A stretch of DNA of 64,000 nt from the NCBI RefSeq assembly GCF_001307295.1, contig NZ_CP012700.1, positions 313,001-377,000 on the forward strand, given 5' to 3'. Positions 1-64,000 of the stretch are shown piece by piece. The notes beneath the pieces were generated by a model. It had not been told where the DNA came from and did no database searches. It worked only from the letters and a program-made list of their open reading frames with translations. This DNA comes from Sphingopyxis macrogoltabida (lineage in GTDB: Bacteria; Pseudomonadota; Alphaproteobacteria; Sphingomonadales; Sphingomonadaceae). How positions within the stretch are numbered: position 1 is the stretch's first letter; every line of letters starts with the position of its first letter. Position numbers and translations under genes: made by a program.

Positions 1-1
1 G

Positions 2-661
2 AACTGGTATAACTACGTTGGTAGTGATCCGGTGAACTTTGTCGATCCGCTCGGTCTTTGTACACAGTTGGTTGGCGGAGAAGGGCCAGACGGCGGCGCT
101 CCCTATCCTCCAGAAAATTGCCCAAAAGAGGGGTTCCAGTCTCCCTTGCTTGAGATGGAATTTCGCATGCTCGACTTTTACAATGTTGGTCAAAAAACAG
201 TGCCGCATGGCAGGCCGTCGGTAGCCAAAGTAATTTGCGGTTTGGGCTGGGCTGGTGAAACACTGGGTGAACTGGCCGAAGACAATATGCTTGAGGCGGC
301 TGTTGCAGGTGCTGCAGTTGGAGCCATGGCCGGTGGCCCTGGCAGCACTGCGACGGCTCCTGGCGGAGCAGTGGCTGGTCTTGCGATGGCTGGCGCAGTC
401 ACAGAGGTGGGAACTGCAGGGCAATTTGTCCAAGATATGGTGACGGCCCGTTCTCCACGAGACGTCGGTGTGGCGGCTTTTCGAGCTGGAACTGGTTCCG
501 TAGGGCGCCTTGGTCGAGGGGCCGCGAACGCCATTTCGAAGGTCGGTCATTATCTCGATTCGGAAACACTTAAAAACGTCAACACCGTATTCGATGCTGT
601 GGTAGATGGAGCTTTCTCGGCTGTGACCGGTCAGGCGTTCGACCCAGAAAGTCAGTGTTAA
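2..661 (+). CDS. RHS-repeat polymorphic toxin, C-terminal fragment
   Basis: The frame is open from the first bases of the window, so this is the 3' end of a longer gene. The first codons read NWYNYVGSDPVNFVDPLGL, the hallmark end of the RHS repeat-associated core, where the conserved shell stops and the variable tip begins. About 200 residues follow: a Cys/Pro-rich stretch, a Gly/Ala-rich hydrophobic segment (VAGAAVGAMAGG onward) like the pre-toxin regions of RHS/YD proteins, then a short tip ending FDPESQC. I recognise no nuclease or other toxin active site. A small membrane protein starts one base after the stop, as expected for a cognate immunity gene. RHS origin is firm; the toxic activity is inferred. 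Confidence 0.85.
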   Translation, partial: NWYNYVGSDPVNFVDPLGLCTQLVGGEGPDGGAPYPPENCPKEGFQSPLLEMEFRMLDFYNVGQKTVPHGRPSVAKVICGLGWAGETLGELAEDNMLEAAVAGAAVGAMAGGPGSTATAPGGAVAGLAMAGAVTEVGTAGQFVQDMVTARSPRDVGVAAFRAGTGSVGRLGRGAANAISKVGHYLDSETLKNVNTVFDAVVDGAFSAVTGQAFDPESQC

Positions 662-662
662 C

Positions 663-1010
663 ATGCGAATTCTAGGCTATTTTCTATTCTCTATTCTTCT
701 CTTGGCGGCATTGAGTCTGATTTTTGATGAGGTTTCCGGTGATGGCTTCGGCATGGTCTATTATGCAGTAATACTATTCTGCGTAGTAATATCTTTGGCA
801 ATTGGAAGAAAGATAAAATTTCCTGTTGCTGATATTCTTGCTGTTAATAGCTTTTCTATGTTTTATTTGATTTTTTCGTTAGTTAAATATTATGATGGGA
901 TCGGGTCATCATTGATTTCTGTATTAATGGTATCATGCGTTATAGTTTCTTCTGTATATTTATTTTTGAGAATCATCGGATGGATAGGGCCAAAGCCTGG
1001 GTTCAGATAG
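663..1010 (+). CDS. Small four-helix membrane protein, candidate immunity protein
   Basis: This 115-residue protein is almost entirely hydrophobic, with about four predicted membrane helices (near residues 4-20, 30-46, 56-74 and 82-105) and no recognised family. It begins one base after the RHS stop, so the two are probably co-transcribed. Base composition is strikingly AT-rich, with many TTT, ATA and TTA codons, whereas every other gene here is GC-rich. This marks recent transfer together with the toxin tip. By position and size it is most likely the immunity protein for the RHS tip, which would suggest a toxin acting at or across the inner membrane. That role is inference; an unrelated orphan membrane protein is possible. 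Confidence 0.6.
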   Translation: MRILGYFLFSILLLAALSLIFDEVSGDGFGMVYYAVILFCVVISLAIGRKIKFPVADILAVNSFSMFYLIFSLVKYYDGIGSSLISVLMVSCVIVSSVYLFLRIIGWIGPKPGFR

Positions 1011-1083
1011 AAATTGGATTAAGTTGGCCGAAGGTTGGTCTGATACCGGCCAGCCCATCTCGGATCTAGTTGTCGGGGGTTAC

Positions 1084-1135
1084 GGTGACAGGTGCAATAA
1101 CTCCCAAATGCAGGGAGATTGTGGTACCTGTCGCC
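1084..1135. repeat. REP-like hairpin upstream of transposase remnant
   Basis: Outer arms GGTGACAGGT (1084-1093) and ACCTGTCGCC (1126-1135) pair with one mismatch. Inner arms CTCCC (1101-1105) and GGGAG (1113-1117) enclose a 7-base loop. Such two-stem palindromes commonly accompany REP-associated tyrosine transposases, and a fragment of one starts 98 bp downstream. The rest of the 1011-1532 gap shows no other gene. Confidence 0.65.
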
Positions 1136-1233
1136 TTACTTCGATACCCGCGTCAGCCCCTCGATTGATCCGATCCGGCGACAACGCCGGCTTGACCGGT
1201 TGAGTTTGCCCGGCTGCTTCGCCAATCGATGGC

Positions 1234-1389
1234 ATGGCCCGGCTTCCCCGCATCGTGCTTCCCGGCATTCCGCATCATGTGAACCAGCGGGGCAATCGCC
1301 GCGAGCGCGTCTTCTGCGAGGATGGCGATTATGCGCTTTACCTCGATCTTCTCGCGGACGCGGCGAGCAGGGCGGCGGTAGGCATGTGA
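1234..1389 (+). pseudogene. REP-associated tyrosine transposase (RAYT) fragment
   Basis: An ATG-initiated frame of 51 codons reads MARLPRIVLPGIPHHVNQRG and then NRRERVFCEDGDYALYLDLL, the N-terminus of Y1_Tnp (TnpA-REP) transposases, in which PHHVxQRGNRR is highly conserved. Intact members run to about 200-300 residues and carry a later HxH motif and catalytic tyrosine. Here TGA at 1387-1389 ends the frame, and no matching continuation is visible before the next gene. This is therefore a decayed remnant. The paired palindrome at 1084-1135 supports the assignment. Confidence 0.8.
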
Positions 1390-1532
1390 GGCCGCTAATC
1401 TGTGGCGTAACCGTCCGCAATCGCCAGCCCCCGCCATCCTAAGCCTAAGCCGGAAAATTTCTAATGTCCGTCGCGTGGGGTGGTGCGTCTATAGGCTCAT
1501 GCTTCTAAATTCGCAGGACATGCCGGCCGGCC

Positions 1533-2036
1533 ATGCAGCCCTCAAGAGACCAGCTCGATCTGGGGCGCCGCTGGCGTCCCGCGCTTCTGTCCTACTTCCT
1601 CCGGCGCGTGCGCGACCATGCCGAGGCCGAGGATCTGACGCAGGAACTGCTTGCGAAGCTGCTGAAGCATGACGGCGACGATTTCGCCTCGCCCGAAGCC
1701 TATATCTTCCAGATGGCGTCCAACCTGCTCGCGGACCGCGCGCGGCGGCAGAAGGTGCGCGCGCAATATCGCGAGTTCGTCGGCCGCAGCGAGGATGCGG
1801 GGATCGATCCGATCGATCCGTTCCGCATCGCGGCGGGGCGCGCCGAACTGGCCGACCTGGCGCGCGCGCTGGGCGCGCTGCCCGAACGGACGCAGACGAT
1901 CTTCATCCTCTACCGGCTCGAAAACCTGTCGCAGGACCGGATTGCCGAAACCTTCGGTATTTCGGTGAGCGCGGTGAAGAAACATGTCGCGCGCGCGATG
2001 GCGGGGCTGATGAAAGCCATGAGGAGCGCGCCATGA
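1533..2036 (+). CDS. ECF RNA polymerase sigma factor (FecI-like)
   Basis: The 167-residue protein has an ECF sigma region 2 (about residues 15-80, with the acidic AEAEDLTQELLAKLL segment) and region 4 (about 115-165, LPERTQTIFILYRLENLSQ followed by a helix-turn-helix, GISVSAVKKHVARAM). It directs RNA polymerase to specific promoters. The last four bases overlap the FecR gene (ATGA), so the pair is translationally coupled, as for FecI/FecR iron-responsive systems. No TonB-dependent receptor follows, although one normally completes such a locus. The ATG at 1533 is the only good start before region 2. Confidence 0.92.
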   Translation: MQPSRDQLDLGRRWRPALLSYFLRRVRDHAEAEDLTQELLAKLLKHDGDDFASPEAYIFQMASNLLADRARRQKVRAQYREFVGRSEDAGIDPIDPFRIAAGRAELADLARALGALPERTQTIFILYRLENLSQDRIAETFGISVSAVKKHVARAMAGLMKAMRSAP

Positions 2037-3034
2037 GCGCCGGCGACGACGCGATCGAAGCCGCGGCGCTGTGGTGCGTGCAACTGTCCGAGGGCGAACT
2101 GGGCGAGCAGGAATGGCGCCGGTTCGAGGCGTGGCTCGAAACTCCCGGCCACGCCGGCCTGTTCCAGGATGCGGCCGCCGTCTGGCAGGCGTCGGGGGCG
2201 GTTGGCGACTGGCCTGAGGTCATCGCGCTGCGGACCAGGGCGCTCAATCGCTTCGGCAACGCAAAGCAGCGGCGCTGGCCCGTCGCCTCGCCGGGGCGGC
2301 TCAAATGGGCGACGGGCTATGCTGCGGCGCTGCTGCTCGTCGTGACGGTGACGTTGTTCTGGTATGGCAACCGGCCGCGGCAATATGAAACGGGGATCGG
2401 CGAGCGGCAGGTCGCGGTGCTTGCCGACGGATCGCACGTCTCGCTCGACGCGGTGACCGCGATGAAAGTGCGGATGAAGGACGAGGGGCGGCAGGTCGAA
2501 CTCGTCGAAGGGCGCGCCAAATTCGATGTCGCGAAGGATCCGCTGCGCCCGTTCACCGTCGCCGCGGGCGACAAGCTGATCGTCGCGGTCGGCACTTCGT
2601 TCAGCGTCGAGCTGATCGGCGGACAGGTGCGCGTTGTTCTGTACGAAGGGCAGGTCGAGGTTCGCGACCGCGCCGATACGGCGCGCGTGGCGGGGGCTGC
2701 GGCGCGGCGGCTGGTAATGCGGCCGGGCAGCGAGCTGGTCGGGGCGGTCGGCTCCAGCGAGCCCGCACAGCTCACGCGGCCCGACCTGTCGCAGTCGCTG
2801 AGCTGGGAGCAGGGGCTGGTCAATTTCGAGGGCGAGCCGCTGGCAAGCGCGGTCGAACGGATGAATCGCTATTCGGCCAAGCGCATCCGCATCGCCGATC
2901 CGGCGCTCGGCGCGATCCGGGTCGACGGCGTCTATCGCGCCGGCGATCTCGACGCCTTCGTGGAAGGGATTACCGCGCTGCACCCGGTACGGCAGAATAC
3001 CTTGGGCGAAGAGATCATTCTGCAGGGCAAATGA
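2033..3034 (+). CDS. FecR-family anti-sigma/sigma regulator
   Basis: This 333-residue inner-membrane regulator controls the ECF sigma factor encoded just upstream, with a 4-bp overlap. The cytoplasmic N-terminus (about 1-60, SEGELGEQEWRRFEAWL) matches the sigma-binding DUF4880/FecR_N region. One transmembrane helix lies at about 93-111. The periplasmic FecR domain (about 118-215) includes ADGSHVSLDAVTAMKV, and a C-terminal secretin/TonB short-domain-like module (about 255-330) contains IRVDGVYRAGDLDAF. In the family, that last module contacts the signalling domain of an outer-membrane receptor. The receptor gene is absent here and must lie elsewhere or be lost. Confidence 0.92.
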   Translation: MSAGDDAIEAAALWCVQLSEGELGEQEWRRFEAWLETPGHAGLFQDAAAVWQASGAVGDWPEVIALRTRALNRFGNAKQRRWPVASPGRLKWATGYAAALLLVVTVTLFWYGNRPRQYETGIGERQVAVLADGSHVSLDAVTAMKVRMKDEGRQVELVEGRAKFDVAKDPLRPFTVAAGDKLIVAVGTSFSVELIGGQVRVVLYEGQVEVRDRADTARVAGAAARRLVMRPGSELVGAVGSSEPAQLTRPDLSQSLSWEQGLVNFEGEPLASAVERMNRYSAKRIRIADPALGAIRVDGVYRAGDLDAFVEGITALHPVRQNTLGEEIILQGK

Positions 3035-3185
3035 CAAATGCGGTGGCCAGTGCCGGACGGGACAGGCAGCGCGATGGTCAAGAAAGTTTACGAACGGGAA
3101 ACTGGCAGATCGTCAAATTTACCTAATCGCAATTCATTATCGCCATAGCGAAAGCAGGAGTGGGGCCAGCAAGAGACCGTATTCG

Positions 3186-5372
3186 ATGGAAATGCCAGCG
3201 CGGATCGAATCCGACGACGGAGGGAACGTCGTCAACGAGAGTGTGTCGCGCGGCTTTTTCGGCAAGCTGGGCGCGCGCAAGGCGTCCCAAGGTGCCGCGA
3301 CCGCGACTCTGGCGACCCAAGATGCGCTGCTCCTCCTTCGGAATTACGAGGAAAGCGGACAGGGCTGGTTCTGGTCGACCGACGCGCAGGGCCGCATCAC
3401 CTATATCACCGATGCGACAGCGGCGCTGATGGGGCGAACGGGAAGGCAGTTGCTCGGCACCGCCTTTACCGAATTGTTCCTGCCGGTCGACAGTCAGGGC
3501 GAGCGGCAGCGGACCTTGCCCTTCCTACTCACCAAACAGTCGAAGTTCGAAGAGCTGCCGCTACGCAGCGCGTTCGAGGGCGACGATCGCTGGTGGGCGG
3601 TGTCGGGGCGGCCGCAGTTCGATGGCGCCGGCAATTTCGCCGGCTATCGCGGCAGCGGCATGGACATCACGGCGCAGCGCCGGTCGGCCGAAGACGCCTC
3701 GCGGCTCGCGCTCTACGACTCGCTGACGGGGCTCGCCAACCGTTTCAACATCTCGAAAACGCTCGAAACGACGCTGTCCGCCTTTGCCACCCAGCAGCGT
3801 TCGTGCGCGATCATGCTGCTCGACCTCGACCGCTTCAAGCAGGTCAACGACACGCTCGGCCATCCGGCGGGCGACGCCTTGCTCAAACAGGTCGCGGAGC
3901 GCCTGCTCAAGATCGTCGGCGACAAGGAAATGGTCAGCCGGCTGGGCGGCGACGAATTCCAGATCATCCTCCCCGATCAGGAGGACCGCGGCAAGCTGGG
4001 CGATCTGGCCGCCGACATCATCGCCAGCCTGTCGCAGCCCTATTCGGTCGAAGGCAGCCGATGCATCATTGGCGCGTCGGTCGGCGTCGCAATCGCGCCG
4101 TTCGACGGTACGAGCCGCGACGATCTGGTGCGGAACGCCGATCTTGCCCTCTATGCCGCGAAGGGCAACGGCCGCGGCCGTTTCCGCTTCTATTCGAACG
4201 ACCTGCATCAGGCGGCCGAGGATCGCCGCGCGCTCGAGGAAGATCTGCGCGACGCACTCTCGCGCGGCGAGATGCAGCTCGGTTATCAACCCGTCGTCCA
4301 GTCCAAATCGAACATGGTGACCGGGGTCGAAGCGCTGGTCCGCTGGAACCATCCGGAGCGGGGGATGATTTCGCCTGCGGCCTTCGTGCCGATCGCCGAA
4401 GAGGCGAATATGATCTGGTCGCTCGGCGAATGGGTGTTGCGCAAGGCATGCGAGGACGCGGCAAGCTGGCCCGGCGACATGCGCGTCGCGGTGAATGTCT
4501 CGCCGATCCAGTTCGCGAACGAGGAATTGCCGAAGATCGTCGCGAGCGCGCTCGCCTCGACCGGCCTGCCGCCCGACCGGCTCGAACTCGAAATCACCGA
4601 AAGCGTCTTCCTTGGCGATTCGGCCGAGACGGCGCGCATGTTCAAGGCGCTGAAGGGTCTGGGTGTCCGGCTGGCGCTCGACGATTTCGGCACCGGCTAT
4701 TCCTCGCTCGGCTATCTGCAGTCGGCGCCGTTCGACAAGATCAAGATCGACCAGAGCTTCGTGCGCGGCGCGACGGTGCCGGGGTCGCGCAATGCGGCGA
4801 TCATCGCCGCGATCGTCGCGCTCGCCGAGGCGCTCGAGATGGAAACGACCGCCGAGGGCATCGAATCGCTCGACCAGCTCGACCTCGTCCGCAAGCTGGG
4901 GGTCAGCCATGTGCAGGGCTATGTTTACAGCAAGGCGGTGGCGCATGCCGAACTGCTCGAACATGCCGAGGCGCGATCGTGGACCATCAAGCCGGCCGGC
5001 CCGGCCAAGCAGCGCAACGACCGTTTCCAGATGTTCCGCAAGGCGGGCGCGATCCACGACAATCATCGCTATGCCGTGGTCATCCGCAACCTGTCGGCAA
5101 CGGGCGCCTTTATCGAAGGCATTATCGATGTGCCGACCGGCACCCGGTTCGTCATCGATTTCGGGGAAGGCCAACTGGCGACCGCGACGGTGCGGCGGTC
5201 GATGAAGCACCAGCAGGGCGTCGAATTCGAACAATCGCTGGTCAGCGACGGCAATGGCGGGCTGTGCACGCGCCACCGCGTCTCGCCCTATCTGATTGCC
5301 GCAGCCACCCAGCAATCGGGTGGTTTGTCGGTTCCGCTGTTTTCGACAACCAGCGACTATACCGGAACCTGA
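3186..5372 (+). CDS. PAS-GGDEF-EAL-PilZ cyclic-di-GMP protein
   Basis: This 728-residue cytoplasmic protein carries a PAS sensor (about 50-165), a diguanylate cyclase domain with intact GGDEF at 254-258, a phosphodiesterase domain with EAL at 383-385, and a C-terminal PilZ c-di-GMP receptor (about 615-700, with NLSATGAFIEG). The EAL domain keeps its catalytic signatures: NVSPIQF, ITES, LDDFGTGYSS, KIDQSF, AEGIES and HVQGY. I see no RxxD inhibitory site five residues before GGDEF. No membrane segment is visible. The gene stands alone, 151 bp after fecR. Its 3' end overlaps the promoter of the next gene. Which enzymatic activity dominates cannot be read from sequence. Confidence 0.93.
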   Translation: MEMPARIESDDGGNVVNESVSRGFFGKLGARKASQGAATATLATQDALLLLRNYEESGQGWFWSTDAQGRITYITDATAALMGRTGRQLLGTAFTELFLPVDSQGERQRTLPFLLTKQSKFEELPLRSAFEGDDRWWAVSGRPQFDGAGNFAGYRGSGMDITAQRRSAEDASRLALYDSLTGLANRFNISKTLETTLSAFATQQRSCAIMLLDLDRFKQVNDTLGHPAGDALLKQVAERLLKIVGDKEMVSRLGGDEFQIILPDQEDRGKLGDLAADIIASLSQPYSVEGSRCIIGASVGVAIAPFDGTSRDDLVRNADLALYAAKGNGRGRFRFYSNDLHQAAEDRRALEEDLRDALSRGEMQLGYQPVVQSKSNMVTGVEALVRWNHPERGMISPAAFVPIAEEANMIWSLGEWVLRKACEDAASWPGDMRVAVNVSPIQFANEELPKIVASALASTGLPPDRLELEITESVFLGDSAETARMFKALKGLGVRLALDDFGTGYSSLGYLQSAPFDKIKIDQSFVRGATVPGSRNAAIIAAIVALAEALEMETTAEGIESLDQLDLVRKLGVSHVQGYVYSKAVAHAELLEHAEARSWTIKPAGPAKQRNDRFQMFRKAGAIHDNHRYAVVIRNLSATGAFIEGIIDVPTGTRFVIDFGEGQLATATVRRSMKHQQGVEFEQSLVSDGNGGLCTRHRVSPYLIAAATQQSGGLSVPLFSTTSDYTGT

Positions 5373-5388
5373 TCGTCCGCCGCCCGTT
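5364..5388 (+). promoter_or_regulatory. Perfect EcfG general-stress promoter
   Basis: GGAAC (5364-5368), a 16-base spacer and CGTT (5385-5388) match the alphaproteobacterial EcfG (sigma-EcfG) consensus exactly. It points at the hemerythrin-like gene starting 33 bp further on and overlaps the last codons of the preceding GGDEF-EAL gene. Confidence 0.75.
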
Positions 5389-5421
5389 TCGTCTTCGACG
5401 TTTTATCGACGGAGAAGAAGA

Positions 5422-5910
5422 ATGGCAGAAACGAAAATCTTCGCCCGGCTGAAGGCCGACCACGACCGGCACCGCAAATTGCTCGACCAGATCGATGCGA
5501 CGCAGGGCGACAGCGACGACCGCGAAAAGCTGTTCGAGGCGTTTCGCATCGAGGTGACCGCGCATGCGGCGTCCGAAGAGATGTCGCTTTACGCGACGAT
5601 GCTCGCCGATCCCGACCTCCGCGAAGAGGCGCAGCACAGCGTGTCGGAGCATAAGGAAATCGACGACATGCTCACTGAACTCTATGAGATGGATTTTGCC
5701 TCGACCGGCTGGCTGACGCGTTTTCGCACGATGAAGCACCGCTATCTCCACCATATCGACGAGGAGGAGGAAGAGATGTTCCCTGCCGCCGAGAAGGAGC
5801 TGTCCGACGCGCGGAAGAAGGAACTGATCAAGATTTTCGAAAAGGAAAAGCCGAAGGAAAAGGCAAAGGCGGCGGCCGAGGAGCCGTCGAGCGAAGAGGC
5901 GCGGGACTAA
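5422..5910 (+). CDS. Hemerythrin HHE-domain protein
   Basis: A 162-residue soluble protein with a helical hemerythrin-like fold. The likely di-iron ligands sit in KADHDRHRK, AHAASEEMSLY, VSEHKEIDDML and MKHRYLHHIDEEEEEMFP. The C-terminus is a highly charged Lys/Glu/Ala tail. The chosen ATG follows GGAGAAGAAG, a good ribosome-binding site; upstream in-frame codons belong to the promoter region. Family members bind O2 or protect against oxidative or nitrosative stress. The perfect EcfG promoter at 5364-5388 places it in the general stress regulon controlled by NepR/PhyR, encoded 1.2-2 kb downstream. Confidence 0.9.
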   Translation: MAETKIFARLKADHDRHRKLLDQIDATQGDSDDREKLFEAFRIEVTAHAASEEMSLYATMLADPDLREEAQHSVSEHKEIDDMLTELYEMDFASTGWLTRFRTMKHRYLHHIDEEEEEMFPAAEKELSDARKKELIKIFEKEKPKEKAKAAAEEPSSEEARD

Positions 5911-5954
5911 CCCCGCCTCGACTTTCCGCGTCTTCCCCGTCATAGGCGCGCGCC

Positions 5955-7079
5955 ATGACCGACAGATTCGCCTTTCGGGTCGCCGCGACCGACGGCGCCG
6001 CGCGCACCGGCGTCATTGCCATGCGGCGCGGCGAGATCCGTACCCCCGCTTTCATGCCCGTCGGCACCGCCGCGACGGTGAAGGCGATGCGCCCCGCCGA
6101 AGTGCGCGCAACCGGCGCCGACATCATCCTCGGCAACACCTATCATCTGATGCTGCGGCCCGGCGCCGAGCGGATGGCGCGGCTCGGCGGTCTCCACAAT
6201 TTCATGGGCTGGGACCGCCCGATCCTGACCGACAGCGGCGGCTATCAGGTGATGAGTCTGTCGGCGCTGACCAAGCAGAGCGAGGAAGGCGTCGCGTTCA
6301 AGAGCCACCTCGACGGCTCGCGGCATATGCTGACCCCCGAACGCTCGATGGAGATCCAGCGGCTGCTCGGCAGCGACATCGTGATGGCGTTCGACGAATG
6401 CCCGCCGAACGGCGTCGATGCGAAACGCGCCGAAGCGAGCATGGAACGTTCGATGCGCTGGGCGGCGCGCAGCCGTGCGGGCTTCGATGCGGGCGTCGAG
6501 CATGCGGAGCGGGCGGCGCTGTTCGGCATCCAGCAGGGATCGCTGGATGAGACATTGCGCGCCCGTTCGGCGGCGGCACTGACCGACATTGGCTTCGACG
6601 GTTATGCGATCGGCGGACTTGCCGTTGGTGAGGGACAGGAGGCGATGTTCGGCGTACTCGATTATGCGCCCGGCCAGCTACCCGCCGACAAGCCGCGCTA
6701 TCTGATGGGCGTCGGCAAGCCCGACGACCTTGTCGGCGCGGTCGCGCGCGGGGTCGATATGTTCGATTGCGTGTTGCCGACGCGGTCGGGGCGCAACGGG
6801 CAGGCCTTCACGTGGGACGGCCCGGTCAATATCCGCAATGCGAAGCATGCCGAGGACATGGCGCCGCTTGACGCCGACTGTTACTGTCCGGTCTGCATGA
6901 CCTGGTCGCGCGCCTATCTCCACCACCTTGTCCGCGCCGGCGAGATGCTCGGCGCGATGCTGATGACGCAGCACAACCTGCATTTCTATCAGGCGCTGAT
7001 GCAGCGGATGCGCGATGCGATCGCGGCGGGAAGCTTTGCGGCGTTCCGGCAGGACTTCGAAGCGCGCTATCGGCGCTGA
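5955..7079 (+). CDS. tgt: Queuine tRNA-ribosyltransferase
   Basis: The enzyme exchanges guanine-34 for preQ1 in GUN-anticodon tRNAs, a step in queuosine synthesis. The 374-residue length is typical. The active-site loop [10 protein letters not shown], the second catalytic region [16 protein letters not shown], the substrate loop GGLAVGEGQ, and the zinc site CYCPVC with a downstream HH are all present. It stands 44 bp after the hemerythrin gene and ends two bases before the nepR stop on the other strand. The usual companion queA is not in the window. Confidence 0.97.
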
Positions 7080-7081
7080 GA

Positions 7082-7252
7082 TCAGCTCAGCTTGTTGAGA
7101 AGGTCGAGCATCGACTGCGGGATCGATTCATCGACCGCAGAATCATAGGCCCGGCGCAGCGCGAGGTTTACATCCTGCGCCTTGCGGGGACTTTTCTTTT
7201 CGGCATCTTTCCCGGCCGGCTTTTCAGGCGACGAACGGGGTTCAGATGGCAT
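7082..7252 (-). CDS. nepR: NepR anti-sigma factor of the general stress response
   Basis: This 56-residue gene is easily missed because of its length. The N-terminal half is charged and disordered (PEKPAGKDAEKKSPRKAQ). The C-terminal half, NLALRRAYDSAVDESIPQSM followed by LDLLNKLS, matches the conserved NepR core (LRxxYxxxxxExIPxxxxxLLxxL). NepR holds sigma-EcfG inactive until phosphorylated PhyR captures it. The gene lies divergent from phyR with shared upstream DNA, the classic arrangement. It ends two bases from the convergent tgt stop, so no ecfG follows; in many alphaproteobacteria nepR and ecfG form an operon. Confidence 0.93.
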   Translation of the reverse strand: MPSEPRSSPEKPAGKDAEKKSPRKAQDVNLALRRAYDSAVDESIPQSMLDLLNKLS

Positions 7253-7333
7253 TATCGAAGCATCCGCTGGACATGGGGCCTTGTGCTAAACGTGCGTTCG
7301 TCAAACTGCAATGGCGCGTTTGCTCCTTCCGCA

Positions 7334-7361
7334 GGAAACTATTTTGCGGCTAAATCGTTCC
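7334..7361. promoter_or_regulatory. Overlapping divergent EcfG-type promoters
   Basis: On the plus strand, GGAAA (7334-7338), 17 bases and CGTT (7356-7359) point to phyR. On the minus strand, GGAAC (7361-7357), 16 bases and AGTT (7340-7337) point to nepR. Each match differs from GGAAC-N16/17-CGTT at one base. The two promoters occupy the same 28 bp in opposite orientation, so both regulators are probably made from one auto-activated site. Confidence 0.6.
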
Positions 7362-7463
7362 GTTACGGCGTAATTTGTCCGGCGCAGAACGTGCCACGGC
7401 CGGGTTTCGCTTGGTTTCGTGCGGGTTTCGGGGCAGGCTCTGGCCTGTATCAGGAGGTATATC

Positions 7464-8258
7464 ATGTCATTGGGTCAGGCGATTGCGCCGCATCTTCCCT
7501 ATCTGAGGCGCTATGGCCGCGCCATTTCGGGGAGCCAGCAGAGCGGCGATGCGCTGGTCGCGCGCCTGCTCGAGACGCTGGTCACAAATCCCGGCTCGGT
7601 CGACACCGGCAGCGACCTTCGCATCCAGCTTTATCGTATGGTTCACGATAATTTCGGCTTGATGAACCAACAGGCAGCGAATGACGATCAGAAGGCGCTT
7701 TCCGAAATCGCAATCGCCGACGCACGGCTGCGCCGTATTCCGTCGCTTGCGCGGCAGGCATTGCTCCTAACCGCGGTCGAGGGATTCAGCGCCGAAGATA
7801 CTGGCCGGATCATCGGTCGCGACGCCGAATCGGTCGATGCGCTGATCGCCGAAGCAACCGACGAGATCGATCGCCAGACGCGCGCGCGCATCCTGATCAT
7901 CGAGGATGAGCCGATCATCGCAATGGATATCGAAATGATCGTCCGCGATCTGGGGCACGACGTTGTCGCGGTCGCGACAACGCACCGCGAGGCCGTCGAC
8001 GAAGCGCAAAAGCATCAGCCGGGGCTGGTGCTCGCGGACATCCAGCTCGCCGACAACAGCTCGGGCATCGAAGCGGTGCAGGAAATCCTTTCCGATGTGA
8101 AGTTGCCGGTCATCTTCATCACCGCTTTTCCCGAACGGCTGCTGACCGGCGACCGCCCCGAGCCGGCGTTCCTGCTGACCAAGCCCTATCAGCCCGCGAC
8201 GCTGCGCGCGGCGATTTCGCAGGTGCTGTTCTTCGACGAAAGCACGGTGCCGGCCTGA
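7464..8258 (+). CDS. phyR: PhyR general stress response regulator
   Basis: The 264-residue protein has an ECF-sigma-like N-terminal output domain (about 1-135, starting MSLGQAIAPHLPYLRRYGRA) and a C-terminal receiver domain (about 140-260). The receiver has the acidic pair in IIEDEP, the phospho-acceptor Asp in LADIQL, and the conserved Lys in LLTKPY. When phosphorylated, the sigma-like domain mimics EcfG and sequesters NepR. Start choice is firm: ATG 7464 follows a perfect AGGAGGT at 7452-7458. The gene is divergent from nepR. No cognate HWE/PhyK-type kinase is in the window. Confidence 0.96.
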   Translation: MSLGQAIAPHLPYLRRYGRAISGSQQSGDALVARLLETLVTNPGSVDTGSDLRIQLYRMVHDNFGLMNQQAANDDQKALSEIAIADARLRRIPSLARQALLLTAVEGFSAEDTGRIIGRDAESVDALIAEATDEIDRQTRARILIIEDEPIIAMDIEMIVRDLGHDVVAVATTHREAVDEAQKHQPGLVLADIQLADNSSGIEAVQEILSDVKLPVIFITAFPERLLTGDRPEPAFLLTKPYQPATLRAAISQVLFFDESTVPA

Positions 8259-8273
8259 ATTAGCCCTATCATC

Positions 8274-8341
8274 ATTGCGAACGTAGCGAAGCAATCCAAG
8301 GCGTGACAAGCCGCTCTGGATTGTTTCGCTGCGCTCGCAAT
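8274..8341. repeat. Palindromic intergenic (REP-like) element
   Basis: Two 25-base arms (8274-8298 and 8317-8341) are inverted repeats matching at 22 of 25 positions, separated by 18 bases. The arms begin ATTGCGAACGTAGCGAAGCA. It lies between the phyR stop and glnE and would fold into a strong hairpin, possibly ending phyR transcription. The rest of the 8259-8391 gap shows nothing else. Confidence 0.75.
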
Positions 8342-8391
8342 GACGAGGTGGGGGTTGCGACCTTGCAGATGGCAAGCGATAGCGGCTGTCG

Positions 8392-11109
8392 ATGACCGCA
8401 CTTCACGCTTCCGCCCGCCAGTCGGCGCTCGATCGACTGACTGCGCACGCCCCGTTTCTCGCGCGTCTAGCCGATCTCAACCCCGATGATGTCGCGCGTT
8501 TCCTTGCCGAAGGCACCGACGCCGCGCTAGCGGCCGTGACCGCCCCGCCGGTCGACGACGATATCATGCGCACGCTTCGCCAGTGGCGCGGGCGGATGGC
8601 GCTGCTCCTCGCGCTGGGCGACCTGTCGGGCGAGCATGATGTGGCGACGACGACGCGGTTGCTGACGGACTTTGCCGATGAAGCCTGCGATGCGGCGCTT
8701 GCTGCAGCTTTTGCCGAACGCGTGCCGGGCGAAGAACCGCGCGGGCTCGCGGTGATCGCGCTCGGCAAGCTCGGCAGTTACGAACTCAACTATTCGTCGG
8801 ACATCGATCCGATCCTCATCTTCGACCCCGACGCCATGCCGCGGCGCCAGCGCGACGACCCCGACGAAGCAGCGGTGCGGATCGCGCGGCGGATGGTCGA
8901 AATCTTGTCGGCGCGCACGGGCGACGGCCATGTGCTGCGCGTCGATCTGCGTTTGCGGCCGCATCCCGAAGTCACGCCGATCGTGTTGCCGGTGAATGCC
9001 GCGATTTCCTATTATGAATCGGAGGCGCTGGCGTGGGAGCAGGCGGCGTTTATCCGCTCGCGCGCGTCGGCCGGCGACCGGGTGCTTGGCGAGCGTTTCC
9101 TGGGCGCGATCCAGCCCTTTATCTGGCGCCGCAGTCTCGATTTCCGCCAGCTCAAGGAAATCGGCGCGATGAGCGATCGCATCCGCGACCATTTCGCGCA
9201 GGGGCAGGCGTTCGGTCCGGGTTACGACCTGAAGCGCGGTCGCGGCGGAATTCGCGAGATCGAGTTTTTCGCGCAGGTCCACCAGCTCATCTACGGCGGG
9301 CGCGATCCGTCGCTGCGCCCGCCCGCCACGGTCGATGCGCTCGCGGCGCTTGCCGAGGCGGGGCGGATCGAGGCTGAAATCGCCAAGCGCCTGTCGGGCC
9401 ATTACGCGACGCTACGCCGTGTCGAGCATCGGCTGCAGATGATCGAGGATCAACAGACGCATAGTCTGCCGGTGCAGCCGGCGGCGCTCGATTGCGTCGC
9501 CCGGCTCGACGGGCATGCCGACGGTGCGGCGCTGCTCGCGATGCTGGAGCCCGTCGTGACCGATGTCGGCGCCTGCTACGACCGGCTCGTCGCCGAACGT
9601 GCGGTGACCGCTGGCCTGCCGAAGGGCGAAGGTGAACTGGCGGCGCAGCTCATGGGTGCCGGGTTCGACCCGCCCGATGCGGCGCTGCGCACGATTGCCG
9701 AATGGCGCGGCGGCAAACAGCGCGCGCTGCGCAGTCCGGCGGCGCTCGATGCGCTGGAAACGTTGCTGCCCGAACTGGTGAAGGCACTCGGCGCCGCGCC
9801 GGATCCCGATGGCGCGTTGCTGCGCTTCGACAAACTTGTCGCCGGCCTGCCGAGCGCGGTCAATTTCTTCCACCTGCTCGCGGCTCAGCCGGCGCTTGCG
9901 AAGGTCGCGACGCGCGTCCTGTCGCTCGCGCCGACGCTCGCCGATGCGCTGGCGACGCGGGTCGAACTGATCGAGGGTCTGATCGACAGCCGTGCCTTCG
10001 ATGCGCCCGCCGACACCGAAGCCTTGCGCGCCGAATGGGCACCGGGGCTGGCGGGGCTCGATTATGAGCGGCTGCTCGATCGCGTACGCGATCGCGTCGG
10101 CGAGCGGCGCTTCGCCTATGGCGTGCAATTGATCGCCGGAGCGACCGATCCTTTGATCATCGCGCGCGGTTACGCCGATCTCGCCGAGGCGGCGCTCGGG
10201 GTGCTTGGCGACGCGACCGTTGCCGAATTCGTCGCGGCGCACGGACGCATTGCGGACAGCGAACTGATCGTGCTGGCGCTCGGCCGGCTGGGCGGGCGGG
10301 CGCTGACCCACGCGTCGGACCTCGATCTCATCTATCTGTTCACCGGCGACCATCTCGCCGAATCGGACGGACCGCGGCCGCTGGGTGCGACGACCTATTA
10401 CAACCGCCTTGCGCAGCGGGTGACCGCAGCGATGTCGGTGCCGACCGCGGCAGGCAAGCTGTATGACGTCGATACGCGGCTCCGCCCGTCGGGGGAGCAG
10501 GGGCCGCTCGTCGTCACGCTCGACAGCTTCGAACGCTACCAGCGCGAGGAGGCGTGGACGTGGGAGCATATGGCGCTGCTTCGCGCGCGTCCCGTCTATG
10601 GATCGGCCGGGCCCCGGGCCGATGTCGGCCGGATCATCGCCGAACTGCTCTCGATGCCGCGCGATCCTGCGAAGCTGGCACAGGACGCGGCAGAAATGCG
10701 CGACAGGATAGCGGCGCATAAGCCCCCCAAAGGGACGCTCGATATCAAGGGCGGACCCGGCGGGCTCGTCGACCTCGAATTCGCGATGCAGGTGACGCAG
10801 CTTGCCAGCGGGCAATGTCACGACCCCAATATCGCCGCCGCGCTGGCGTGCCTGAAGGCAGCCGGACTTGCGCCGGCGGAGGTGTGTGACGCGCACGGGC
10901 TGCTGGCGCGAATGCTCGTGATGCTGCGTCTCACCGCGCCCGAGGGCGAGCCAGCCACCGCCGCAGCGCGGCAACTTGTCGCGAGTGCGTGCGGCGAGCC
11001 GGGCTGGCCGCAACTGCTTGCCGCGCACGACGCGGCACGGCAGGAGGTCGCGAGCTGGTGGGCATCGATTCGCCCGCAAATGCCGGTACAGCAGGAGACA
11101 GGATCATGA
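8392..11109 (+). CDS. glnE: Glutamine synthetase adenylyltransferase/removase
   Basis: This bifunctional 905-residue enzyme adds and removes AMP on glutamine synthetase according to nitrogen status, under control of PII protein. Two nucleotidyltransferase domains are visible. The N-terminal adenylyl-removing half has YSSDIDPILIF and VDLRLRP. The C-terminal adenylylating half has HASDLDLIYLF and VDTRLRP, followed by KGGPGGLVDLEF. Length and domain order are normal. Its stop overlaps the bcp start (ATGA), so the two genes are coupled. ATG 8392 is the first start after the palindromic element. Confidence 0.97.
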   Translation: MTALHASARQSALDRLTAHAPFLARLADLNPDDVARFLAEGTDAALAAVTAPPVDDDIMRTLRQWRGRMALLLALGDLSGEHDVATTTRLLTDFADEACDAALAAAFAERVPGEEPRGLAVIALGKLGSYELNYSSDIDPILIFDPDAMPRRQRDDPDEAAVRIARRMVEILSARTGDGHVLRVDLRLRPHPEVTPIVLPVNAAISYYESEALAWEQAAFIRSRASAGDRVLGERFLGAIQPFIWRRSLDFRQLKEIGAMSDRIRDHFAQGQAFGPGYDLKRGRGGIREIEFFAQVHQLIYGGRDPSLRPPATVDALAALAEAGRIEAEIAKRLSGHYATLRRVEHRLQMIEDQQTHSLPVQPAALDCVARLDGHADGAALLAMLEPVVTDVGACYDRLVAERAVTAGLPKGEGELAAQLMGAGFDPPDAALRTIAEWRGGKQRALRSPAALDALETLLPELVKALGAAPDPDGALLRFDKLVAGLPSAVNFFHLLAAQPALAKVATRVLSLAPTLADALATRVELIEGLIDSRAFDAPADTEALRAEWAPGLAGLDYERLLDRVRDRVGERRFAYGVQLIAGATDPLIIARGYADLAEAALGVLGDATVAEFVAAHGRIADSELIVLALGRLGGRALTHASDLDLIYLFTGDHLAESDGPRPLGATTYYNRLAQRVTAAMSVPTAAGKLYDVDTRLRPSGEQGPLVVTLDSFERYQREEAWTWEHMALLRARPVYGSAGPRADVGRIIAELLSMPRDPAKLAQDAAEMRDRIAAHKPPKGTLDIKGGPGGLVDLEFAMQVTQLASGQCHDPNIAAALACLKAAGLAPAEVCDAHGLLARMLVMLRLTAPEGEPATAAARQLVASACGEPGWPQLLAAHDAARQEVASWWASIRPQMPVQQETGS

Positions 11110-11573
11110 GCGGCCCGCAAATCGGAGATGCCATTCCGGCGGTCAAACTTCTCGATGCCGACGGCGCGACGATCGACGTCGCCGCGATGAAGGGCGCGCC
11201 GCTGGTCGTCTATTTCTACCCCAAGGCCGATACGCCCGGCTGTACGGTCGAGGCGCAGGATTTCACGCGTCTCGCGCCCGAATTCGCGCATCTGAAGGCG
11301 CAGGTGCTCGCGGTGTCGCGCGACGCGCCGGCGAAGCTCTGCAAGTTCCGCGACAAATACGGGCTGACCGTCCGCCTCGCTTCGGACGAGGACGGCGCGG
11401 TGTGCGAAGCGTTCGGCACATGGGTCGAAAAGCAGAATTACGGCCGCACCTATATGGGGATCGAACGCTCGACCTTCCTGTTCGGTGCCGACGGCAAGCT
11501 GGCGAAGGAATGGCGCAAGGTCCGCGTGAAAGGCCATGCCGAGGCGGTGCTGGAGGCGGCGAAGGCGCTCTGA
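11106..11573 (+). CDS. bcp: Thioredoxin-dependent peroxiredoxin (Bcp/PrxQ)
   Basis: A 155-residue cytoplasmic peroxidase reducing hydrogen and organic peroxides at thiol expense. The thioredoxin-fold core shows YFYPKADTPGCTVEAQDF with the peroxidatic Cys in TPGCT. The resolving Cys found five residues later in E. coli Bcp is replaced (Gln-Asp here), so a different Cys (AKLCKF or AVCEAF) or an external thiol must resolve the intermediate. The start overlaps the glnE stop by four bases. The ferritin-like gene begins two bases after its stop, giving a three-gene operon. Confidence 0.94.
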   Translation: MSGPQIGDAIPAVKLLDADGATIDVAAMKGAPLVVYFYPKADTPGCTVEAQDFTRLAPEFAHLKAQVLAVSRDAPAKLCKFRDKYGLTVRLASDEDGAVCEAFGTWVEKQNYGRTYMGIERSTFLFGADGKLAKEWRKVRVKGHAEAVLEAAKAL

Positions 11574-11574
11574 C

Positions 11575-12366
11575 ATGACGAGTTTGGGTGAAGCCGCACG
11601 GGCCGTGCTGCTGACGCCCGACCCGCACGACAAGCGCCGCGCCGCGCGCAGCCTAGCGCGCGCGTGGCGGCAGGGGCGGCTCGACCATCGCTGCGACGTC
11701 GCGATGCCCTACCAGCCCGCCTGGCCGGCGACGCCCGAACTGCTGCCGCCGAACCAGATGCCGCGGCGGCGCAAGGGCGGGTCGGAGCGCGGTCGGATCG
11801 CGCTACTCCACGCCCTCGCGCACATCGAATTCGTTGCGATCGATCTGGCGGTCGACCTGATCGGACGCTTCGGCGGTGAATTTCCGCGCCAGTTCGTCGA
11901 CGACTGGATCGGCGTCGCCGCCGACGAAGCGATGCATTTCGCTCTGCTCGACCGTCGTTTGCGCGGCCTCGGCAGCCACTATGGCGCGCTGCCCGCACAT
12001 GCCGGCTTATGGGAAGCGGCGCAGTTGACCGTAGACGATGCGCTGGCCCGGCTGGCCATCGTGCCGATGGTGCTCGAAGCGCGCGGGCTCGACGTCACAC
12101 CGGCGACGATCGACCGCTTCCAGGGCGTCGGCGACGAGGTTTCGGCGCGGATATTGGCGCGAATCTATAGCGATGAGATTCGCCATGTGAGCGCGGGCAC
12201 AGTCTGGTTCGGCTGGCTGTGCGACGAACGGGGATTCAACGTCGTCGAAACGTGGCAAAGCCTCGTAAAATCGCGATTCCGGGGCGCGCTCAAACCGCCG
12301 TTCAACGACTCGGCGCGCCGTGATGCCGGTTTAACGCAAGAATTCTACGCCGTTATTGCTTCGTAA
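11575..12366 (+). CDS. DUF455 ferritin-like di-iron protein
   Basis: A 263-residue protein of the DUF455 ferritin-like family. Probable di-iron ligands fall in a ferritin-like pattern of Glu and His: AHIEFVAIDL, ADEAMHFALL, VLEARGLD and SDEIRHVS. The related enzyme MiaE is a tRNA hydroxylase, but no substrate is established for DUF455. The ATG at 11575 starts one base after the bcp stop codon ends, so it is co-translated with the peroxiredoxin. This context fits a role near redox or iron handling. The function remains unknown. Confidence 0.88.
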   Translation: MTSLGEAARAVLLTPDPHDKRRAARSLARAWRQGRLDHRCDVAMPYQPAWPATPELLPPNQMPRRRKGGSERGRIALLHALAHIEFVAIDLAVDLIGRFGGEFPRQFVDDWIGVAADEAMHFALLDRRLRGLGSHYGALPAHAGLWEAAQLTVDDALARLAIVPMVLEARGLDVTPATIDRFQGVGDEVSARILARIYSDEIRHVSAGTVWFGWLCDERGFNVVETWQSLVKSRFRGALKPPFNDSARRDAGLTQEFYAVIAS

Positions 12367-12428
12367 GGATTGGAACAGCACACAGGCTTCGCGGGGGATG
12401 AGCAATCATCCAAACCAACAAACACCGG

Positions 12429-12455
12429 CGCCAAAGCTCTTTTGTGACTTTGGCG
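12429..12455. other. Leader hairpin before M23 peptidase
   Basis: CGCCAAAG (12429-12436) and CTTTGGCG (12448-12455) are perfect inverted repeats with an 11-base loop, 25 bp before the peptidase start. No U-tract follows, so it is not a standard terminator of the DUF455 operon. Its role is unknown. Confidence 0.4.
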
Positions 12456-12480
12456 ACATGGCAAATGCGGGGTCGTCGTT

Positions 12481-13182
12481 TTGATAAACACTCTTCTGGC
12501 GCAGAAGTTGCACCAAGTCGCAATCATCTGCGCGGCAGCATGTTTCGGACTGGCCGCCCCGGCCGTCCACGCCGCCGACACCAGCGCCGATGCCAGCATC
12601 AACGTTCCCGACGAACCCGATGACGACAGCTTCACCGCCGGCCGCGTTTCGCCGAGCGAGGACACCGAGGCGCGCGCCATTTTCCAGGCTTGGAAGCGTC
12701 TCGACACCGGCCTGACCGCGTCGATCGGCGTTGCCGTGCCGTCGCGCCGCCCGATCGAGCAGATGTCGCTCTCCTCGTCCTACGGCATGCGCGTTCACCC
12801 GATCACGGGCAAGGTCGCGCGCCACAACGGCATCGACATTCCGGCGCCGCATGGCACCCCCATCTATGCCACCGCCGACGGCATCGTCGGCCGCGCCCAG
12901 CGTCTGGGCGGCTATGGTAATTATGTCGAAATCGAACATGGCAACGCGATCCAGACGCGCTACGGCCATATGTCTTCGTACATCGTCACCCCCGGACAGT
13001 CGGTCAAGAAGGGCCAGATCGTCGGCTATGTCGGCTCGACCGGGCGTTCGACGGGCAACCACCTCCATTATGAAGTCCGCATCGAAGGCGCGCCGGTCAA
13101 TCCGATGCCCTTCGTTCGTTCGGATTCGATGGCGATCGCCGCGCTGACGGGCGACAAGCTCGCAATGGGCGGTCCCGAGTAA
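12481..13182 (+). CDS. M23 family metallopeptidase (LytM domain), secreted
   Basis: A 233-residue exported peptidoglycan endopeptidase or amidase activator. Residues 1-32 form a signal peptide ending around AVHAAD. The C-terminal LytM/Peptidase_M23 domain (about 105-210) has the zinc motifs RVHPITGKVARHNGIDIPAP (H...HxxxD) and HLHYEVR with its HxH, and a GYGNYVEIEHG core. The start codon is TTG; no in-frame ATG precedes the signal peptide, and the next ATG would delete it. A strong terminator follows. Confidence 0.9.
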   Translation: MINTLLAQKLHQVAIICAAACFGLAAPAVHAADTSADASINVPDEPDDDSFTAGRVSPSEDTEARAIFQAWKRLDTGLTASIGVAVPSRRPIEQMSLSSSYGMRVHPITGKVARHNGIDIPAPHGTPIYATADGIVGRAQRLGGYGNYVEIEHGNAIQTRYGHMSSYIVTPGQSVKKGQIVGYVGSTGRSTGNHLHYEVRIEGAPVNPMPFVRSDSMAIAALTGDKLAMGGPE

Positions 13183-13205
13183 GAAATTCAGGGTCGGAGA
13201 GGAGG

Positions 13206-13241
13206 GGGCGTCCGCCGGCCTTAGGCCGGGGCGCCCTTTTC
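13206..13241 (+). terminator. Rho-independent terminator after M23 gene
   Basis: A GC-rich stem (GGGCGTCCGCCGGCC, loop TTA, GGCCGGGGCGCCC) is followed directly by TTTT, 24 bp after the M23 stop codon. Confidence 0.85.
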
Positions 13242-13270
13242 ATTTGCGATAAAGCGCCTATCTAAGCCCC

Positions 13271-13612
13271 ATGGCCACCCAGCTTTCCGATATCACCCTG
13301 TCGCCCGCCGCCGCTGCGCGCGTCCGCTGGATTGCGGAACGCAAGGGCGGGGCCGCCCCGGCGCTGCGCCTCGCCGTCGATGGCGGCGGCTGTTCGGGCT
13401 TCACCTATCGTTTCGGCTTGGCCGAGAGCATCGAGGGCGATGATATCGTCACCGAAACCGACGGCGTGAAACTGGTCGTCGATCCGGTCAGCATCGACCT
13501 TGTGCGCGGCTGCGTCGTCGATTTCGTCGATTCGCTCGGCGGGTCGTCCTTCAAGGTCGAAAATCCGAACGCCGCCTCGGGCTGCGGTTGCGGGTCCAGC
13601 TTCTCGATCTGA
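13271..13612 (+). CDS. A-type iron-sulfur cluster carrier (IscA/ErpA family)
   Basis: The 113-residue HesB/IscA-fold protein has the three conserved cysteines: one in GGGCSGFTYRF and two in the C-terminal SGCGCGSSFSI. Such proteins deliver Fe-S clusters to apo-enzymes. Length and the CGCG tail fit ErpA/IscA-type carriers, but sequence alone does not separate ErpA from IscA. No isc or suf genes adjoin it. ATG 13271 sits just after the M23 terminator, so it starts its own unit and is followed by xth 39 bp later. Confidence 0.93.
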   Translation: MATQLSDITLSPAAAARVRWIAERKGGAAPALRLAVDGGGCSGFTYRFGLAESIEGDDIVTETDGVKLVVDPVSIDLVRGCVVDFVDSLGGSSFKVENPNAASGCGCGSSFSI

Positions 13613-13651
13613 CGCCTTTCTAAGCTGCCAGCTTGCTGGCATAGGTGCGCC

Positions 13652-14422
13652 ATGAAAATCGCGACCTTCAATATCAACGGGATCAAGGCCCGTCTGCCGC
13701 GCCTCGTCGAATGGCTCGAGGAAACGCAGCCCGATATCGCCTGCCTGCAGGAACTGAAGTCGAGCGACGAGACGATGCCGACCAAGGAGATCGAAGCCGC
13801 GGGTTACGGCTTCCTCTATCATGGGCAAAAGGGCTTCAACGGCGTCGCGATCCTCGCCAAGGGCACGCAGCCTGTCGAGGTGCAGCGCGGGCTGGCCGGC
13901 GAAGCGGAAGACGAGCAGTCGCGCTATCTGGAAGCCGAAGTCCATGGTCTGCGCGTCGCGTCGATCTATCTTCCCAACGGCAATCCCCAGCCGGGACCGA
14001 AATTCGATTACAAGCTGCGCTGGATGGCGCGGCTGCGCGAACGCGCCAGAGCATTGCTGGCGGCCGAAATTCCGACGATCCTGACCGGCGACTATAATGT
14101 CATTCCGCACGACGACGATGTGTGGGACCCGCGCGCGATGGCGACCGACGCGCTGATGCAGCCCGAATCGCGCGATGCGTGGTTCCGCCTGCTCGGCGAC
14201 GGCTGGACCGATGCCATCCGGAGCCGGCATCCGGCGGGCGGCGTGTGGACCTTCTGGGACTATCAAGCCGGCGGATGGCAACGCGATCATGGTTTCCGGA
14301 TTGATCACCTGCTGCTCAGCCCGGCGCTGGCCGACCGGCTGGTCGATGCCGGGGTCGACAAGGATCATCGCGGCCGCGAAAAGGCGAGCGACCATGCGCC
14401 GACCTGGGCGGTGCTTTCCTGA
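13652..14422 (+). CDS. xth: Exodeoxyribonuclease III
   Basis: A 256-residue AP endonuclease/3'-5' exonuclease of base excision repair in the Mg-dependent EEP fold. Visible motifs are KIATFNINGIKARL at the start, CLQELKS (catalytic Glu), YLPNGNP, LTGDYNVIPHDDDVWDP (catalytic Asp and Asn) and the final SDHAPTW (catalytic His). The length is standard. A 14-base palindrome (GCCAGCTTGCTGGC, 13627-13640) sits between the Fe-S carrier gene and this one. Confidence 0.97.
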   Translation: MKIATFNINGIKARLPRLVEWLEETQPDIACLQELKSSDETMPTKEIEAAGYGFLYHGQKGFNGVAILAKGTQPVEVQRGLAGEAEDEQSRYLEAEVHGLRVASIYLPNGNPQPGPKFDYKLRWMARLRERARALLAAEIPTILTGDYNVIPHDDDVWDPRAMATDALMQPESRDAWFRLLGDGWTDAIRSRHPAGGVWTFWDYQAGGWQRDHGFRIDHLLLSPALADRLVDAGVDKDHRGREKASDHAPTWAVLS

Positions 14423-14634
14423 TATCCACGCGCGCTGGCAAGTGCCGGCGGTTGCATCGACTGTTGCAAAAAAGTCGCAGCGCGTCGTTTTACACGGCGC
14501 GCATCGACTTTTCGTTTGTGCGCCGCAACAAATTCGCTGACAGGTTGATCACGCGAGACCGGACTGGCCCGAAAAGAGGCTGGCCGTCGCGCGGCAGGCA
14601 GGGACGATCCGTTTAACCAGTCAGGGATCTGTCC

Positions 14635-15369
14635 ATGAAAAATCTCTCCCGTGCATGCTTCGGCGTGCTTCTCGCCGCTTCGGCCCTCTCGACCCCCGCT
14701 TTCGCGCAGGACGCCGAAGAAGATAGCGACGGCATCACCATCACCGGCAGCGCCACCGTCGTCAGCGACTATCGTTTCCGCGGCTTCAGCCAGTCGAACG
14801 AAGAAGCCGCGATCCAGGGTGGCTTTACCATTGGCCACGACAGCGGCCTGTATGTCGGTACCTGGGGATCGAGCATCGGCTTCAACAACGGCACCGAAAT
14901 CGACGTCTTTGCGGGCTTCGCCAAGGAGGTCACGCCCGGCCTGACCGCCGACATCGGCGCGACCGTCTATCTTTACCCCGGCGCCAACAACACGACGGTG
15001 ATCGAACCCTATGCCTCGCTGACCGGCGCGATCGGCCCGGCGACGGTCAAGGGCGGCATCGCCTGGGCTCCCGGTGGCCAGAATTCGCTCGGCGACGCGA
15101 GCGGCGTCTACATCTACAGCGACGTCGGCGTGCAAATCCCCGACACCCCGTTCAAGCTGAAGGGCCATGTCGGCTATGCCAAGAGCGACAGCTTCCTCGG
15201 CGGGCTCGACGGCGAAGTGTTCGACTATTCGGTCGGCGTCGATGTCACGTGGAAGGTGCTCACCCTCGGGGTCGCCTATGTGAATACCGACGCCCCGAAG
15301 TTCGGCGGTTACAAGGAAGCGGTCGGCGCCGACGGCGCGGTCGTCTTCTCGCTCGGCGCAGCGTTCTGA
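14635..15369 (+). CDS. TorF-family putative outer-membrane porin
   Basis: This 244-residue protein has a signal peptide (cleavage near AFAQD, residue 25) and a beta-strand-rich body ending in Phe, as outer-membrane beta-barrels do. SATVVSDYRFRGFSQSNEE near the mature N-terminus is the signature of the TIGR02001/TorF group found widely in sphingomonads. Its substrate is unknown. The 14423-14634 gap upstream is fairly AT-rich for this genome and should hold its promoter, but I cannot place -35/-10 boxes confidently. Confidence 0.88.
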   Translation: MKNLSRACFGVLLAASALSTPAFAQDAEEDSDGITITGSATVVSDYRFRGFSQSNEEAAIQGGFTIGHDSGLYVGTWGSSIGFNNGTEIDVFAGFAKEVTPGLTADIGATVYLYPGANNTTVIEPYASLTGAIGPATVKGGIAWAPGGQNSLGDASGVYIYSDVGVQIPDTPFKLKGHVGYAKSDSFLGGLDGEVFDYSVGVDVTWKVLTLGVAYVNTDAPKFGGYKEAVGADGAVVFSLGAAF

Positions 15370-15378
15370 CGCCGGGCC

Positions 15379-15408
15379 GGAGGCGGCCTCTGGGGGGAGG
15401 TCGCCTCC
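15379..15408. terminator. Bidirectional terminator hairpin
   Basis: GGAGGCG (15379-15385) pairs with CGCCTCC (15402-15408), with a further CCTC/GGAGG inner stem. It lies between the convergent porin and TIR-protein genes and could stop both transcripts, though U-tracts are weak. Confidence 0.55.
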
Positions 15409-15429
15409 ACCAATTCCAGGGTCAGGATC

Positions 15430-16995
15430 TTAGGGTTTTCCGGACGCGAGCGCATCGCGGGCGCCGCGCCAACCCATATATTGTTCGGCGAGCATCCAGT
15501 CCTGCCGCGCGAGCTGCGGGTCGGAGAGGCTGATCGCTCCGGCTTGATCGAGCAGGCGCCCCGCCTTGGCCGCCGCATCGCCCGCGAGAAGCGGGTAGCT
15601 CTTTGCGAGTGCGTGGACCTCCCACCCCGCCGGAACATGGCGATAGGTATCGACATAGGTCTCGCCGTCGGCACGCGTCACCATGATGTCGGTCGAGAAA
15701 TTGGTCTGGATCGGCGACAGCCTGTCGATGCCCGCGACGAAGTCGGCGGCGAGGCCCTTCGCTTCGGCATCGCCGACCTCCGGGATCAGCGCGAGCGTCG
15801 CCATGGCGGAGATCGAAGGCGTTTCGGTGCGCAGGCTGTTGTCGGGATAGTCGGCCCAGTTGACCCCCGCTTTCGGCCGCCGCCGCATCAGCCATTCGAC
15901 CGCCCGGCTCCGCGCCGTACGCACCTTTTCCTGCAACGCCGGTTCGCCTTTCAGTGCGGCATCGATCTCGCGCAGCGCGATGACCGCGAAGGCGGTGACA
16001 TAGGTCGCGGCATTGTCGGGCCGGTCGGCGGCGTCCATCGCGCTCGACCACCAGCCTTCGCGATTTTGCGCCGCGAGCAGCGCCTCGACGACGGGCACGG
16101 GTGGCGTCCGGTCCGCGGCACCATAGGCCTTGAGCGTCCACAGCGACACGACGGTAAAGGGCGCGCCTTCGACCATGACGCAATGGCAGCCGCCGCCCAT
16201 GAACTTGGCGACCATCGCGTCGAAGCGCGACAATTTGTCGGCGGCCGTGGCCTTGTCGACCGCGATCAACTGCGCGAGTCCCCAGAAAATCTTGCCGTTG
16301 GTCGCCTTTTCGGTGTCGCCCAGCGCGCTGACGACGGCGTTGGCGATCACCGGTTCGGTTGCCGTCACCGTCTTGTCGAAGCCCGCCTCGACCGCCGCCT
16401 GGTCGAATGCGACCGCCTGCGCGCTATAATACCAGCCCCCGCCGGCCAGCGCTGCAACCGCCAGCGCGGCGGCGGCACCGAGTGCGAGGGACGGGAAGCG
16501 CCGCCGGGATACGGGCGCGCGTCCTGCCGCATCGGCCGGGGTCGCGAGCGGAGCGCCGCCGCCGAGGCGCCGGTCGATTGCCGCGAGTACGCGTTGCCAA
16601 GCCGGATGGGCCGCATTGCCGTCGAATTTCGACAGATCGACGACGTTGACGTTGTAAAATTCGGCGGGCAGCGCCTCCGGGTCCATCTTCTCCAGCCCGA
16701 TCGCGACGAGCGAACCGCGATCGAGGCCGATGCGGCTTTCGATGCGGACCCAGCGGCGCTGGATCGCGGCGGGCGTCCAGCACCCTAGCACGACCTTGGC
16801 GCCCTTGACCGCGCGGTCGATGACGTCGGGAAATTCTGCCCCGGCGTCGATTCCCTCGGCGTCGAAAAAGACATGGTGGCCGCGCGCGGTCAGCAGGTCG
16901 CGAATCTGCGACGCCTTGACGGCGTCGGCGCGGCTGTAGCTGATGAAAATATCATAGGGGCGTTCGGTCGCATCGCCCGCTGCATTTTCCGTCAT
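15430..16995 (-). CDS. TIR domain-transmembrane-toroid protein
   Basis: A 521-residue protein of unusual architecture. Residues about 13-145 form a TIR domain: YDIFISYSRADA, VFFDAEGI, and CWTPAAIQRRWVRIES with Glu86 where TIR NADases carry the catalytic Glu. One membrane helix follows at about 168-190. The remaining 330 residues are helical and resemble alpha/alpha-toroid (squalene-cyclase/prenyltransferase-like) repeats, with a QW-type segment NREGWWSSAMD then TYVTAFAVIALREI. The start was set at M of MTENAAGD because the upstream extension is Cys-rich and unlike the family. It is divergent from creD. NAD cleavage or immune signalling is inference. Confidence 0.8.
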   Translation of the reverse strand: MTENAAGDATERPYDIFISYSRADAVKASQIRDLLTARGHHVFFDAEGIDAGAEFPDVIDRAVKGAKVVLGCWTPAAIQRRWVRIESRIGLDRGSLVAIGLEKMDPEALPAEFYNVNVVDLSKFDGNAAHPAWQRVLAAIDRRLGGGAPLATPADAAGRAPVSRRRFPSLALGAAAALAVAALAGGGWYYSAQAVAFDQAAVEAGFDKTVTATEPVIANAVVSALGDTEKATNGKIFWGLAQLIAVDKATAADKLSRFDAMVAKFMGGGCHCVMVEGAPFTVVSLWTLKAYGAADRTPPVPVVEALLAAQNREGWWSSAMDAADRPDNAATYVTAFAVIALREIDAALKGEPALQEKVRTARSRAVEWLMRRRPKAGVNWADYPDNSLRTETPSISAMATLALIPEVGDAEAKGLAADFVAGIDRLSPIQTNFSTDIMVTRADGETYVDTYRHVPAGWEVHALAKSYPLLAGDAAAKAGRLLDQAGAISLSDPQLARQDWMLAEQYMGWRGARDALASGKP

Positions 16996-17174
16996 CGTCA
17001 CTGCAATCCCGCAAATTTTCGCTTGTGCCGCGAAATCTGCCTTCAGCGATAGCAGCCCCGCCGATGTTGGCAAGCATCGGCAATCACAGGCGCAATCCAC
17101 CGCAAGCCGCTTGACCATGTCGATGAAGCGTGCAAATCCATCGACGAATTGAACCGATAGGAGAACTCATTCCC

Positions 17175-18656
17175 ATGGCTCAAGCCCCCCGAAATGCCTC
17201 CGTTCCCGCCGCCGCGCCGCCCAATCCTCCGGCGCGCGGCGAACGCAGTCCCGGCGTCAAGCTGGTCATTGCGGTGTTCATCGCGGTTGCGCTGATGGTT
17301 CCCTTGCTGATGGTCTATGGCCTGCTCTGGGACCGCCAGCAGCAGGCCGAAACCGCGCAAGCCTCGATCGGGCAGGGGTGGGGCGGGCAGCAGACGATCG
17401 CCGGGCCGGTGATCGTCATTCCCTATCGCGCCACCGAAACGCAGACGGTCACCGAAAACGGCCGTGATGTGACGCGTTCGGTCAACATGATCCGCAACCT
17501 CTATCTCTCGCCGCAGAGCAACACGGCCGAGGTGACGATCAAGCCCGAGAAGCGGAAAAAGGCGATTTACGAAACCGTCGTCTATGAAAGCCAGATCGCG
17601 GGCAGCGCCGAATTCGTCCTGCCCGCCGATATTGCGCGCTATGGCGTGACGCGCGACGCACTGATGCTCGACCGCGCCGAGGTGCGGCTGGGGGTCAGCG
17701 ACGCGCGCGGGCTTGTCGATGGCAACAGCCTGAGCATCGACGGCACGCCGCTGGCGCTCCAGCCGGGCAAGGGGCTGCTATCGACCGGAAATTCGGGGAC
17801 CTTTGCTTTCGTCGACTGGAGCGCCGCGGCGCCGATGAAGGTCGATTACCGGGTCGGCGTCCGCGGGCTCGGCGATTTCAAGCTGATCCCGCGCGGGGTC
17901 GACACGCGCTGGACGGTCAAGTCGAGCTGGCCCAACCCGAGCTTCGGCGGCGATTTCCTGCCCGCGAAGCGCAATGTGACGGGCAGCGGCTTCACCGCGA
18001 CCTATGCGATCCCCAACCTCGCGCTGGGGCAGGCGCAGGTGCTGACCGGCGACCTGTCGCCGCCGGTGACGACCAATTATGGCGGACGCGGTTATATGGA
18101 GCCGGTGCCGGTCGAGGTCGCCGTCGCTGCCGACACCGCCGCCGAGGCGTCGGGCGGCACCGCAAAGGCGGTCGCGATCAGCTTGATCGAGCCCGTCGAC
18201 CTCTACAGCCAGGTCGACCGCAGCATCAAATATGGCTTCCTGTTCATCGGCTTCACCTTCGTCGCCTTCCTGATGTTCGACATCATCGCGGGAGCGCGGG
18301 TCGCGGCGGCCGAATATCTGCTCACCGGCGTCGCGCTGGTGCTGTTCTTCGTACTGTTGCTCGCCTTTGCCGAAGTGATCGGCTTCACGCCCGCCTATTT
18401 GCTGGCGTCGGCGGCGATCATCGGGCTGCTCGCGGCGTATAGCGCGGCGGTACTCAAGAGCTGGAAGCGCGCCCGCTTCCTCGCCGCGATGCTGATCGGA
18501 CTCTATGCCTTGCTCTATGTCCTGCTCAACCTCGAGGCCTATTCGCTGCTGATCGGTTCGGTGCTGATGTTCTTTGCGCTCGCGGGCGTGATGTACATGA
18601 CGCGCAACATCGACTGGGGCGGATTGGGGAAGAAGGAGGAGCCGGTGGCGGCCTAG
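17175..18656 (+). CDS. creD: CreD-family inner membrane protein
   Basis: A 493-residue membrane protein. It has one N-terminal helix (about 30-52), a long periplasmic beta-rich domain (about 55-345), and a C-terminal cluster of about five helices from YGFLFIGFTFVAFLMFD to MFFALAGVMYMT. This layout and the DLYSQVDRSIKYGFLFIGF stretch identify CreD, known in E. coli as an envelope protein of the CreBC regulon. No creBC two-component genes lie nearby. The ATG at 17175 is preceded by AGGAGA; an earlier in-frame start would add residues before the usual N-terminus. Confidence 0.93.
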   Translation: MAQAPRNASVPAAAPPNPPARGERSPGVKLVIAVFIAVALMVPLLMVYGLLWDRQQQAETAQASIGQGWGGQQTIAGPVIVIPYRATETQTVTENGRDVTRSVNMIRNLYLSPQSNTAEVTIKPEKRKKAIYETVVYESQIAGSAEFVLPADIARYGVTRDALMLDRAEVRLGVSDARGLVDGNSLSIDGTPLALQPGKGLLSTGNSGTFAFVDWSAAAPMKVDYRVGVRGLGDFKLIPRGVDTRWTVKSSWPNPSFGGDFLPAKRNVTGSGFTATYAIPNLALGQAQVLTGDLSPPVTTNYGGRGYMEPVPVEVAVAADTAAEASGGTAKAVAISLIEPVDLYSQVDRSIKYGFLFIGFTFVAFLMFDIIAGARVAAAEYLLTGVALVLFFVLLLAFAEVIGFTPAYLLASAAIIGLLAAYSAAVLKSWKRARFLAAMLIGLYALLYVLLNLEAYSLLIGSVLMFFALAGVMYMTRNIDWGGLGKKEEPVAA

Positions 18657-18665
18657 CATTTCGCG

Positions 18666-18813
18666 ATCCTCCCCATCGACTTGTGATGGGGAGGTGGCAG
18701 CCTCAACGAGGCTGACGGAGGGGTTATGACCTCGTAGCTTAGCGTACGGCTTCGGCCCCTCCACCGCCGCTTCGCGGCGGTCCCCCTCCCCCTCGCAAGT
18801 CGATGGGGAGGAT
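18666..18813. repeat. MITE-like intergenic element with 20-bp inverted ends
   Basis: The ends ATCCTCCCCATCGACTTGTG (18666-) and, on the other strand, ATCCTCCCCATCGACTTGCG (18813-) are inverted repeats with one mismatch. The interior carries CCGCCGCTTCGCGGCGG and other short hairpins. The whole 148 bp has no coding frame and fills the gap between the convergent creD and hydroxyacid oxidase genes. Confidence 0.75.
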
Positions 18814-18818
18814 ATTTT

Positions 18819-19967
18819 CTACCGCCAGCGCAGATTGTGGGGGCCGAGATCCGCGAGGGTCTTGGCCCCCATCAGCTTCATCCCGCGTTCGATCTCGGCG
18901 CGGAGCAGCCCGACCGCGCGGCTGACGCCGTCTTCGCCCGCCGCGGCGAGCGCGTAGAGATAGAGCCGGCCGCCCGAGCAGGCTTTCGCGCCGACCGACA
19001 GCGCCTTCAGGACATGGGTGCCGCGCGTGATGCCGCCGTCGCAGATCACCTCGATCCGGTCGCCGACCGCGTCGACGATTTCGGCGAGCGCGTCGAAGGG
19101 CGAAATACTGCCGTCGAGCTGGCGCCCGCCGTGGTTCGACACCATGATCGCCGTGGCGCCGATATCGACCGCGCGCTTCGCGTCTTCGACAGCAGCGATG
19201 CCCTTGAGGCAGAAGGGGCCGTCCCATTCCTTGCGGATCGCCTCCGCGCGCCGCCAGTCGAGGCTCTGGTCGAGCATCGAGGTAAAATATTCGGCGACCG
19301 ACTTGGGGACGCTTGATCCTTCGGAGACATGCGTCGCGAGATTGGGCAGGCTGAATTTCTCGCGGAGGACATAGTTCAGCCCCCAGCCGGGCTTGATCGC
19401 GTAGCTCAGCATGTTGCGCGCGGTAAAGCGCGGCGGCGACGTGAATCCCGACCGCAGGCAGCGCTCGCGGTTGCCGCCGACGATCGTGTCGACGGTCAGC
19501 GCGACGGCGTCGAACTTCGCAGCGCGCGCGGCGTCGAGCATCGCCTTGTTGAGGCCTTCGTCGTGGTGGACGTAGAGCTGGAACAGCTTGGGCCCGTCGG
19601 TGAGCGCCCCCGCATCGGCGAGGCCGATCGTCGCGAGGCTGGAGATGCCCGCGACGGTCCCGGCGTTCGCGGCGGCGCGGAGGACGGCGCGTTCGCCCTG
19701 CCAGTGAAAGAGACGCTGGAGCGCGGTCGGCGACAGGAACAGCGGCATCGCCATCTCGCGCCCGAACAGCGTCGTGCGCATGTCGATGCTTTCGACCCCG
19801 GCGAGGACGCGCGGGATCAGGTCGCAGCGGTCGAACGCATCGCGGTTACGGCGGCGGGTCACCTCGTCGTCGGCCGCCCCGTCGATATAGTCGAACACCG
19901 GCCAGGGCAGGCGGCGTTTCGCCAGCGCGCGAAAGTCTTCGATATTGTGGCAGTCGGTCAGGCGCAT
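18819..19967 (-). CDS. FMN-dependent alpha-hydroxy-acid oxidase/dehydrogenase (LldD-like)
   Basis: A 382-residue TIM-barrel flavoprotein oxidising an L-2-hydroxy acid such as lactate. Visible signatures are VFDYIDGAADDE near the N-terminus, FLSPTALQRLFHWQGE, and the catalytic SNHGGRQLDGS (His and Arg) followed by ICDGGITRGTHVLKALSVGA. The usual phosphate-site GRxYLYGL is altered to SGGRLYLYALAA. It is the last gene of a five-gene operon, 19 bp after the FAD oxidoreductase. The exact substrate is open; L-lactate is the default for this family. Confidence 0.92.
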   Translation of the reverse strand: MRLTDCHNIEDFRALAKRRLPWPVFDYIDGAADDEVTRRRNRDAFDRCDLIPRVLAGVESIDMRTTLFGREMAMPLFLSPTALQRLFHWQGERAVLRAAANAGTVAGISSLATIGLADAGALTDGPKLFQLYVHHDEGLNKAMLDAARAAKFDAVALTVDTIVGGNRERCLRSGFTSPPRFTARNMLSYAIKPGWGLNYVLREKFSLPNLATHVSEGSSVPKSVAEYFTSMLDQSLDWRRAEAIRKEWDGPFCLKGIAAVEDAKRAVDIGATAIMVSNHGGRQLDGSISPFDALAEIVDAVGDRIEVICDGGITRGTHVLKALSVGAKACSGGRLYLYALAAAGEDGVSRAVGLLRAEIERGMKLMGAKTLADLGPHNLRWR

Positions 19968-19986
19968 GCTTCCCCCCGGAGCGAAA

Positions 19987-21258
19987 TCAGGATGGCGGCG
20001 GGGGCGGCGTGACGATGCCGCCCGTCAACCGGGCGAGCGCCCAGCGCGGCTCGACCGGGCGTCCGGCGTCGGCGACATGCGCCGCGACGCGCGCGCCGAT
20101 CGCGGGGGCCAGCGCGAAGGCGCGTCCCGCGCCGCCGCCGACGACCCACGCGCGCGGATGGTCGGGCAGACGGTCGAGCAGCAGGTCGCCGGTGGCGGTG
20201 CGGCAATCGTGCACCGCGGCGCTGGCGACGACCGGTGCGGTGCCGATGCGCGGCAGTCGGCTGGCAAGCCACTGGCGGACATCGGCGAGCGCGCGTTCGT
20301 CGGCGCGCCGGTCGAAGCTGTCGGGATCGACGCTGGCATCGCCCGTGCTGCGCCAGCAGCGCACGCCCTCGCCCTCGATGTCGGGAAGCGCGGTAAAGCC
20401 ATAGGCGCGGTCGATAAAGGCGGGCATGGCGGGCGGGCGATATTGCAGGTCGCCCTGTCCGGGGCCGAATTGGAAGACCTGGCTGCGCACCGCCGAAAGC
20501 CGCTGCGGCGTCAGCAACTGCGGGAAGAGTTCGGTCAGCCACGCGCCGCAGGCATAGACGATGCTGCCTGCCGTGCCGCCGTCGGGGAGGGCATAGACAT
20601 CGCGGCGCTTGTCGCGGAGCGGGGCGGGCATCACCACCGCCTCGGGCTCTACCTGTGCGTCGAGCAAGGTTTCGAGGACGCCGCGGCGCCCGGCCAGCAT
20701 GGCGGCCTTGTCGGCGATATAGGCCGCTTCGCCCGCGTGCCAGGCGATCTGGGTGAAGCGGTTCCTGAGCTTGTCGCCGCTTTCGCGCTCGCTGCCGCGC
20801 GGTGCAGCGGCCGGGTCGGTTGCGGCGAGCGTCGTCAGCGCCTGGCACGGCGTCAGGATCGGCAAGCTGGCGGTGTCGGAAAGCCTGTCCCACGCCGCAT
20901 AGCTGTCGGAGACGAGGCTGGCGTAAAGCGCGTCGCCGCCCTGCGCCGGGTCGAGCAGCATCGACGGCAGGTTCGACGCGGCGCGGCCGTTGCCCGCGCC
21001 ATAGGCGTCGAACAGCCGGACGCTTTTGCCCTGCCGGACAATGTGCCACACGGTCCACGCACCGAGCGCGCCGGCGCCGACGACCGCGACGTCGACATGA
21101 CTCTCCGGTGCCTTGGCGCCCTTGCGCTTGCGTGATTTGCGCGGCTCGGGTGGATCCTTCGGCTTCGGTTCCTTCTTCTCCCTTGCCGCGGCGCCGACCG
21201 CGAGTGCGGCAGGGACGGCGGCGAGCGATGCGAGCAGCTTGCGGCGATCGAGGCTCAT
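19987..21258 (-). CDS. Tat-exported FAD-dependent oxidoreductase (DAO family)
   Basis: A 423-residue D-amino-acid-oxidase-type flavoprotein. The N-terminus MSLDRRKLLASLAAVPAALA is a twin-arginine signal, followed by a Lys/Pro-rich linker (residues about 26-50). The FAD-binding motif VDVAVVGAGALGAWTVWHI comes next, with the C-terminal WVVGGGAGRAFALAPAIG. The family oxidises amine or hydroxy groups with FAD. The ATG overlaps the stop of the upstream ManA-like gene by four bases, fixing this start although the frame stays open further upstream. The substrate is unknown, but periplasmic action is likely. Confidence 0.9.
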   Translation of the reverse strand: MSLDRRKLLASLAAVPAALAVGAAAREKKEPKPKDPPEPRKSRKRKGAKAPESHVDVAVVGAGALGAWTVWHIVRQGKSVRLFDAYGAGNGRAASNLPSMLLDPAQGGDALYASLVSDSYAAWDRLSDTASLPILTPCQALTTLAATDPAAAPRGSERESGDKLRNRFTQIAWHAGEAAYIADKAAMLAGRRGVLETLLDAQVEPEAVVMPAPLRDKRRDVYALPDGGTAGSIVYACGAWLTELFPQLLTPQRLSAVRSQVFQFGPGQGDLQYRPPAMPAFIDRAYGFTALPDIEGEGVRCWRSTGDASVDPDSFDRRADERALADVRQWLASRLPRIGTAPVVASAAVHDCRTATGDLLLDRLPDHPRAWVVGGGAGRAFALAPAIGARVAAHVADAGRPVEPRWALARLTGGIVTPPPPPS

Positions 21259-22076
21259 GCGGCGGTCGCCCAGGCGATCAGCGCCCTGCCGCTGCCGGCG
21301 AGTGCGGCGAGGTTCGCGGCATCGTCGAACAGCCAGCATTCGCCGGGCCGCCACGGCTCGCCGTCGATCTCTCCCGAACCGTCGACGGGGATGAACCAGA
21401 CGGGGCCAGAGGCGCCGAGATCGGGAAGCGCGGCGAAATCGTCGAGGTGCGCATCGACAAGGCCGAATTTCGGGCCGTCGACGAGGCGGTCGACGCCGAC
21501 CGCGATCGGCGTCCGAAGGTTCGGCGTCAGATAGGGGCCGGGGTCGGCGCAGGCCATCGCCTCCTCGAGATGCAGGTCGCGCGGGCGGCCATAGTCGTAG
21601 AGGCGATAGGTAATGTCGGCATATTGCTGGACCTCGACCAAGGTCAGGCCACCGCCGATCGCGTGGATCGTGCCGGGCGTGACGTGGAAATGATCGCCCG
21701 GCGCGACCGGTTTCCAGTCGATCAGTTCCTCGATGCTGCCGTCGAGCGCGGCGTCGCGCAGTTCTTCGGGCGCGATGCGCTGTTCGAGGCCGAGGCCGAT
21801 CGCCGCGTCGTCGTCGGCGTCGAGGATCACCCACGCCTCTTCCTTGCCCTGCCGCGCGCCGACCGCTTGTGCCCCGGCGTCGTCGGGGTGGACCTGCACC
21901 GACAGCGCTTCGGAGGTGAAGAGATATTTGATCAGCAGCGCCGGTTCGGGGCGTCCGTCGGGGAGTTCGAACCAGATTTCGCCGATACGCTCGCCGCCGG
22001 CATCGAACAGCGGGCCGATGTCGGTGCGGCCCCACGGCTTGGCGACGCGGCGGGGGGTGAGGCGGGTTACAGGCAT
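21255..22076 (-). CDS. Class I mannose-6-phosphate isomerase-like protein
   Basis: A 273-residue cupin-fold protein with the zinc and active-site motifs of class I phosphomannose isomerases: VQVHPDD, GKEEAWVILDA, FHVTPGTIHAIGGG, and VEVQQYADITYRLYDYGRPR. It is shorter than the E. coli enzyme (about 390), lacking the inserted helical domain, as usual in the short YvyI-like group. It interconverts mannose-6-P and fructose-6-P in the family. In this operon (4 bp after the amidohydrolase, 4-bp overlap with the FAD oxidoreductase) a different phospho-sugar or non-sugar role is possible. Confidence 0.9.
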   Translation of the reverse strand: MPVTRLTPRRVAKPWGRTDIGPLFDAGGERIGEIWFELPDGRPEPALLIKYLFTSEALSVQVHPDDAGAQAVGARQGKEEAWVILDADDDAAIGLGLEQRIAPEELRDAALDGSIEELIDWKPVAPGDHFHVTPGTIHAIGGGLTLVEVQQYADITYRLYDYGRPRDLHLEEAMACADPGPYLTPNLRTPIAVGVDRLVDGPKFGLVDAHLDDFAALPDLGASGPVWFIPVDGSGEIDGEPWRPGECWLFDDAANLAALAGSGRALIAWATAA

Positions 22077-22080
22077 CGGG

Positions 22081-23727
22081 TCACTCCTTCCGCTTGTAAT
22101 ACCGATATCCCCCGATCCAGGTTTCGAGCGGCGCCATGCGGCGGATCTCGTCGGGGCTCGCCATCAGCGGATCGCCGTCGACGATCAGGAAGTCGGCGCG
22201 CATCCCTGGCATCAGCGTGCCGAGCCGGTCTTCGGCGAAGGCGGCGAAGGCGGCGGTGCGGGTGAAGCCGTCGAGCGCGGTTTCGCGTGTCACCGCTTCT
22301 TCGGGATGCCAGCCGCCGAACGGCTGGCCCGCGGCATCGGTGCGCGAAATGGCGGCGGCGATGCCGGGGAAGGGGTTCGAACTTTCGACAGGCACGTCGG
22401 AGCCGAAGGCGAGGCGGACGCCGGCGTTTTCGAGGCTGCGCCACGCATAGGCGCCCTTGAGCCGGTCGGGGCCCAGCCGCGCCTCGGCCATCAGGCGGTC
22501 CGACGGCTGGTGGATCGGCTGCATCGAGGCGATGACCTTCAATTGCGCGAAACGTGCAATGTCGGCGAGGTCGATGACCTGCGCATGTTCGATCCGCCAG
22601 CGCCGCTCGCCGGGCAGGTCGGCGGTCAGGTCGCCGATTGCGGCGAGCGCTTCGGCGTTGGCGGCATCTCCGATCGCGTGGATCGCGACCTGGAAATTGT
22701 CCATCGATGCGCGCACCATCTTGTTGCGGAGCTGCGCGGGGGTCAGCAGCGGCAGGCCCTTCTGCCCCGGCGCGTCGCTATAGGGCTGTTTCAGCCACGC
22801 GCCGCGCGAACCGAGCGCGCCGTCGAGATAGAGCTTGACCCCCACCATGCGCAGCCGGTCGTCGTACAGCCAGGGCGTCGGTTCCTGTCCGGCGATGATC
22901 GCCATATTGTCGATGTCGGCGCCGTAGCTGAGGATGCGGATCGCGAGCTGCTTCTTGTCGCCGGCGCGGCGAAACGCCTGCCAGTCGGCGATCGTCGTGC
23001 CCATGTCGGCGATGCTGGTGATGCCCTGTTCGAGCAGCTTTTGCTGCGCCAGATAGAGGGCGCGGTCGAGGTCGCGCGCCAGCGGCTTGGGCTTGGCATT
23101 GTTGACCAGCGCCATCGCCGCATCGACGAACACGCCGCTCGGCTTGCCGTCCGCCATCTCGATGCGGCCGCCATCGGGCGATTTGCTGGTCGCGCTGACC
23201 TTCGCCGCTGCCATCGCCGCGCTGTTCGCCCAGCCGGCATGGCCGTCGATGCGTTCGAGCCAGACGGGACGGTCGGGAACCGCGGCGTCGAGGTCGGCGG
23301 CGGTCGGGAAACGGCCGAGACCCCATTTTTCCTGATTCCAGCCCGACCCGATGATCCACGGCATTTCGGGGTTCGCCGCGGCATATTTGCGGATCGCCGC
23401 CTGCGCCTCGGCGAGCGATTTCGTCTCCGACAGGTCGAGCAGCATCAGCGAGAAGCCAAAGCCCATGACGTGGCCGTGGGCGTCGATCATGCCCGGAATC
23501 AGCGTGCGGCCTTTGCCGTCCTCCTTGAAATCGGGACGTTCGGGGCGCTTGTCCTTGCGGTCGAGGAGCTGTTTGACCTTGCCGTCGGACGCGATGACCA
23601 GTCCGGTGAAGCGGACGAGCTTGCCGTCCTTGTCGAGCGTGATGCCGTTGACATTGTCGACGAGCGTATCGGCCTGTGCCGGTACGGCGACCAGCGGCAG
23701 CAGCGCGGCAAGGGCGAGGCGTTTCAC
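22081..23727 (-). CDS. Exported amidohydrolase (YtcJ-type, amidohydrolase family 3)
   Basis: A 548-residue metal-dependent hydrolase with a signal peptide (LALAALLPLVAVPAQA). Motifs are GMIDAHGHVMGFG (metal His pair), NQEKWGLGRFPTAADLDAAV and WLERIDGHAGWANSAAM typical of the YtcJ group, HAIGDAANAEAL, RIEHAQVIDLAD, and AFGSDVPVE with the catalytic Asp. The start is GTG at 23727, which overlaps the upstream TGA by three bases; no ATG fits the signal peptide. The substrate of this group is poorly defined (amides, imides, formamides). Confidence 0.92.
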   Translation of the reverse strand: MKRLALAALLPLVAVPAQADTLVDNVNGITLDKDGKLVRFTGLVIASDGKVKQLLDRKDKRPERPDFKEDGKGRTLIPGMIDAHGHVMGFGFSLMLLDLSETKSLAEAQAAIRKYAAANPEMPWIIGSGWNQEKWGLGRFPTAADLDAAVPDRPVWLERIDGHAGWANSAAMAAAKVSATSKSPDGGRIEMADGKPSGVFVDAAMALVNNAKPKPLARDLDRALYLAQQKLLEQGITSIADMGTTIADWQAFRRAGDKKQLAIRILSYGADIDNMAIIAGQEPTPWLYDDRLRMVGVKLYLDGALGSRGAWLKQPYSDAPGQKGLPLLTPAQLRNKMVRASMDNFQVAIHAIGDAANAEALAAIGDLTADLPGERRWRIEHAQVIDLADIARFAQLKVIASMQPIHQPSDRLMAEARLGPDRLKGAYAWRSLENAGVRLAFGSDVPVESSNPFPGIAAAISRTDAAGQPFGGWHPEEAVTRETALDGFTRTAAFAAFAEDRLGTLMPGMRADFLIVDGDPLMASPDEIRRMAPLETWIGGYRYYKRKE

Positions 23728-24602
23728 TTCGGCAGCCTCGTCACCAGCGAACTCGTGTCGCGGCGGCCATGACCGGCCTTTTGAACGTCGGCATAAAATT
23801 GGTCGACGAGGCTCGCGACCGGCAAGGTCGCGCCGTTGAGGCGCGCTTCTTCGAGCGCGAGGCCGAGGTCCTTGCGCATCCAGTCGACCGCGAAGCCGAA
23901 ATCGAATTCGTCCTTCGCCATCGTGCCCCAGCGGTTGAGCATCTGCCAGCTTGCCGCGGCGCCGCCCGACACCGCTTCGAACACCTTGTCGGTGTCGAGG
24001 TCCGACGCCTGCGCAAAGCGGAGCGCCTCGGACAGCCCCTGCAACACGCCGGCGATCGCGATCTGGTTGACCATCTTTGTCGTCTGTCCGGCGCCGGGCC
24101 CACCGATATGGACCATGCGCGCAGCATAGGCGCGCATCACCGGTTCGGCTGCGGCGAAGGCTTCGGGCGTGCCGCCGCACATGATCGACAAGGTGCCGTT
24201 CTGGGCGCCGGCTTCGCCGCCCGAGACGGGGGCGTCGAGGGCGAGCAGCCCGAGCGATTCGGCCTCGACCGAGAGCTGGCGGGCGATGCGGGCCGAAACG
24301 GTGGTGTGGTCGACGAACAGCGCGCCCTTGCGCATCGCCGCAAAGGCGCCGTCGCGGCCCAGCGTGACCTGCGCGAGGTCGTCGTCATTGCCGACGCACG
24401 AGAGTATGACGTCGGCGTCTTTCGCGGCTTCGGCCGGCGTCGATGCCGCCGCGCCGCCATGCTGTGCCACCCAGGCGTCCGCCTTGGCACGGGTGCGGTT
24501 GTAGACAGTGAGGTCATGCCCCGCCTTGACGAGATGGCCCGCCATCGGTCCGCCCATGACGCCGGTGCCGATGAAGCTGATACGCAATTTTTGTTCGCTC
24601 AT
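23724..24602 (-). CDS. Beta-hydroxyacid dehydrogenase (3-hydroxyisobutyrate dehydrogenase family)
   Basis: A 292-residue NAD(P)-dependent dehydrogenase. The Rossmann motif is ISFIGTGVMGGPMAGHL, the substrate loop is DAPVSGGEAGAQNG, and the catalytic Lys is in AGQTTKMVNQI. Members oxidise 3-hydroxyisobutyrate, tartronate semialdehyde or related acids. I chose ATG 24602 because MSEQKLRISF places the Rossmann strand at the usual distance; a longer in-frame N-terminus to 24659 has no support. It is the first gene of the five-gene minus-strand operon. Confidence 0.93.
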   Translation of the reverse strand: MSEQKLRISFIGTGVMGGPMAGHLVKAGHDLTVYNRTRAKADAWVAQHGGAAASTPAEAAKDADVILSCVGNDDDLAQVTLGRDGAFAAMRKGALFVDHTTVSARIARQLSVEAESLGLLALDAPVSGGEAGAQNGTLSIMCGGTPEAFAAAEPVMRAYAARMVHIGGPGAGQTTKMVNQIAIAGVLQGLSEALRFAQASDLDTDKVFEAVSGGAAASWQMLNRWGTMAKDEFDFGFAVDWMRKDLGLALEEARLNGATLPVASLVDQFYADVQKAGHGRRDTSSLVTRLPK

Positions 24603-24724
24603 ATACCGGTCCATAACCATGGTTCGCGCCGGGCGCCAGACATGCGCCGAAGCAATCATCGTGCGGCGCTCGATTAATTCTCGCCCTTCCCCTTAGCTCC
24701 GCTTGTCGTTAGGGCCAGCGCACC

Positions 24725-25975
24725 ATGACAGATCAACTCACCCTGACCCCCGCTGCCGATTTACCGGCCATCACGTTGGAAGATGTGCGTGCGGCGGCGG
24801 GGCGAATTAACGGGGCGGTCGTCCGGACGCCGACGCTGCATTCGCAGACCCTGTCCGAACTGGTCGGCGCCGAGGTGTGGCTGAAATTCGAGAATCTGCA
24901 ATTTACCGCGGCGTATAAGGAGCGCGGCGCGCTCAACGCGCTGTTGCTGCTCGACGATGCGGCGAAGGCGCGCGGCGTGATCGCGGCGTCGGCGGGCAAC
25001 CATGCGCAGGGTCTTGCCTATCATGGCAAACGGCTCGGCGTGCCGGTCACCATCGTGATGCCGAGCACGACGCCGCAGGTGAAGGTGTCGCAGACCGCGG
25101 GCCATGGCGCGACGATCGTGCTGTTCGGCGAGAAGTTCGATGACGCCTATGCCCATGCCCGCGAACTGGAAGTCGAGCGCGGGCTGACCTTTGTCCATCC
25201 GTTCGACCATCCCAATGTCGCGGCGGGGCAGGGGACGGTGGCGCTCGAAATGCTCGAGGATGTCCCCGAACTCGATACGCTGATCGTGCCGATCGGCGGC
25301 GGCGGGCTGCTTGCGGGAATGGGCACCGCGGCGCGCGGGATCAAGAACGATGTGCGCCTCGTCGGCGTGCAGGCCGAGCTGTATCCGTCGATGTACGCCG
25401 AACTCAACGGCGTCGATATGGCGTGCGAAGGCGACACGCTGGCCGAGGGTATCGCGGTGAAGGAACCGGGGTCCTATACGCGCAAGCTGGTCGCCGAACT
25501 CAACGACGATATCGTGCTGGTCGCCGAACGCCATCTCGAGCGCGCGGTCAGCCTGCTGCTGCAGATCGAGAAAACGGTGGTCGAGGGTGCGGGGGCCGCG
25601 GGCCTTGCGGCGATGCTCGCGCATCCCGAGGAATTTGCGGGGCGCAAGGTCGGGCTGGTACTGACCGGCGGCAATATCGACACGCGGCTCCTCGCCAATG
25701 TGCTGCTTCGCGACCTCGCGCGCTCGGGCCGCATCGCGCGGCTGCGCATCCGGTTGCAAGATCGCCCCGGCGCCTTGTTCAAGGTGATGAAGCTGTTCGA
25801 CGAGAAACAGGTCAACATCATCGAAATCTATCACCAGCGCATTTTCACCACGCTACCCGCCAAGGGCCTGATCACCGACATCGAATGTGAAGCGCGCGAC
25901 CGCGAGCATCTCGACAGCCTCGTCGCCTCGCTCCGCGAGGCGGGCTATATGGTGACGACCGTCGAACTCGCATGA
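24725..25975 (+). CDS. ilvA: Threonine ammonia-lyase
   Basis: This 416-residue PLP enzyme deaminates threonine to 2-oxobutyrate, the first step of isoleucine synthesis. The PLP lysine is in AAYKERGALN, the phosphate loop in IGGGGLLAGMGTA, and SAGNHAQGLAYH is present. A C-terminal ACT domain (about 335-416, RLQDRPGALFKVMKLFDE) suggests allosteric control; the single ACT domain and length match the short biosynthetic-type family with one ACT. It overlaps the following thioesterase gene by four bases. It is divergent from the dehydrogenase operon. Confidence 0.95.
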   Translation: MTDQLTLTPAADLPAITLEDVRAAAGRINGAVVRTPTLHSQTLSELVGAEVWLKFENLQFTAAYKERGALNALLLLDDAAKARGVIAASAGNHAQGLAYHGKRLGVPVTIVMPSTTPQVKVSQTAGHGATIVLFGEKFDDAYAHARELEVERGLTFVHPFDHPNVAAGQGTVALEMLEDVPELDTLIVPIGGGGLLAGMGTAARGIKNDVRLVGVQAELYPSMYAELNGVDMACEGDTLAEGIAVKEPGSYTRKLVAELNDDIVLVAERHLERAVSLLLQIEKTVVEGAGAAGLAAMLAHPEEFAGRKVGLVLTGGNIDTRLLANVLLRDLARSGRIARLRIRLQDRPGALFKVMKLFDEKQVNIIEIYHQRIFTTLPAKGLITDIECEARDREHLDSLVASLREAGYMVTTVELA

Positions 25976-26367
25976 GGGCGTTTACGCGCGAGTTCATCGC
26001 GACGCCCGAGAGCATCGACGAGCTTGGCCATGTCAACAATGCCGTCTGGGTGCAGTGGATCCAGCAGGTCGCGACGGGTCATTGGGACGCGGCGGCGCCG
26101 GAAAGCCACAAGCTCGCCTATATCTGGGTCGTGGTGCGGCACGAGATCGACTATCTACGCGCGCTCGGCCCCGGCGAGACGGTGACCGCACGAACATGGG
26201 TGGCCGACAAGCCGCAGGGGGCCAAGTTCGACCGCTTCATGGAATTCACCGGGGCCGACGGCAAGGTCCATGTCCGGGCGCGAACGGTGTGGGCTTTGCT
26301 CGACAAGGCGAGCGGCCGTCCGCTCCGGGTAACCGACGAGATTGTGGCGCCTTTCCTCGACGACTAG
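25972..26367 (+). CDS. Acyl-CoA thioesterase, hotdog fold
   Basis: A 131-residue hotdog protein of the 4-hydroxybenzoyl-CoA thioesterase type. The catalytic-loop region is ESIDELGHVNNAVWVQWIQQ, matching the D/E-x-x-G-H-V-N-N signature, followed by VVVRHEIDYLRALGPGETV. It hydrolyses acyl-CoA or acyl-ACP thioesters. The ATG overlaps the ilvA stop (ATGA), so it is translated with ilvA. I see no metabolic reason for that linkage in the sequence; the natural substrate is unknown. Confidence 0.9.
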   Translation: MRAFTREFIATPESIDELGHVNNAVWVQWIQQVATGHWDAAAPESHKLAYIWVVVRHEIDYLRALGPGETVTARTWVADKPQGAKFDRFMEFTGADGKVHVRARTVWALLDKASGRPLRVTDEIVAPFLDD

Positions 26368-26394
26368 CGGACAGTTGCGCGGTGCACGCCGCGA

Positions 26395-26727
26395 TCAGCG
26401 CGCCGCGATCGTCACGCGGTGCAGTTCGACCCAGCCTTTGGCGCAGGTCGACGCATAGCGGACATCGAGGCCGTTTGCCGTCCCGCGACAGCTGTGGCGC
26501 CCCTGTGCGAAATGCACCCACAGCCAGTTGCCGCGCGCGCCGCAGACGAACACCGGCGTGCCGCGGCCGAGCTTGCCGACCTTCCCCGAGGCGATCGTCG
26601 GGGTGCGGTGAACGTTCGTCTTGCGGCTGCTCGTATCGCCGGCGATCACCGCATAGGAACAGACACCCGCCGGCGTGGCCGCGCCGCTTTGTGCCGCGAA
26701 CAAGAGGGCGAGGGGAGCGAGGATCAT
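26395..26727 (-). CDS. Secreted SH3-like domain protein
   Basis: A 110-residue exported protein. Residues 1-17 form a signal peptide (ILAPLALLFAAQSGA). The mature part resembles a bacterial SH3 (SH3b) domain: NVHRTPTIASGKVGKLGRGT, then a WLWVHFAQG strand. Four cysteines (GVCSY, VFVCGARG, RHSCRG, ASTCAKGW) suggest two disulfides in the periplasm. SH3b domains usually bind cell-wall peptides. It faces the thioesterase gene convergently across 27 bp and has no evident partner. Confidence 0.75.
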   Translation of the reverse strand: MILAPLALLFAAQSGAATPAGVCSYAVIAGDTSSRKTNVHRTPTIASGKVGKLGRGTPVFVCGARGNWLWVHFAQGRHSCRGTANGLDVRYASTCAKGWVELHRVTIAAR

Positions 26728-26872
26728 GGGCGTGCTTTCCTGTCTCGTCGCAGGTCCGATACTGCAACGCCGGTCATCCTATGCGGGTGCGCGGCGTTGC
26801 ACCAGCGCGAAGCGATCCGGGATCGCGCTTTGGGCTGGACAATGTCGGCGGCGCATCGCTACCGGGCGCGTC

Positions 26873-27079
26873 ATGGGTATCGTTGCGACAATCATGAACA
26901 CCGCCACCGGCCAGCCGATCCAGAAGATGAGCTTTGGCCGCATGCCGAAACCATGGGCGAGCTTCACGCTCGAGACGGGCGAGTTGGTGACCGCCGAACG
27001 GATCGACGTCGGCAAGCCGGCGCCCGGAAAATTCGTGGCGCCGGTCAGCGTGTGGGTGACGGTGAAACCGCGCGGCTGA
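26873..27079 (+). CDS. Small conserved-looking hypothetical protein
   Basis: A 68-residue frame, MGIVATIMNTATGQPIQKMS then FGRMPKPWASFTLETGELVT and a basic end VWVTVKPRG. No family is recognised. A start at 26894 (MNTATGQ) is equally possible. The codon usage is typical of the genome, and the frame fits snugly before the convergent methyltransferase gene, which supports a real gene. The 26728-26872 stretch upstream is non-coding and shared with the divergent SH3 gene. Confidence 0.5.
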   Translation: MGIVATIMNTATGQPIQKMSFGRMPKPWASFTLETGELVTAERIDVGKPAPGKFVAPVSVWVTVKPRG

Positions 27080-27087
27080 CGCCGGCC

Positions 27088-27783
27088 CTAGGCATAGCCC
27101 ACCCAGCCGCGCCAGGTGAAGGCGGCGTAGAATTGCTCGACGCCCGTGAAGCCCGCGGCGCGAAGCACCGCTTCGTCGGCTTCGGGGCTCAACATCGCGA
27201 CGTGGGTCGCGACGGCTTCGCGCCCCTTGGCGACCTGATCGGGGTCGCCGCCCGAGGCGATGGCATAAGAAGCGTAGCGGTCGAGCCAGCGGTCGCGTTC
27301 GCCCGCGCCTTGCGGAAAGCTGCCGTGCGCGGCGACGAAGGGCGCGCCGGGCTTTAGCCGGGCGCGGATCTCTGCCGCGGTACGGATACGCTCCTCACGT
27401 TCGAGGAAATGCAACGTCAGGAGGCAGGTGGCGCCGTCGAACGGGCCCGCAGGCGCGTCGTCGATATAGCCTTCAATGAACTCGGCGCGTGCCGCGTGCG
27501 GCCCCATGACCCTGGCCGCGAGGTCGAGCATCGGCCCCGCCGGATCGACGCCGGTGAAGCGCCAGCCCGGATGTGCCTCGGCCATCGCCTTCATCTCGCT
27601 GCCGCCGCCGGCGCCGAGGACGAGGATATGGGCGTCCTCTGGCACGCGTTCGGCGAGCAAAAGTCCGGTCATGCGGTGCAGGCCGTCGAGCCCGGGGACG
27701 AAGCGCCGCGGCCCTTCGGTATAATTTGCGACTGCGGCCGGGTCCTTGAAGCTGTCGAGGAAATGCTGGGCGCCCTTAGTCAT
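27088..27783 (-). CDS. SAM-dependent methyltransferase (class I)
   Basis: A 231-residue class I methyltransferase. The SAM-binding motif I is HILVLGAGGGSEMKAMAE, with an acidic residue at motif II (GVDPAGPML) and the post-motif segment GATCLLTLHFLE. The substrate is unknown. The start overlaps the 3' end of the Rrf2 gene by eight bases, so the regulator and methyltransferase form one transcript, as often seen for Rrf2/YwnA-type regulators controlling a neighbouring enzyme. Confidence 0.9.
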   Translation of the reverse strand: MTKGAQHFLDSFKDPAAVANYTEGPRRFVPGLDGLHRMTGLLLAERVPEDAHILVLGAGGGSEMKAMAEAHPGWRFTGVDPAGPMLDLAARVMGPHAARAEFIEGYIDDAPAGPFDGATCLLTLHFLEREERIRTAAEIRARLKPGAPFVAAHGSFPQGAGERDRWLDRYASYAIASGGDPDQVAKGREAVATHVAMLSPEADEAVLRAAGFTGVEQFYAAFTWRGWVGYA

Positions 27784-28234
27784 GAATATGCTCCTGTTCT
27801 GTCATGTGCCGCGCGGCCATCCGCTCGTGAAAATCGGCGGAGAGTTCGGCGAGCGTGACCCCGGCGAAGCGGTCGAGCAGCAGGGCCTCGGCATCGCGGA
27901 AGCTGGTGTCGAGCGCGGCATTGACCGCCTGTTCGACAAGGCAGCCCGGCGCGTCGGTGCGGTTACCCATCGCCATCAGCTGCGGGCGGCCGATCGCCTC
28001 ATAAACGTCGCGCATCGTGATCGAGGCAAGATCGCGCGCGATCGTCCAGCCGCCGCCATGGCCCTTTTCGCTGTGGACGAAGCCGGCATCGCGCAGTCCG
28101 GCAAGGATGCGGCGGATGACGACGGGGTGCGTCTGCATCGCCTTGGCGAGCTGGTCGGAGGTCAGCGGCTCCGCCTGTTCGGCCATATGGAGGAGGACGT
28201 GGAGCACGCCCGACAATCGGCTGCCGCGTTTCAT
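27776..28234 (-). CDS. Rrf2-family transcriptional regulator
   Basis: A 152-residue regulator with an N-terminal winged helix (about 1-65: SGVLHVLLHMAE, DQLAKAMQTHPVVIRRILAG, KGHGGGWTIARD). The Rrf2 signature includes the Gly-rich wing. The Fe-S-binding Cys cluster of IscR/NsrR is missing: only one Cys (APGCLVEQ) lies in that region, so it belongs with the cluster-free YwnA group. It is followed by the methyltransferase and preceded immediately by a palindrome that could be its operator. Confidence 0.92.
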   Translation of the reverse strand: MKRGSRLSGVLHVLLHMAEQAEPLTSDQLAKAMQTHPVVIRRILAGLRDAGFVHSEKGHGGGWTIARDLASITMRDVYEAIGRPQLMAMGNRTDAPGCLVEQAVNAALDTSFRDAEALLLDRFAGVTLAELSADFHERMAARHMTEQEHIHD

Positions 28235-28251
28235 GTAACTTTATATATTAC
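28235..28251. promoter_or_regulatory. Candidate Rrf2 operator
   Basis: An AT-rich imperfect palindrome, GTAACTTTATATATTAC (arms GTAA/TTAC around TATATA), ends exactly at the Rrf2 start codon on the minus strand. In a GC-rich genome this stands out and fits autoregulation. Its position implies a short leader or a site downstream of the promoter. Confidence 0.5.
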
Positions 28252-28266
28252 GTGACTGGCCCGGGT

Positions 28267-28902
28267 TCAAGGGGCGCGGTGGAGAAAACGGAAGACCCCG
28301 CCGGGTTTCGTCGTGCTTCCCGATTCGGCGACGTCGTAGCGCGCGATTTCCTGAAGGCGCGTCAGGGGCCGCGAGCGGCGCCACGGGTCGCCGATCAGCG
28401 CGTCGATGCGGCAGCGATCGAGGAAAGCGACGACCGTACTGGCGAGTTCCTCCGAATAGAAGAGATCGCCGGCGAGGATGAGGTCGGCATCGGGCGTATC
28501 GAGGCCGGCGACGTCCCCGGCGCGGATATCGAGCTGGACCCCGTTGAGCGCTGCGTTGAGTTCGAGCGCCGTGACGGCATAGGGATCGGTATCGATCGCC
28601 GTCACCTGCCGCGCCCCGGCTTTGGCCGCCGCGATCGCGACCAGCCCCGACCCGGCCCCCAGATCGAGGACGCGGCGCCCGGCAACGCTTTCGGGGTGGT
28701 CGAGGATATGGCGGGCGAGGGCGAGGCCGCCGGCCCAGTAATGCGCCCAATAGGGCGCGGCGAAACCTGCGGTATCGTGGGTTGCGAGGCGGCCGAGGCC
28801 GCTGGCGGGCCCGGCCTTGTGCAGGCGGATTTCGGGGATGGCCGGGACCGGCGATACCGGCAGATTGTCGCGGATGAAAGCTCTTCTATCGGCGGGCGTC
28901 AT
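28267..28902 (-). CDS. Protein/small-molecule methyltransferase (METTL21/Nnt1-like)
   Basis: A 211-residue class I methyltransferase. Residues about 40-60 contain APYWAHYWAGGLALARHI, the region preceding motif I in the lysine-methyltransferase-like group, followed by RVLDLGAGSGLVAIAAAKAG and VTAIDTDPYAV. LILAGDLFYSEELA follows motif IV. Related proteins methylate lysine side chains of ribosomal or electron-transfer proteins, but no target can be named. ATG 28902 starts MTPADRRAF; an upstream in-frame extension lacks support. It may be ETFB-KMT-like. Confidence 0.85.
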   Translation of the reverse strand: MTPADRRAFIRDNLPVSPVPAIPEIRLHKAGPASGLGRLATHDTAGFAAPYWAHYWAGGLALARHILDHPESVAGRRVLDLGAGSGLVAIAAAKAGARQVTAIDTDPYAVTALELNAALNGVQLDIRAGDVAGLDTPDADLILAGDLFYSEELASTVVAFLDRCRIDALIGDPWRRSRPLTRLQEIARYDVAESGSTTKPGGVFRFLHRAP

Positions 28903-29158
28903 ATGCGGAGGGTAGCGTGTCCCGATGCCGCGCGGCCAGTATTTCCCGGATAGCGTTGATCGCCGCGTATAAAGCTGATAGGCGCTGCGGCGATGACCAA
29001 CGACCGATCCCTTCGATTCAAGGCGTATTGGCGCTCCTTTACATAGGAGCGGCATGGCATCACCCTATGACCATCGCCGCCGTGTCCGGAAGGCGAATGG
29101 TTGTCATCACATCATCACCCCCTCGGTCGCGGCGTGCGCTTTTTGAAGAAGACGCGAC

Positions 29159-29677
29159 ATGACCGATACCTTGCTTGCCCTGTCGACCGACCATTGCCGC
29201 ATCACCCCGCTCACCGCCGATGATGCGCGCGCGCTTGCCGCGATCACCGACGAAACGGTGACCTCGCGAATCCATTTCCTGCCCGCGCCGTTCACCGAGG
29301 CCGACGCCCGCGCACTGATTGCCGGATCGGGCGGCGGCGACGTGTTCCACGCCGTGCGCGACGAAAGCGGCCTCGACCTCAACGGCGTGATCGGTGTCCA
29401 CCGGCGTCTGGGACAGGAATATGAGATCGGCTACTGGTTCGCCGCGCGGGTGCGGAGCAAGGGCGTTGCGACCGAGGCGGTGCGTGCGGTCGTCGAGGCG
29501 CTCGCCTCGTCGCGGCCGGGCTGTTCGATCGTCGCTGAATGCCATCCCGACAACGAACGCTCGCGTGCCCTGCTGCGCCGGGTCGGTTTCGTCTCGACCG
29601 GGCGGGCGGGACGGCGGCCGGGACGGATGCTGCTGTCGTGGCGCGCTGCGCCCGCCTATCGCATCGATGTGTGCTGA
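29159..29677 (+). CDS. GNAT acetyltransferase (RimJ/RimL type)
   Basis: A 172-residue N-acetyltransferase. The acetyl-CoA pyrophosphate loop lies in YEIGYWFAARVRSKGVATEA, followed by AECHPDNERSRALLRRVGF, the motif B of the RimL-like branch. The 28903-29158 gap upstream holds two short hairpins (for example GCTCC/GGAGC near 29030-29050) but no gene I can support. The 3' end overlaps the convergent hydrolase gene by 22 bp. The substrate is unknown. Confidence 0.88.
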   Translation: MTDTLLALSTDHCRITPLTADDARALAAITDETVTSRIHFLPAPFTEADARALIAGSGGGDVFHAVRDESGLDLNGVIGVHRRLGQEYEIGYWFAARVRSKGVATEAVRAVVEALASSRPGCSIVAECHPDNERSRALLRRVGFVSTGRAGRRPGRMLLSWRAAPAYRIDVC

Positions 29678-30432
29678 GCCGAGGCGTCCGGGGCCTCGAC
29701 CTCTTCGGTCAGTGCCTTGACGATCGCCGCCACCGAGTTCGGCGCATAGGCAAAGCCCATATGGCCGCAATCGACCTCGACCTGCCGGTCGCTTTCGTGC
29801 GGCAGGCCGCGTGCGCTGCCAGCGGCGATGACGCCGTCGTGCTTCGACCACAGCGCGAAGGTCGGCATGCTGGGGCGCGGCGCGGGGTGGAAGTCGATGG
29901 GGGGATTGTCGACGGGGTGGCGCGCGACGAGGTGGTAGAGCCGCCAGGCGCGGTTGGCGCGGCGCGAACCCGAAAAGGGCGAGCCGAGCGTGACGACGCG
30001 CGCGACCTTGTCGGGGTGGTGCTTGGCATATTCGCGGGCGTAAATCCCGCCGAGCGACCATCCCACCAGCGCGGGCGTGTGGCCGGTGCGGTCGATGATC
30101 CACTGGACGCGGGTATCGATGCGGTCGACGATGTCGGCGGTCGCGCCGCGGTTGAAACCGAGGCCCCACGCATAGCAGCGAAAGCCGGCGCGGCGGAGGT
30201 CAGCCCGCAGCGCCTTCGTCGCCCAGTCGCCCGACAGGAAACCCGGCAGCACCATCACCGGCGGGTGATCGCTGTGGGGATTGGGTTCGGGCGGCATCGG
30301 GCGGATGCGTCCCGATATCGCGCGCAGCAGGGCGCCCGCCTCGCGCCACAGCAGCGACAGCGGCGGCGGCGCATCGGGGTCGGGGATGCGCGCGGGCCAT
30401 TCGGCCCGGCGGGTGAGAAAACCGCGGATCAT
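29656..30432 (-). CDS. Alpha/beta-fold hydrolase (lipase-like)
   Basis: A 258-residue hydrolase. The nucleophile elbow is ALVGWSLGGIYA (Ser). The oxyanion region is VMVLPGFLSGDW. The acid is in LWSKHDGVI and the general base in VDCGHMGFAYAP. There is no signal peptide. The fold and the LPGF motif resemble esterases/lipases of the lipase EstA/PGAP1-like group. It starts 10 bp before the stop of the PQQ dehydrogenase gene downstream, suggesting co-transcription on the minus strand. Confidence 0.88.
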   Translation of the reverse strand: MIRGFLTRRAEWPARIPDPDAPPPLSLLWREAGALLRAISGRIRPMPPEPNPHSDHPPVMVLPGFLSGDWATKALRADLRRAGFRCYAWGLGFNRGATADIVDRIDTRVQWIIDRTGHTPALVGWSLGGIYAREYAKHHPDKVARVVTLGSPFSGSRRANRAWRLYHLVARHPVDNPPIDFHPAPRPSMPTFALWSKHDGVIAAGSARGLPHESDRQVEVDCGHMGFAYAPNSVAAIVKALTEEVEAPDASAQHTSMR

Positions 30433-30442
30433 GGGCCTGATA

Positions 30443-31618
30443 TTAGCGCTTCGGCACCAGTTTCAACAGCTTGCCCTTCTCACCATCGGTGAGCAGCCAC
30501 ACCGTACCGTCCTCGCGCGTTTCGACCTCGCGGATGCGGGTACCGAAATCCCAGCGGTCCGACTTGTGGAGCGCGTCGCCGTCGATCGCCATGCGAATCA
30601 GCCCCTCGCCCGACAGCGCACCCATCAGCAGGCTGTTCTTCCAGCCCGGATAAGCATCGCCGCCATACCAGACGAGTCCGCCGGGCGAGACCGACGGGTT
30701 CCACCACAGTTTCGGCGCGGCGAATTCGGGCCGGGTCGGATGGTCGGGAATATCCTTGCCGTCATAATGATCGCCGTTCGACACGACGGGATAGCCGTAA
30801 TTGGCCTTGGCCTCGACGAGGTTGACCTCGTCGCCGCCCTTCGGCCCCATTTCCTGATTCCAGAGCCGGCCCGTACCATCGAAGGCGAGCCCGAGGATGT
30901 TGCGATGGCCGAGCGACCAGATTTGTGCGGTGACGCCCGCTTGATCGGCAAAGGGATTGTCGGCGGGCACGCTGCCGTCGGGGTTCAGGCGAACAATCTT
31001 GCCGAGATTGGCCTTCATATCCTGCGCCGGGTCGAATTTCTGGCGTTCGCCCGAGCCGATGAACAGATATCGGCCGTCGGGCGAGAAGGCGAGGCGATGC
31101 GAGAAATGGCCGCGGCCGGTGACCTTGGGGTCCTGTTTCCAGATGATCTGGAGGCCCGAAAGCTTCGGGGCGCTGCCTTGCTCTAGCTTCGCCTTGCCGA
31201 CGACGGCGCCGAAGGTGCCGCCAGCGCCGGCCTCGACCCAGCTCAGATAGACGGTGCCCGACTGTGCAAAGTCGGGCGCGAGAATGACGTCGCCGAAGCC
31301 GCCCTGGCCGCCGTAGGCGACCTTGGGGACGCCCGCGACATCGAGCGTCGATCCGCCTTCCTGCCATAGTTTCAGCTTGCCGGACCGCTCAGTGACCAGC
31401 GCCAGCTTCGCGCCGGGAATGAAGGTCATCGCCCAAGGTTCGTTAAAATCGGCGATCTCCTGCACCGTGAAGGGTGCGTCGGCGACCGGCGTCGCGGGCT
31501 GGTCGCCCGAGGCGTCGAGCTTGGCGATATCGGCCAGGGCAGCCTCGCTCGGCGCGGTACCCGCCGAGCAGGCGGCGATAACCAGCGCGGCGAGGGCAAG
31601 TGTCGGGACATGTTTCAT
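30443..31618 (-). CDS. PQQ-dependent aldose sugar dehydrogenase, lipoprotein
   Basis: A 391-residue periplasmic beta-propeller dehydrogenase of the soluble PQQ glucose dehydrogenase/YliI family. The signal ends in a lipobox (LVIAACSAG), so it is probably anchored by a lipid. Conserved stretches are AMTFIPGAKLALVTERSGKL, GHFSHRLAFSPDGRYLF, HRNILGLAFD, NQEMGPKGGDEVNLV and ANYGYPVVSNGDHYDG. It oxidises aldose sugars with PQQ and passes electrons to the respiratory chain. No pqq biosynthesis gene is in the window, so the cofactor may be made elsewhere or imported. ATG 31618 gives the natural signal peptide. Confidence 0.93.
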   Translation of the reverse strand: MKHVPTLALAALVIAACSAGTAPSEAALADIAKLDASGDQPATPVADAPFTVQEIADFNEPWAMTFIPGAKLALVTERSGKLKLWQEGGSTLDVAGVPKVAYGGQGGFGDVILAPDFAQSGTVYLSWVEAGAGGTFGAVVGKAKLEQGSAPKLSGLQIIWKQDPKVTGRGHFSHRLAFSPDGRYLFIGSGERQKFDPAQDMKANLGKIVRLNPDGSVPADNPFADQAGVTAQIWSLGHRNILGLAFDGTGRLWNQEMGPKGGDEVNLVEAKANYGYPVVSNGDHYDGKDIPDHPTRPEFAAPKLWWNPSVSPGGLVWYGGDAYPGWKNSLLMGALSGEGLIRMAIDGDALHKSDRWDFGTRIREVETREDGTVWLLTDGEKGKLLKLVPKR

Positions 31619-31693
31619 AGGGGGCTCGCTTTGGTTTGGGGGCAGCGGCAATTTGCCGTTCCGCGCGGGCAAAGTCGAGGGGCTTGGCTGGAC

Positions 31694-32107
31694 TTACCGC
31701 CCGGCCCAATATTCGAATGCCAGTTGCTGCTGTTCGCGAATGAAGCGGGCCGCCGCCGCCCCCTCCCATGGGCCATCATATCCGAGCAGCAGCGCGGTGC
31801 CGCCGACCCACCAGCCCTGCCCGGGCAGGCGGTCGCTTTCGCGTACCACCAACACCGCAAGATCGGGTTCGCCATCGAGCGCGCAGAGCCGGTCGACTTC
31901 GCCCAGCGTCCGGCACACGGCGCGCATCTTCGGGCGGGTGAAACGGAATCCCAGATCGCCAAGCAGTTCGGAATAGCTGACGCTGCGTCCCGTACGCGCC
32001 GCCGCGGTCAGGATCGCGCGGATGCGCGGCGCGTCGCCGAGCGCGCCGGCATCGGCCGCGGCGGCCTCGCCGCCTAGGCCCTGGTCGCGGGAGCTTTTGG
32101 CGGCCAC
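31694..32107 (-). CDS. MGMT/ATL-like small protein
   Basis: A 137-residue protein starting at GTG 32107, 34 bases inside the upstream gene. Homologues in sphingomonads are, to my recollection, sometimes labelled ribose-phosphate pyrophosphokinase, but no PRPP motif is present. The pattern GRSVSYSELLGDLG, then RAVCRTLGEV, then LAVLVVRESDRLPGQGWW resembles the DNA-binding domain of alkyltransferase-like proteins (VTYGxxA...RAVGRAL...PWHRV...GxLPG) without the PCHR active site. That relation is inference. It ends a four-gene minus-strand cluster. Confidence 0.6.
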   Translation of the reverse strand: MAAKSSRDQGLGGEAAAADAGALGDAPRIRAILTAAARTGRSVSYSELLGDLGFRFTRPKMRAVCRTLGEVDRLCALDGEPDLAVLVVRESDRLPGQGWWVGGTALLLGYDGPWEGAAAARFIREQQQLAFEYWAGR

Positions 32108-32901
32108 GGGATGAATCCGGAAGTGCGCTGGACATAATCGGCATAATCGGGGCGCGTCTTGTGCAGCCCTTTTTCGAGCAGCGCCTTGCCCGACCAGCGC
32201 GTCAGGGTGAAGGTGAGGAAAATCGGGCCGATGACGCTGGCGGCGGCAATCTCCCACCCCGCGTCGGCGGCAACGAGCCAGATACCCCACCAGGTCAGCG
32301 CATCGCCGAAATAATTGGGATGGCGCGTGTAACGCCACAGGCCGGTGTCGAGCACCTTGCCCTTGTTCGCCGGGTCGTTGCGGAACTTATTTAGCTGGAG
32401 ATCGCCGATGGTTTCAAAGGCTATCCCGGCCAGCGCGGCGAACATGCCGATCTTGGCGAGCCAGCCGATGGTCGCGGGCGGGAAGCTCGCACTCGCCCAG
32501 ATGCCGAGCTGGGCGGGAAGGCAGGTCAGGAACAACAGCGGCGCCTGCGTCAGGAATACCGAGAGCAGCGCCGTCTTGCCCCAGCTCCATCCTTTCGTTT
32601 CCATCGTCCGGCCGATGATCCGGACATAGCGCGGATCCTCTCCGGTCGCGCGCCAGCGCAGAAAAAGATGGGTCGCCAGGCGGACGCCCCAAAGCGTCAC
32701 GAGGACGAGGGTCAATTGGGTGCGCAGCCCGCCGAAACCGGCCTGCGCCGCCGCGCCCCATGCGAGCAGGACCATGCCGAACGCCCAGAAGGCGTCGATG
32801 AACGACACATCGCGGATCGCGACGGCGGTGCGCCACAACAGCAATATGGCGCCGATCAGGACGACGAAATTGACCGCCAGCAATATCGCCGCATCGCTCA
32901 T
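32074..32901 (-). CDS. DUF1295 membrane protein (steroid 5-alpha-reductase-like)
   Basis: A 275-residue polytopic protein with about six or seven helices. The C-terminal half has the family signature LDTGLWRYTRHPNYFGDALTW, then LEKGLHKTRPDYADYVQRTS, as in isoprenylcysteine methyltransferase/steroid-reductase-like membrane enzymes. The substrate is unknown; lipid modification is likely. The start overlaps the acyltransferase gene stop by four bases (ATGA), supporting a lipid-related operon. Confidence 0.92.
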   Translation of the reverse strand: MSDAAILLAVNFVVLIGAILLLWRTAVAIRDVSFIDAFWAFGMVLLAWGAAAQAGFGGLRTQLTLVLVTLWGVRLATHLFLRWRATGEDPRYVRIIGRTMETKGWSWGKTALLSVFLTQAPLLFLTCLPAQLGIWASASFPPATIGWLAKIGMFAALAGIAFETIGDLQLNKFRNDPANKGKVLDTGLWRYTRHPNYFGDALTWWGIWLVAADAGWEIAAASVIGPIFLTFTLTRWSGKALLEKGLHKTRPDYADYVQRTSGFIPWPPKAPATRA

Positions 32902-33530
32902 CCGCGCTCTCCTGCTTCGACCTCGCTGCCGACGATATCATCGATCGAGCGCACCGCGCGATCGGGGAATTTCGGAACGCAGCTCCTATAGACCTCCAGC
33001 ACCTTCAGCATATCGGCGCGAAAATCGCCCGTCGGCCAGATCAGCGGGCCGAGCCCGCCAGTCCTGGTGCGATAATCCATCATTCCGACGACCATCGGCA
33101 CCTTTGCCGCGAGCGCGATCTGGTAGAAGCCGGTTCGCCATTTCGCCGCCTTTCCGCGCGTTCCCTCGGGGGCGACCGTCAGCATGAATTCGGCGCGGCG
33201 CGCGAATTCGTCGACCATCTGTTGCACGACCTGCCCGCTGTTGCGGCGATCGACCGCCACTCCGCCCATCTGGCGGATGAAACCGCCGAGCGGCCAGCGG
33301 AAAAGCGACAGCTTGGCCATGAAATGCGGCCGGATGCCTTTGTCGGCGGTGAGCCCGAGGAAGTTGACGAAGTCCCAGTTGCTGGTGTGCGGCGCGGCGA
33401 TGAGGACGAAGCGCCGCGGTTCGGGCACCTCGCCGACGGCCTTCCAGCCGCGCAGGCGGTACAGGAGCAACAGCAACCGGCGAACCGCTCGCGCCGCGAG
33501 CCCCGGCGGATCGTCTTCGATACGCGCCAC
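32898..33530 (-). CDS. 1-acyl-glycerol-3-phosphate acyltransferase-like protein
   Basis: A 210-residue PlsC-domain acyltransferase. The catalytic HX4D is HTSNWD in IAAPHTSNWDFVNFL, and the acceptor motif is VAPEGTRGKAAKWRTGF. It transfers an acyl chain to a glycerophospholipid or related acceptor at the inner membrane. No ATG fits; GTG at 33530 follows GGAAGGGG and gives a domain at the expected place. The frame stays open further upstream but lacks family features. It is followed by DUF1295 with a 4-bp overlap. Confidence 0.88.
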   Translation of the reverse strand: MARIEDDPPGLAARAVRRLLLLLYRLRGWKAVGEVPEPRRFVLIAAPHTSNWDFVNFLGLTADKGIRPHFMAKLSLFRWPLGGFIRQMGGVAVDRRNSGQVVQQMVDEFARRAEFMLTVAPEGTRGKAAKWRTGFYQIALAAKVPMVVGMMDYRTRTGGLGPLIWPTGDFRADMLKVLEVYRSCVPKFPDRAVRSIDDIVGSEVEAGERG

Positions 33531-33592
33531 TTGTTTTCCCCTTCCGCCGAGCGACTTGCGCGAAAGCGCGGGGGGATGCAAGCGCGGGTGCG

Positions 33593-34411
33593 TCAGCCGA
33601 CGAAGGCGCGTTCGATCACGAAATCGCCCGGCGAGGCGTTCGAACCTTCGGTAAAGCCCAGTTCCCCGAAACGCGCCTGGAGGTCGCGGATCATCGCCAT
33701 GCTGCCGCACATCATGATGCGGTCGCCGGCCGGATCGAACTCCAGGGGGCCGGTCAGCGGATGCCCGAACAGCTGGCCGCCTGCGATCAGCGCATCGATG
33801 CGTCCCTCGGTCCGGAACGGCTCGCGCGTTACCGTCGGCAGATAATGGAATTGCAGCAGCGCCTGATCCTGCACCAGCGGGTCGCCGGCGAGCTGGCTTT
33901 CCAGTTTGGCGCGGAACGCGAGGTCGCTGACCCGCCGGACGCAATGGACGAGCGAAATCTGGTCGAAGCGCTCATAAATGTCGGGATCGCGCGCAAGGCT
34001 GAGGAAGGGGGCCAGCCCGGTGCCGGTCGACAGCATGAACAGCCGCTTGCCGGGGAGCAGCGCGTCGGCGACGAGCGTGCCGGTCGGCTTGCGACCCAGA
34101 TAGACGGGGTCGCCCGGCTGGATCTTCTGCAGCCGCGAGGTCAGCGGGCCGTCGGGCACCTTGATCGACAGAAATTCCAGTTCTTCGGCATAGGCGGGGC
34201 TGGCGATCGAATAGGCGCGCAGCAGCGGACGCCCTTCGCCGCCGGGCAGTCCGATCATCACGAATTCGCCCGAGCGGAAGCGGAAGCTCGGTGGCCGCGT
34301 GATCGTGAAGCTGAACAGATGTTCGTTCCAGTGGCGGACCGAACGCACCTCCTCGACCGTCAGTGAGGCGGAGGGGGCAAGCTTGGCTGCTTCGGCAATA
34401 CGGTCACTCAT
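33593..34411 (-). CDS. fpr: Ferredoxin/flavodoxin-NADP+ reductase
   Basis: A 272-residue FAD enzyme moving electrons between NADPH and ferredoxin or flavodoxin. The FAD-binding RPLLRAYSIASPAY, the NADP loop STGTGLAPFLSLARDP, and the C-terminal CGSMAMIRDLQARF with a final FVG-like end match the bacterial Fpr type. The ATG at 34411 overlaps the preceding stop by one base (TGATG). It is co-transcribed with the small gene upstream, and a Fur-like site precedes that gene. Confidence 0.95.
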   Translation of the reverse strand: MSDRIAEAAKLAPSASLTVEEVRSVRHWNEHLFSFTITRPPSFRFRSGEFVMIGLPGGEGRPLLRAYSIASPAYAEELEFLSIKVPDGPLTSRLQKIQPGDPVYLGRKPTGTLVADALLPGKRLFMLSTGTGLAPFLSLARDPDIYERFDQISLVHCVRRVSDLAFRAKLESQLAGDPLVQDQALLQFHYLPTVTREPFRTEGRIDALIAGGQLFGHPLTGPLEFDPAGDRIMMCGSMAMIRDLQARFGELGFTEGSNASPGDFVIERAFVG

Positions 34412-34869
34412 CACTTTGGACTTTCCTGATGTGTCATGGTGCCGGCCGCGAGGGCCGGCATGTCGAATCCCGCCGCGACCAGCCGGTCGACGGTGGCGCC
34501 CATCGCTTTGGCGATCAGATCCACGCTTTCTTGCCCGGCCAGCAATGCCAGCGTTGCGCGTGCATTTGTGCAGCCTTCCAGCGAAAAATCGCGCCAGAGT
34601 CCAAGCAGAATTGCTTCACCCTCTGAAATCTGGAGGCACGGCATCGGGGCGAGGTGCAGCGTTTCGACGGCTTCGCCGCCGAGCAGCGCCATTGCGATGT
34701 GGAAATCGGGGAGCGCATCGGCAGCATCGACGGCCGCGAAGCCGCGGCACAGCGCCTGCGGCGGGCATCGCCCGCGCTCGGTCGCCGACACCCACCCGCG
34801 CATCGCCCACAGCAGGAAGCGGCCGCCGTTGCAGAGGCTTTCCACCGGCCGGTCGACAAAGTCGTACAT
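34411..34869 (-). CDS. Hypothetical protein upstream of fpr (DUF6628-like)
   Basis: A 152-residue cytoplasmic protein with two helical halves. It has LLWAMRGWVSATERGRCPPQ near the N-terminus and an AEAILLGLW-type segment later (SEGEAILLGLW). It resembles a small family seen in sphingomonads that I recall as DUF6628, but I cannot confirm this. It has five cysteines but no recognised metal site. It is translationally coupled to fpr (TGATG), so it may act in the same electron-transfer or iron response. Confidence 0.7.
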   Translation of the reverse strand: MYDFVDRPVESLCNGGRFLLWAMRGWVSATERGRCPPQALCRGFAAVDAADALPDFHIAMALLGGEAVETLHLAPMPCLQISEGEAILLGLWRDFSLEGCTNARATLALLAGQESVDLIAKAMGATVDRLVAAGFDMPALAAGTMTHQESPK

Positions 34870-34923
34870 CGGGGTCCTTTCCAGCGCGCCGAAGAATGCG
34901 GCAGCGCGCGGCTTATATGTTAT

Positions 34924-34938
34924 TGCGAGTCATTTTCA
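34924..34938 (-). promoter_or_regulatory. Candidate Fur box
   Basis: On the minus strand TGAAAATGACTCGCA matches the 7-1-7 Fur core TGAnAATnATTnTCA at 10 of 12 defined positions. It lies 55 bp upstream of the fpr-linked operon in an unusually AT-rich stretch. If real, iron would repress the fpr operon. Confidence 0.45.
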
Positions 34939-35102
34939 ATTATATTTTCCGTGCGGCAAAATTTGCCCGCCGGTTTTCCACGCCGCTGCTAAGGTCCGAT
35001 GCCTCGATGATTGAGGGCTGAGCGAGACAATTTTGGCCGCTTCCGAATTTCGGCCGCTTCGCCTTTGCCTTGCCAGCCGAGCCTTGCTATCGGCGGCGAA
35101 GC

Positions 35103-37406
35103 ATGGCGAATACCACCAACGATCCCGACAATAACGAACCCGTTCCCGGCATGATCGATACCCCGTTCGACAGCGCGCTGTCCGAACGTTACCTCGTCTA
35201 TGCGCTGTCGACGATCACCGCGCGGTCGCTGCCCGATCTGCGCGACGGGTTGAAACCGGTCCACCGCCGCCTGCTATGGGCGATGCGCGCGATGCGGCTC
35301 GATCCGTCGCAGGGTTACAAGAAGTCGGCACGCGTCGTCGGCGACGTGATCGGCAAGTTCCACCCGCATGGCGACACCGCTGTGTACGATGCGATGGTCC
35401 GCCTCGCGCAGGATTTCTCGCTCCGCTATCCGCTCGTCGACGGGCAGGGCAATTTCGGCAATATCGACGGCGATAACGCCGCCGCCTACCGCTATACCGA
35501 GGCGCGGCTGACGCGCGTCGCGATCGACCTGATGCAGGGGCTCGACGAAGGGACGGTCGATTTCCGGCCGACCTATAATGGCGAGGACGAAGAGCCCGAA
35601 ATCATGCCGGGGCTGTTTCCGAACCTGCTCGCCAACGGCGCGAGCGGGATCGCGGTCGGCATGGCGACGAACATCCCGCCGCACAATGCCGCCGAGGTGA
35701 TCGACGCAGCCCTGGTGCTGATCGAGAATCCGCGCGCCGAGCTCGCCGAACTGCTCGAACATGTGAAGGGCCCCGATTTCCCGACCGGCGGTATCGTCGT
35801 TGACAGCGCCGAGACCATCGCGCAGGCCTATGAAGCCGGCCGCGGCGGCTTTCGCGTCCGCGCGCGTTTCTCGACCGGCAAGGGCGCCGACGGCGTCTGG
35901 GAAGAGAGCGGTATCGAGAAGCAGGCGGGCGGCACCTGGCAGCTCGTGATCAGCGAAATTCCGTACGGCGTTGCGAAGGGCAAGCTGATCGAGCAGATCG
36001 CGCAGCTGATCGCCGACAAGAAGTTGCCGATCCTCGAGGATGTCCGCGACGAAAGCGCCGAGGATCTGCGCATCGTCCTCGAACCCAAGAGCCGCAACGT
36101 CGACCCCGATGTGCTCAAGGAAAGCCTGTACCGGCTGACCGATCTCGAAAGCCGCTTCGCGCTCAACCTCAACGTCCTCGACGCGACGCGGACGCCGAAG
36201 GTGATGGGGCTGCACCAGCTGCTCACCGAATGGCTGCAGCACCAGATCATCGTCCTCGTCCGCCGCGCCGAACACCGCATCGGCAAGATCGACGACCGGC
36301 TCGAACTCGTCGGCGGCTACCTCATCGCTTTCCTCAATCTCGACCGCATCATCGAGATCATCCGCACCGAGGACGATCCGAAGGCAGTGATGATCGCCGA
36401 GTTCATGCTGACCGACCGGCAGGCCGAGGCGATCCTCAACATGCGGTTGCGGTCTTTGCGCAAGCTCGAAGAGATGGAGCTGAAGCGCGAGCAGGCCGAC
36501 CTGATCGCCGAGCGCGAAGAGCTGGCGAAGCTGGTCGCGAGCAAGGATCGCCAGAAGACGCGGCTGCGCAAGGACCTGGAGAAATTGCGCGCCGTCTATG
36601 GCCTCGACACGCTGCTCGGGGCGCGGCGGACAACGATTGCCGAAGCCGCGCCGGCGCGTGAAATTCCGCTCGATGCGATGATCGAGAAGGAACCGGTGAC
36701 GGTGATCCTGTCGAAGCGCGGCTGGATTCGTGCCCAGCGCGGCCATGTCGCCGCCGACCAGTGGGGCGAGTTCAAGTTTAAGGAAGGCGACGAGCTCGCT
36801 TTCGCGGTGCATGCCCAGACCACCGACAAGCTGCTGATCGCGGCGAGCGACGGGCGGTTCTTCACCGTCGGCGCCGACAAGCTGCCCGGCGGGCGCGGGT
36901 TCGGCGAGCCGCTCCGGCTGATGGTCGACATCGACCCCGAGGCACGGATCGTCGCGATGGTCCCCGCGACCGCCGACGGCCGCCTGCTGCTCGCTTCGTC
37001 GAGCGGGCACGGTTTTATCGTCCAGATGGGCGAGGTGATCGCCGAGACGCGCAAGGGCCGTAACGTCGTTAACCTGAAGCCGAAAGCGCAGCTTGCCGTC
37101 GTCCGCAGGATCGCGGCCGGCGACGACAGCGTCGCGGTGGTCGGCGAGAACCGCAAACTCGTCGTCTTCCCGGTGGCGGAGGTGCCAGTGATGGCGCGCG
37201 GGCAGGGTGTCATGCTGCAACGTTACCGCGACGGCGGCCTGTCCGATGCGGTGAGCTTTGCATTCGCCGATGGGCTGAGCTGGGCGATGGGCGGCGATAC
37301 CGGCCGCACCCGGACCGAAACCGACCTTGCCCCGTGGCGCGTCGCGCGCGGTGCAGCGGGACGGATGCCGCCGACCGGCTTTCCCCGCAACAATCGTTTC
37401 GGCTGA
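35103..37406 (+). CDS. parC: DNA topoisomerase IV subunit A
   Basis: A 767-residue type IIA topoisomerase subunit that decatenates chromosomes with ParE. The DNA-breakage Tyr is in [11 protein letters not shown]. The quinolone-region helix is [17 protein letters not shown]. The C-terminal beta-pinwheel carries [20 protein letters not shown] blades and lacks the canonical GyrA box, which together with the length (GyrA is usually over 850) favours ParC. The start is ATG 35103. parE is not adjacent. The 34939-35102 gap upstream contains only regulatory sequence. Confidence 0.94.
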
Positions 37407-37465
37407 CCGATATTCCATGTTGCCGTAAATAGCTTCTTTACCCCCGCTACTTTACGCATTGGGTA

Positions 37466-39172
37466 ATGGGGAAAGGTCGGTCAAAACCCGCTATTATGCC
37501 TATCGACAGAACCGGTCCGGACCGGCCCTCTCTTTACGTCGGCTGGATCGACGCTCTTCCTGTACCGGCGGCGCTGATCCGTCCGATGGAGCGCGGCAAT
37601 TTCAGCCTGCACGCGAGCAATGCCGCTTTCGACCGGCTGAGCCTGTCGCCGGCGGGCGCCAACGCGCCGATCGAGCTGCTGCGGGCGATCGAACGCGCGG
37701 CGCGCCACCCCGACGAAACGCAGGAATTTTCCTGCCAGCTTGGCGAAGGGCCCGCGGCGCGCGACCTGCGCGGGTCGATCGGACCTTTGTCGGACGAATG
37801 CGGCGACGACTCGCTGTTCCTCCTGACCCTGATCGACCGCACGCAGGAAATGATGACCGAGCGCAACCTGCGCCGCGAACTCATTTCCGACAGCCTGACC
37901 GGCCTCCCCAATCGCGCCGGATTCGAGGAACTCGTCGAACTGCGCTCCGCCGGCGACGCCGCCGGCGACCATGCGATCCTGCTGCTCGACCTCGCGCGGT
38001 TCAGCCGCATCAACGAGCATATCGGGCCGCTCGCGGGCGACGAACTGATCATCACGGTAGCGCGGCGGCTGAAGTCGAGCTTGCGCAGCGGCGACATATT
38101 GGCGCGGACCGGCGGCGACGAATTCGCCATCTCGTCGCGCGTGTCGGGCGGGCGCGCCGATGTGCGCGAAATGGCCCGGCGCATCCGCGGCTGCTTCGAT
38201 CACCCGTTCCGCATCGGCACGCTCAAGGTCAGCGTCGACTGCGCGCTCGGCTGTGCGATTCAGCCCGCGATTGACACCGATATCGGTGACCAGATCCGCC
38301 ACGCGCAAATTGCGCTCAAGCGGGCGAAACAGACCGACCGGATCGAAATCTACGAACCCGAAGCCGCAATGCTGTCGGACAATCGCTTCGGGCTAGAAAC
38401 CGAACTCAGGAACGCGATCGAGGAAGACCGGCTGCACCTGGCCTTCCAGCCGCTGATCGAGCTGGCGAGCGGCAAGGTCGCCGGGTTCGAGGCGCTGGCC
38501 CGCTGGGACAATAGCGAGGGCAAGTCGGTGCCGCCGACCGAATTCATCCCGATCGCCGAGGATTCGGGGCTGATCGTCCCGCTCGGCCAGCGGGTGATCA
38601 GCAAGGCTGCGGCGGTGCTCGCCGACTGGGACCGGCAGAACGGCGCGCCCGTCGATTGCTATTTTTCGGTCAATGTCTCGGCGATCCAGCTCGTCCGCGA
38701 CGACATCGCCGCGGTGGTGCGGCAGGCGCTTACGGCGCACGAGATCGGCGGCGAGCGGTTGATGATCGAGCTCACCGAAAGCGCGATCATCGGCGATCCC
38801 GACCTCGCGCTGTCGGTCCTGAGCGAATTGAAGGCGCTCGATACACGGGTCGCGATGGACGATTTCGGCACCGGTTATTCGAACCTGGCCTATCTCCAGC
38901 GGCTGCCGATCGATGTGCTCAAGATCGACCGCAGCTTCGTCGAGCATATGGTCGACGACCGCGACAAGGTGGCAATCGTCCGGACGATCCAGAGCCTTGC
39001 CGAAGTGCTGGGGATGAAAACGACAGCAGAGGGGGTCGAGACCGCCGATCAGGCCCGATTGCTGTCGGCGCTCGGCTGCGATTTCGGGCAGGGCTTTCTG
39101 TTCGCGCGGCCGATGGAAGGCAAGGCGGCGCTCGATTACTGGCGTCAGTCGCTGGTGCGGCCGATCTTCTGA
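37466..39172 (+). CDS. GGDEF-EAL cyclic-di-GMP protein
   Basis: A 568-residue cytoplasmic protein with a divergent PAS-like N-terminus (about 20-130), a GGDEF domain (motif at 216-220) with an RSGD inhibitory site at 207-210, and an EAL domain (motif at 342-344). The EAL domain keeps NVSAIQL, ELTES, MDDFGTGYSN, KIDRSF, AEGVET and FGQGF and should be active. In the cyclase domain the second metal Asp of DLDxF is Ala (LDLARF) and the usual His before GD is Pro, so synthesis may be weak. It overlaps the convergent cca gene by 28 bp. Confidence 0.92.
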   Translation: MGKGRSKPAIMPIDRTGPDRPSLYVGWIDALPVPAALIRPMERGNFSLHASNAAFDRLSLSPAGANAPIELLRAIERAARHPDETQEFSCQLGEGPAARDLRGSIGPLSDECGDDSLFLLTLIDRTQEMMTERNLRRELISDSLTGLPNRAGFEELVELRSAGDAAGDHAILLLDLARFSRINEHIGPLAGDELIITVARRLKSSLRSGDILARTGGDEFAISSRVSGGRADVREMARRIRGCFDHPFRIGTLKVSVDCALGCAIQPAIDTDIGDQIRHAQIALKRAKQTDRIEIYEPEAAMLSDNRFGLETELRNAIEEDRLHLAFQPLIELASGKVAGFEALARWDNSEGKSVPPTEFIPIAEDSGLIVPLGQRVISKAAAVLADWDRQNGAPVDCYFSVNVSAIQLVRDDIAAVVRQALTAHEIGGERLMIELTESAIIGDPDLALSVLSELKALDTRVAMDDFGTGYSNLAYLQRLPIDVLKIDRSFVEHMVDDRDKVAIVRTIQSLAEVLGMKTTAEGVETADQARLLSALGCDFGQGFLFARPMEGKAALDYWRQSLVRPIF

Positions 39173-40353
39173 TCGGCGATTTCGGCGACGCGCGCCGCAT
39201 TGGGAAAATCCTCCGCCACCCACGCAACCTCGACCGCTTTCAGGATGCGGGCGACTTCGGGGCCCGCCGCGATGCCGCGCGCGACAAGATCGCCGCCCTT
39301 GAGCGGCATTTCGGGGACGGCCCAGCCCGATAACGCCCGCGCCGCAGCCTTTGCCGAAGCCGCGTCGTCCGCGAGTAGATGCACGTCGCGCGCGGCGTCG
39401 ACGCCGATCGAATGCGCTAGCTGCCGGACCGGCCTGACGGTATCGGCGCGGTGTCCGCCCAGAGCGGCGAGATGTTTGCGCTGCCGCGTCGAGAGGCGCA
39501 GCCGGGCCGCGACCTGTTCGGCAATGGCAGCGTCGGCGGGCAGCAGTGCCGCAAGGCGGCGCAGGGGCGAAGGGGCAACCCCAGCCTGACGCTCGTTTTC
39601 GGTCAGTTCGCTCAGTCGTTGGGAAAAGTCCGGGGCGAGTTCTGGCAGGACTACCTCGAAAATCCCGTCTGCCGCCATTTGGTCCACGATTCTCCGGGGT
39701 TCCGGCAGGGAAAGAATTTTGAGCAGTTCGTCGGCGATGCGTTCGCGCGACAGGCTTTTCAGCGAATGGCGTGCGGCGATGACCGCGCTGTGGCTGGCGG
39801 CGTCGAGTTCGCCCCGTCCGAAGCGCGCCGCAAAGCGGTAGAAGCGCAGGATGCGCAAATGATCCTCGGCGATCCGCGTCGCGGCATCGCCGATGAAGCG
39901 GATGCAACCCGCCGGCAGATCGGCGAGGCCGCCGAAATAATCGTCGACCCGCCAATCGGCCGGATCGGCGTAGAGCGCGTTGATCGTGAAATCGCGCCGC
40001 GCCGCATCCTCGCACCAGTCGTCGGCGAAGGCGACCGTCGCGCGGCGCCCGTCGGTTTCGACGTCGCGGCGCAGCGTCGTGATCTCGTGATGGTCGCCGC
40101 TGGCGATCGCCGTGACGGTGCCGTGCGCGATGCCGGTCGGAATCACCTTGATATCGGCGGCTTCGAGCCGCTGGACAACCTCCTGCGGCAGCAGCGGTGT
40201 CGCGAGGTCGATGTCCGATACCGCAAGGCCGAGCAGCGTATCGCGCACCGCGCCGCCGACGACCCGGACCTTCCCGCCATCGGCGGTGAGCGCGGCGACG
40301 ATGCGGTGCAGCCCCGGACGATCCTGCCACTCGGCAGCGGGCAGCCGGGTCAC
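39145..40353 (-). CDS. cca: CCA-adding tRNA nucleotidyltransferase
   Basis: A 402-residue class II nucleotidyltransferase that adds or repairs the 3' CCA of tRNAs. Motif A is VRVVGGAVRDTLLGLAVSDI with the metal DID. Motif B is ARRDFTINALYADP. Motif C is DHLRILRFYRFAARFG. The helical C-terminal RNA-binding part is complete. The ATG overlaps the stop of the Nudix gene upstream by four bases. Bacterial polymerases of this family can also be A-adding or CC-adding, but the single copy and full length favour the full CCA activity. Confidence 0.94.
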   Translation of the reverse strand: MTRLPAAEWQDRPGLHRIVAALTADGGKVRVVGGAVRDTLLGLAVSDIDLATPLLPQEVVQRLEAADIKVIPTGIAHGTVTAIASGDHHEITTLRRDVETDGRRATVAFADDWCEDAARRDFTINALYADPADWRVDDYFGGLADLPAGCIRFIGDAATRIAEDHLRILRFYRFAARFGRGELDAASHSAVIAARHSLKSLSRERIADELLKILSLPEPRRIVDQMAADGIFEVVLPELAPDFSQRLSELTENERQAGVAPSPLRRLAALLPADAAIAEQVAARLRLSTRQRKHLAALGGHRADTVRPVRQLAHSIGVDAARDVHLLADDAASAKAAARALSGWAVPEMPLKGGDLVARGIAAGPEVARILKAVEVAWVAEDFPNAARVAEIADQKIGRTSD

Positions 40354-40940
40354 CGGTGCCAGCCCGCCGGCATCCGCCGCGCCAGATTGATGATGATCCC
40401 CGCCGTCACGCCCCAGATCCGCCGCCCCTGCCAGTGCATGTCATAATAATGCCGATCGTGACCCTGCCAATGCGCGTGCTGCTGAATGTAGTTTTCCGGG
40501 TCGAACAATATGTCGAGCGGCACTTCGAACCAGTCCTCGACCTCGTCGGGGTTTGGATCGAGCGGCAGGTCGGGCGGGATCACGCCGAGCACGGGGGTGA
40601 TGTGGTAGCCGCTACCCGAGCGATAGGCCTCGGTCGTCCCGGCGATCATCACGTCATGGCGGCTGAGCCCGATCTCCTCCTCGGCTTCGCGCAGCGCGGC
40701 GTCGATCGCGTCGCGGTCGCCGGGATCGATCTTGCCGCCGGGAAAGGCGACCTGCCCGGCATGGCTGCGCAGCCACTGCGGGCGCTGGGTCAGGATGACG
40801 CCGGGGTCGGGGCGGTCGGTGAAGGCGATCAGCACCGCCGCATCGCGCAGCGTCGGCAGGCCGTCCATCAGATAGGTTTCGTCCTCGCCCGCTTCGGGGA
40901 GCAGATTATCGAGCGCGGCGCGCAGCTTTTCGGACAGCAT
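40350..40940 (-). CDS. CoA pyrophosphatase (Nudix, NudL-like)
   Basis: A 196-residue Nudix hydrolase. The Nudix box is GGKIDPGDRDAIDAALREAE then EEIGL. Just before it lies LTQRPQWLRSHAGQVAFPGG, which is the NudL/UPF0035 CoA-binding signature. It is expected to cleave CoA or acyl-CoA into 3',5'-ADP and phosphopantetheine derivatives. It shares a one-base overlap with the DUF1285 gene upstream (TGATG-type) and overlaps cca downstream by four bases: a three-gene operon. Confidence 0.93.
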   Translation of the reverse strand: MLSEKLRAALDNLLPEAGEDETYLMDGLPTLRDAAVLIAFTDRPDPGVILTQRPQWLRSHAGQVAFPGGKIDPGDRDAIDAALREAEEEIGLSRHDVMIAGTTEAYRSGSGYHITPVLGVIPPDLPLDPNPDEVEDWFEVPLDILFDPENYIQQHAHWQGHDRHYYDMHWQGRRIWGVTAGIIINLARRMPAGWHR

Positions 40941-41524
40941 CAGGCGTCCACCAGCGGGAAGCGCGTGCCATTCGACCAGATTGCGGGCGGTTCGGCCCCG
41001 TCTGCCAGCGCCATGTCGACGATCTCGTAATAAAGCGCGCGATCGATGCGGGCTTCGAGCCCGTTGCCGGGTTCGCCGCGCACATGCAGGCGCGGATCGG
41101 GGTTGTCGGGATCGCTGCCGAAGCCGAGCGGATGATCGGCGCCCGCAATGACGAGATCGTCGGTGTCGAGCCGGAAAACGAGTTTACGGGTATCGCCTTC
41201 GCCCTCGCTCTTCATCTCGACGGCGCGGAAGGGCGTGTCCTCGACGGCAATCGACAGTTTTTCGGCCGGGGTGACGAGGACATGGCCGCCATCGGGTTCG
41301 CGGCGGAGGATGGTCGAGAACAGCTTGACCATCGCCGGCCGGTTGATCCGTCCGCCCTCGTGATACCAGCTCCCGTCGGCGCGAATCTCCATCGCGCTGT
41401 CGCCGCTGCGTTCGGGATGCCACTGCTCGACCGGCGGCAGCTTGCGCGCCGCGAGCAGTTCGGCGGCCTCGGCGAGCGAAAGTTGCGCGAAGTCCTTCGG
41501 AAGCGAGGGGGCAGGCGTGACCAT
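40940..41524 (-). CDS. DUF1285 protein
   Basis: A 194-residue protein matching DUF1285: PPVEQWHPERSGDSAMEIRA, then GSWYHEGGRINRPAMVKLFS, and VLVTPAEKLSIAVEDTPF. The fold is known in the family as a two-domain beta-rich protein, with no established biochemical activity. It is the first gene of the DUF1285-Nudix-cca operon, an arrangement recurring in alphaproteobacteria. ATG 41524 starts MVTPAPSLP; further upstream the frame enters the repeat region and is not coding. Confidence 0.9.
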   Translation of the reverse strand: MVTPAPSLPKDFAQLSLAEAAELLAARKLPPVEQWHPERSGDSAMEIRADGSWYHEGGRINRPAMVKLFSTILRREPDGGHVLVTPAEKLSIAVEDTPFRAVEMKSEGEGDTRKLVFRLDTDDLVIAGADHPLGFGSDPDNPDPRLHVRGEPGNGLEARIDRALYYEIVDMALADGAEPPAIWSNGTRFPLVDA

Positions 41525-41580
41525 CCGACTGACATAGGAATGTGGAGGCGCAAGTAAAGGCGCGCCGCGCCGAAGAGTGC

Positions 41581-41797
41581 GAGACGTCCGTTTGGGGAAA
41601 GCCGCGGAAAAATGCGCAACTTCACACGCGATTGCAGTTTTTGCCGACTTGCTGACGTGCCTTCGGGCGACAGCGGGGGCCGATGACGGCAAGGTCCGAA
41701 CCTTCGATCCGGACCCCGGATTTCGCCCGAGCGCGCGCGGAGCTCGACTGTGGAAATTGGCGGAAAACTGCGCAACTTCACACTGAAAACACGGTTT
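41581..41797. repeat. Two direct copies of a degenerate intergenic repeat
   Basis: The 15-mer TGCGCAACTTCACAC occurs at 41612-41626 and 41769-41783, 157 bp apart in the same orientation. Similarity extends upstream (GGAAA...GGCGGAAAA) over about 50 bases per copy. No RNA or gene is recognised. A weak 70-codon frame across them reads CATSH at both copies simply because the repeat is in phase. Confidence 0.6.
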
Positions 41798-41903
41798 GGA
41801 GCGGTCGATCGGGATCATGCGGAAAGGCTATGTGGGCGAAATAATGTAGGACAGCGCTTTTTTGGTGGCGGCAATCCCGAAGGCGAGGGAGGACGTCGGC
41901 TAT

Positions 41904-42046
41904 GGGGTGGGGAGCTGTCGTTACCCCTAATCTGTACCCCGGCGAAAGCCGGGGCCCAGGGCGATAGAAAGCCGACGTTTGCGCGATCATGATCTGGGCC
42001 CCGGCTTTCGCCGGGGGATCACGATGGTTAGGTCCGCAACCGGCCG
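41904..42046. repeat. Composite intergenic repeat: outer flanks with inner palindrome
   Basis: GGGGTGGGGAGC (41904-41915) and TCCGCAACCGGCCG (42033-42046) flank a palindrome whose arms are ACCCCGGCGAAAGCCGGGGC (41936-) and its complement (41994-42017). The same outer flanks recur near 50.6 kb around a different palindrome. This and the adjacent direct repeat account for the gene-free stretch 41525-42119. Confidence 0.7.
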
Positions 42047-42119
42047 ATAGCGGGCGTCCGTTCCTCCCCCACCGCCGCGCGACAGGAAGGAGCGGATGCC
42101 GAAAACGGTGGGCACTTAA

Positions 42120-42620
42120 CTACCGCGGCCCGATCATCCCCGGCGCGGTCGGCAGGCCATGCCCGTTGACCGCCCGGGCGAGCAGGCGCCGCCGTTCGAA
42201 CGGGCCCGGCAAGTCCCACGCCGCGGTCGCGTCGGCGGTGAAACCGAAGAAGCGGCCATAATATTCGGGATCGCCGATCATCATCAGCGCGCTGTCGGCC
42301 TGCGTTTCCGCCGCTTCGAGCATCTGCGCCATAAGCGCGCGGCCGTGGCCGCCGCGCTGGAGGTCAGGGCGGACCGCGACGGGGCCGACCATGACGAGCG
42401 GGACGGCGCCGCTTGCCGAGCGGTGCGCGACGGGCCAGCACTGGATCGTGCCGACCAGCACCCCGTCCTCGATCAGCGCAAAGCTGAGCGCCGGCACCGC
42501 CTCCACGCCCTCGCGCAGGCGGTAGGCGATTCGTCCAAAGCGATCCGTTCCGAAAGCGGCGTCGAGGAGATCCTCGACGGCCTGCGGCTCGATATCGGAC
42601 AATGGAAGTAACTCGACCAA
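42120..42620 (-). CDS. GNAT acetyltransferase (YhbS-like)
   Basis: A 166-residue N-acetyltransferase. The acetyl-CoA site is PVAVRPDLQRGGHGRALMAQ, preceded by the VPLVMVGPVAV strand and followed by MMIGDPEYYGRFFGF, typical of YhbS/PF13527-like proteins. The protein or small-molecule target is unknown. It lies alone between the repeat region and the divergent folB gene, with a 90-bp shared upstream region. Confidence 0.9.
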   Translation of the reverse strand: MVELLPLSDIEPQAVEDLLDAAFGTDRFGRIAYRLREGVEAVPALSFALIEDGVLVGTIQCWPVAHRSASGAVPLVMVGPVAVRPDLQRGGHGRALMAQMLEAAETQADSALMMIGDPEYYGRFFGFTADATAAWDLPGPFERRRLLARAVNGHGLPTAPGMIGPR

Positions 42621-42710
42621 CGCGCACCCTTTCGCTAATGCGGCGGCGCTTTAGGGACCGGGGTCGTCGTTGCAAAGCCGAATGTCGCCCCCGACGGACA
42701 GGAATTTCTT

Positions 42711-43094
42711 GTGACCGATACATTGTGGCTGGAGGTGGCGGGTCTGACGACCCAGGTGCTGACCGGCATTTATTCCGAAGAAACCCACCTGCCGCAGCCG
42801 CTGCGCATTGCGGTGCGCGCCAAACTGGCGATGGCGGACTATTATGATCCGGTGACGCCGCTCAGCCATTCGAAAAACTATATGCACCTCAAATTCGCGG
42901 CGACCGAGGGTATCCCGAACGACGTGCATTTCGTGCTGATCGAAAGCGTCGCCGACCATATCATCGACACCCTGTTCCTGCAGGACGACAAGGTCGAGGA
43001 GGTCGAGGTGAAGATCGTCAAGCTCGCGATCGCCGAGGATGGCGAGGAGATCGGCATCACGATGCGCAGAAGCCGGCCGGGCGGGCGCAAATGA
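42711..43094 (+). CDS. folB: Dihydroneopterin aldolase
   Basis: A 127-residue enzyme of folate synthesis that converts dihydroneopterin to 6-hydroxymethyl-dihydropterin and glycolaldehyde. The N-terminal GIYSEETHLPQPLRIAV matches the family GxxxxE...Q strand, and a later HFVLIESVADHIIDTLF contains the conserved Glu. Compared with the family, the middle region (DYYDPVTPLSHSKNYMHLKF) is typical of the divergent alphaproteobacterial group. The start is GTG. It overlaps the SDR gene by four bases. Confidence 0.88.
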   Translation: MTDTLWLEVAGLTTQVLTGIYSEETHLPQPLRIAVRAKLAMADYYDPVTPLSHSKNYMHLKFAATEGIPNDVHFVLIESVADHIIDTLFLQDDKVEEVEVKIVKLAIAEDGEEIGITMRRSRPGGRK

Positions 43095-43852
43095 CGCGGA
43101 AGCTGGCGCTGGTCACGGGCGGATTGCACCGGGTCGGTGCCGCGATTTCGGCGCGGCTGGCGCGCGAAGGTTATGAGCTGGCGCTGCACAAAAGGTCGGC
43201 GGCAGAGGCCGATCCGGTGCTGGCCGACGCGCTCGCCGAAACCGGCGCGCGCAGCCATCGCTTCGCCGCCGACCTGGCCGATCCGGCCGAGGTCGAGGCG
43301 CTGCTGCCTGCGGTGATCGCCAAGTTCGGCCGCGTGCCCGACCTGCTCGTCAACAATGCGGCGCTGTTCGCCGAGGGCGAATGGGCGGAACTGTCGGCGG
43401 CGGCGCTGGCCGAAATGATGCAGGTCAATCATCATGCGCCCGTGATGCTCGCCAAGGCGCTCGTCGCGGCAAGCGAAGGACGGCGTCCGGCGATCGTCAA
43501 TATCGTCGACCAGCGCGTTGTCCATCCGGTGCCTGACCAGATCGCCTACAGCCTGTCGAAATCGGCGCTGTGGCAGGCGACGGCAACGCTGGCGGTGGCG
43601 TTCGGGGGCCGCGCACGCGTCAATGCCGTCGCGCCGGGGCTGACGATGGCGACCGACAATTATTCGGACGCGCAGGTCGAACGGCTGGCGCAGCGCATGC
43701 CGCTCGGCGCGCTGCCGACGCCGGCCGAGATTGCCGACGCGGTTGCCTGGCTGGCGCGCGCCGAGGCGGTGACGGGGCAGACGATCTTCGTCGACGGCGG
43801 CGCGCATCTGGCGCCGATGGCGCGCGATTTCGTGGCGCTGGAAAGAGACTGA
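43091..43852 (+). CDS. Pteridine-reductase-like SDR (FolM/PTR1 type)
   Basis: A 253-residue short-chain dehydrogenase. The cofactor loop is TGGLHRVGAAIS with Arg at the NADPH-selecting position, and the next strand LALHKRSAAEAD closely resembles the HxRSAAEA of pteridine reductase PTR1. The active site is NIVDQRVVHPVPDQIAYSLS then K, with Asp-Tyr-Lys as in FolM rather than Ser-Tyr-Lys. It is translationally coupled to folB, so a reduction of dihydropterin or dihydrofolate is likely. Whether it replaces or supplements DHFR is unknown. Confidence 0.85.
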   Translation: MTRKLALVTGGLHRVGAAISARLAREGYELALHKRSAAEADPVLADALAETGARSHRFAADLADPAEVEALLPAVIAKFGRVPDLLVNNAALFAEGEWAELSAAALAEMMQVNHHAPVMLAKALVAASEGRRPAIVNIVDQRVVHPVPDQIAYSLSKSALWQATATLAVAFGGRARVNAVAPGLTMATDNYSDAQVERLAQRMPLGALPTPAEIADAVAWLARAEAVTGQTIFVDGGAHLAPMARDFVALERD

Positions 43853-43885
43853 ACGCCGCCCCCGCCTTCGCGGAGGCCGCGGACA

Positions 43886-45319
43886 TCAATAAATATGCAC
43901 CGCCTTGGTGGCGAGATAGCCGTCGAGGCCCTCGGGGCCGCTTTCGCTGCCGAAGCCCGATTCCTTGATCCCGCCGAACGGTGCGTCGAGCGCCGAGATA
44001 ACGAAGCTGTTCACGCCCACCATGCCGCTTTCGATCTGGTCGGCGATGCGGTTGATGCGGCGGCCGTTCTCGGTGAAGGCGAAGGCGGCAAGGCCATAGG
44101 GCAGGCGGTTCGCCTCTTCGAGCGCCTCGTCCTCGCTGCCGAAGGGACGGATCAGCGCCATCGGGCCGAAGGGTTCGTGGCTCATCGCATCGGCTTCGAG
44201 CGGCACGTCGGCAATCGCGGTCGGCTGGAAGAAATAGCCGTCGCCCGTCGCCTCGCCGCCCGCGATCACGCGCGCACCCTTGGCCTTCGCATCGGCAACC
44301 AGCGCTTCGAGCGCGGGAACGCGGCGCGCGTTGGCGAGCGGGCCCATCTGGGTGTCGGCGTCGAGGCCGCTGCCGATCTTCACCTTCGCCGTGCGTTCGG
44401 CGAAGCCCTTGACGAAGGCGTCATAGATGCCCTGCTGGACATAGAAGCGCGTCGGCGAAATGCACACCTGTCCGGCGTTGCGGAACTTCTGCCACACCAC
44501 CTTGTCGAGCGTGGTTTCGAGGTCGCAATCGTCGAAGATCAGCACCGGCGCATGGCCGCCGAGTTCCATCGTGATCCGCTGGACGCGGTCGGCGGCGAGC
44601 TTCATCAGATGCTTGCCGACCGCGGTCGAGCCCGTGAAGCTGACCTTGCGGATCACCGGGCTGCCGAGCAGGTGGCGACTGATCATGTCGGGGTCGCCAT
44701 AGACGAGCTGGACGACGTCGCCCGGCACCCCGGCGTCAGCGATACAGCGCATGATCGCGCTGGTGCAGCCCGGCGTCTCCTCGGGCGCCTTGGCGATGAC
44801 GACGCAGCCCGCGGCAAGCGCCGGGGCGATTTTTTTCGCCATCAGATTGACCGGGAAGTTCCACGGGCTGAACGCCGCGACCGGACCGACGGGCTGTTTC
44901 AGCACCATCGCGCGCTGGCCGGCCGGGCGCTGGAGGACGCGGCCTTCGATGCGTTTGCCCTGTTCGGCGAAATAGTCGAACAGCCCCGCCGCCGACAGCA
45001 CCTCGCCGCGCGCTTCGCCGATCGGCTTGCCCTGTTCGAGCGTCATCAGCGTCGCGATATGCTCGACGCGCTCGCGGATCGTTGCTGCGACCTTGTGCAT
45101 GAGCGCGGCGCGCTCGTCGGGGGTTTTTGCGCGCCACACCGGCCAGCCGCGTTCCGCCGCGGCGAGCGCCTCATCGAGGTCGGCGGCGGACGCGACGGGC
45201 AGCCCGGCAATCGTGCCTGCGGTGGCGGGATTATAGACCGGCCGCTCGTCGCGCCCCTCGCCGCTCCGCCAGGCACCATCGATGAAAAGCTGGAGGTCGG
45301 CGTCGTAGGTCGCGGTCAT
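43886..45319 (-). CDS. NAD(P)-dependent succinate-semialdehyde dehydrogenase family
   Basis: A 477-residue aldehyde dehydrogenase. Conserved parts are SPWNFPVNLMAKKIAPALAA (cofactor), FTGSTAVGKHLMKLAADR, the general-base Glu in MELGGHAPVLIF, and the catalytic Cys in NAGQVCISPTRFYV. The family converts succinate semialdehyde to succinate (GabD-like), but close relatives act on other aldehydes. It faces the folM-like gene convergently across 33 bp. No gabT or GABA permease lies nearby to confirm a GABA role. Confidence 0.9.
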   Translation of the reverse strand: MTATYDADLQLFIDGAWRSGEGRDERPVYNPATAGTIAGLPVASAADLDEALAAAERGWPVWRAKTPDERAALMHKVAATIRERVEHIATLMTLEQGKPIGEARGEVLSAAGLFDYFAEQGKRIEGRVLQRPAGQRAMVLKQPVGPVAAFSPWNFPVNLMAKKIAPALAAGCVVIAKAPEETPGCTSAIMRCIADAGVPGDVVQLVYGDPDMISRHLLGSPVIRKVSFTGSTAVGKHLMKLAADRVQRITMELGGHAPVLIFDDCDLETTLDKVVWQKFRNAGQVCISPTRFYVQQGIYDAFVKGFAERTAKVKIGSGLDADTQMGPLANARRVPALEALVADAKAKGARVIAGGEATGDGYFFQPTAIADVPLEADAMSHEPFGPMALIRPFGSEDEALEEANRLPYGLAAFAFTENGRRINRIADQIESGMVGVNSFVISALDAPFGGIKESGFGSESGPEGLDGYLATKAVHIY

Positions 45320-45367
45320 GGGGCAATCCTGAAGGGGGTGGTCAGATCGCGCCCATATAGGACCGGC

Positions 45368-45967
45368 TCAGCGATAGTTAAAGCTGATGCTGATCCGCTC
45401 GGCCTTGCCCGAATGCGGCATCACTTCGTGGCGCAGCCAGCTTTCCCACAGGAAGACGCGGCCCGCCGCCGGCTCGGCATAGACAAAGGGCAAAAGATGC
45501 TCGGGCGCGTCGTCGGTGCGGCCGGGCGCCGCCATCAGCATCGCGAGGCGCGGGTCTTCGAGCTTGAGTTCACCCGAACCCGGCGGAACAGCAACGTAGA
45601 AGGTGCCCGAGACGATGCTGTGCGGGTGGATGTGGCCGCTGTGGGTGCCGCCGGGTTTCAAGATATTGACCCACAGGCTGTCGAGCTTGAGCGGTTTGGC
45701 GAGGTCGAAGTGGCAGGCCTTGGCGAACGCCTTGACCTCTTTGTCGAGCAGTTTCTTGAGATCGTGGAAGGCGGGATCGCGTTCGGGCAGGTCACCGAGG
45801 CTCGCGTAGCTGGTGTAGCCCTTATAACCATGCTCGCGACTCCACCGCCGCCCCGCGCCATCCTCTTCGGCGAACAGGCGGCTGCTTTCCTCCAGCTCTT
45901 CGAGCAGCTCGCGCGTGCCGATATCGGCCTCGTAAAAATTGGTGGCGAAGAGCGTGCGAACGGGCAT
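45368..45967 (-). CDS. 2OG-Fe(II) oxygenase-like protein (TIGR02466)
   Basis: A 199-residue protein of the TIGR02466 putative 2-oxoglutarate-dependent dioxygenase family. Iron-ligand candidates are in GGTHSGHIHPHSIVSG and in WESWLRHEVMPHSG, and the 2OG-binding Arg is in ERISISFNYR. The start is ATG 45967 (MPVRTLF), which puts the first beta strand at the family position. The substrate is unknown. It is transcribed ahead of the aldehyde dehydrogenase gene on the minus strand, 48 bp apart. Confidence 0.88.
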   Translation of the reverse strand: MPVRTLFATNFYEADIGTRELLEELEESSRLFAEEDGAGRRWSREHGYKGYTSYASLGDLPERDPAFHDLKKLLDKEVKAFAKACHFDLAKPLKLDSLWVNILKPGGTHSGHIHPHSIVSGTFYVAVPPGSGELKLEDPRLAMLMAAPGRTDDAPEHLLPFVYAEPAAGRVFLWESWLRHEVMPHSGKAERISISFNYR

Positions 45968-46020
45968 GATGGGCGCAAAGCACAGCAAGTGCGGACACGC
46001 AAGGGAGACACTTCCACTTC

Positions 46021-46097
46021 GTCATCCCGGGCTTGACCCGGGATCCCGCTTATTCGGCGTTGCTGAGCGGGACCCCGGATCAAGTCCGGGGTGACGA
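46021..46097. repeat. Palindromic intergenic element
   Basis: GTCATCCCGGGCTTGACCCG at 46021 and its near-complement ending GTGAC bracket a second pair CCCGC/GCGGG. It fills the gap between the divergent oxygenase and SMP-30 genes. A related element lies at 50563-50650. Confidence 0.75.
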
Positions 46098-46127
46098 GGA
46101 TAGGGAAAACAAGGAAGAGGAGAGGAT

Positions 46128-47048
46128 ATGGCCGAGTTTGAACTGATCGCGGACGGATTGCGCTTTCCCGAGGCGCCGGTGGTAATGGACGACGGCAGCG
46201 TCATCGTCGTCGAGATCGAGGCGAAGCGGATCACGCGCTGCTGGCCCGGTGGCAGGAAGGACGTCATCGCGACCCCCGGCGGCGGCCCCAACGGGCTGGC
46301 GATCGGTCCCGACGGCAAGCTTTATTGCTGCAACAACGGAGGTTTCAACTATGTCGAATCGAACGGCTATCTCGCGCCGCACGGTATCGCCGACGATTAT
46401 TCGGGCGGTCGGATCGAGCGCATCGATATCGAGACGGGCGCGGTCGAAGTGCTCTACAAAAGCGGCGACCATGGCATCACGCTGCGCGGCCCCAACGACA
46501 TCATGTTCGACGCGCATGGCGGCTTCTGGTTCACCGATCATGGCAAGGTCGATTATGCGGCGCGCTGCCACGACATCGTCGGCATCTTCTATGCCAAGGC
46601 CGACGGCAGCTTTATCGAGGAAGTGATCTTCCCGAGCTATAACCCGAACGGCATCGGCATCTCGCCCGACGGGACGAAACTATACGCCGCCGAGACCTAC
46701 ACCTGCCGGCTGACCCAGTTCAATATCGTCGCGCCCGGCAAGGTCGACGACAGCGCGGGCCCGGGCGGTCCGGGCATCCCGCTCTATCGCCCCGCCGGCT
46801 ATAAATTCTTCGACAGCCTGGCGATGGAGGCGAACGGCAATATCTGCGTCGCGACGATCGGCGAATGCGGGATTTCGGTCGTCGGTCCCGACGGACAGCT
46901 CGTCGAATTTGTCGAGACCGACGATATCTTCACCACCAACATCGCCTTCGGCGGGCCCGACCGGCAGGATGCCTATATCACCTTGTCGGGGACGGGCCGG
47001 CTCGTGAAGACGCGCTGGGCCAGGCCGGGGCTGCAGCTCCAATACTGA
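46128..47048 (+). CDS. SMP-30/gluconolactonase family lactonase
   Basis: A 306-residue six-bladed beta-propeller hydrolase. The metal and active-site strands are FPEAPVVMDDGSV (Glu), PGGGPNGLAIGPDGKLY (Asn), GPNDIMFDAHGGFWFTDHG and PNGIGISPDGTKLYAAETY (Asp). It opens sugar or other lactones with a divalent metal. There is no signal peptide, so it is cytoplasmic. The GlcG-like gene begins 26 bp later. The pair suggests a small carbohydrate or hydroxyacid function; the substrate is unknown. Confidence 0.92.
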   Translation: MAEFELIADGLRFPEAPVVMDDGSVIVVEIEAKRITRCWPGGRKDVIATPGGGPNGLAIGPDGKLYCCNNGGFNYVESNGYLAPHGIADDYSGGRIERIDIETGAVEVLYKSGDHGITLRGPNDIMFDAHGGFWFTDHGKVDYAARCHDIVGIFYAKADGSFIEEVIFPSYNPNGIGISPDGTKLYAAETYTCRLTQFNIVAPGKVDDSAGPGGPGIPLYRPAGYKFFDSLAMEANGNICVATIGECGISVVGPDGQLVEFVETDDIFTTNIAFGGPDRQDAYITLSGTGRLVKTRWARPGLQLQY

Positions 47049-47074
47049 CCCCGCGCCCCATTGGGGAGGCGAGG

Positions 47075-47539
47075 ATGAGGATGATATGGGTCGCGGCGCT
47101 GCTGATCGCGGCACCGGCAAGCGCGCAGGTGCTGAAAGCCGAACAGGCCGACGCGATCGTCAAGGGCTGCGCCGCGCACGCGCGCGCCAAGGGGCAGGGG
47201 CATGCGATCGCGGTCGTCGATCTGGGCGGCCACCCGGTTGCCACCTGGCGGATGGACGGCAATGTGTTCGGCATGATGGACTTCTCGCTCGCCAAGGCGC
47301 GCGCGGTCGCGGCGTGGGGCTTTCCCACGAGCGGGATGGAGGAAGCGGTGAAGGGAACGCCGGGCTTTGCCGACGCGCCGCACGTCGTCACCGTGCCGGG
47401 CGGCGTACCGATCTTCAGCGCCGACGGGCGCACGCGGCTGGGCGGAGTCGGGGCGTCGGGCGAGGCGCCGGCCGACGATGCCGCTTGCGCCGCCGCCGGG
47501 ATCGCGGCAGCAGGGCTGAAGTCGGAACGCGCCCGCTGA
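47075..47539 (+). CDS. Secreted GlcG/HbpS-family heme-binding-like protein
   Basis: A 154-residue protein with a signal peptide (cleavage near ASAQV). The mature protein matches GlcG/HbpS (DUF336): HAIAVVDLGGHPVATWRMDG, then AKARAVAAWGF and the GGVPIFSADG/GGVGASG region. Family members bind heme or assist glycolate oxidation; the exact role is undefined. ATG 47075 follows GGGGAGGCGAGG, a strong ribosome-binding site, 26 bp after the lactonase stop. Confidence 0.88.
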   Translation: MRMIWVAALLIAAPASAQVLKAEQADAIVKGCAAHARAKGQGHAIAVVDLGGHPVATWRMDGNVFGMMDFSLAKARAVAAWGFPTSGMEEAVKGTPGFADAPHVVTVPGGVPIFSADGRTRLGGVGASGEAPADDAACAAAGIAAAGLKSERAR

Positions 47540-47575
47540 GGTTCAGCGGTGCCGCCCGCAACAGGGAGCGCCGTG

Positions 47576-48265
47576 ATGCATGAGGAAACCCACGCCGTCA
47601 CGCGGATCGGCTGGCTGCGCGCCGCGATCCTCGGCGCCAACGACGGCATCGTGTCGACCGCGAGCCTGATCGCAGGGGTTGCCGCGGCGGGCGTGTCGCA
47701 ATCCTCGATCCTCGTCACCGGCACCGCGGGACTCGTCGCGGGCGCGATGTCGATGGCGGCGGGCGAATATGTGTCGGTGAGCTCGCAGAGCGACGCCGAA
47801 AAGGCCGACGTCGAGCTGGAAAAGCGCCACCTCGCCGCCGATCCCGAATTCGAGCTCGAGGAACTGACGCAGATTTACGAGCAGCGCGGACTCGCTCGTG
47901 CGCTCGCCGAACAGGTCGCGGCTGAGCTCACCGCGCATGACGCGCTCGACACCCATCTGCGCGACGAGCTTGGCATGACCGATGCGATGGCGGCGCGGCC
48001 GGTGCAGGCGGCGGCGGCTTCGGCGGCGAGTTTCGCGATCGGCGCAGCGCTGCCGCTGGGGACGGTGCTGGTCGACAGCGGCGATTCCTTGCCTTTCACC
48101 GTCTCGGCGGCTTCGCTGGTCTTCCTCGCCATCCTCGGCGCGCTCGGGGCATGGGCGGGCAAGGCACCGATGCTGCGCCCCGTCGTTCGCGTGACCTTCT
48201 GGGGTGCGGCGGCGATGGCGGTGACGATCGCGATCGGATCGCTGCTCGGAACCACGGTGGGTTAG
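47576..48265 (+). CDS. VIT/CCC1-family metal transporter
   Basis: A 229-residue integral membrane protein with about five helices. The first contains GANDGIVSTASLIAGVAAAG, with the family Asp and the GANDG signature, and the second has GLVAGAMSMAAGEYVSVSSQSDAE with the conserved GEY(V)SVxSQ. The acidic loop between helices 2 and 3 (ELEKRHLAADPEFELEEL) is the iron-binding region in plant VIT1. It probably exports Fe2+ or Mn2+. It lies 36 bp after the GlcG-like gene. The start ATG 47576 is supported by position; GTG 47573 is also possible. Confidence 0.92.
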   Translation: MHEETHAVTRIGWLRAAILGANDGIVSTASLIAGVAAAGVSQSSILVTGTAGLVAGAMSMAAGEYVSVSSQSDAEKADVELEKRHLAADPEFELEELTQIYEQRGLARALAEQVAAELTAHDALDTHLRDELGMTDAMAARPVQAAAASAASFAIGAALPLGTVLVDSGDSLPFTVSAASLVFLAILGALGAWAGKAPMLRPVVRVTFWGAAAMAVTIAIGSLLGTTVG

Positions 48266-48645
48266 CGGCGCTCCAGCCATTCGCGGAGCGCAACGGCATT
48301 GTTCCGCTCCTCGCTCTTCGCCGCATAGAGCAAGGTCACCGGACCCGCCTGCGCCGCCGCGTCGAGCGTGAAGAGTGCGGCTTTTGCTTCGTCGCCGCCC
48401 GCATCGAGTTCGGCGAAATAGTCGAGCCGGAACGCATCCCACGCTTCGTCCGAATCGGCGGTTTCGCCGTGATAGCGCTTGCGCAGGCCATCGCTGGGCG
48501 ACAGCGTTTTCAGCCACGCCGCGAGCGCCGCCTTTTCCTTCGACACGCCGCGCGGCCAAAGCCGGTCGACGAGGAAACGCACGCCGTCGCCGGGACCGGC
48601 CGGTTCGTGGATGCGTTTGACCGCGATTGTCAGGGGCAGTGTCAT
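48262..48645 (-). CDS. DUF488 protein
   Basis: A 127-residue cytoplasmic protein of DUF488: IAVKRIHEPAGPGDGVRFLV, then DRLWPRGVSKEKAAL, and a late VTLLYAAKSEERNNAVAL. The DRLWPRG and YAAKxxxxNxA motifs are diagnostic. No enzymatic role is established in the family. It converges with the VIT gene by a 4-bp overlap and lies alone on the minus strand. Confidence 0.92.
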   Translation of the reverse strand: MTLPLTIAVKRIHEPAGPGDGVRFLVDRLWPRGVSKEKAALAAWLKTLSPSDGLRKRYHGETADSDEAWDAFRLDYFAELDAGGDEAKAALFTLDAAAQAGPVTLLYAAKSEERNNAVALREWLERR

Positions 48646-48702
48646 CTGTATGACTATCGTTCATCCCGCAGCCGCGGGCAAGCCAATCGGAGGGGTCCGG
48701 AC

Positions 48703-49821
48703 ATGAGCAGAGCTGGCTGGGCGATCGATATCGATCGTGACGATATCACGAGGGCCGATCTGGTCGAGGATACCGCTGCGCCGCTCGCGCCGGGGCAGGT
48801 GCGCGTCCGCCTCGACAGCTACGCGATGACCGCGAACAACATCACCTATGCGGTGTTCGGCAAGCCGGCCGGGCTGTTCGGCAACGACCAGGGCTATTGG
48901 GATTTCTTCGCCGAGCGCGGCGAGCCGGGGCGACTCCCCGTATGGGGTTTCGCGACCGTCATCGAGAGCGCCGCCGAGGCCGTTGCCGCCGGTGACCGCT
49001 TCTATGGCTATTATCCAATGGCGAGCCACGCAGTGCTGACCGTCGGCAATGCGGGGCCCGGCGGCTTCACCGACGTGACGCCGCGGCGGACGACGCTGCC
49101 GCCGATCTATAACAATTATCAGCGGATCGAGGCGCTGGCCGACTATCGCGCCGCCGACCATGATTATTGGCCAGTCTTCCGCCCGCTGTTCCTGACCGGG
49201 TGGCTGATCGCCGATCAGTTCGAGGATGATGGCGATTATGGCGCGAGCCAGATCCTGATCGCGAGCGCGTCGAGCAAGACCGCGATCGGGCTCGGCTTCT
49301 CGATCGCGCAGCGGCAGGGGCCGCGGCCACAGACGATCGGACTGACAAGCAAGGCGAACGTCGCCGATCTCGACGCGCAGCATATCTATGATCGCGTGAT
49401 CGCGTACGAAGACATCTTGACGCTAAATGCCGCGGCTCCCTCCGCGCTCGTCGACATGGCGGGCAATGGCGCCGTGACACGGGCGGTGCACAGCCATTTC
49501 GGCCATAATCTCAAGGCCTCGATCATCGTCGGCAAGTCGCACTGGGACGCCGACGCCGGGGAGGCTGCGCTGCCCGGTCCCGAACGGCAGGGCTTTTTCG
49601 CGCCGGGGCGCAGCCAGAAACGCATCGCCGACTGGGGCGGGGCAGCGTTCGGGCAGAAAATCGCCGAGGCCTGGCTCGGCTTCATGGACGTCGCGCCGCG
49701 GTTGACGGCGATCGACAAGCGGCAGGGGAGCGAGGCGGCGCTCGCCGCGTACCATGACATGCTCGCGGGCCGCGCCGACCCAAGAGCGGGGATCGTCGTC
49801 GAACCCCGACCGGGCGGTTGA
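48703..49821 (+). CDS. DUF2855 protein (MDR-like)
   Basis: A 372-residue protein of DUF2855. It has an alcohol-dehydrogenase-like (MDR) N-terminal barrel, with LAPGQVRVRLDSYAMTANNI and VWGFATVIES, and a Rossmann-like C-terminal half, SQILIASASSKTAIGLGF. The family uses neither the usual MDR zinc ligands nor a clear GxGxxG here, so catalysis is uncertain. The ATG at 48703 follows GGAGGGGTCCGGAC. Its stop is overlapped by a LiuR-like palindrome that belongs to the next gene. Confidence 0.85.
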   Translation: MSRAGWAIDIDRDDITRADLVEDTAAPLAPGQVRVRLDSYAMTANNITYAVFGKPAGLFGNDQGYWDFFAERGEPGRLPVWGFATVIESAAEAVAAGDRFYGYYPMASHAVLTVGNAGPGGFTDVTPRRTTLPPIYNNYQRIEALADYRAADHDYWPVFRPLFLTGWLIADQFEDDGDYGASQILIASASSKTAIGLGFSIAQRQGPRPQTIGLTSKANVADLDAQHIYDRVIAYEDILTLNAAAPSALVDMAGNGAVTRAVHSHFGHNLKASIIVGKSHWDADAGEAALPGPERQGFFAPGRSQKRIADWGGAAFGQKIAEAWLGFMDVAPRLTAIDKRQGSEAALAAYHDMLAGRADPRAGIVVEPRPGG

Positions 49822-49833
49822 CGTTAACGTCAA
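49818..49833. promoter_or_regulatory. LiuR-like (MerR family) operator
   Basis: TTGACGTTAACGTCAA is a perfect 16-bp palindrome matching the MerR-type LiuR site known from branched-chain amino-acid/acyl-CoA catabolic operons. It overlaps the DUF2855 stop and ends 20 bp before the HAD gene start. Confidence 0.65.
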
Positions 49834-49852
49834 TCTGCGCTCTAGCCGCGCC

Positions 49853-50512
49853 ATGTCTCGCTATACCCATGTCATCTTCGATTTCGGCGGCGTCATCACC
49901 GCCTCGCCCTTCGAAGCGTTCAACCGGCTGGAGGACGAGCGCGGGCTGCCGCGCGATTTCGTCCGCCGTGTCAATGCGACGAACCCCGACGACAATGCCT
50001 GGGCGAAATTCGAACGCGCTGAGATCGATGCGGCGAGCTTCGACACCGCCTTTGCCGCCGAAGCGCGCGCGCTGGGGCACGAGCTCGAAGGCGAAGCGGT
50101 GCTCGCGGTTATCGCGGGCGCCGTCCGCCCGGCGATGGTCGCGGCGCTCGACACGCTGAAAGCGCAAGGCTTCACCATCGCGTGCATTACGAACAATGTC
50201 CCCGGCGGCAAGGGCATCAAGGGCGCCGGCATGACGCGCAGCGAGGAAGCCGCGAACGAGGTCGCAAGCATCATGGCGCGCTTTGCGCATGTTATCGAAT
50301 CGAGCAAGGCGGGCGTCCGCAAGCCCGACCCCGCCATCTATCTGATGATGTGCGAGGCGCTGGGCGTCGAGCCGGCGAACTGCATCTACCTCGACGACCT
50401 CGGCATCAACTGCAAACCGGCGAGCCAGCTCGGGATGCACGCGATCAAGGTGACGAGCGGCGAACAGGCGCTCGCCGACCTGTCGGCGGCGCTGGGGGTA
50501 GCACTGCCCTGA
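49853..50512 (+). CDS. HAD-IA hydrolase, ACAD10/sEH N-terminal type
   Basis: A 219-residue haloacid-dehalogenase-superfamily protein. Motif I is IFDFGGVIT, with Gly rather than Asp two residues after the nucleophile, as in YihX and some HAD-IA phosphatases. Motif II is TIACITNN, motif III Lys is in KAGVRKPDPAIY, and motif IV is IYLDDLGINCKPA. It resembles the HAD domain at the N-terminus of ACAD10 proteins in acyl-CoA catabolism. The LiuR-like site just upstream supports a role in acyl-CoA or branched-chain catabolism; the substrate is unknown. Confidence 0.88.
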   Translation: MSRYTHVIFDFGGVITASPFEAFNRLEDERGLPRDFVRRVNATNPDDNAWAKFERAEIDAASFDTAFAAEARALGHELEGEAVLAVIAGAVRPAMVAALDTLKAQGFTIACITNNVPGGKGIKGAGMTRSEEAANEVASIMARFAHVIESSKAGVRKPDPAIYLMMCEALGVEPANCIYLDDLGINCKPASQLGMHAIKVTSGEQALADLSAALGVALP

Positions 50513-50534
50513 CGCCGGATTTGCTGCGGCGGCT

Positions 50535-50683
50535 GGGGTGGGGAGCCGTCGCTTGTTAAGTCGTCATCCCGGGCTTGACCCGGGACCCGCCTTCCTTCTT
50601 CCAACGCCGGATCAAAGAAAAGGCAGGCCCCGGGTCAAGCCCGGGGTGACGGATATGATTACGCTAGCGTCCGCAACCGGCCG
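50535..50683. repeat. Composite intergenic repeat with inner palindrome
   Basis: GGGGTGGGGAGC (50535-50546) and TCCGCAACCGGCCG (50670-50683) flank an inner palindrome at 50563-50650, GTCATCCCGGGCTTGACCCG and its complement. The outer flanks match those at 41904 and 42033; the inner palindrome matches the element at 46021. Confidence 0.7.
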
Positions 50684-50692
50684 GCCGCGCGC

Positions 50693-52540
50693 TTACCAGC
50701 CCGACGGCTTGCCCTTGTTTTGCTCGTCGAGCCACGCCTTCAGCGGCGCGAAATAGTCGGCCATCGCCTTGCCCGACATTTCGCGGCTGCCGGTGAACGC
50801 TTCGAGCGCGTCGGGCCACGGCTTCGACGCGCCCATTTCGAGCATTTCGCCGAGCTTCGCGCCGACCTCCTTGTTGCCATAGAAGGAGCAGCGATGGAGC
50901 GGCCCGGTCCAGCCCGCCTGTTTGCATGCCGCTTCATAGAATTGGAACTGCAGGATGCGCGCGAGGAAATAGCGGGTGTAGGGCGTGTTGCCCGGGATAT
51001 GGAATTTCGCGCCCGCGTCGAATGCATCGGCCGGACGCTCGCCCGGCGGGGTGATGCCCTGATATTGCAGGCGGAGCTGCGTCCACGCCTGGTTATAGCC
51101 GGCGGGCTTGATCGTGCCGTCGAAGACGCCCCAGCGCCAGCGGTCGACGAGCAGGCCGAAGGGCAGGAAGGCGACCTTGTCCATCGCCTGCCGCAGCAAG
51201 AGGCCGATATCCTTGTCGGCGCTCGGCACCTTCGCCTTGTCGAGCAGGCCGATGTCGACCAGATATTGCGGCGTGATCGACAGCGCGACGAAATCGCCGA
51301 TCGCTTCGTGGAAGCCGTCGTTGGCGCCGTTGAGGTACAGGAACGGCTGCTTGTTATAGGCGCGCTGGTAATAATTGTGGCCGAGTTCGTGGTGGATGGT
51401 GACGAAATCGTCGGCATTCACCTTGATGCACATCTTGATGCGGATATCGTCCTTGTTGTCGATATCCCACGCCGAGGCGTGACAGATGACCTCGCGGTCG
51501 GCGGGCTTGGTGAACTGGCTGCGCTTCCAGAAGGTCTCGGGCAGCGGCGCAAAGCCGAGCGACGAATAGAAATTCTCGCCCGCCTTGACCATGTCGAGCG
51601 GTCCCTTGCCCTTTTCCTGGAGCAGGTCGCCGATGTCATAGCCGAGGTCGCCCGCCCCCGCCGGCGCGACGAGCGGGTAGATATTGCCCCATTCCTGCGC
51701 CCACATATTGCCGAGCAGGTCGGCGCGGATCGGCCCCGTCTTGGGCTGTACCGCGTCGCCATATTTCTCGTTGAGTTTCCAGCGTACATAGGTGTGGAGC
51801 GCCAGATAGAGCGGCTTCACTTCCTGCCACAAACGCTCGGTCGTCTGCGCGAATTCCTCGGGCGACATGTCGTATCCCGATCGCCACATCGCGCCGGTGT
51901 TGGCGAAGCCGAGCTCCTTCGCGCCCTCGTTGGCGATGCCGACCATCTTCGCATAATCGTCCTTCATCGGCGCGCCGACCTTGTCGTGCCAGCTCGTCCA
52001 CATTTCGGCGAATTGCGCGGGGGTGTTCTTGAGATTGCCCATCTCGGCCTCGATGTCCGATCCCGAGATTTCCTTGCCGTTCAGCGTGCCGCGCCCCTTG
52101 CCATACTGCGACTGCAGGTCGGTCGCGATATTGTTGAGCTCGGTCGCGGCGCCAGGCTTGGTCGGGGCGGGGAGGACCAGGCCGGTGCGCAGGATGTCGA
52201 GCTTGCGCTTGGTGTCGGGGCTCAGCCCCTCGACGCCGGCATATTTCGCCGCCTCGAGCGCATATTTGACCGCCTTCTCGGTGCCGACGGCGTTGATCCG
52301 CGCCGCCATCGCGTCGGTGTCCTCGGTGATATAGGTCGCGTTGACCCAGTTCACCTGGCTGCCCTCGACCGTATAGTCGAACAAATCCTTCTCGGCGGCG
52401 GCGATGAAGGCGTCGGCATCGGCGGCGGTCGGCTTCGCTGCCTTGGCGGCCGGGGCGTCCTTCTGTTTCTGGGCGGCAACGGCGGGGCCGGCAAGCGCGA
52501 GCGACAGGGCAAGCGACAGCGTTGAAATCATGGCTTTCAT
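50693..52540 (-). CDS. M2 family peptidyl-dipeptidase (ACE-like), secreted
   Basis: A 615-residue exported zinc dipeptidase of the angiotensin-converting-enzyme family. A signal peptide (LSLALSLALAGPAVAA) is followed by the mature enzyme. The zinc motif is TIHHELGHNYYQRAY (HEXXH), the third ligand Glu is in HEAIGDFVALS, and the late AKFHIPGNTPYTRYFLARIL matches the family. It removes C-terminal dipeptides from peptides in the periplasm. ATG 52540 begins the signal peptide; upstream in-frame codons are not coding. Confidence 0.95.
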   Translation of the reverse strand: MKAMISTLSLALSLALAGPAVAAQKQKDAPAAKAAKPTAADADAFIAAAEKDLFDYTVEGSQVNWVNATYITEDTDAMAARINAVGTEKAVKYALEAAKYAGVEGLSPDTKRKLDILRTGLVLPAPTKPGAATELNNIATDLQSQYGKGRGTLNGKEISGSDIEAEMGNLKNTPAQFAEMWTSWHDKVGAPMKDDYAKMVGIANEGAKELGFANTGAMWRSGYDMSPEEFAQTTERLWQEVKPLYLALHTYVRWKLNEKYGDAVQPKTGPIRADLLGNMWAQEWGNIYPLVAPAGAGDLGYDIGDLLQEKGKGPLDMVKAGENFYSSLGFAPLPETFWKRSQFTKPADREVICHASAWDIDNKDDIRIKMCIKVNADDFVTIHHELGHNYYQRAYNKQPFLYLNGANDGFHEAIGDFVALSITPQYLVDIGLLDKAKVPSADKDIGLLLRQAMDKVAFLPFGLLVDRWRWGVFDGTIKPAGYNQAWTQLRLQYQGITPPGERPADAFDAGAKFHIPGNTPYTRYFLARILQFQFYEAACKQAGWTGPLHRCSFYGNKEVGAKLGEMLEMGASKPWPDALEAFTGSREMSGKAMADYFAPLKAWLDEQNKGKPSGW

Positions 52541-52614
52541 GGGTGCGTCCTCGGATATTTTGTCAGGCGCTCGGCGGCGCGATGGCCGCAATCTGAACCG
52601 CCGCCGCGGCCGGG

Positions 52615-53391
52615 TCAAGCGGTCACAAATGCAACGATCGCTTCGCCCATCGCGGGCTCGGTCACGCTCGACATATGCGTACCGGGGATGGTGACGAGCC
52701 GCGCGTCGGGCAGCGCGGCGGCCAGATCCTCGGCCGATCCATTGTCCTGGTCCTGCTCGCCGCAGACCAGCAGGACCGGCATCGTCAGCGCCGCCAGCAT
52801 GTCGGGCGAGGTGTCGGTGAAGCTGTCGAGCAACAACGCCGCGGCGACGCGGTCGATCTTCATCGTCTTCATGAACTGGATCGACAGCCAGGTGTCATCG
52901 CCGCGCTTCGCCGTCTCATATTCAGCGATCACGCGCTTGAAGAACTGCCCGCGCCGCTGCCACCCGGCGAGGCCGGCGAGACCCATCCCGCCGAGGATCA
53001 GCCGGCGCGGCGTCATTCCCGCGACGACGGCGCGGACGCTGGTACGCGCGCCGAGCGAAAAGCCGCCGAGGTCGAAATCGGCAAGCCCGAGATGTGCGAT
53101 CAGATCCTGAAGGTCGTGCACCAGCACGTCGGGCGGATAGTTTTCGGGCTCGTGCGGTGCCTCGCTCGACCCGTGGACGCGCAGGTCGGGCATGATCACG
53201 CGGAAGCCCGCTTCGGAAATGCGAGCCGCGGTGCCGAATTTGATCCAGTTGACCTCGGCGCTCGAAAACAGGCCGTGGAGCAGGATCAGGGGGCGGGCGT
53301 CGCCGGTTTCGGGGCCGGTTGGCGGTCCCATCTCGCGCCACGCCAGCCGCACGCCGTCGCGCGCCTCGAAAAATTGCGGTTCGATCGTCAT
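52615..53391 (-). CDS. Alpha/beta hydrolase
   Basis: A 258-residue cytoplasmic hydrolase. The oxyanion segment is LILLHGLFSSAEVNW, the nucleophile elbow is DLGGFSLGARTS with Ser, the acid is in CGEQDQDN, and the base is His in TIPGTHMSSVTEP. The substrate is unknown. The ATG overlaps the stop of the GFA-family gene upstream by four bases, so it ends a three-gene minus-strand operon (isomerase, GFA, hydrolase). Confidence 0.9.
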   Translation of the reverse strand: MTIEPQFFEARDGVRLAWREMGPPTGPETGDARPLILLHGLFSSAEVNWIKFGTAARISEAGFRVIMPDLRVHGSSEAPHEPENYPPDVLVHDLQDLIAHLGLADFDLGGFSLGARTSVRAVVAGMTPRRLILGGMGLAGLAGWQRRGQFFKRVIAEYETAKRGDDTWLSIQFMKTMKIDRVAAALLLDSFTDTSPDMLAALTMPVLLVCGEQDQDNGSAEDLAAALPDARLVTIPGTHMSSVTEPAMGEAIVAFVTA

Positions 53392-53831
53392 TCCCCTTCG
53401 CCGCGCGCCCGGGCCCAGCGGTCCTGCAACGGCGCATGATCCTCGCTGCGCATCTCGGGCAGGCCTTCGCCCGCGGTCCAGCCGTGGACGCGGCTTTCGA
53501 CGCCGAAATGACTCGCCAGCCGCACCGCCGCGGGATCGTCGAGCGCCCCGACGGTCAGGTCGATATTCGGGCTGTCGGGATAGTCGAAGCTCAGCGGCGT
53601 GCCGCACTCGCCGCAAAAACCGCGGCGGCCGAACGGCGAGGACATATAGGTCGCGCGCTCGCGCCCGGTCCATTGGACGACCTCCTTCGCGACATTCCAG
53701 AACGCGGCCGCGACATTGCCCAGCGCCTGCTGGCACATGCGGCAATGGCACCAATAGGCGTCGCGGTCGGCATGCGTCGCCGAAAAACGGGTGGCGCCGC
53801 ACTGGCAACCGCCGGTCAGCGCGTCGCTCAT
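53388..53831 (-). CDS. GFA-family zinc protein
   Basis: A 147-residue protein of the glutathione-dependent formaldehyde-activating (GFA/DUF636) family. The N-terminal zinc motif is GGCQCGATRF, the second site is YWCHCRMCQQALG, and a third is RGFCGECGTPL. Family members bind Zn and may act on S-hydroxymethyl adducts, but most are uncharacterised. It overlaps both neighbours by four bases, so it is translated with the DsbA-type isomerase and the hydrolase. Confidence 0.93.
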   Translation of the reverse strand: MSDALTGGCQCGATRFSATHADRDAYWCHCRMCQQALGNVAAAFWNVAKEVVQWTGRERATYMSSPFGRRGFCGECGTPLSFDYPDSPNIDLTVGALDDPAAVRLASHFGVESRVHGWTAGEGLPEMRSEDHAPLQDRWARARGEGE

Positions 53832-54475
53832 CGGGCCTGCAAGCCTTTTTGCTCCATCCGCCAGCGCGCCATTTCGATGCGGTCCTGCCCGAAAAACGGC
53901 TCGCCGTCGAAGACCAGTGTCGGCACGCCCCAGTGGCCCGCAATCTCTAGCGCGACCTGGTTCGCGGCAATTTCGGTGTCGAGCGCTTCGGCATCGGCCA
54001 CCGCCTCGGCGTCGAGTTCGGCAAGGTCGAGACCCGCGCGCCGCGAGGCGCCCGCCAGATGATCGCCGCTATGCCAGTCCTGCGCGCCGCCCCAGATGAG
54101 CTGCGCGGCTTCGTCGGCGAACGCGAGCCCCTTGCCGCGCCGCGCCGCCGCCTGCCCCAGCCGCGTCAGGCGATAGATATAGGGCTGGTCGGCCGCTATC
54201 GCGCGGGTCGCGACGTCCTGAACGATGGGATCGGGGCGCGGCGGTCCGAATGGAATGCCGTGGAACTGCGCGACTCGGATCATATCGCGCATCGTATAGC
54301 TCAGCCAGTTGGGATGGCTGCGCTCGAAGAAATCGGGCTGGCGAATCGCCAGCGGATAGACCGGGCGCAGGTTGATGACGATATCGTGGCTTGCCGCGAG
54401 CGCGCGATAGCGGCCGATCGCGAGATAGGAGTAGGGCGAACGAGAGGACCAGAACAGGTCTGCGGCAAGACTCAT
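53828..54475 (-). CDS. DsbA-family isomerase (2-hydroxychromene-2-carboxylate isomerase-like)
   Basis: A 215-residue thioredoxin-fold protein of the kappa GST/NahD group: LFWSSRSPYSYLAIGRYRA carries the Ser of the glutathione-binding site in place of a CxxC, and GVPTLVFDGEPFFGQDRIEM is the family C-terminus. It would isomerise an aromatic-ring degradation intermediate with glutathione, or act on another GSH adduct. ATG 54475 (MSLAADLFW) is chosen; a longer in-frame start is unlikely. It is divergent from the MarR operon and is the first gene of its operon. Confidence 0.88.
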   Translation of the reverse strand: MSLAADLFWSSRSPYSYLAIGRYRALAASHDIVINLRPVYPLAIRQPDFFERSHPNWLSYTMRDMIRVAQFHGIPFGPPRPDPIVQDVATRAIAADQPYIYRLTRLGQAAARRGKGLAFADEAAQLIWGGAQDWHSGDHLAGASRRAGLDLAELDAEAVADAEALDTEIAANQVALEIAGHWGVPTLVFDGEPFFGQDRIEMARWRMEQKGLQAR

Positions 54476-54547
54476 GGGTACATCCTGCCCGGAAAGGGCG
54501 ATGGCGCGCAAGCGCTGCCGGGACATTTTGCGCCGCGGCGGATGTTT

Positions 54548-54592
54548 TTGCGTTGCACCAATTTCATTGCTTATAATAGCTACTGCTATTAT
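54548..54592 (+). promoter_or_regulatory. MarR promoter with overlapping operator
   Basis: TTGCGT (54548-54553), an 18-base spacer and TATAAT (54572-54577) form a clear sigma-70-type promoter. ATAATAGC (54573-54580) and GCTATTAT (54585-54592) form a perfect 8-bp inverted repeat on a 4-base spacer, covering the -10 box. The operator would block the promoter when MarR binds. Confidence 0.7.
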
Positions 54593-54602
54593 GTCGAATG
54601 CC

Positions 54603-55052
54603 ATGAGCGAGACGATCGGTTTCCTGCTGAACGATACGGCGCGGATGTTTCGCCGCGCGTATAATGCGCGCACGCGCGATAGCGGGATTACGGCGCTGCA
54701 ATCGCGCGTGCTGTCCTATCTGGCGCGTTATCCGGGCATCCGTCAGGGGCCGCTCGCCGAACTGATCGAGGTCGAGCCGATCACCCTGTCGCGGATGATC
54801 GACCGGCTCGAGGAATCGAGCCTTGTCGAGCGCCGCGCCGACCCGACCGACCGGCGGGCGTGGCAGCTCCACCTGACCGCATCGGCCGAACCCTTGCTCG
54901 ACACGCTGCGCGAGACGGCACGCGACGTCGTCGCCGAAGCCACCGACGGGCTGAGCGATGTCGAACGCGACGAGCTGACCCGGCTTGTCGAGCGCGTCCG
55001 CGCCAACCTGTCGCGCCGCATTTGCCAAAAAGACCAAAAAGAGACCGCCTGA
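54603..55052 (+). CDS. MarR-family transcriptional repressor
   Basis: A 149-residue winged-helix regulator. The recognition region is GPLAELIEVEPITLSRMIDR with the wing VERRADPTDRRAWQL (the DxR pattern of MarR proteins). I chose ATG 54603 because the alternative at 54591 lies inside the operator palindrome. The overlapping operator predicts autorepression and control of the efflux genes, which follow with a one-base overlap. Confidence 0.9.
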   Translation: MSETIGFLLNDTARMFRRAYNARTRDSGITALQSRVLSYLARYPGIRQGPLAELIEVEPITLSRMIDRLEESSLVERRADPTDRRAWQLHLTASAEPLLDTLRETARDVVAEATDGLSDVERDELTRLVERVRANLSRRICQKDQKETA

Positions 55053-56164
55053 TGGACCAGATTTCTCCCACCCGCCCCGTCGCCGAGGAAGCGAAGCCGC
55101 CCAAGCCCGCGCCGAAGGCCGACCCGGTCCCGCCGGCGCAGACCGCCGTCGCTCCCGAACCGGTGGTCAAGGACACGCCGAAATGGCGGAGCCGTCTGCT
55201 CCTGCTCAGTGTGCCGCTGGCGCTGATAGCGGCGGGCGGCTGGTACTGGCTGACGAGCGGCGGGTCGGTGTCGACCGACAACGCCTATGTCCAGATGGAC
55301 AAGGTTTCGGTCGCTGCGGAAGTCGGCGGACGCATCACCGAGGTCGCGGTGCGCGACGGCCAGATCGTCAAGGCCGGCCAACTGCTGTTCCGCATCGATC
55401 GCGAACCCTATGCGCTGACCGTCGCGCAGGCGACCGCTGCGATCGACGCTGCCGAGGTTGAGGTCGGCAACCTTTCGGCGAGTGCGAACACCTCGAGCGT
55501 CGATATCGCCGCGGCGCGCGAGGACGTCAAATTCGCCGAGGTGAATTTCGCGCGTCAGGCAGCGCTGATGGAAAAAGGCTTTACCACCAAAGCCGCCTAT
55601 GACGCGTCGCGCCACGCGATGACGCTGGCGCGCGAGCAGGTGCGGCAGGCCGAAGCGGTCGCGGCCGAGGCGCGCACCAAGCTCGCCGCCGGCCCCGCGA
55701 GCGGCATCAACCCGCAGGTCGAGGCGGCGCGCGTCCAGCGCGCGCAGGCTGAGGTCAACCTCGGCCGCACCGAAGTCCGCGCGCCGAGCGCCGGGCGCGT
55801 CGCGCAATCGGACCGGCTGCAGATCGGCCAGATGATGGTTCAGGGCCTGCCCGCAGTGACGCTGGTCGACACCGCGCATCCGTGGGTCGAGGCCAATTTC
55901 AAGGAAACCGACCTCGCCGACATGCGCATCGGCCAGCGCGCCGAAATCAGCTTCGACGCCTATCCGGGGCTGAAGGTGCGCGGCCATGTGCTGACGATCG
56001 GCGCCGGCACCGGCAGCGAATTTTCGGTGCTGCCGGCGCAGAACGCCACCGGCAACTGGGTCAAGGTGACGCAGCGCGTTCCGGTCCGTATCGCCTTCGA
56101 CGAAAAGCCGTCGCGCGAGATGATCGCGGGGCTGTCGGCGGAAGTGCGGGTCTTCACGAAATAG
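55052..56164 (+). CDS. EmrA-type membrane fusion protein
   Basis: A 370-residue periplasmic adaptor of an MFS tripartite efflux pump. It has a Pro/Lys-rich cytoplasmic tail (about 1-45), one membrane helix (about 50-70), a barrel-sandwich hybrid (DNAYVQMDKVSVAAEVGGRI and later TEVRAPSAGRVAQSDRLQIG), and an alpha-hairpin between them. The DNAYVQ start of the lipoyl region is typical of EmrA/VceA. The ATG overlaps the MarR stop by one base (TGATG), and EmrB follows two bases after the stop. Confidence 0.93.
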   Translation: MDQISPTRPVAEEAKPPKPAPKADPVPPAQTAVAPEPVVKDTPKWRSRLLLLSVPLALIAAGGWYWLTSGGSVSTDNAYVQMDKVSVAAEVGGRITEVAVRDGQIVKAGQLLFRIDREPYALTVAQATAAIDAAEVEVGNLSASANTSSVDIAAAREDVKFAEVNFARQAALMEKGFTTKAAYDASRHAMTLAREQVRQAEAVAAEARTKLAAGPASGINPQVEAARVQRAQAEVNLGRTEVRAPSAGRVAQSDRLQIGQMMVQGLPAVTLVDTAHPWVEANFKETDLADMRIGQRAEISFDAYPGLKVRGHVLTIGAGTGSEFSVLPAQNATGNWVKVTQRVPVRIAFDEKPSREMIAGLSAEVRVFTK

Positions 56165-56166
56165 CC

Positions 56167-57756
56167 ATGGCCACCCGAGCATCCCCACGTCGGTCGGCCG
56201 CGGCGGCGCTGCCGGTCGACGACAGCGTGCCCTTGCACGAACGGGTGCGGTATCGCGGCCTGCTGACCGTTGCCGTGATGGGCGCGTCGGTGATGCAGAT
56301 CCTCGACACGACGATCGCCAACGTCGCCATCCCGCACATGCAGTCGTCGCTCGGCGCGACGAGCGAGACGGTGAACTGGGTGCTTACCAGTTATATCATC
56401 GCGTCGGCTGTCGCGATGCCGATCACCGGCTGGCTCGCCGACCGGATCGGGCGCCGCCAGTTGTTCCTCGCCGCGGTCGCGGGCTTCATCGTCGCCTCGA
56501 TGGCATGCGGCGCCGCGCAGAACCTCGAGGAGATGGTGGCGTTCCGCTTCCTGCAGGGGATCAGCGCCGCCTTCATCGGGCCGCTGTCGCAATCGGTGAT
56601 GCTCGATATCAACCCGCCCGAACGCCATGCACGGGCGATGTCGATCTGGGGCATGGGGATCATGGTCGGGCCGATTCTCGGGCCGATATTGGGCGGCTGG
56701 CTGACTGAACAGGCGAACTGGCGCTGGGTCTTTTACGTCAATCTGCCCGTCGGCCTCTTGACCCTCGCGATGATGTGGGCGCTCCTCCCCGCCACGAAGA
56801 CGACCAGTCGCCGCTTCGACCTGTTCGGCTTTTCGATGCTCGCGCTGGGGCTCGCGGCGCTGCAACTGATGCTCGACCGCGGCGCGAACCAGGACTGGTT
56901 CAACAGCACCGAGATCTGGATCGAACTCGGGGTCAGCGTCGCCTGCCTCTGGATGTTCATCATCCACCTGTTGACCGCGCGGTCGCCGCTGTTCAACCGC
57001 GCGATGCTCGCCGATCGCAATCTCGTCACCGCGATGGGCTTCATGGTCGTGATCGGCGTCGTGATGTTCTCCTCGATGGCGCTGCTGCCGCCGATGCTGC
57101 AGCGGCTGTTCGACTGGCCGGTGATCGATACGGGGCTTGTCCTCGCCGTCCGCGGTGTCGGTATCCTGATGAGCATGTGGGTCGCGGGCCAGTTGCTCGG
57201 CAAGGTCGATGCGCGCTGGATGGTCGGCACGGGGCTGTTTATCGCCGCTTATTCCTTGTGGCAGATGAGCCATTGGTCGCTGATGATGGGAAGCTGGCCG
57301 GTGATCGTCAGCGGGCTGGTGCAGGGGGTCGGCATGGGGCTGATCTTCATCCCGCTCAACACCATGGCGTTCGCGACGATCCCGCCGCAATATCGCACCG
57401 ACGGATCGAGCCTGCTCAACCTGTTCCGCAGCGTCGGCGCCTCGGTCGGCATCTCGGTCGTCACGACCTTGCTCGGCGCCAACACGCAGACGAGCCACCA
57501 GGATCTTGCCGCGCATATCACCAACAGTTCGGTCAGCCTGCTCGACCCATCGACCGCCGACCGTTTCGGGATCGTCGGCGATACAGCGCTCGCGATGGTC
57601 AATGCCGAAATCAACCGGCAGGCGGCGATGGTCGCCTATATCGACGATTTCTGGCTGATGATGTGGATCACGCTGGCGTCGGTGCCGCTGGTGATCCTGT
57701 TGCGCCCGCCGCGGCCGGGGGCGCAGGCGGCGTCGGCCGCCGACATGGGGCATTGA
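56167..57756 (+). CDS. DHA2-family MFS multidrug transporter (EmrB)
   Basis: A 529-residue transporter with about 14 helices. The first helix ends LDTTIANVAIPHMQSSLG, the signature of the DHA2/QacA-EmrB family. Motif A (GWLADRIGRRQLFL) and motif C (GPILGPILGGWLTEQANWRW) are intact. With the EmrA-like adaptor it should export hydrophobic compounds through an outer-membrane channel; no TolC gene is adjacent. The start is ATG 56167. Confidence 0.94.
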   Translation: MATRASPRRSAAAALPVDDSVPLHERVRYRGLLTVAVMGASVMQILDTTIANVAIPHMQSSLGATSETVNWVLTSYIIASAVAMPITGWLADRIGRRQLFLAAVAGFIVASMACGAAQNLEEMVAFRFLQGISAAFIGPLSQSVMLDINPPERHARAMSIWGMGIMVGPILGPILGGWLTEQANWRWVFYVNLPVGLLTLAMMWALLPATKTTSRRFDLFGFSMLALGLAALQLMLDRGANQDWFNSTEIWIELGVSVACLWMFIIHLLTARSPLFNRAMLADRNLVTAMGFMVVIGVVMFSSMALLPPMLQRLFDWPVIDTGLVLAVRGVGILMSMWVAGQLLGKVDARWMVGTGLFIAAYSLWQMSHWSLMMGSWPVIVSGLVQGVGMGLIFIPLNTMAFATIPPQYRTDGSSLLNLFRSVGASVGISVVTTLLGANTQTSHQDLAAHITNSSVSLLDPSTADRFGIVGDTALAMVNAEINRQAAMVAYIDDFWLMMWITLASVPLVILLRPPRPGAQAASAADMGH

Positions 57757-57774
57757 CGTTGAGAGGTCCGCATT

Positions 57775-57934
57775 GGGGTGGTGAGCGGACGTTTGAGGGT
57801 ACGCCTATATTCCCCTCCCGCTTGCGGGAGGGGGAGCGAGGCTTGCCAGCTTGCTGGCTAGCCGCAGCGGGGAGGGCGTGTTGCGCCGTTACAGACCCTC
57901 CCCCGACCCCTCCCGCAAGCGGGAGGGGAGAAGG
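57775..57934. repeat. Intergenic repeat with two outer hairpins
   Basis: GGGGTGGTGAGC (57775-57786) begins a stretch in which TTCCCCTCCCGCTTGCGGGA (57810-) and its complement near 57907-57932 pair over a wide loop. The loop contains GCCAGCTTGCTGGC, which also occurs at 13627-13640. It is a divergent relative of the composite elements at 41.9 and 50.6 kb. The gap 57757-58040 is otherwise non-coding. Confidence 0.65.
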
Positions 57935-58040
57935 TCCGCTTCCGGCCGAAAGCCGACATTTCCCGATGTAACGGACCGCGACCTTTCTCTTCGATGCCGC
58001 GCGCCCTATGTAGGCGCCGCACAGCAAGGAAGTACCGCCG

Positions 58041-59012
58041 ATGCCGATCAAGGCCGCCCGCGTCTATCATGATGGCAAGCTCATCCGCGAACTTGGCGCG
58101 GACGAGGCGATCCCCGAGGATTGCGACGACGGCGATTTCTTCTGGCTCGGGCTCTACGAACCGACGCCCGGCGAACTGGCCGCGATCGCCAAGCGCTTCG
58201 GCCTCCATCCGCTTGCGGTGGAGGATGCGCTGAAGGCGAACCAGTTGCCCAAGGTCGAAGCCTATGGCGACCAGCTTTTCGTCATCGCCCGAACCGCCAA
58301 TCTCGACGGCGATACGATCCAGCCCGGCGAGACCGCTTTCTTCCTCGGCCCGCATTTCTTCGTCAGCGTCCGCCACGGGTCGGCGCGCACGCATACCGAC
58401 GTGCGGGCGCGGCTCGAAACGCTGCCGGCCAAGCTCGCGCATGGGCCCGACTATGTCCTCTATGCGATCCTCGATTTCATCGTCGACGGCTATTTCCCGG
58501 TGATCGACGCGATCGAGGACCGGTTGCTGCTGGTCGAGGACAGCGTGATGGACACGCCGCTCGACGCTGCCGAAATCCGGCACCTCTATGCGCAGCGTCA
58601 CGAGATCATTCGTTTCCAGCGCTTCGTCGGGATGATGAAGGAGGTTGCGAACAGCCTCGCGACCGACGACGACCTGCCCAATATCGACCCGGCGGTGCGC
58701 CCGTTCTTTCGCGACATATGGGACCATGTCCAGCGCGCCGAATTCCGCCTGAGCGGGCTGCGCGACATCGCCGCCTCGGTCATCGAGACCAACGGCATGC
58801 TCGAACAGCAGCGGCAGGGCGTGATCACCCGCCAGCTTGCCGCCTGGGCCGCGATCCTTGCGGTGCCGACGGCGATCGCGGGGATCTACGGGATGAATTT
58901 CGAGCATATGCCCGAACTCGGCTGGACCTTCGGCTACCCGCTGATTGTCGGCGCCATGGCGACGATCTGCGCAGGACTTTACTGGCGCTTCAAGAGCATC
59001 GGTTGGCTCTAG
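58041..59012 (+). CDS. CorA-family magnesium/cobalt transporter
   Basis: A 323-residue channel. The N-terminal cytoplasmic funnel ends in two helices, with the signature YGMNFEHMPELGW (GMN) in the loop after the first helix. The last residues form the second helix (FGYPLIVGAMATICAGLYWRF). It conducts Mg2+ or a related divalent ion. The ATG follows AAGGAAG. Its stop overlaps the convergent rlpA stop by four bases. No regulatory riboswitch is visible. Confidence 0.92.
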   Translation: MPIKAARVYHDGKLIRELGADEAIPEDCDDGDFFWLGLYEPTPGELAAIAKRFGLHPLAVEDALKANQLPKVEAYGDQLFVIARTANLDGDTIQPGETAFFLGPHFFVSVRHGSARTHTDVRARLETLPAKLAHGPDYVLYAILDFIVDGYFPVIDAIEDRLLLVEDSVMDTPLDAAEIRHLYAQRHEIIRFQRFVGMMKEVANSLATDDDLPNIDPAVRPFFRDIWDHVQRAEFRLSGLRDIAASVIETNGMLEQQRQGVITRQLAAWAAILAVPTAIAGIYGMNFEHMPELGWTFGYPLIVGAMATICAGLYWRFKSIGWL

Positions 59013-59575
59013 CGGGCTTTCGCGGGGAGCCGCATCCGCAGCCGTTCGAGTTCGCGCTGCGGCACCGGGGACAGCGACGCCGCCGCCTTGCCCTTGCGCA
59101 GCCGCTTGCGATCCTTCTCCGACGGTTCGACCCGCCGCACGCGCACCGCGGCGTGGCCCTGCGCCTTCATGCCCAGTTCTTCGGCGGCGCCGCGCGACAG
59201 GTCGATGATCCGGCCGGCGGCAAAGGGCCCGCGATCGTTGATCCGCACGATGATACGGCGCCCGGTATCGAGCGCGGTCACCTCGACATAGGCGGGGAGG
59301 GGCAACGTCGTGTGCGCGGCGGTGATCCAGCCGGGACGGAATTGTTCGCCGTTGGCGGTGCGGTTGCCCGACTCGCTGCCGTACCAGCTCGCATAACCGA
59401 CCATATCATAAGCCGGCGCGGCGGCGGGGACATAGGTGGTGCCGCGCACCGCATAGGGCTTGCCGATCCGCACCGGCGTGTCGCTCACCGGCCGGAAATT
59501 GCCGCCCGCGCAGGCCGAGAGCATCAGCAGGGCGGCGGCCAAACCTGCCGGACGGTAGAGCATCGAAGGCTTCAT
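59009..59575 (-). CDS. rlpA: RlpA septal ring lytic transglycosylase
   Basis: A 188-residue lipoprotein with the lipobox LLMLSACAGG. The double-psi beta-barrel domain has GYASWYGSESGNRTANGEQF, LPLPAYVEVTALDTGRRIIV, RINDRGPFAAGRIIDLSRGA and AEELGM. The family cleaves naked glycan strands at the septum. The usual C-terminal SPOR domain is missing; only a short basic tail follows. The ATG overlaps the upstream GFA-family stop by four bases. Confidence 0.92.
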   Translation of the reverse strand: MKPSMLYRPAGLAAALLMLSACAGGNFRPVSDTPVRIGKPYAVRGTTYVPAAAPAYDMVGYASWYGSESGNRTANGEQFRPGWITAAHTTLPLPAYVEVTALDTGRRIIVRINDRGPFAAGRIIDLSRGAAEELGMKAQGHAAVRVRRVEPSEKDRKRLRKGKAAASLSPVPQRELERLRMRLPAKAR

Positions 59576-59997
59576 TCGGGTGCCGCCGTCTTGATTGGGT
59601 TGCGGGCATGGACGGGCATTTCAGCCGGCAGTTCCAGCCAGCGATGCCTGTCCTCGGCCCACACCGCTTGCGCCGGCATCGGGAAATCGGGGTCGGCGAA
59701 GCTGCCGACGGCGACGCCGACCAGATGCGGCATGCGTTCGGGTTCCCACCACAGGGTCGAACCGCATCCGGGACAGAAATGGAAAGAAACCTCGAACCCG
59801 CTCGCCGACGGACGCCGGAAGGTCTTGGCTTCGCCCGCCGCCAGGCTGACGGAACCGCGCGGAAAAAAAGCCGCAACGCTGAACAGTGAACCGGTGCGCC
59901 GCTGGCAATCGCGGCAGTGGCAGAGCGAGACTTTCGACGGCTCGCCGGTGCATCGAAGCTGCAGCGTGCCGCAGTGACAGGAGGCGCGTCGTTCCAT
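59572..59997 (-). CDS. GFA-family zinc protein (second copy)
   Basis: A 141-residue GFA-family protein with three metal-binding pairs: ASCHCGTLQLRC, SLCHCRDCQRRTGS and FCPGCGSTLWWE. It resembles the copy at 53388-53831 only in these motifs and is a distinct paralogue. Role as for GFA proteins: zinc-binding, substrate unknown. It leads the two-gene minus-strand unit with rlpA. A weak divergent region of 158 bp separates it from the ABC-F gene. Confidence 0.92.
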   Translation of the reverse strand: MERRASCHCGTLQLRCTGEPSKVSLCHCRDCQRRTGSLFSVAAFFPRGSVSLAAGEAKTFRRPSASGFEVSFHFCPGCGSTLWWEPERMPHLVGVAVGSFADPDFPMPAQAVWAEDRHRWLELPAEMPVHARNPIKTAAPE

Positions 59998-60103
59998 CGC
60001 GTATCGCCGATATCATCCCTTGCCCGGCAAACAAAGCGTGGCGGTTCTTGCACTTGTCCGCCGGACACCCTAAATTCGGGCCTCATCGATTGGAGACTTC
60101 GTC

Positions 60104-60205
60104 ATGGACCGGAACCTGACCGCAACGCAGCCCCGCCTTGCCGCCAGGAAAGTCCATGTCCATGCCATCGATCACCGTTTCCCGTCTCAGTTGGTCCACG
60201 CCTGA
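60104..60205 (+). CDS. Possible leader peptide of the ABC-F gene
   Basis: ATG 60104, preceded by TGGAGAC, opens a 33-codon frame (MDRNLTATQPRLAARKVHVH, then a short tail) that ends at TGA 60203-60205. It overlaps the ABC-F start (60156) in a different frame by 50 bases. ABC-F resistance genes are commonly controlled by translated leaders. Codon bias and real translation are untested, so confidence is low. Confidence 0.3.
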   Translation: MDRNLTATQPRLAARKVHVHAIDHRFPSQLVHA

Positions 60206-61751
60206 CGGCCGCGCCGTCCTTTCGGACCTCGACCTCCAGTTCCCGCCCGAACGTATCGGCATCGTCGGCCGCAACGGCGTCGGCAAATCGACGCTGCTGC
60301 GCCTGCTGACCGGCGAACTCGCGCCGTCCGCCGGCCATATCGCGATCGACGGCAGCGTGGCGATGCTGCGCCAGACGGTACAGGTCGCCGCGGACGAGCA
60401 GGTTGCCGACCTGTTCGGCGCGCGCGCCGGGCTTGCCCTGCTGCGCAAGGCCGAGGCGGGCAGGGCGAGCGTCGACGAGATCGCCGATGCCGACTGGACG
60501 CTCGAAGCGCGGATCGACGAAGCGCTGGCGAATGTCGGCCTGCCCGTGCCGCCCGACACGCCGCTGGCGTCGCTCTCCGGCGGCCAGCGCACGCGCGCCG
60601 CGCTTGCCGGCGCGATGTTCGCGGCGCCCGATTTCCTGCTCCTCGACGAGCCGACCAACAATCTCGATCGCGAAGGCCGCGAAGCGGTGCGCGGGCTGCT
60701 CGACGGCTGGCGCGGCGGCGCGCTCGTCGTCAGTCACGACCGCGAATTACTTGAGGGGATGGATGCGATCGTCGAGCTCACGACGCTTGGCGGCGCGCGT
60801 TACGGCGGTGGCTGGAGCGACTATCGCGCGCGCAAGGATATCGAGGCTGCCGCGGCCGAGGCCGAGCTGGCGGGCGCCGAAAAGGAACTCGGCCGGGTCC
60901 GGCGCCAGGCGCAGGTCACCGCCGAACGGCAGGCACGCCGCGATGCCGGCGGGCGGCGCAAGGCGGCGCGCGGCGACGAGCCCGCGATCCTGCTCGGTAC
61001 GCTGAAGCGCCGCGCCGAGGAAAGCGTCGGCGCCAACCGCCGCCTCGCCGAACGCCAGCGCGGCGAGGCCGAGGCACAGCTTTCCGCCGCCCGCGCGAAG
61101 GTCGAGGTCATCGACCCGCTGTCGGTCGGCCTGCCCTCGACCGGCCTGCCCTCGTCGCGCACCGTGCTGTCGCTCGATCACGTCGGCGCGGGCTATGTCG
61201 AAGGTAGCCCGGTCATCGACGATTTTTCGCTGACCGTGACCGGTCCCGAGCGGGTCGCGATCACCGGCCCCAACGGATCGGGCAAGTCGACTTTGCTCGC
61301 GCTGATCGCCGGAACACTCGCGCCGTGGAGCGGCCATGTCCATGTGCCCGTGCCCTTTGCGCTGTTCGACCAGCGCGTCAGCCTGCTCGACCCGGCGCTG
61401 TCGATTGCCGACAATTTCCTCGTCCGCAATCCGGGCACGACCAACAATGCGTGCCGCGCCGCGCTGGCGCGCTTCCGCTTTCGCGCCGACGCCGCCGACC
61501 GCATTGCGGGAACATTGAGCGGCGGCCAGATGCTGCGCGCCGGGCTCGCCTGTGTCCTCGGTGCGCCGGTGCCGCCGCAACTGCTGATCCTCGACGAGCC
61601 TGCGAACCATCTCGACCTCGATTCGCTGACCGCGGTCGAGACGGGGCTCGCGGCCTATGACGGCGCGCTGCTCGTGGTCAGTCACGACGCCGCGTTCCTC
61701 GATGCGATCGGAATCACGCGCGAGGTGACGATGCCGCACGGCCGCGATTAA
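60156..61751 (+). CDS. ABC-F family ATPase
   Basis: A 531-residue soluble protein with two ATP-binding cassettes and no membrane part: Walker A GRNGVGKST and GPNGSGKST, signatures LSGGQ twice, Walker B LLLDEPTNNLD and LLILDEPANHLD. A charged linker of about 100 residues joins them. ABC-F proteins act on the ribosome, and some confer antibiotic resistance by target protection; this one is not close enough to assign a drug. The ATG at 60156 follows AGGAA. ATG 60162 is an alternative. Confidence 0.92.
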   Translation: MSMPSITVSRLSWSTPDGRAVLSDLDLQFPPERIGIVGRNGVGKSTLLRLLTGELAPSAGHIAIDGSVAMLRQTVQVAADEQVADLFGARAGLALLRKAEAGRASVDEIADADWTLEARIDEALANVGLPVPPDTPLASLSGGQRTRAALAGAMFAAPDFLLLDEPTNNLDREGREAVRGLLDGWRGGALVVSHDRELLEGMDAIVELTTLGGARYGGGWSDYRARKDIEAAAAEAELAGAEKELGRVRRQAQVTAERQARRDAGGRRKAARGDEPAILLGTLKRRAEESVGANRRLAERQRGEAEAQLSAARAKVEVIDPLSVGLPSTGLPSSRTVLSLDHVGAGYVEGSPVIDDFSLTVTGPERVAITGPNGSGKSTLLALIAGTLAPWSGHVHVPVPFALFDQRVSLLDPALSIADNFLVRNPGTTNNACRAALARFRFRADAADRIAGTLSGGQMLRAGLACVLGAPVPPQLLILDEPANHLDLDSLTAVETGLAAYDGALLVVSHDAAFLDAIGITREVTMPHGRD

Positions 61752-61788
61752 GGGATGACAGCCGGTTTCGCCGCGCTACACCAGTGGC

Positions 61789-63195
61789 ATGAAGAAACTG
61801 ATCTCCGCCGCGGCCCTGCTTGCCGTGCTCGCGCCCGCGGCTGCCCAGGCCGCCGATCCCCGCCCCGATCAACTGGCCTTCCGCGAGCTCTACAGTGAGC
61901 TGGTCGAAACCAACACGACGCTGTCGTCGGGCAGTTGCACGCTCGCCTCCGAACGGATGGCGGCGCGGCTCAAGGCGGCGGGTTTTGCCGACGACCAGTT
62001 GACCTTGTTCGCGACGCCCGAGCATCCGAAGGAGGGCGGTCTCGTCGCCGTCTATCCCGGCACCGCCAAGGCGGCGAAACCGATCCTGCTCGTCGCGCAC
62101 ATCGACGTCGTCGAGGCGAAGCGCGAGGATTGGGAGCGCGATCCGTTCAAGCTGATCGAGGAAGGCGGCTATTTCTATGGTCGCGGCACGCTCGACGACA
62201 AGGCACAGGCGGCGGTGTGGGTCGACACGCTGATCCGCTTCAAGCAGCAAGGCTATAAGCCCAAACGCACGGTCAAGCTGGCGCTGACCTGCGGCGAGGA
62301 GACGAACGGCGCGTTCAACGGCGTCGAATGGCTCGCCGCGAACAAGCGCGAGCTGATCGACGCCGAATTCGCGCTCAACGAGGGCGGCGGCGGTGACAGC
62401 GACGGCAAGGGCAAGGTGCTCGGCCAGTCGGTGCAGGTCGGCGAAAAGACCTTCGCCAATTTCCGCCTCGAAACGCGCAACCCCGGCGGGCACAGTTCGG
62501 TGCCGGTGCGCGACAATGCGATCTACCAGCTGTCGCGCGCGCTGACCAAGATCGACGAATATGAATTTCCTGTCGAAATGACCGACGTGACGCGGCGCTT
62601 CGCCGAGGCGGGCGCGGCGCGCGGCGACGAGACAGGCAATGCGATGGCGGCGCTGGCCAAGAATCCGGCCGACAAGGCGGCGCTGGCGATCGTCGACAAG
62701 GATCGTTTCCTCCACGGCAATATCCGCACCACGTGCGTCGCCACGCTGCTCGACGGCGGACATGCGCCCAACGCGCTGCCGCAGCGCGCGAGGGCGAACA
62801 TCAATTGCCGCATCTTCCCCGGCCACAGCATCGAATCGATCAAGGCCGAGCTGGAAAAGGTGATCGGCGATCCCGGCGTCGCCGTCACCCAGCTACCGCC
62901 CAAGCGCCCCGCGCCCCCGGCACCGCCGCTCGATCCGAAGATCATCGGTCCGATGGAAAAGCTCGTCGCCCAATATTGGCCGGGGCTGAAGGTGATCCCG
63001 TCGATGTCCAACGGGTATACCGATGCGACCTTCCTCGGTGCGGTCGGCATTCCGACCTATGGCATCCCGGGAATCTGGGGCGACCCCGACGGCAATGGCG
63101 TCCACGGTCTCAACGAACGCGTCGAGGTGAAAGCGATCTATGTCGGGCGCGATTATATGTTCGACCTTGTGAAGGCCTATGCCGACAAGCCCTGA
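61789..63195 (+). CDS. Secreted M20/M25/M40 metallopeptidase
   Basis: A 468-residue exported zinc peptidase with a signal peptide (ISAAALLAVLAPAAAQA). Zinc and catalytic residues lie in LLVAHIDVVEAKREDW (His, Asp), YGRGTLDDKAQAAVW (bridging Asp), LALTCGEETNGAFNG (base Glu and ligand Glu) and ALNEGGGG. A dimerisation domain with NPGGHSSVPVRDNAIYQLSR follows. Relatives are exported di- or aminopeptidases and carboxypeptidases. It stands alone, 37 bp after the ABC-F gene, with no shared function apparent. Confidence 0.94.
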   Translation: MKKLISAAALLAVLAPAAAQAADPRPDQLAFRELYSELVETNTTLSSGSCTLASERMAARLKAAGFADDQLTLFATPEHPKEGGLVAVYPGTAKAAKPILLVAHIDVVEAKREDWERDPFKLIEEGGYFYGRGTLDDKAQAAVWVDTLIRFKQQGYKPKRTVKLALTCGEETNGAFNGVEWLAANKRELIDAEFALNEGGGGDSDGKGKVLGQSVQVGEKTFANFRLETRNPGGHSSVPVRDNAIYQLSRALTKIDEYEFPVEMTDVTRRFAEAGAARGDETGNAMAALAKNPADKAALAIVDKDRFLHGNIRTTCVATLLDGGHAPNALPQRARANINCRIFPGHSIESIKAELEKVIGDPGVAVTQLPPKRPAPPAPPLDPKIIGPMEKLVAQYWPGLKVIPSMSNGYTDATFLGAVGIPTYGIPGIWGDPDGNGVHGLNERVEVKAIYVGRDYMFDLVKAYADKP

Positions 63196-63231
63196 TACCT
63201 CCGCTCCGGCGCTAGGCCTCGGGCCCGTGCG

Positions 63232-63858
63232 TCAGGCGGCGCGGGCCTTGCGTCCCTTCGCGGCGGCAGCGCGCGCGGCTTTCAGCTCCTCTTCGCCGCA
63301 CAATATGTCCATATAGAGTTCGGCGTTGCGACGGCGCTCGGCAATGCTCTGCCGGACCCCGATCGCATAATAGCCGATCTGGTGGTAATAGAAGACGCGG
63401 GCGCGGATCGCCGCATGCTCCTTGTCGCAGCCGATCGCCTCGAAGAATTTCTGCAGCGTATCGAGCCGCTCGCGGTCGGCGCGTTCGACCGCCCATTCGG
63501 CACGCTTGTCGGCGCGGGCCCATTCGCGCACGGCAAGGTCGAACCGGTAATCATAACCGTCGGATTCGATCAGCCTGCCGATCACGCGATCGAGCCATTC
63601 GATGGCATCGCCCGGGCGCGGCGGCGGCGGATCGTCGGGCAGGAAGCGGCAGCTATTTTCCCAATGCCGGATGATCTGCTCGAAGAATTCGTCGCGATCC
63701 TTGAAATTATGATAAAATCCGCCGCGCGTCACGCCAAGCCGGTTGGCGAGGCGATCGACCTTCAGCCCGGCGATGCCTTCATCGACCAGCGTTCGCTGCG
63801 CGGCCTCGATCCAGTCTTGCACCGTATTTTTCGGCGTGCGTCCAGCCATAGGTTTCAT
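63232..63858 (-). CDS. TetR-family transcriptional regulator
   Basis: A 208-residue regulator. The N-terminal DNA-binding domain has WIEAAQRTLVDEGIAGLKVD, then RLANRLGVTRGGFYHNFKDR (helix-turn-helix), followed by an all-helical ligand domain ending in a basic Ala/Lys tail. Start is ATG 63858 or 63849. The ligand and targets are unknown; its partner may lie beyond the window. Perfect palindromes at 63917-63926 and 63941-63952 in the upstream region may be its operators. Confidence 0.92.
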   Translation of the reverse strand: MKPMAGRTPKNTVQDWIEAAQRTLVDEGIAGLKVDRLANRLGVTRGGFYHNFKDRDEFFEQIIRHWENSCRFLPDDPPPPRPGDAIEWLDRVIGRLIESDGYDYRFDLAVREWARADKRAEWAVERADRERLDTLQKFFEAIGCDKEHAAIRARVFYYHQIGYYAIGVRQSIAERRRNAELYMDILCGEEELKAARAAAAKGRKARAA

Positions 63859-63916
63859 ATTCCCCGTTGCGCCCGCTGTCCGGGCAATCGGACATCGCAC
63901 TTCCCCCATGTCATAT

Positions 63917-63952
63917 TTTCGCGAAACAACAAAGCCGGCGTGCATCGATGCA
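63917..63952. promoter_or_regulatory. Palindromes upstream of TetR gene
   Basis: TTTCGCGAAA (63917-63926) and TGCATCGATGCA (63941-63952) are perfect palindromes 14 bases apart in the AT-richer region upstream of the TetR gene. Either could bind a dimeric repressor. Coding sequence beyond 63952 is not visible. Confidence 0.4.
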
Positions 63953-64000
63953 TGATAATTTCGCAGGCCATCGCGAAATGCCAACGCACTGGCGAGGGCC

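Follow-up and report, generated by a model that had tools for sequence, protein, structure and literature searches.

Of the bacterial TIR proteins characterised so far, most reside in the cytoplasm and are triggered from inside the cell. The 64,000-nucleotide stretch of Sphingopyxis macrogoltabida DNA that we analysed (NZ_CP012700.1, positions 313,001 to 377,000; hereafter the window) contains a gene that raises the question of whether a TIR enzyme might be tied through the membrane to a sensor on the outside, and of what such a sensor would be. A sequence-only reading had proposed that this gene, at 15430..16995, encodes a TIR domain followed by a membrane helix and a toroid-like domain. The reading frame, a TIR_2 domain and one hydrophobic helix were borne out by our analysis, and the toroid is supported, not proved.

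A gene under purifying selection

The gene lies on the minus strand and encodes 521 amino acids, running in the open reading frame of the window from an ATG at 16995 to a stop codon at 15430-15432. The frame stays open upstream of 16995, with a further ATG at 17118. The frame of one orthologue (L011) opens just five codons ahead of the aligned start methionine; because orthologue starts were chosen by a script as the nearest upstream M-T, the start shared in the alignment is a matter of consistency, not proof. A scan of 15350-17200 for promoters and terminators found none, and no Rfam family reached its gathering score anywhere in the window. Pairwise dN/dS between the window copy and nine orthologues was 0.045-0.20 for the TIR part, 0.20-0.65 for the linker and helix, and 0.13-0.43 for the C-terminal outer domain. 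The low values in both domains show that the gene is under purifying selection and is not a chance frame; selection acts on both domains and is stricter on the TIR.

TIR domain and predicted membrane helix

Together with the helix that comes after it, the TIR domain occupies residues 12-144 (16564..16962, minus strand), as placed by the alignment and the Pfam match, and coincides with the region of lowest dN/dS. Pfam TIR_2 matched residues 16-125 with 66.6 bits against a cut-off of 28 (E 3.7e-18), and nothing else exceeded its Pfam cut-off over the full protein. The predicted catalytic residue, Glu86 (16738..16740, minus strand), lies in the motif W-V-R-I-E and is invariant in 10/10 intact orthologues, as well as being present in two incomplete or broken copies (G063 and G064); conservation of this residue, on which the earlier claim of a catalytic TIR had been made to depend, thus holds. 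In a phmmer search of PDB sequences, the SARM1 TIR domain was matched at E 0.0015 with the W-V-x-x-E stretches aligned, which puts Glu86 in the place of the catalytic SARM1 glutamate. Matches to NCBIfam and PADLOC models were confined to the TIR stretch and fell far under family level (ThcB4, 41.4 bits against a cut-off of 220; Retron_TIR, 27.1 against 600), with six PADLOC TIR models matching at E <= 1 across 56-82 residues.

A single membrane helix is predicted at residues 167-185 (16441..16497, minus strand), preceded by a stretch rich in arginine and lysine. The helix was located with a hydropathy window rather than a dedicated predictor; the mean hydropathy of these 19 residues is 1.85, and 1.54-1.89 across the 10 orthologues. 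In all 10, the 15 residues before the helix contain 3-5 K/R and the 15 residues after it contain 0-1. Together, hydropathy and K/R bias suggest a topology in which the TIR domain would lie inside the cell and the C terminus in the periplasm.

Evidence for a toroid fold in the outer domain

The remainder of the protein (residues 196-521, 15433..16410, minus strand) comprises about 326 helical residues, and weak but concordant profile, motif and model signs lead us to predict an extracytoplasmic, all-helical, alpha/alpha-toroid-like domain. The sequence-only reading had likened it to squalene-cyclase-type toroids, a view that would fall if this half of the protein were a known, unrelated domain; no Pfam or NCBIfam family reached its cut-off there. 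Pfam TED_complement matched the window's outer domain below its cut-off (E 0.019, 14.5 bits against 22) and 6 of the 10 outer-domain members at E <= 1, and HTH_57 matched 3 of the 10 (best E 0.081).

When a profile of the outer domain (A2) was compared with a profile of squalene-hopene cyclases built from 12 of 20 retrieved loci, residues 361-431 (15703..15915, minus strand) aligned with the cyclase repeats with a score of 37.6 (P 5.3e-4, probability 30.6%). This match beat 100/100 column shuffles of the comparison, which reached at most 23.3, and the reversed profile scored 14.4. As a yardstick, seven TED domains (12 of 14 TED loci gave frames, and the motif was located in 7 of these) scored 38.5 against the same cyclases; the outer domain is therefore about as cyclase-like as an accepted toroid family. 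As controls, A2 scored 17.1 against eight C-terminal parts of TPR-type TIR proteins (Pfam showed TPR in three of the eight) and 13.4 against eight of YARHG-type TIR proteins (one of which was scanned with Pfam). We considered TED as the specific relative and rejected it; the Pfam match is weak, and A2 scored 18.5 against the TED profile, within the range of 40 shuffles (maximum 21.5), and 22.4 against whole TED frames, under the shuffle maximum of 26.6.

QW repeats belong to the alpha/alpha toroid of squalene-hopene and other class II terpene cyclases, and all 10 orthologues contain a QW-like motif, L306-x3-Q-x3-G-x-W316 (16048..16080, minus strand). The pattern arose in 48/20000 shuffles of the outer domain, a figure weakened by the fact that the pattern was chosen after the sequence had been seen. 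A slightly wider version was present in 10/12 cyclases, 1/7 TED domains and 0/8 of each of the two control sets.

Structure prediction, proposed as a check on the fold, gave a mixed answer, in that toroid proteins fill the VIA-align list obtained with one of two models, yet both models are low-confidence (pLDDT 46 in the one compared). The top Foldseek row was a designed helical repeat (E 0.39), the best match in a sequence-profile search of the PDB was also a designed protein (E 0.011), and self-comparison of the outer domain revealed no internal repeats. The low confidence, the Foldseek row and the lack of repeats are what would be expected if the domain had some other all-helical fold, such as a solenoid, with a convergent or chance resemblance to squalene cyclases. 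We regard this as unlikely, given that the cyclase match exceeds every shuffle while the control sets score like noise, and that the QW-like motif, albeit picked post hoc, is kept in every orthologue. An alpha/alpha toroid is thus supported, not proved: the cyclase profile match, the QW-like motif and the structure comparison speak for the proposed type, and the low-confidence models leave the fold itself short of proof.

As to what the domain might do, the DxDD motif of squalene-hopene and other class II terpene cyclases was found in 0/10 orthologues versus 10/12 reference cyclases, and the thioester motif GCxEQ in 0/10 versus 7/12 TED frames; on these grounds we rejected terpene-cyclase and thioester chemistry. 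Many of the VIA-align rows are carbohydrate-active alpha/alpha barrels, and the 10-copy alignment shows dense clusters of invariant acidic and aromatic residues. Both features would suit a periplasmic alpha/alpha barrel enzyme acting on sugars or lipids, with the TIR domain serving as a cytoplasmic clustering anchor and not as an NADase. This explanation seems improbable to us, since Pfam and NCBIfam show no matching enzyme family, both catalytic motifs are missing in 10/10 orthologues and the TIR, with its glutamate, is the better conserved half of the protein. The sole two cysteines of the outer domain form a C270-x-C272 motif (16180..16188, minus strand) in all 10 intact orthologues, with His in the middle in eight, Arg in one and Trp in one. 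Because the catalytic motifs tested are absent and the domain carries invariant Trp/Asp/Asn/Arg/Tyr clusters and the CxC motif, its most likely role would be that of a ligand-binding domain.

Other TIR proteins with a helix and a C-terminal domain

The sequence-only reading knew of no described system with this order of domains. We likewise found no description of a TIR joined to such a toroid in searches of an open-access library, which is not proof of absence in print; in passages of PMC8195603, PMC7159879 and PMC10853773, the word "toroid" denotes ring-shaped NTPase assemblies. The more general layout, however, is not confined to this protein. The same genome has five TIR_2 places, among them a TIR-helix-SH3_3-YARHG protein (L002, G000:C1:1827682-1828269) and a TIR-helix protein with a sub-threshold OmpA match (L003, G000:C1:1301462-1301845). 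By eye, two further proteins of this genome have the TIR followed by several hydrophobic segments (L150) or in mid-protein (L153).

We took 43 other TIR proteins from 48 loci of the genus and family; because the loci had been chosen by similarity to the window protein, the fractions that follow are biased. A hydrophobic helix lies at residues 140-240 in 30/43, with K/R richer on the TIR side in 20 of these 30, and W-[VIL]-x-x-E is present in 41/43. Pfam scans of 10 of the proteins showed a non-TIR part at E <= 0.001 in eight, above the cut-off in five: YARHG with SH3_3 once, TPR three times and FHA once. OmpA, FlgO and Peripla_BP_6 partners remained below the cut-off. The TIR-helix proteins with TPR were those of L039, L041 and L043. 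Other arrangements were also seen in the genus and family, with no helix after the TIR in L037 and L038, and two hydrophobic segments near the C terminus in place of the post-TIR helix in L052, L056 and L058. Since a TIR, one helix and another domain are found in the same genome, genus and family, the order is less singular than the sequence-only reading had supposed.

Distribution among genomes

A match to the window protein was found somewhere in 34/80 Sphingopyxis genomes: 13 carry the TIR-toroid protein and 21 match via the TIR of other proteins alone. The 13 carriers comprise ten intact copies (the window's included), one frame-broken copy (G063) and two copies cut by contig ends (G064 and G073). 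The nine other intact copies align over their full length with the window protein at 65-94% identity. The G063 copy (L007, 10001-11569, from the complete genome NZ_CP104207.1) is full length, but its frame is broken close to the 3' end.

Among 298 family genomes, the only full-length match was that in the gene's own genome, and a search with A2 matched 1/385 class genomes (its own) and 3/298 family genomes (its own and two others), in searches that scored at most 5 or 7 candidates per genome and so may miss distant relatives. The A2 matches in the two other family genomes were three short ones (E 0.002-0.005); two of them sit, by eye, in VirB8-type-looking frames, and we took all three, the third being L069, to be chance. 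The longest match outside the own genome in the family search, in another genus (G240:C1:20307-21143), covers residues 10-307 at 28% identity with one stop inside and reaches beyond the TIR alone. The gene appears to be a rare variant, specific to its lineage, of a layout for receptors shared with its relatives, and not a wholly new kind of system.

A single chromosomal site

The ten neighbours in the window include genes matching Pfam AhpC-TSA, DUF455, Peptidase_M23, Exo_endo_phos, Gcw_chp, CreD, FMN_dh, DAO and Amidohydro_3, and one (21258-22076) with no Pfam match. We refer to the FMN_dh gene as LldD and to the Gcw_chp gene as TorF; these labels are our own. Within the window, the gene and TorF are convergent and the gene and CreD divergent, an arrangement that makes it look monocistronic there.

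Every copy whose neighbourhood was read (12 relatives' loci) lies at this one chromosomal site. CreD or LldD stands on one flank, and the other has a TorF relative wherever the contig continues. Loci L008, L074 and L077 lack CreD; there the gene comes directly after LldD, codirectional with it and at most about 110 bases away, so that the two could be cotranscribed. L006 has no LldD, a search of L073 gave no TorF relative, and the TorF relatives of L074 and L077 are just 53% and 42% identical. All eight non-carrier genomes examined lack a copy in the region. In six of them the empty site is visible between both borders, TorF directly adjoining CreD or LldD; TorF was not found in the other two loci (L110 and L112).

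We built an LldD DNA tree that covers 36 of the 80 genomes and includes 10 of the 13 carriers (G029, G041 and G068 had no LldD in the sequence set). On it the carrier label requires 3 changes, compared with 8.9 in shuffles (0/500 as low). Eight carriers and one non-carrier form one loosely supported group, and the two remaining carriers, the window's genome and G014, fall among non-carriers. The pattern fits either long-standing presence followed by loss or a transfer within the genus to the lineage of the window, between which a one-gene tree with 6/33 branches starred does not decide. The neighbouring DAO gene (20013-21258) is 75-77% identical to its counterparts in carrier loci L008, L074 and L077 and 97% identical to that of L072, but its identity falls to 40-43% against six other carrier loci and the eight non-carriers read; these identities suggest that a block of this neighbourhood may have been exchanged.

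TIR domains serve as effectors in several defence systems, and a patchy gene of this kind, with its empty sites and its two carriers lying among non-carriers on the LldD tree, might encode a stand-alone abortive-infection protein, in which the outer domain would recognise a phage component or damage to the envelope and NAD+ would be depleted by the TIR. Against this, the gene keeps a single chromosomal place, 0/10 window neighbours matched PADLOC-DB 2.0.0 at E <= 0.001, searches of 50,697 phage records and an exact-peptide scan of viral contigs found no match, and 72,556 plasmid records yielded a single match, confined to the TIR. The defence island that the sequence-only reading had thought worth seeking was thus not found around the gene, and we give the anti-phage explanation little credence. 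With a fixed place among ordinary genes and no defence models adjoining it, a resident signalling or stress function is at least as favoured as phage defence.

A candidate transmembrane TIR receptor

The reading that we prefer, and to which we give about even credence, is that of a single-pass inner-membrane receptor. One gene would provide, in one membrane pass, an N-terminal cytoplasmic TIR and a C-terminal periplasmic alpha/alpha toroid; the toroid would bind a periplasmic ligand, such as a glycan, a peptide, a lipid, or a redox or metal cue. Once bound, the ligand would cause TIR domains to cluster and to start cleaving NAD+, so that NAD+ would be lowered or an ADP-ribose-type signal made; for the cell, the outcome might be growth arrest, phage defence or a milder signal. 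The gene itself, its TIR with the conserved glutamate, the selection on its two halves, its distribution in the genomes searched and its locus are established. Membrane topology and toroid fold have support short of proof, and we infer the ligand sensing, the TIR clustering, the NADase output and any role in defence or stress. More broadly, and more doubtfully, sphingomonads may rely on several Toll-like single-pass receptors that combine a cytoplasmic TIR NADase module with interchangeable outer sensors (toroid, YARHG, OmpA-like or TPR), the toroid sensing an envelope, host or phage ligand in the periplasm. On this broader reading, bacteria would have true transmembrane TIR signalling. Coupling a TIR enzyme across the membrane to a toroid in the periplasm would allow a cell to convert an external cue into an NAD+ signal.

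Comparison with known systems

The nearest layouts are those of the TIR-helix-X proteins (L002, L003, L039, L041 and L043), which share with the window protein an N-terminal TIR_2 domain and one hydrophobic helix and differ in their C-terminal part, the A2 profile scoring only 13.4 against the YARHG-type set and 17.1 against the TPR-type set. A survey of prokaryotic TIR groups describes diverse architectures, among them, in an actinobacterial group, a TIR at the N terminus combined with TPR at the C terminus (PMC7075850).

Squalene-hopene cyclases (PF13249) resemble the outer domain in the profile of one repeat, in the QW-like motif and in the toroids of the structure comparison; they have DxDD, whereas the outer domain is without it and is fused to a TIR and a membrane helix. 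With TED domains of alpha-macroglobulins and complement (PF07678), the outer domain shares a weak Pfam match, but it stays below the cut-off, lacks GCxEQ and does not match the TED profile directly. Thoeris ThsB/ThcB proteins match the window protein partially, over the TIR stretch only, ThcB4 reaching 41.4 of the 220 bits required, and in a look for a ThsA/ThcA partner 0/10 neighbours matched PADLOC; a genome search for the Thoeris partner domain STALD gave nothing and was also silent in all 14 controls, making it uninformative. SARM1 and bacterial TIR NADases have the TIR domain and W-V-x-x-E in common with the window protein, which differs from them by its membrane-linked outer domain and whose own NADase activity is a prediction.

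Animal Toll-like receptors are similar in that a single membrane pass links an outside sensor to a cytoplasmic TIR, a layout given in PMC7075850. The window protein has the reverse order, with the TIR at the N terminus, and a toroid-like domain in place of leucine-rich repeats, and we claim no descent from or to these receptors. If the predicted arrangement is correct, it would offer a layout comparable to that of Toll-like receptors in a compact, single-gene test object.
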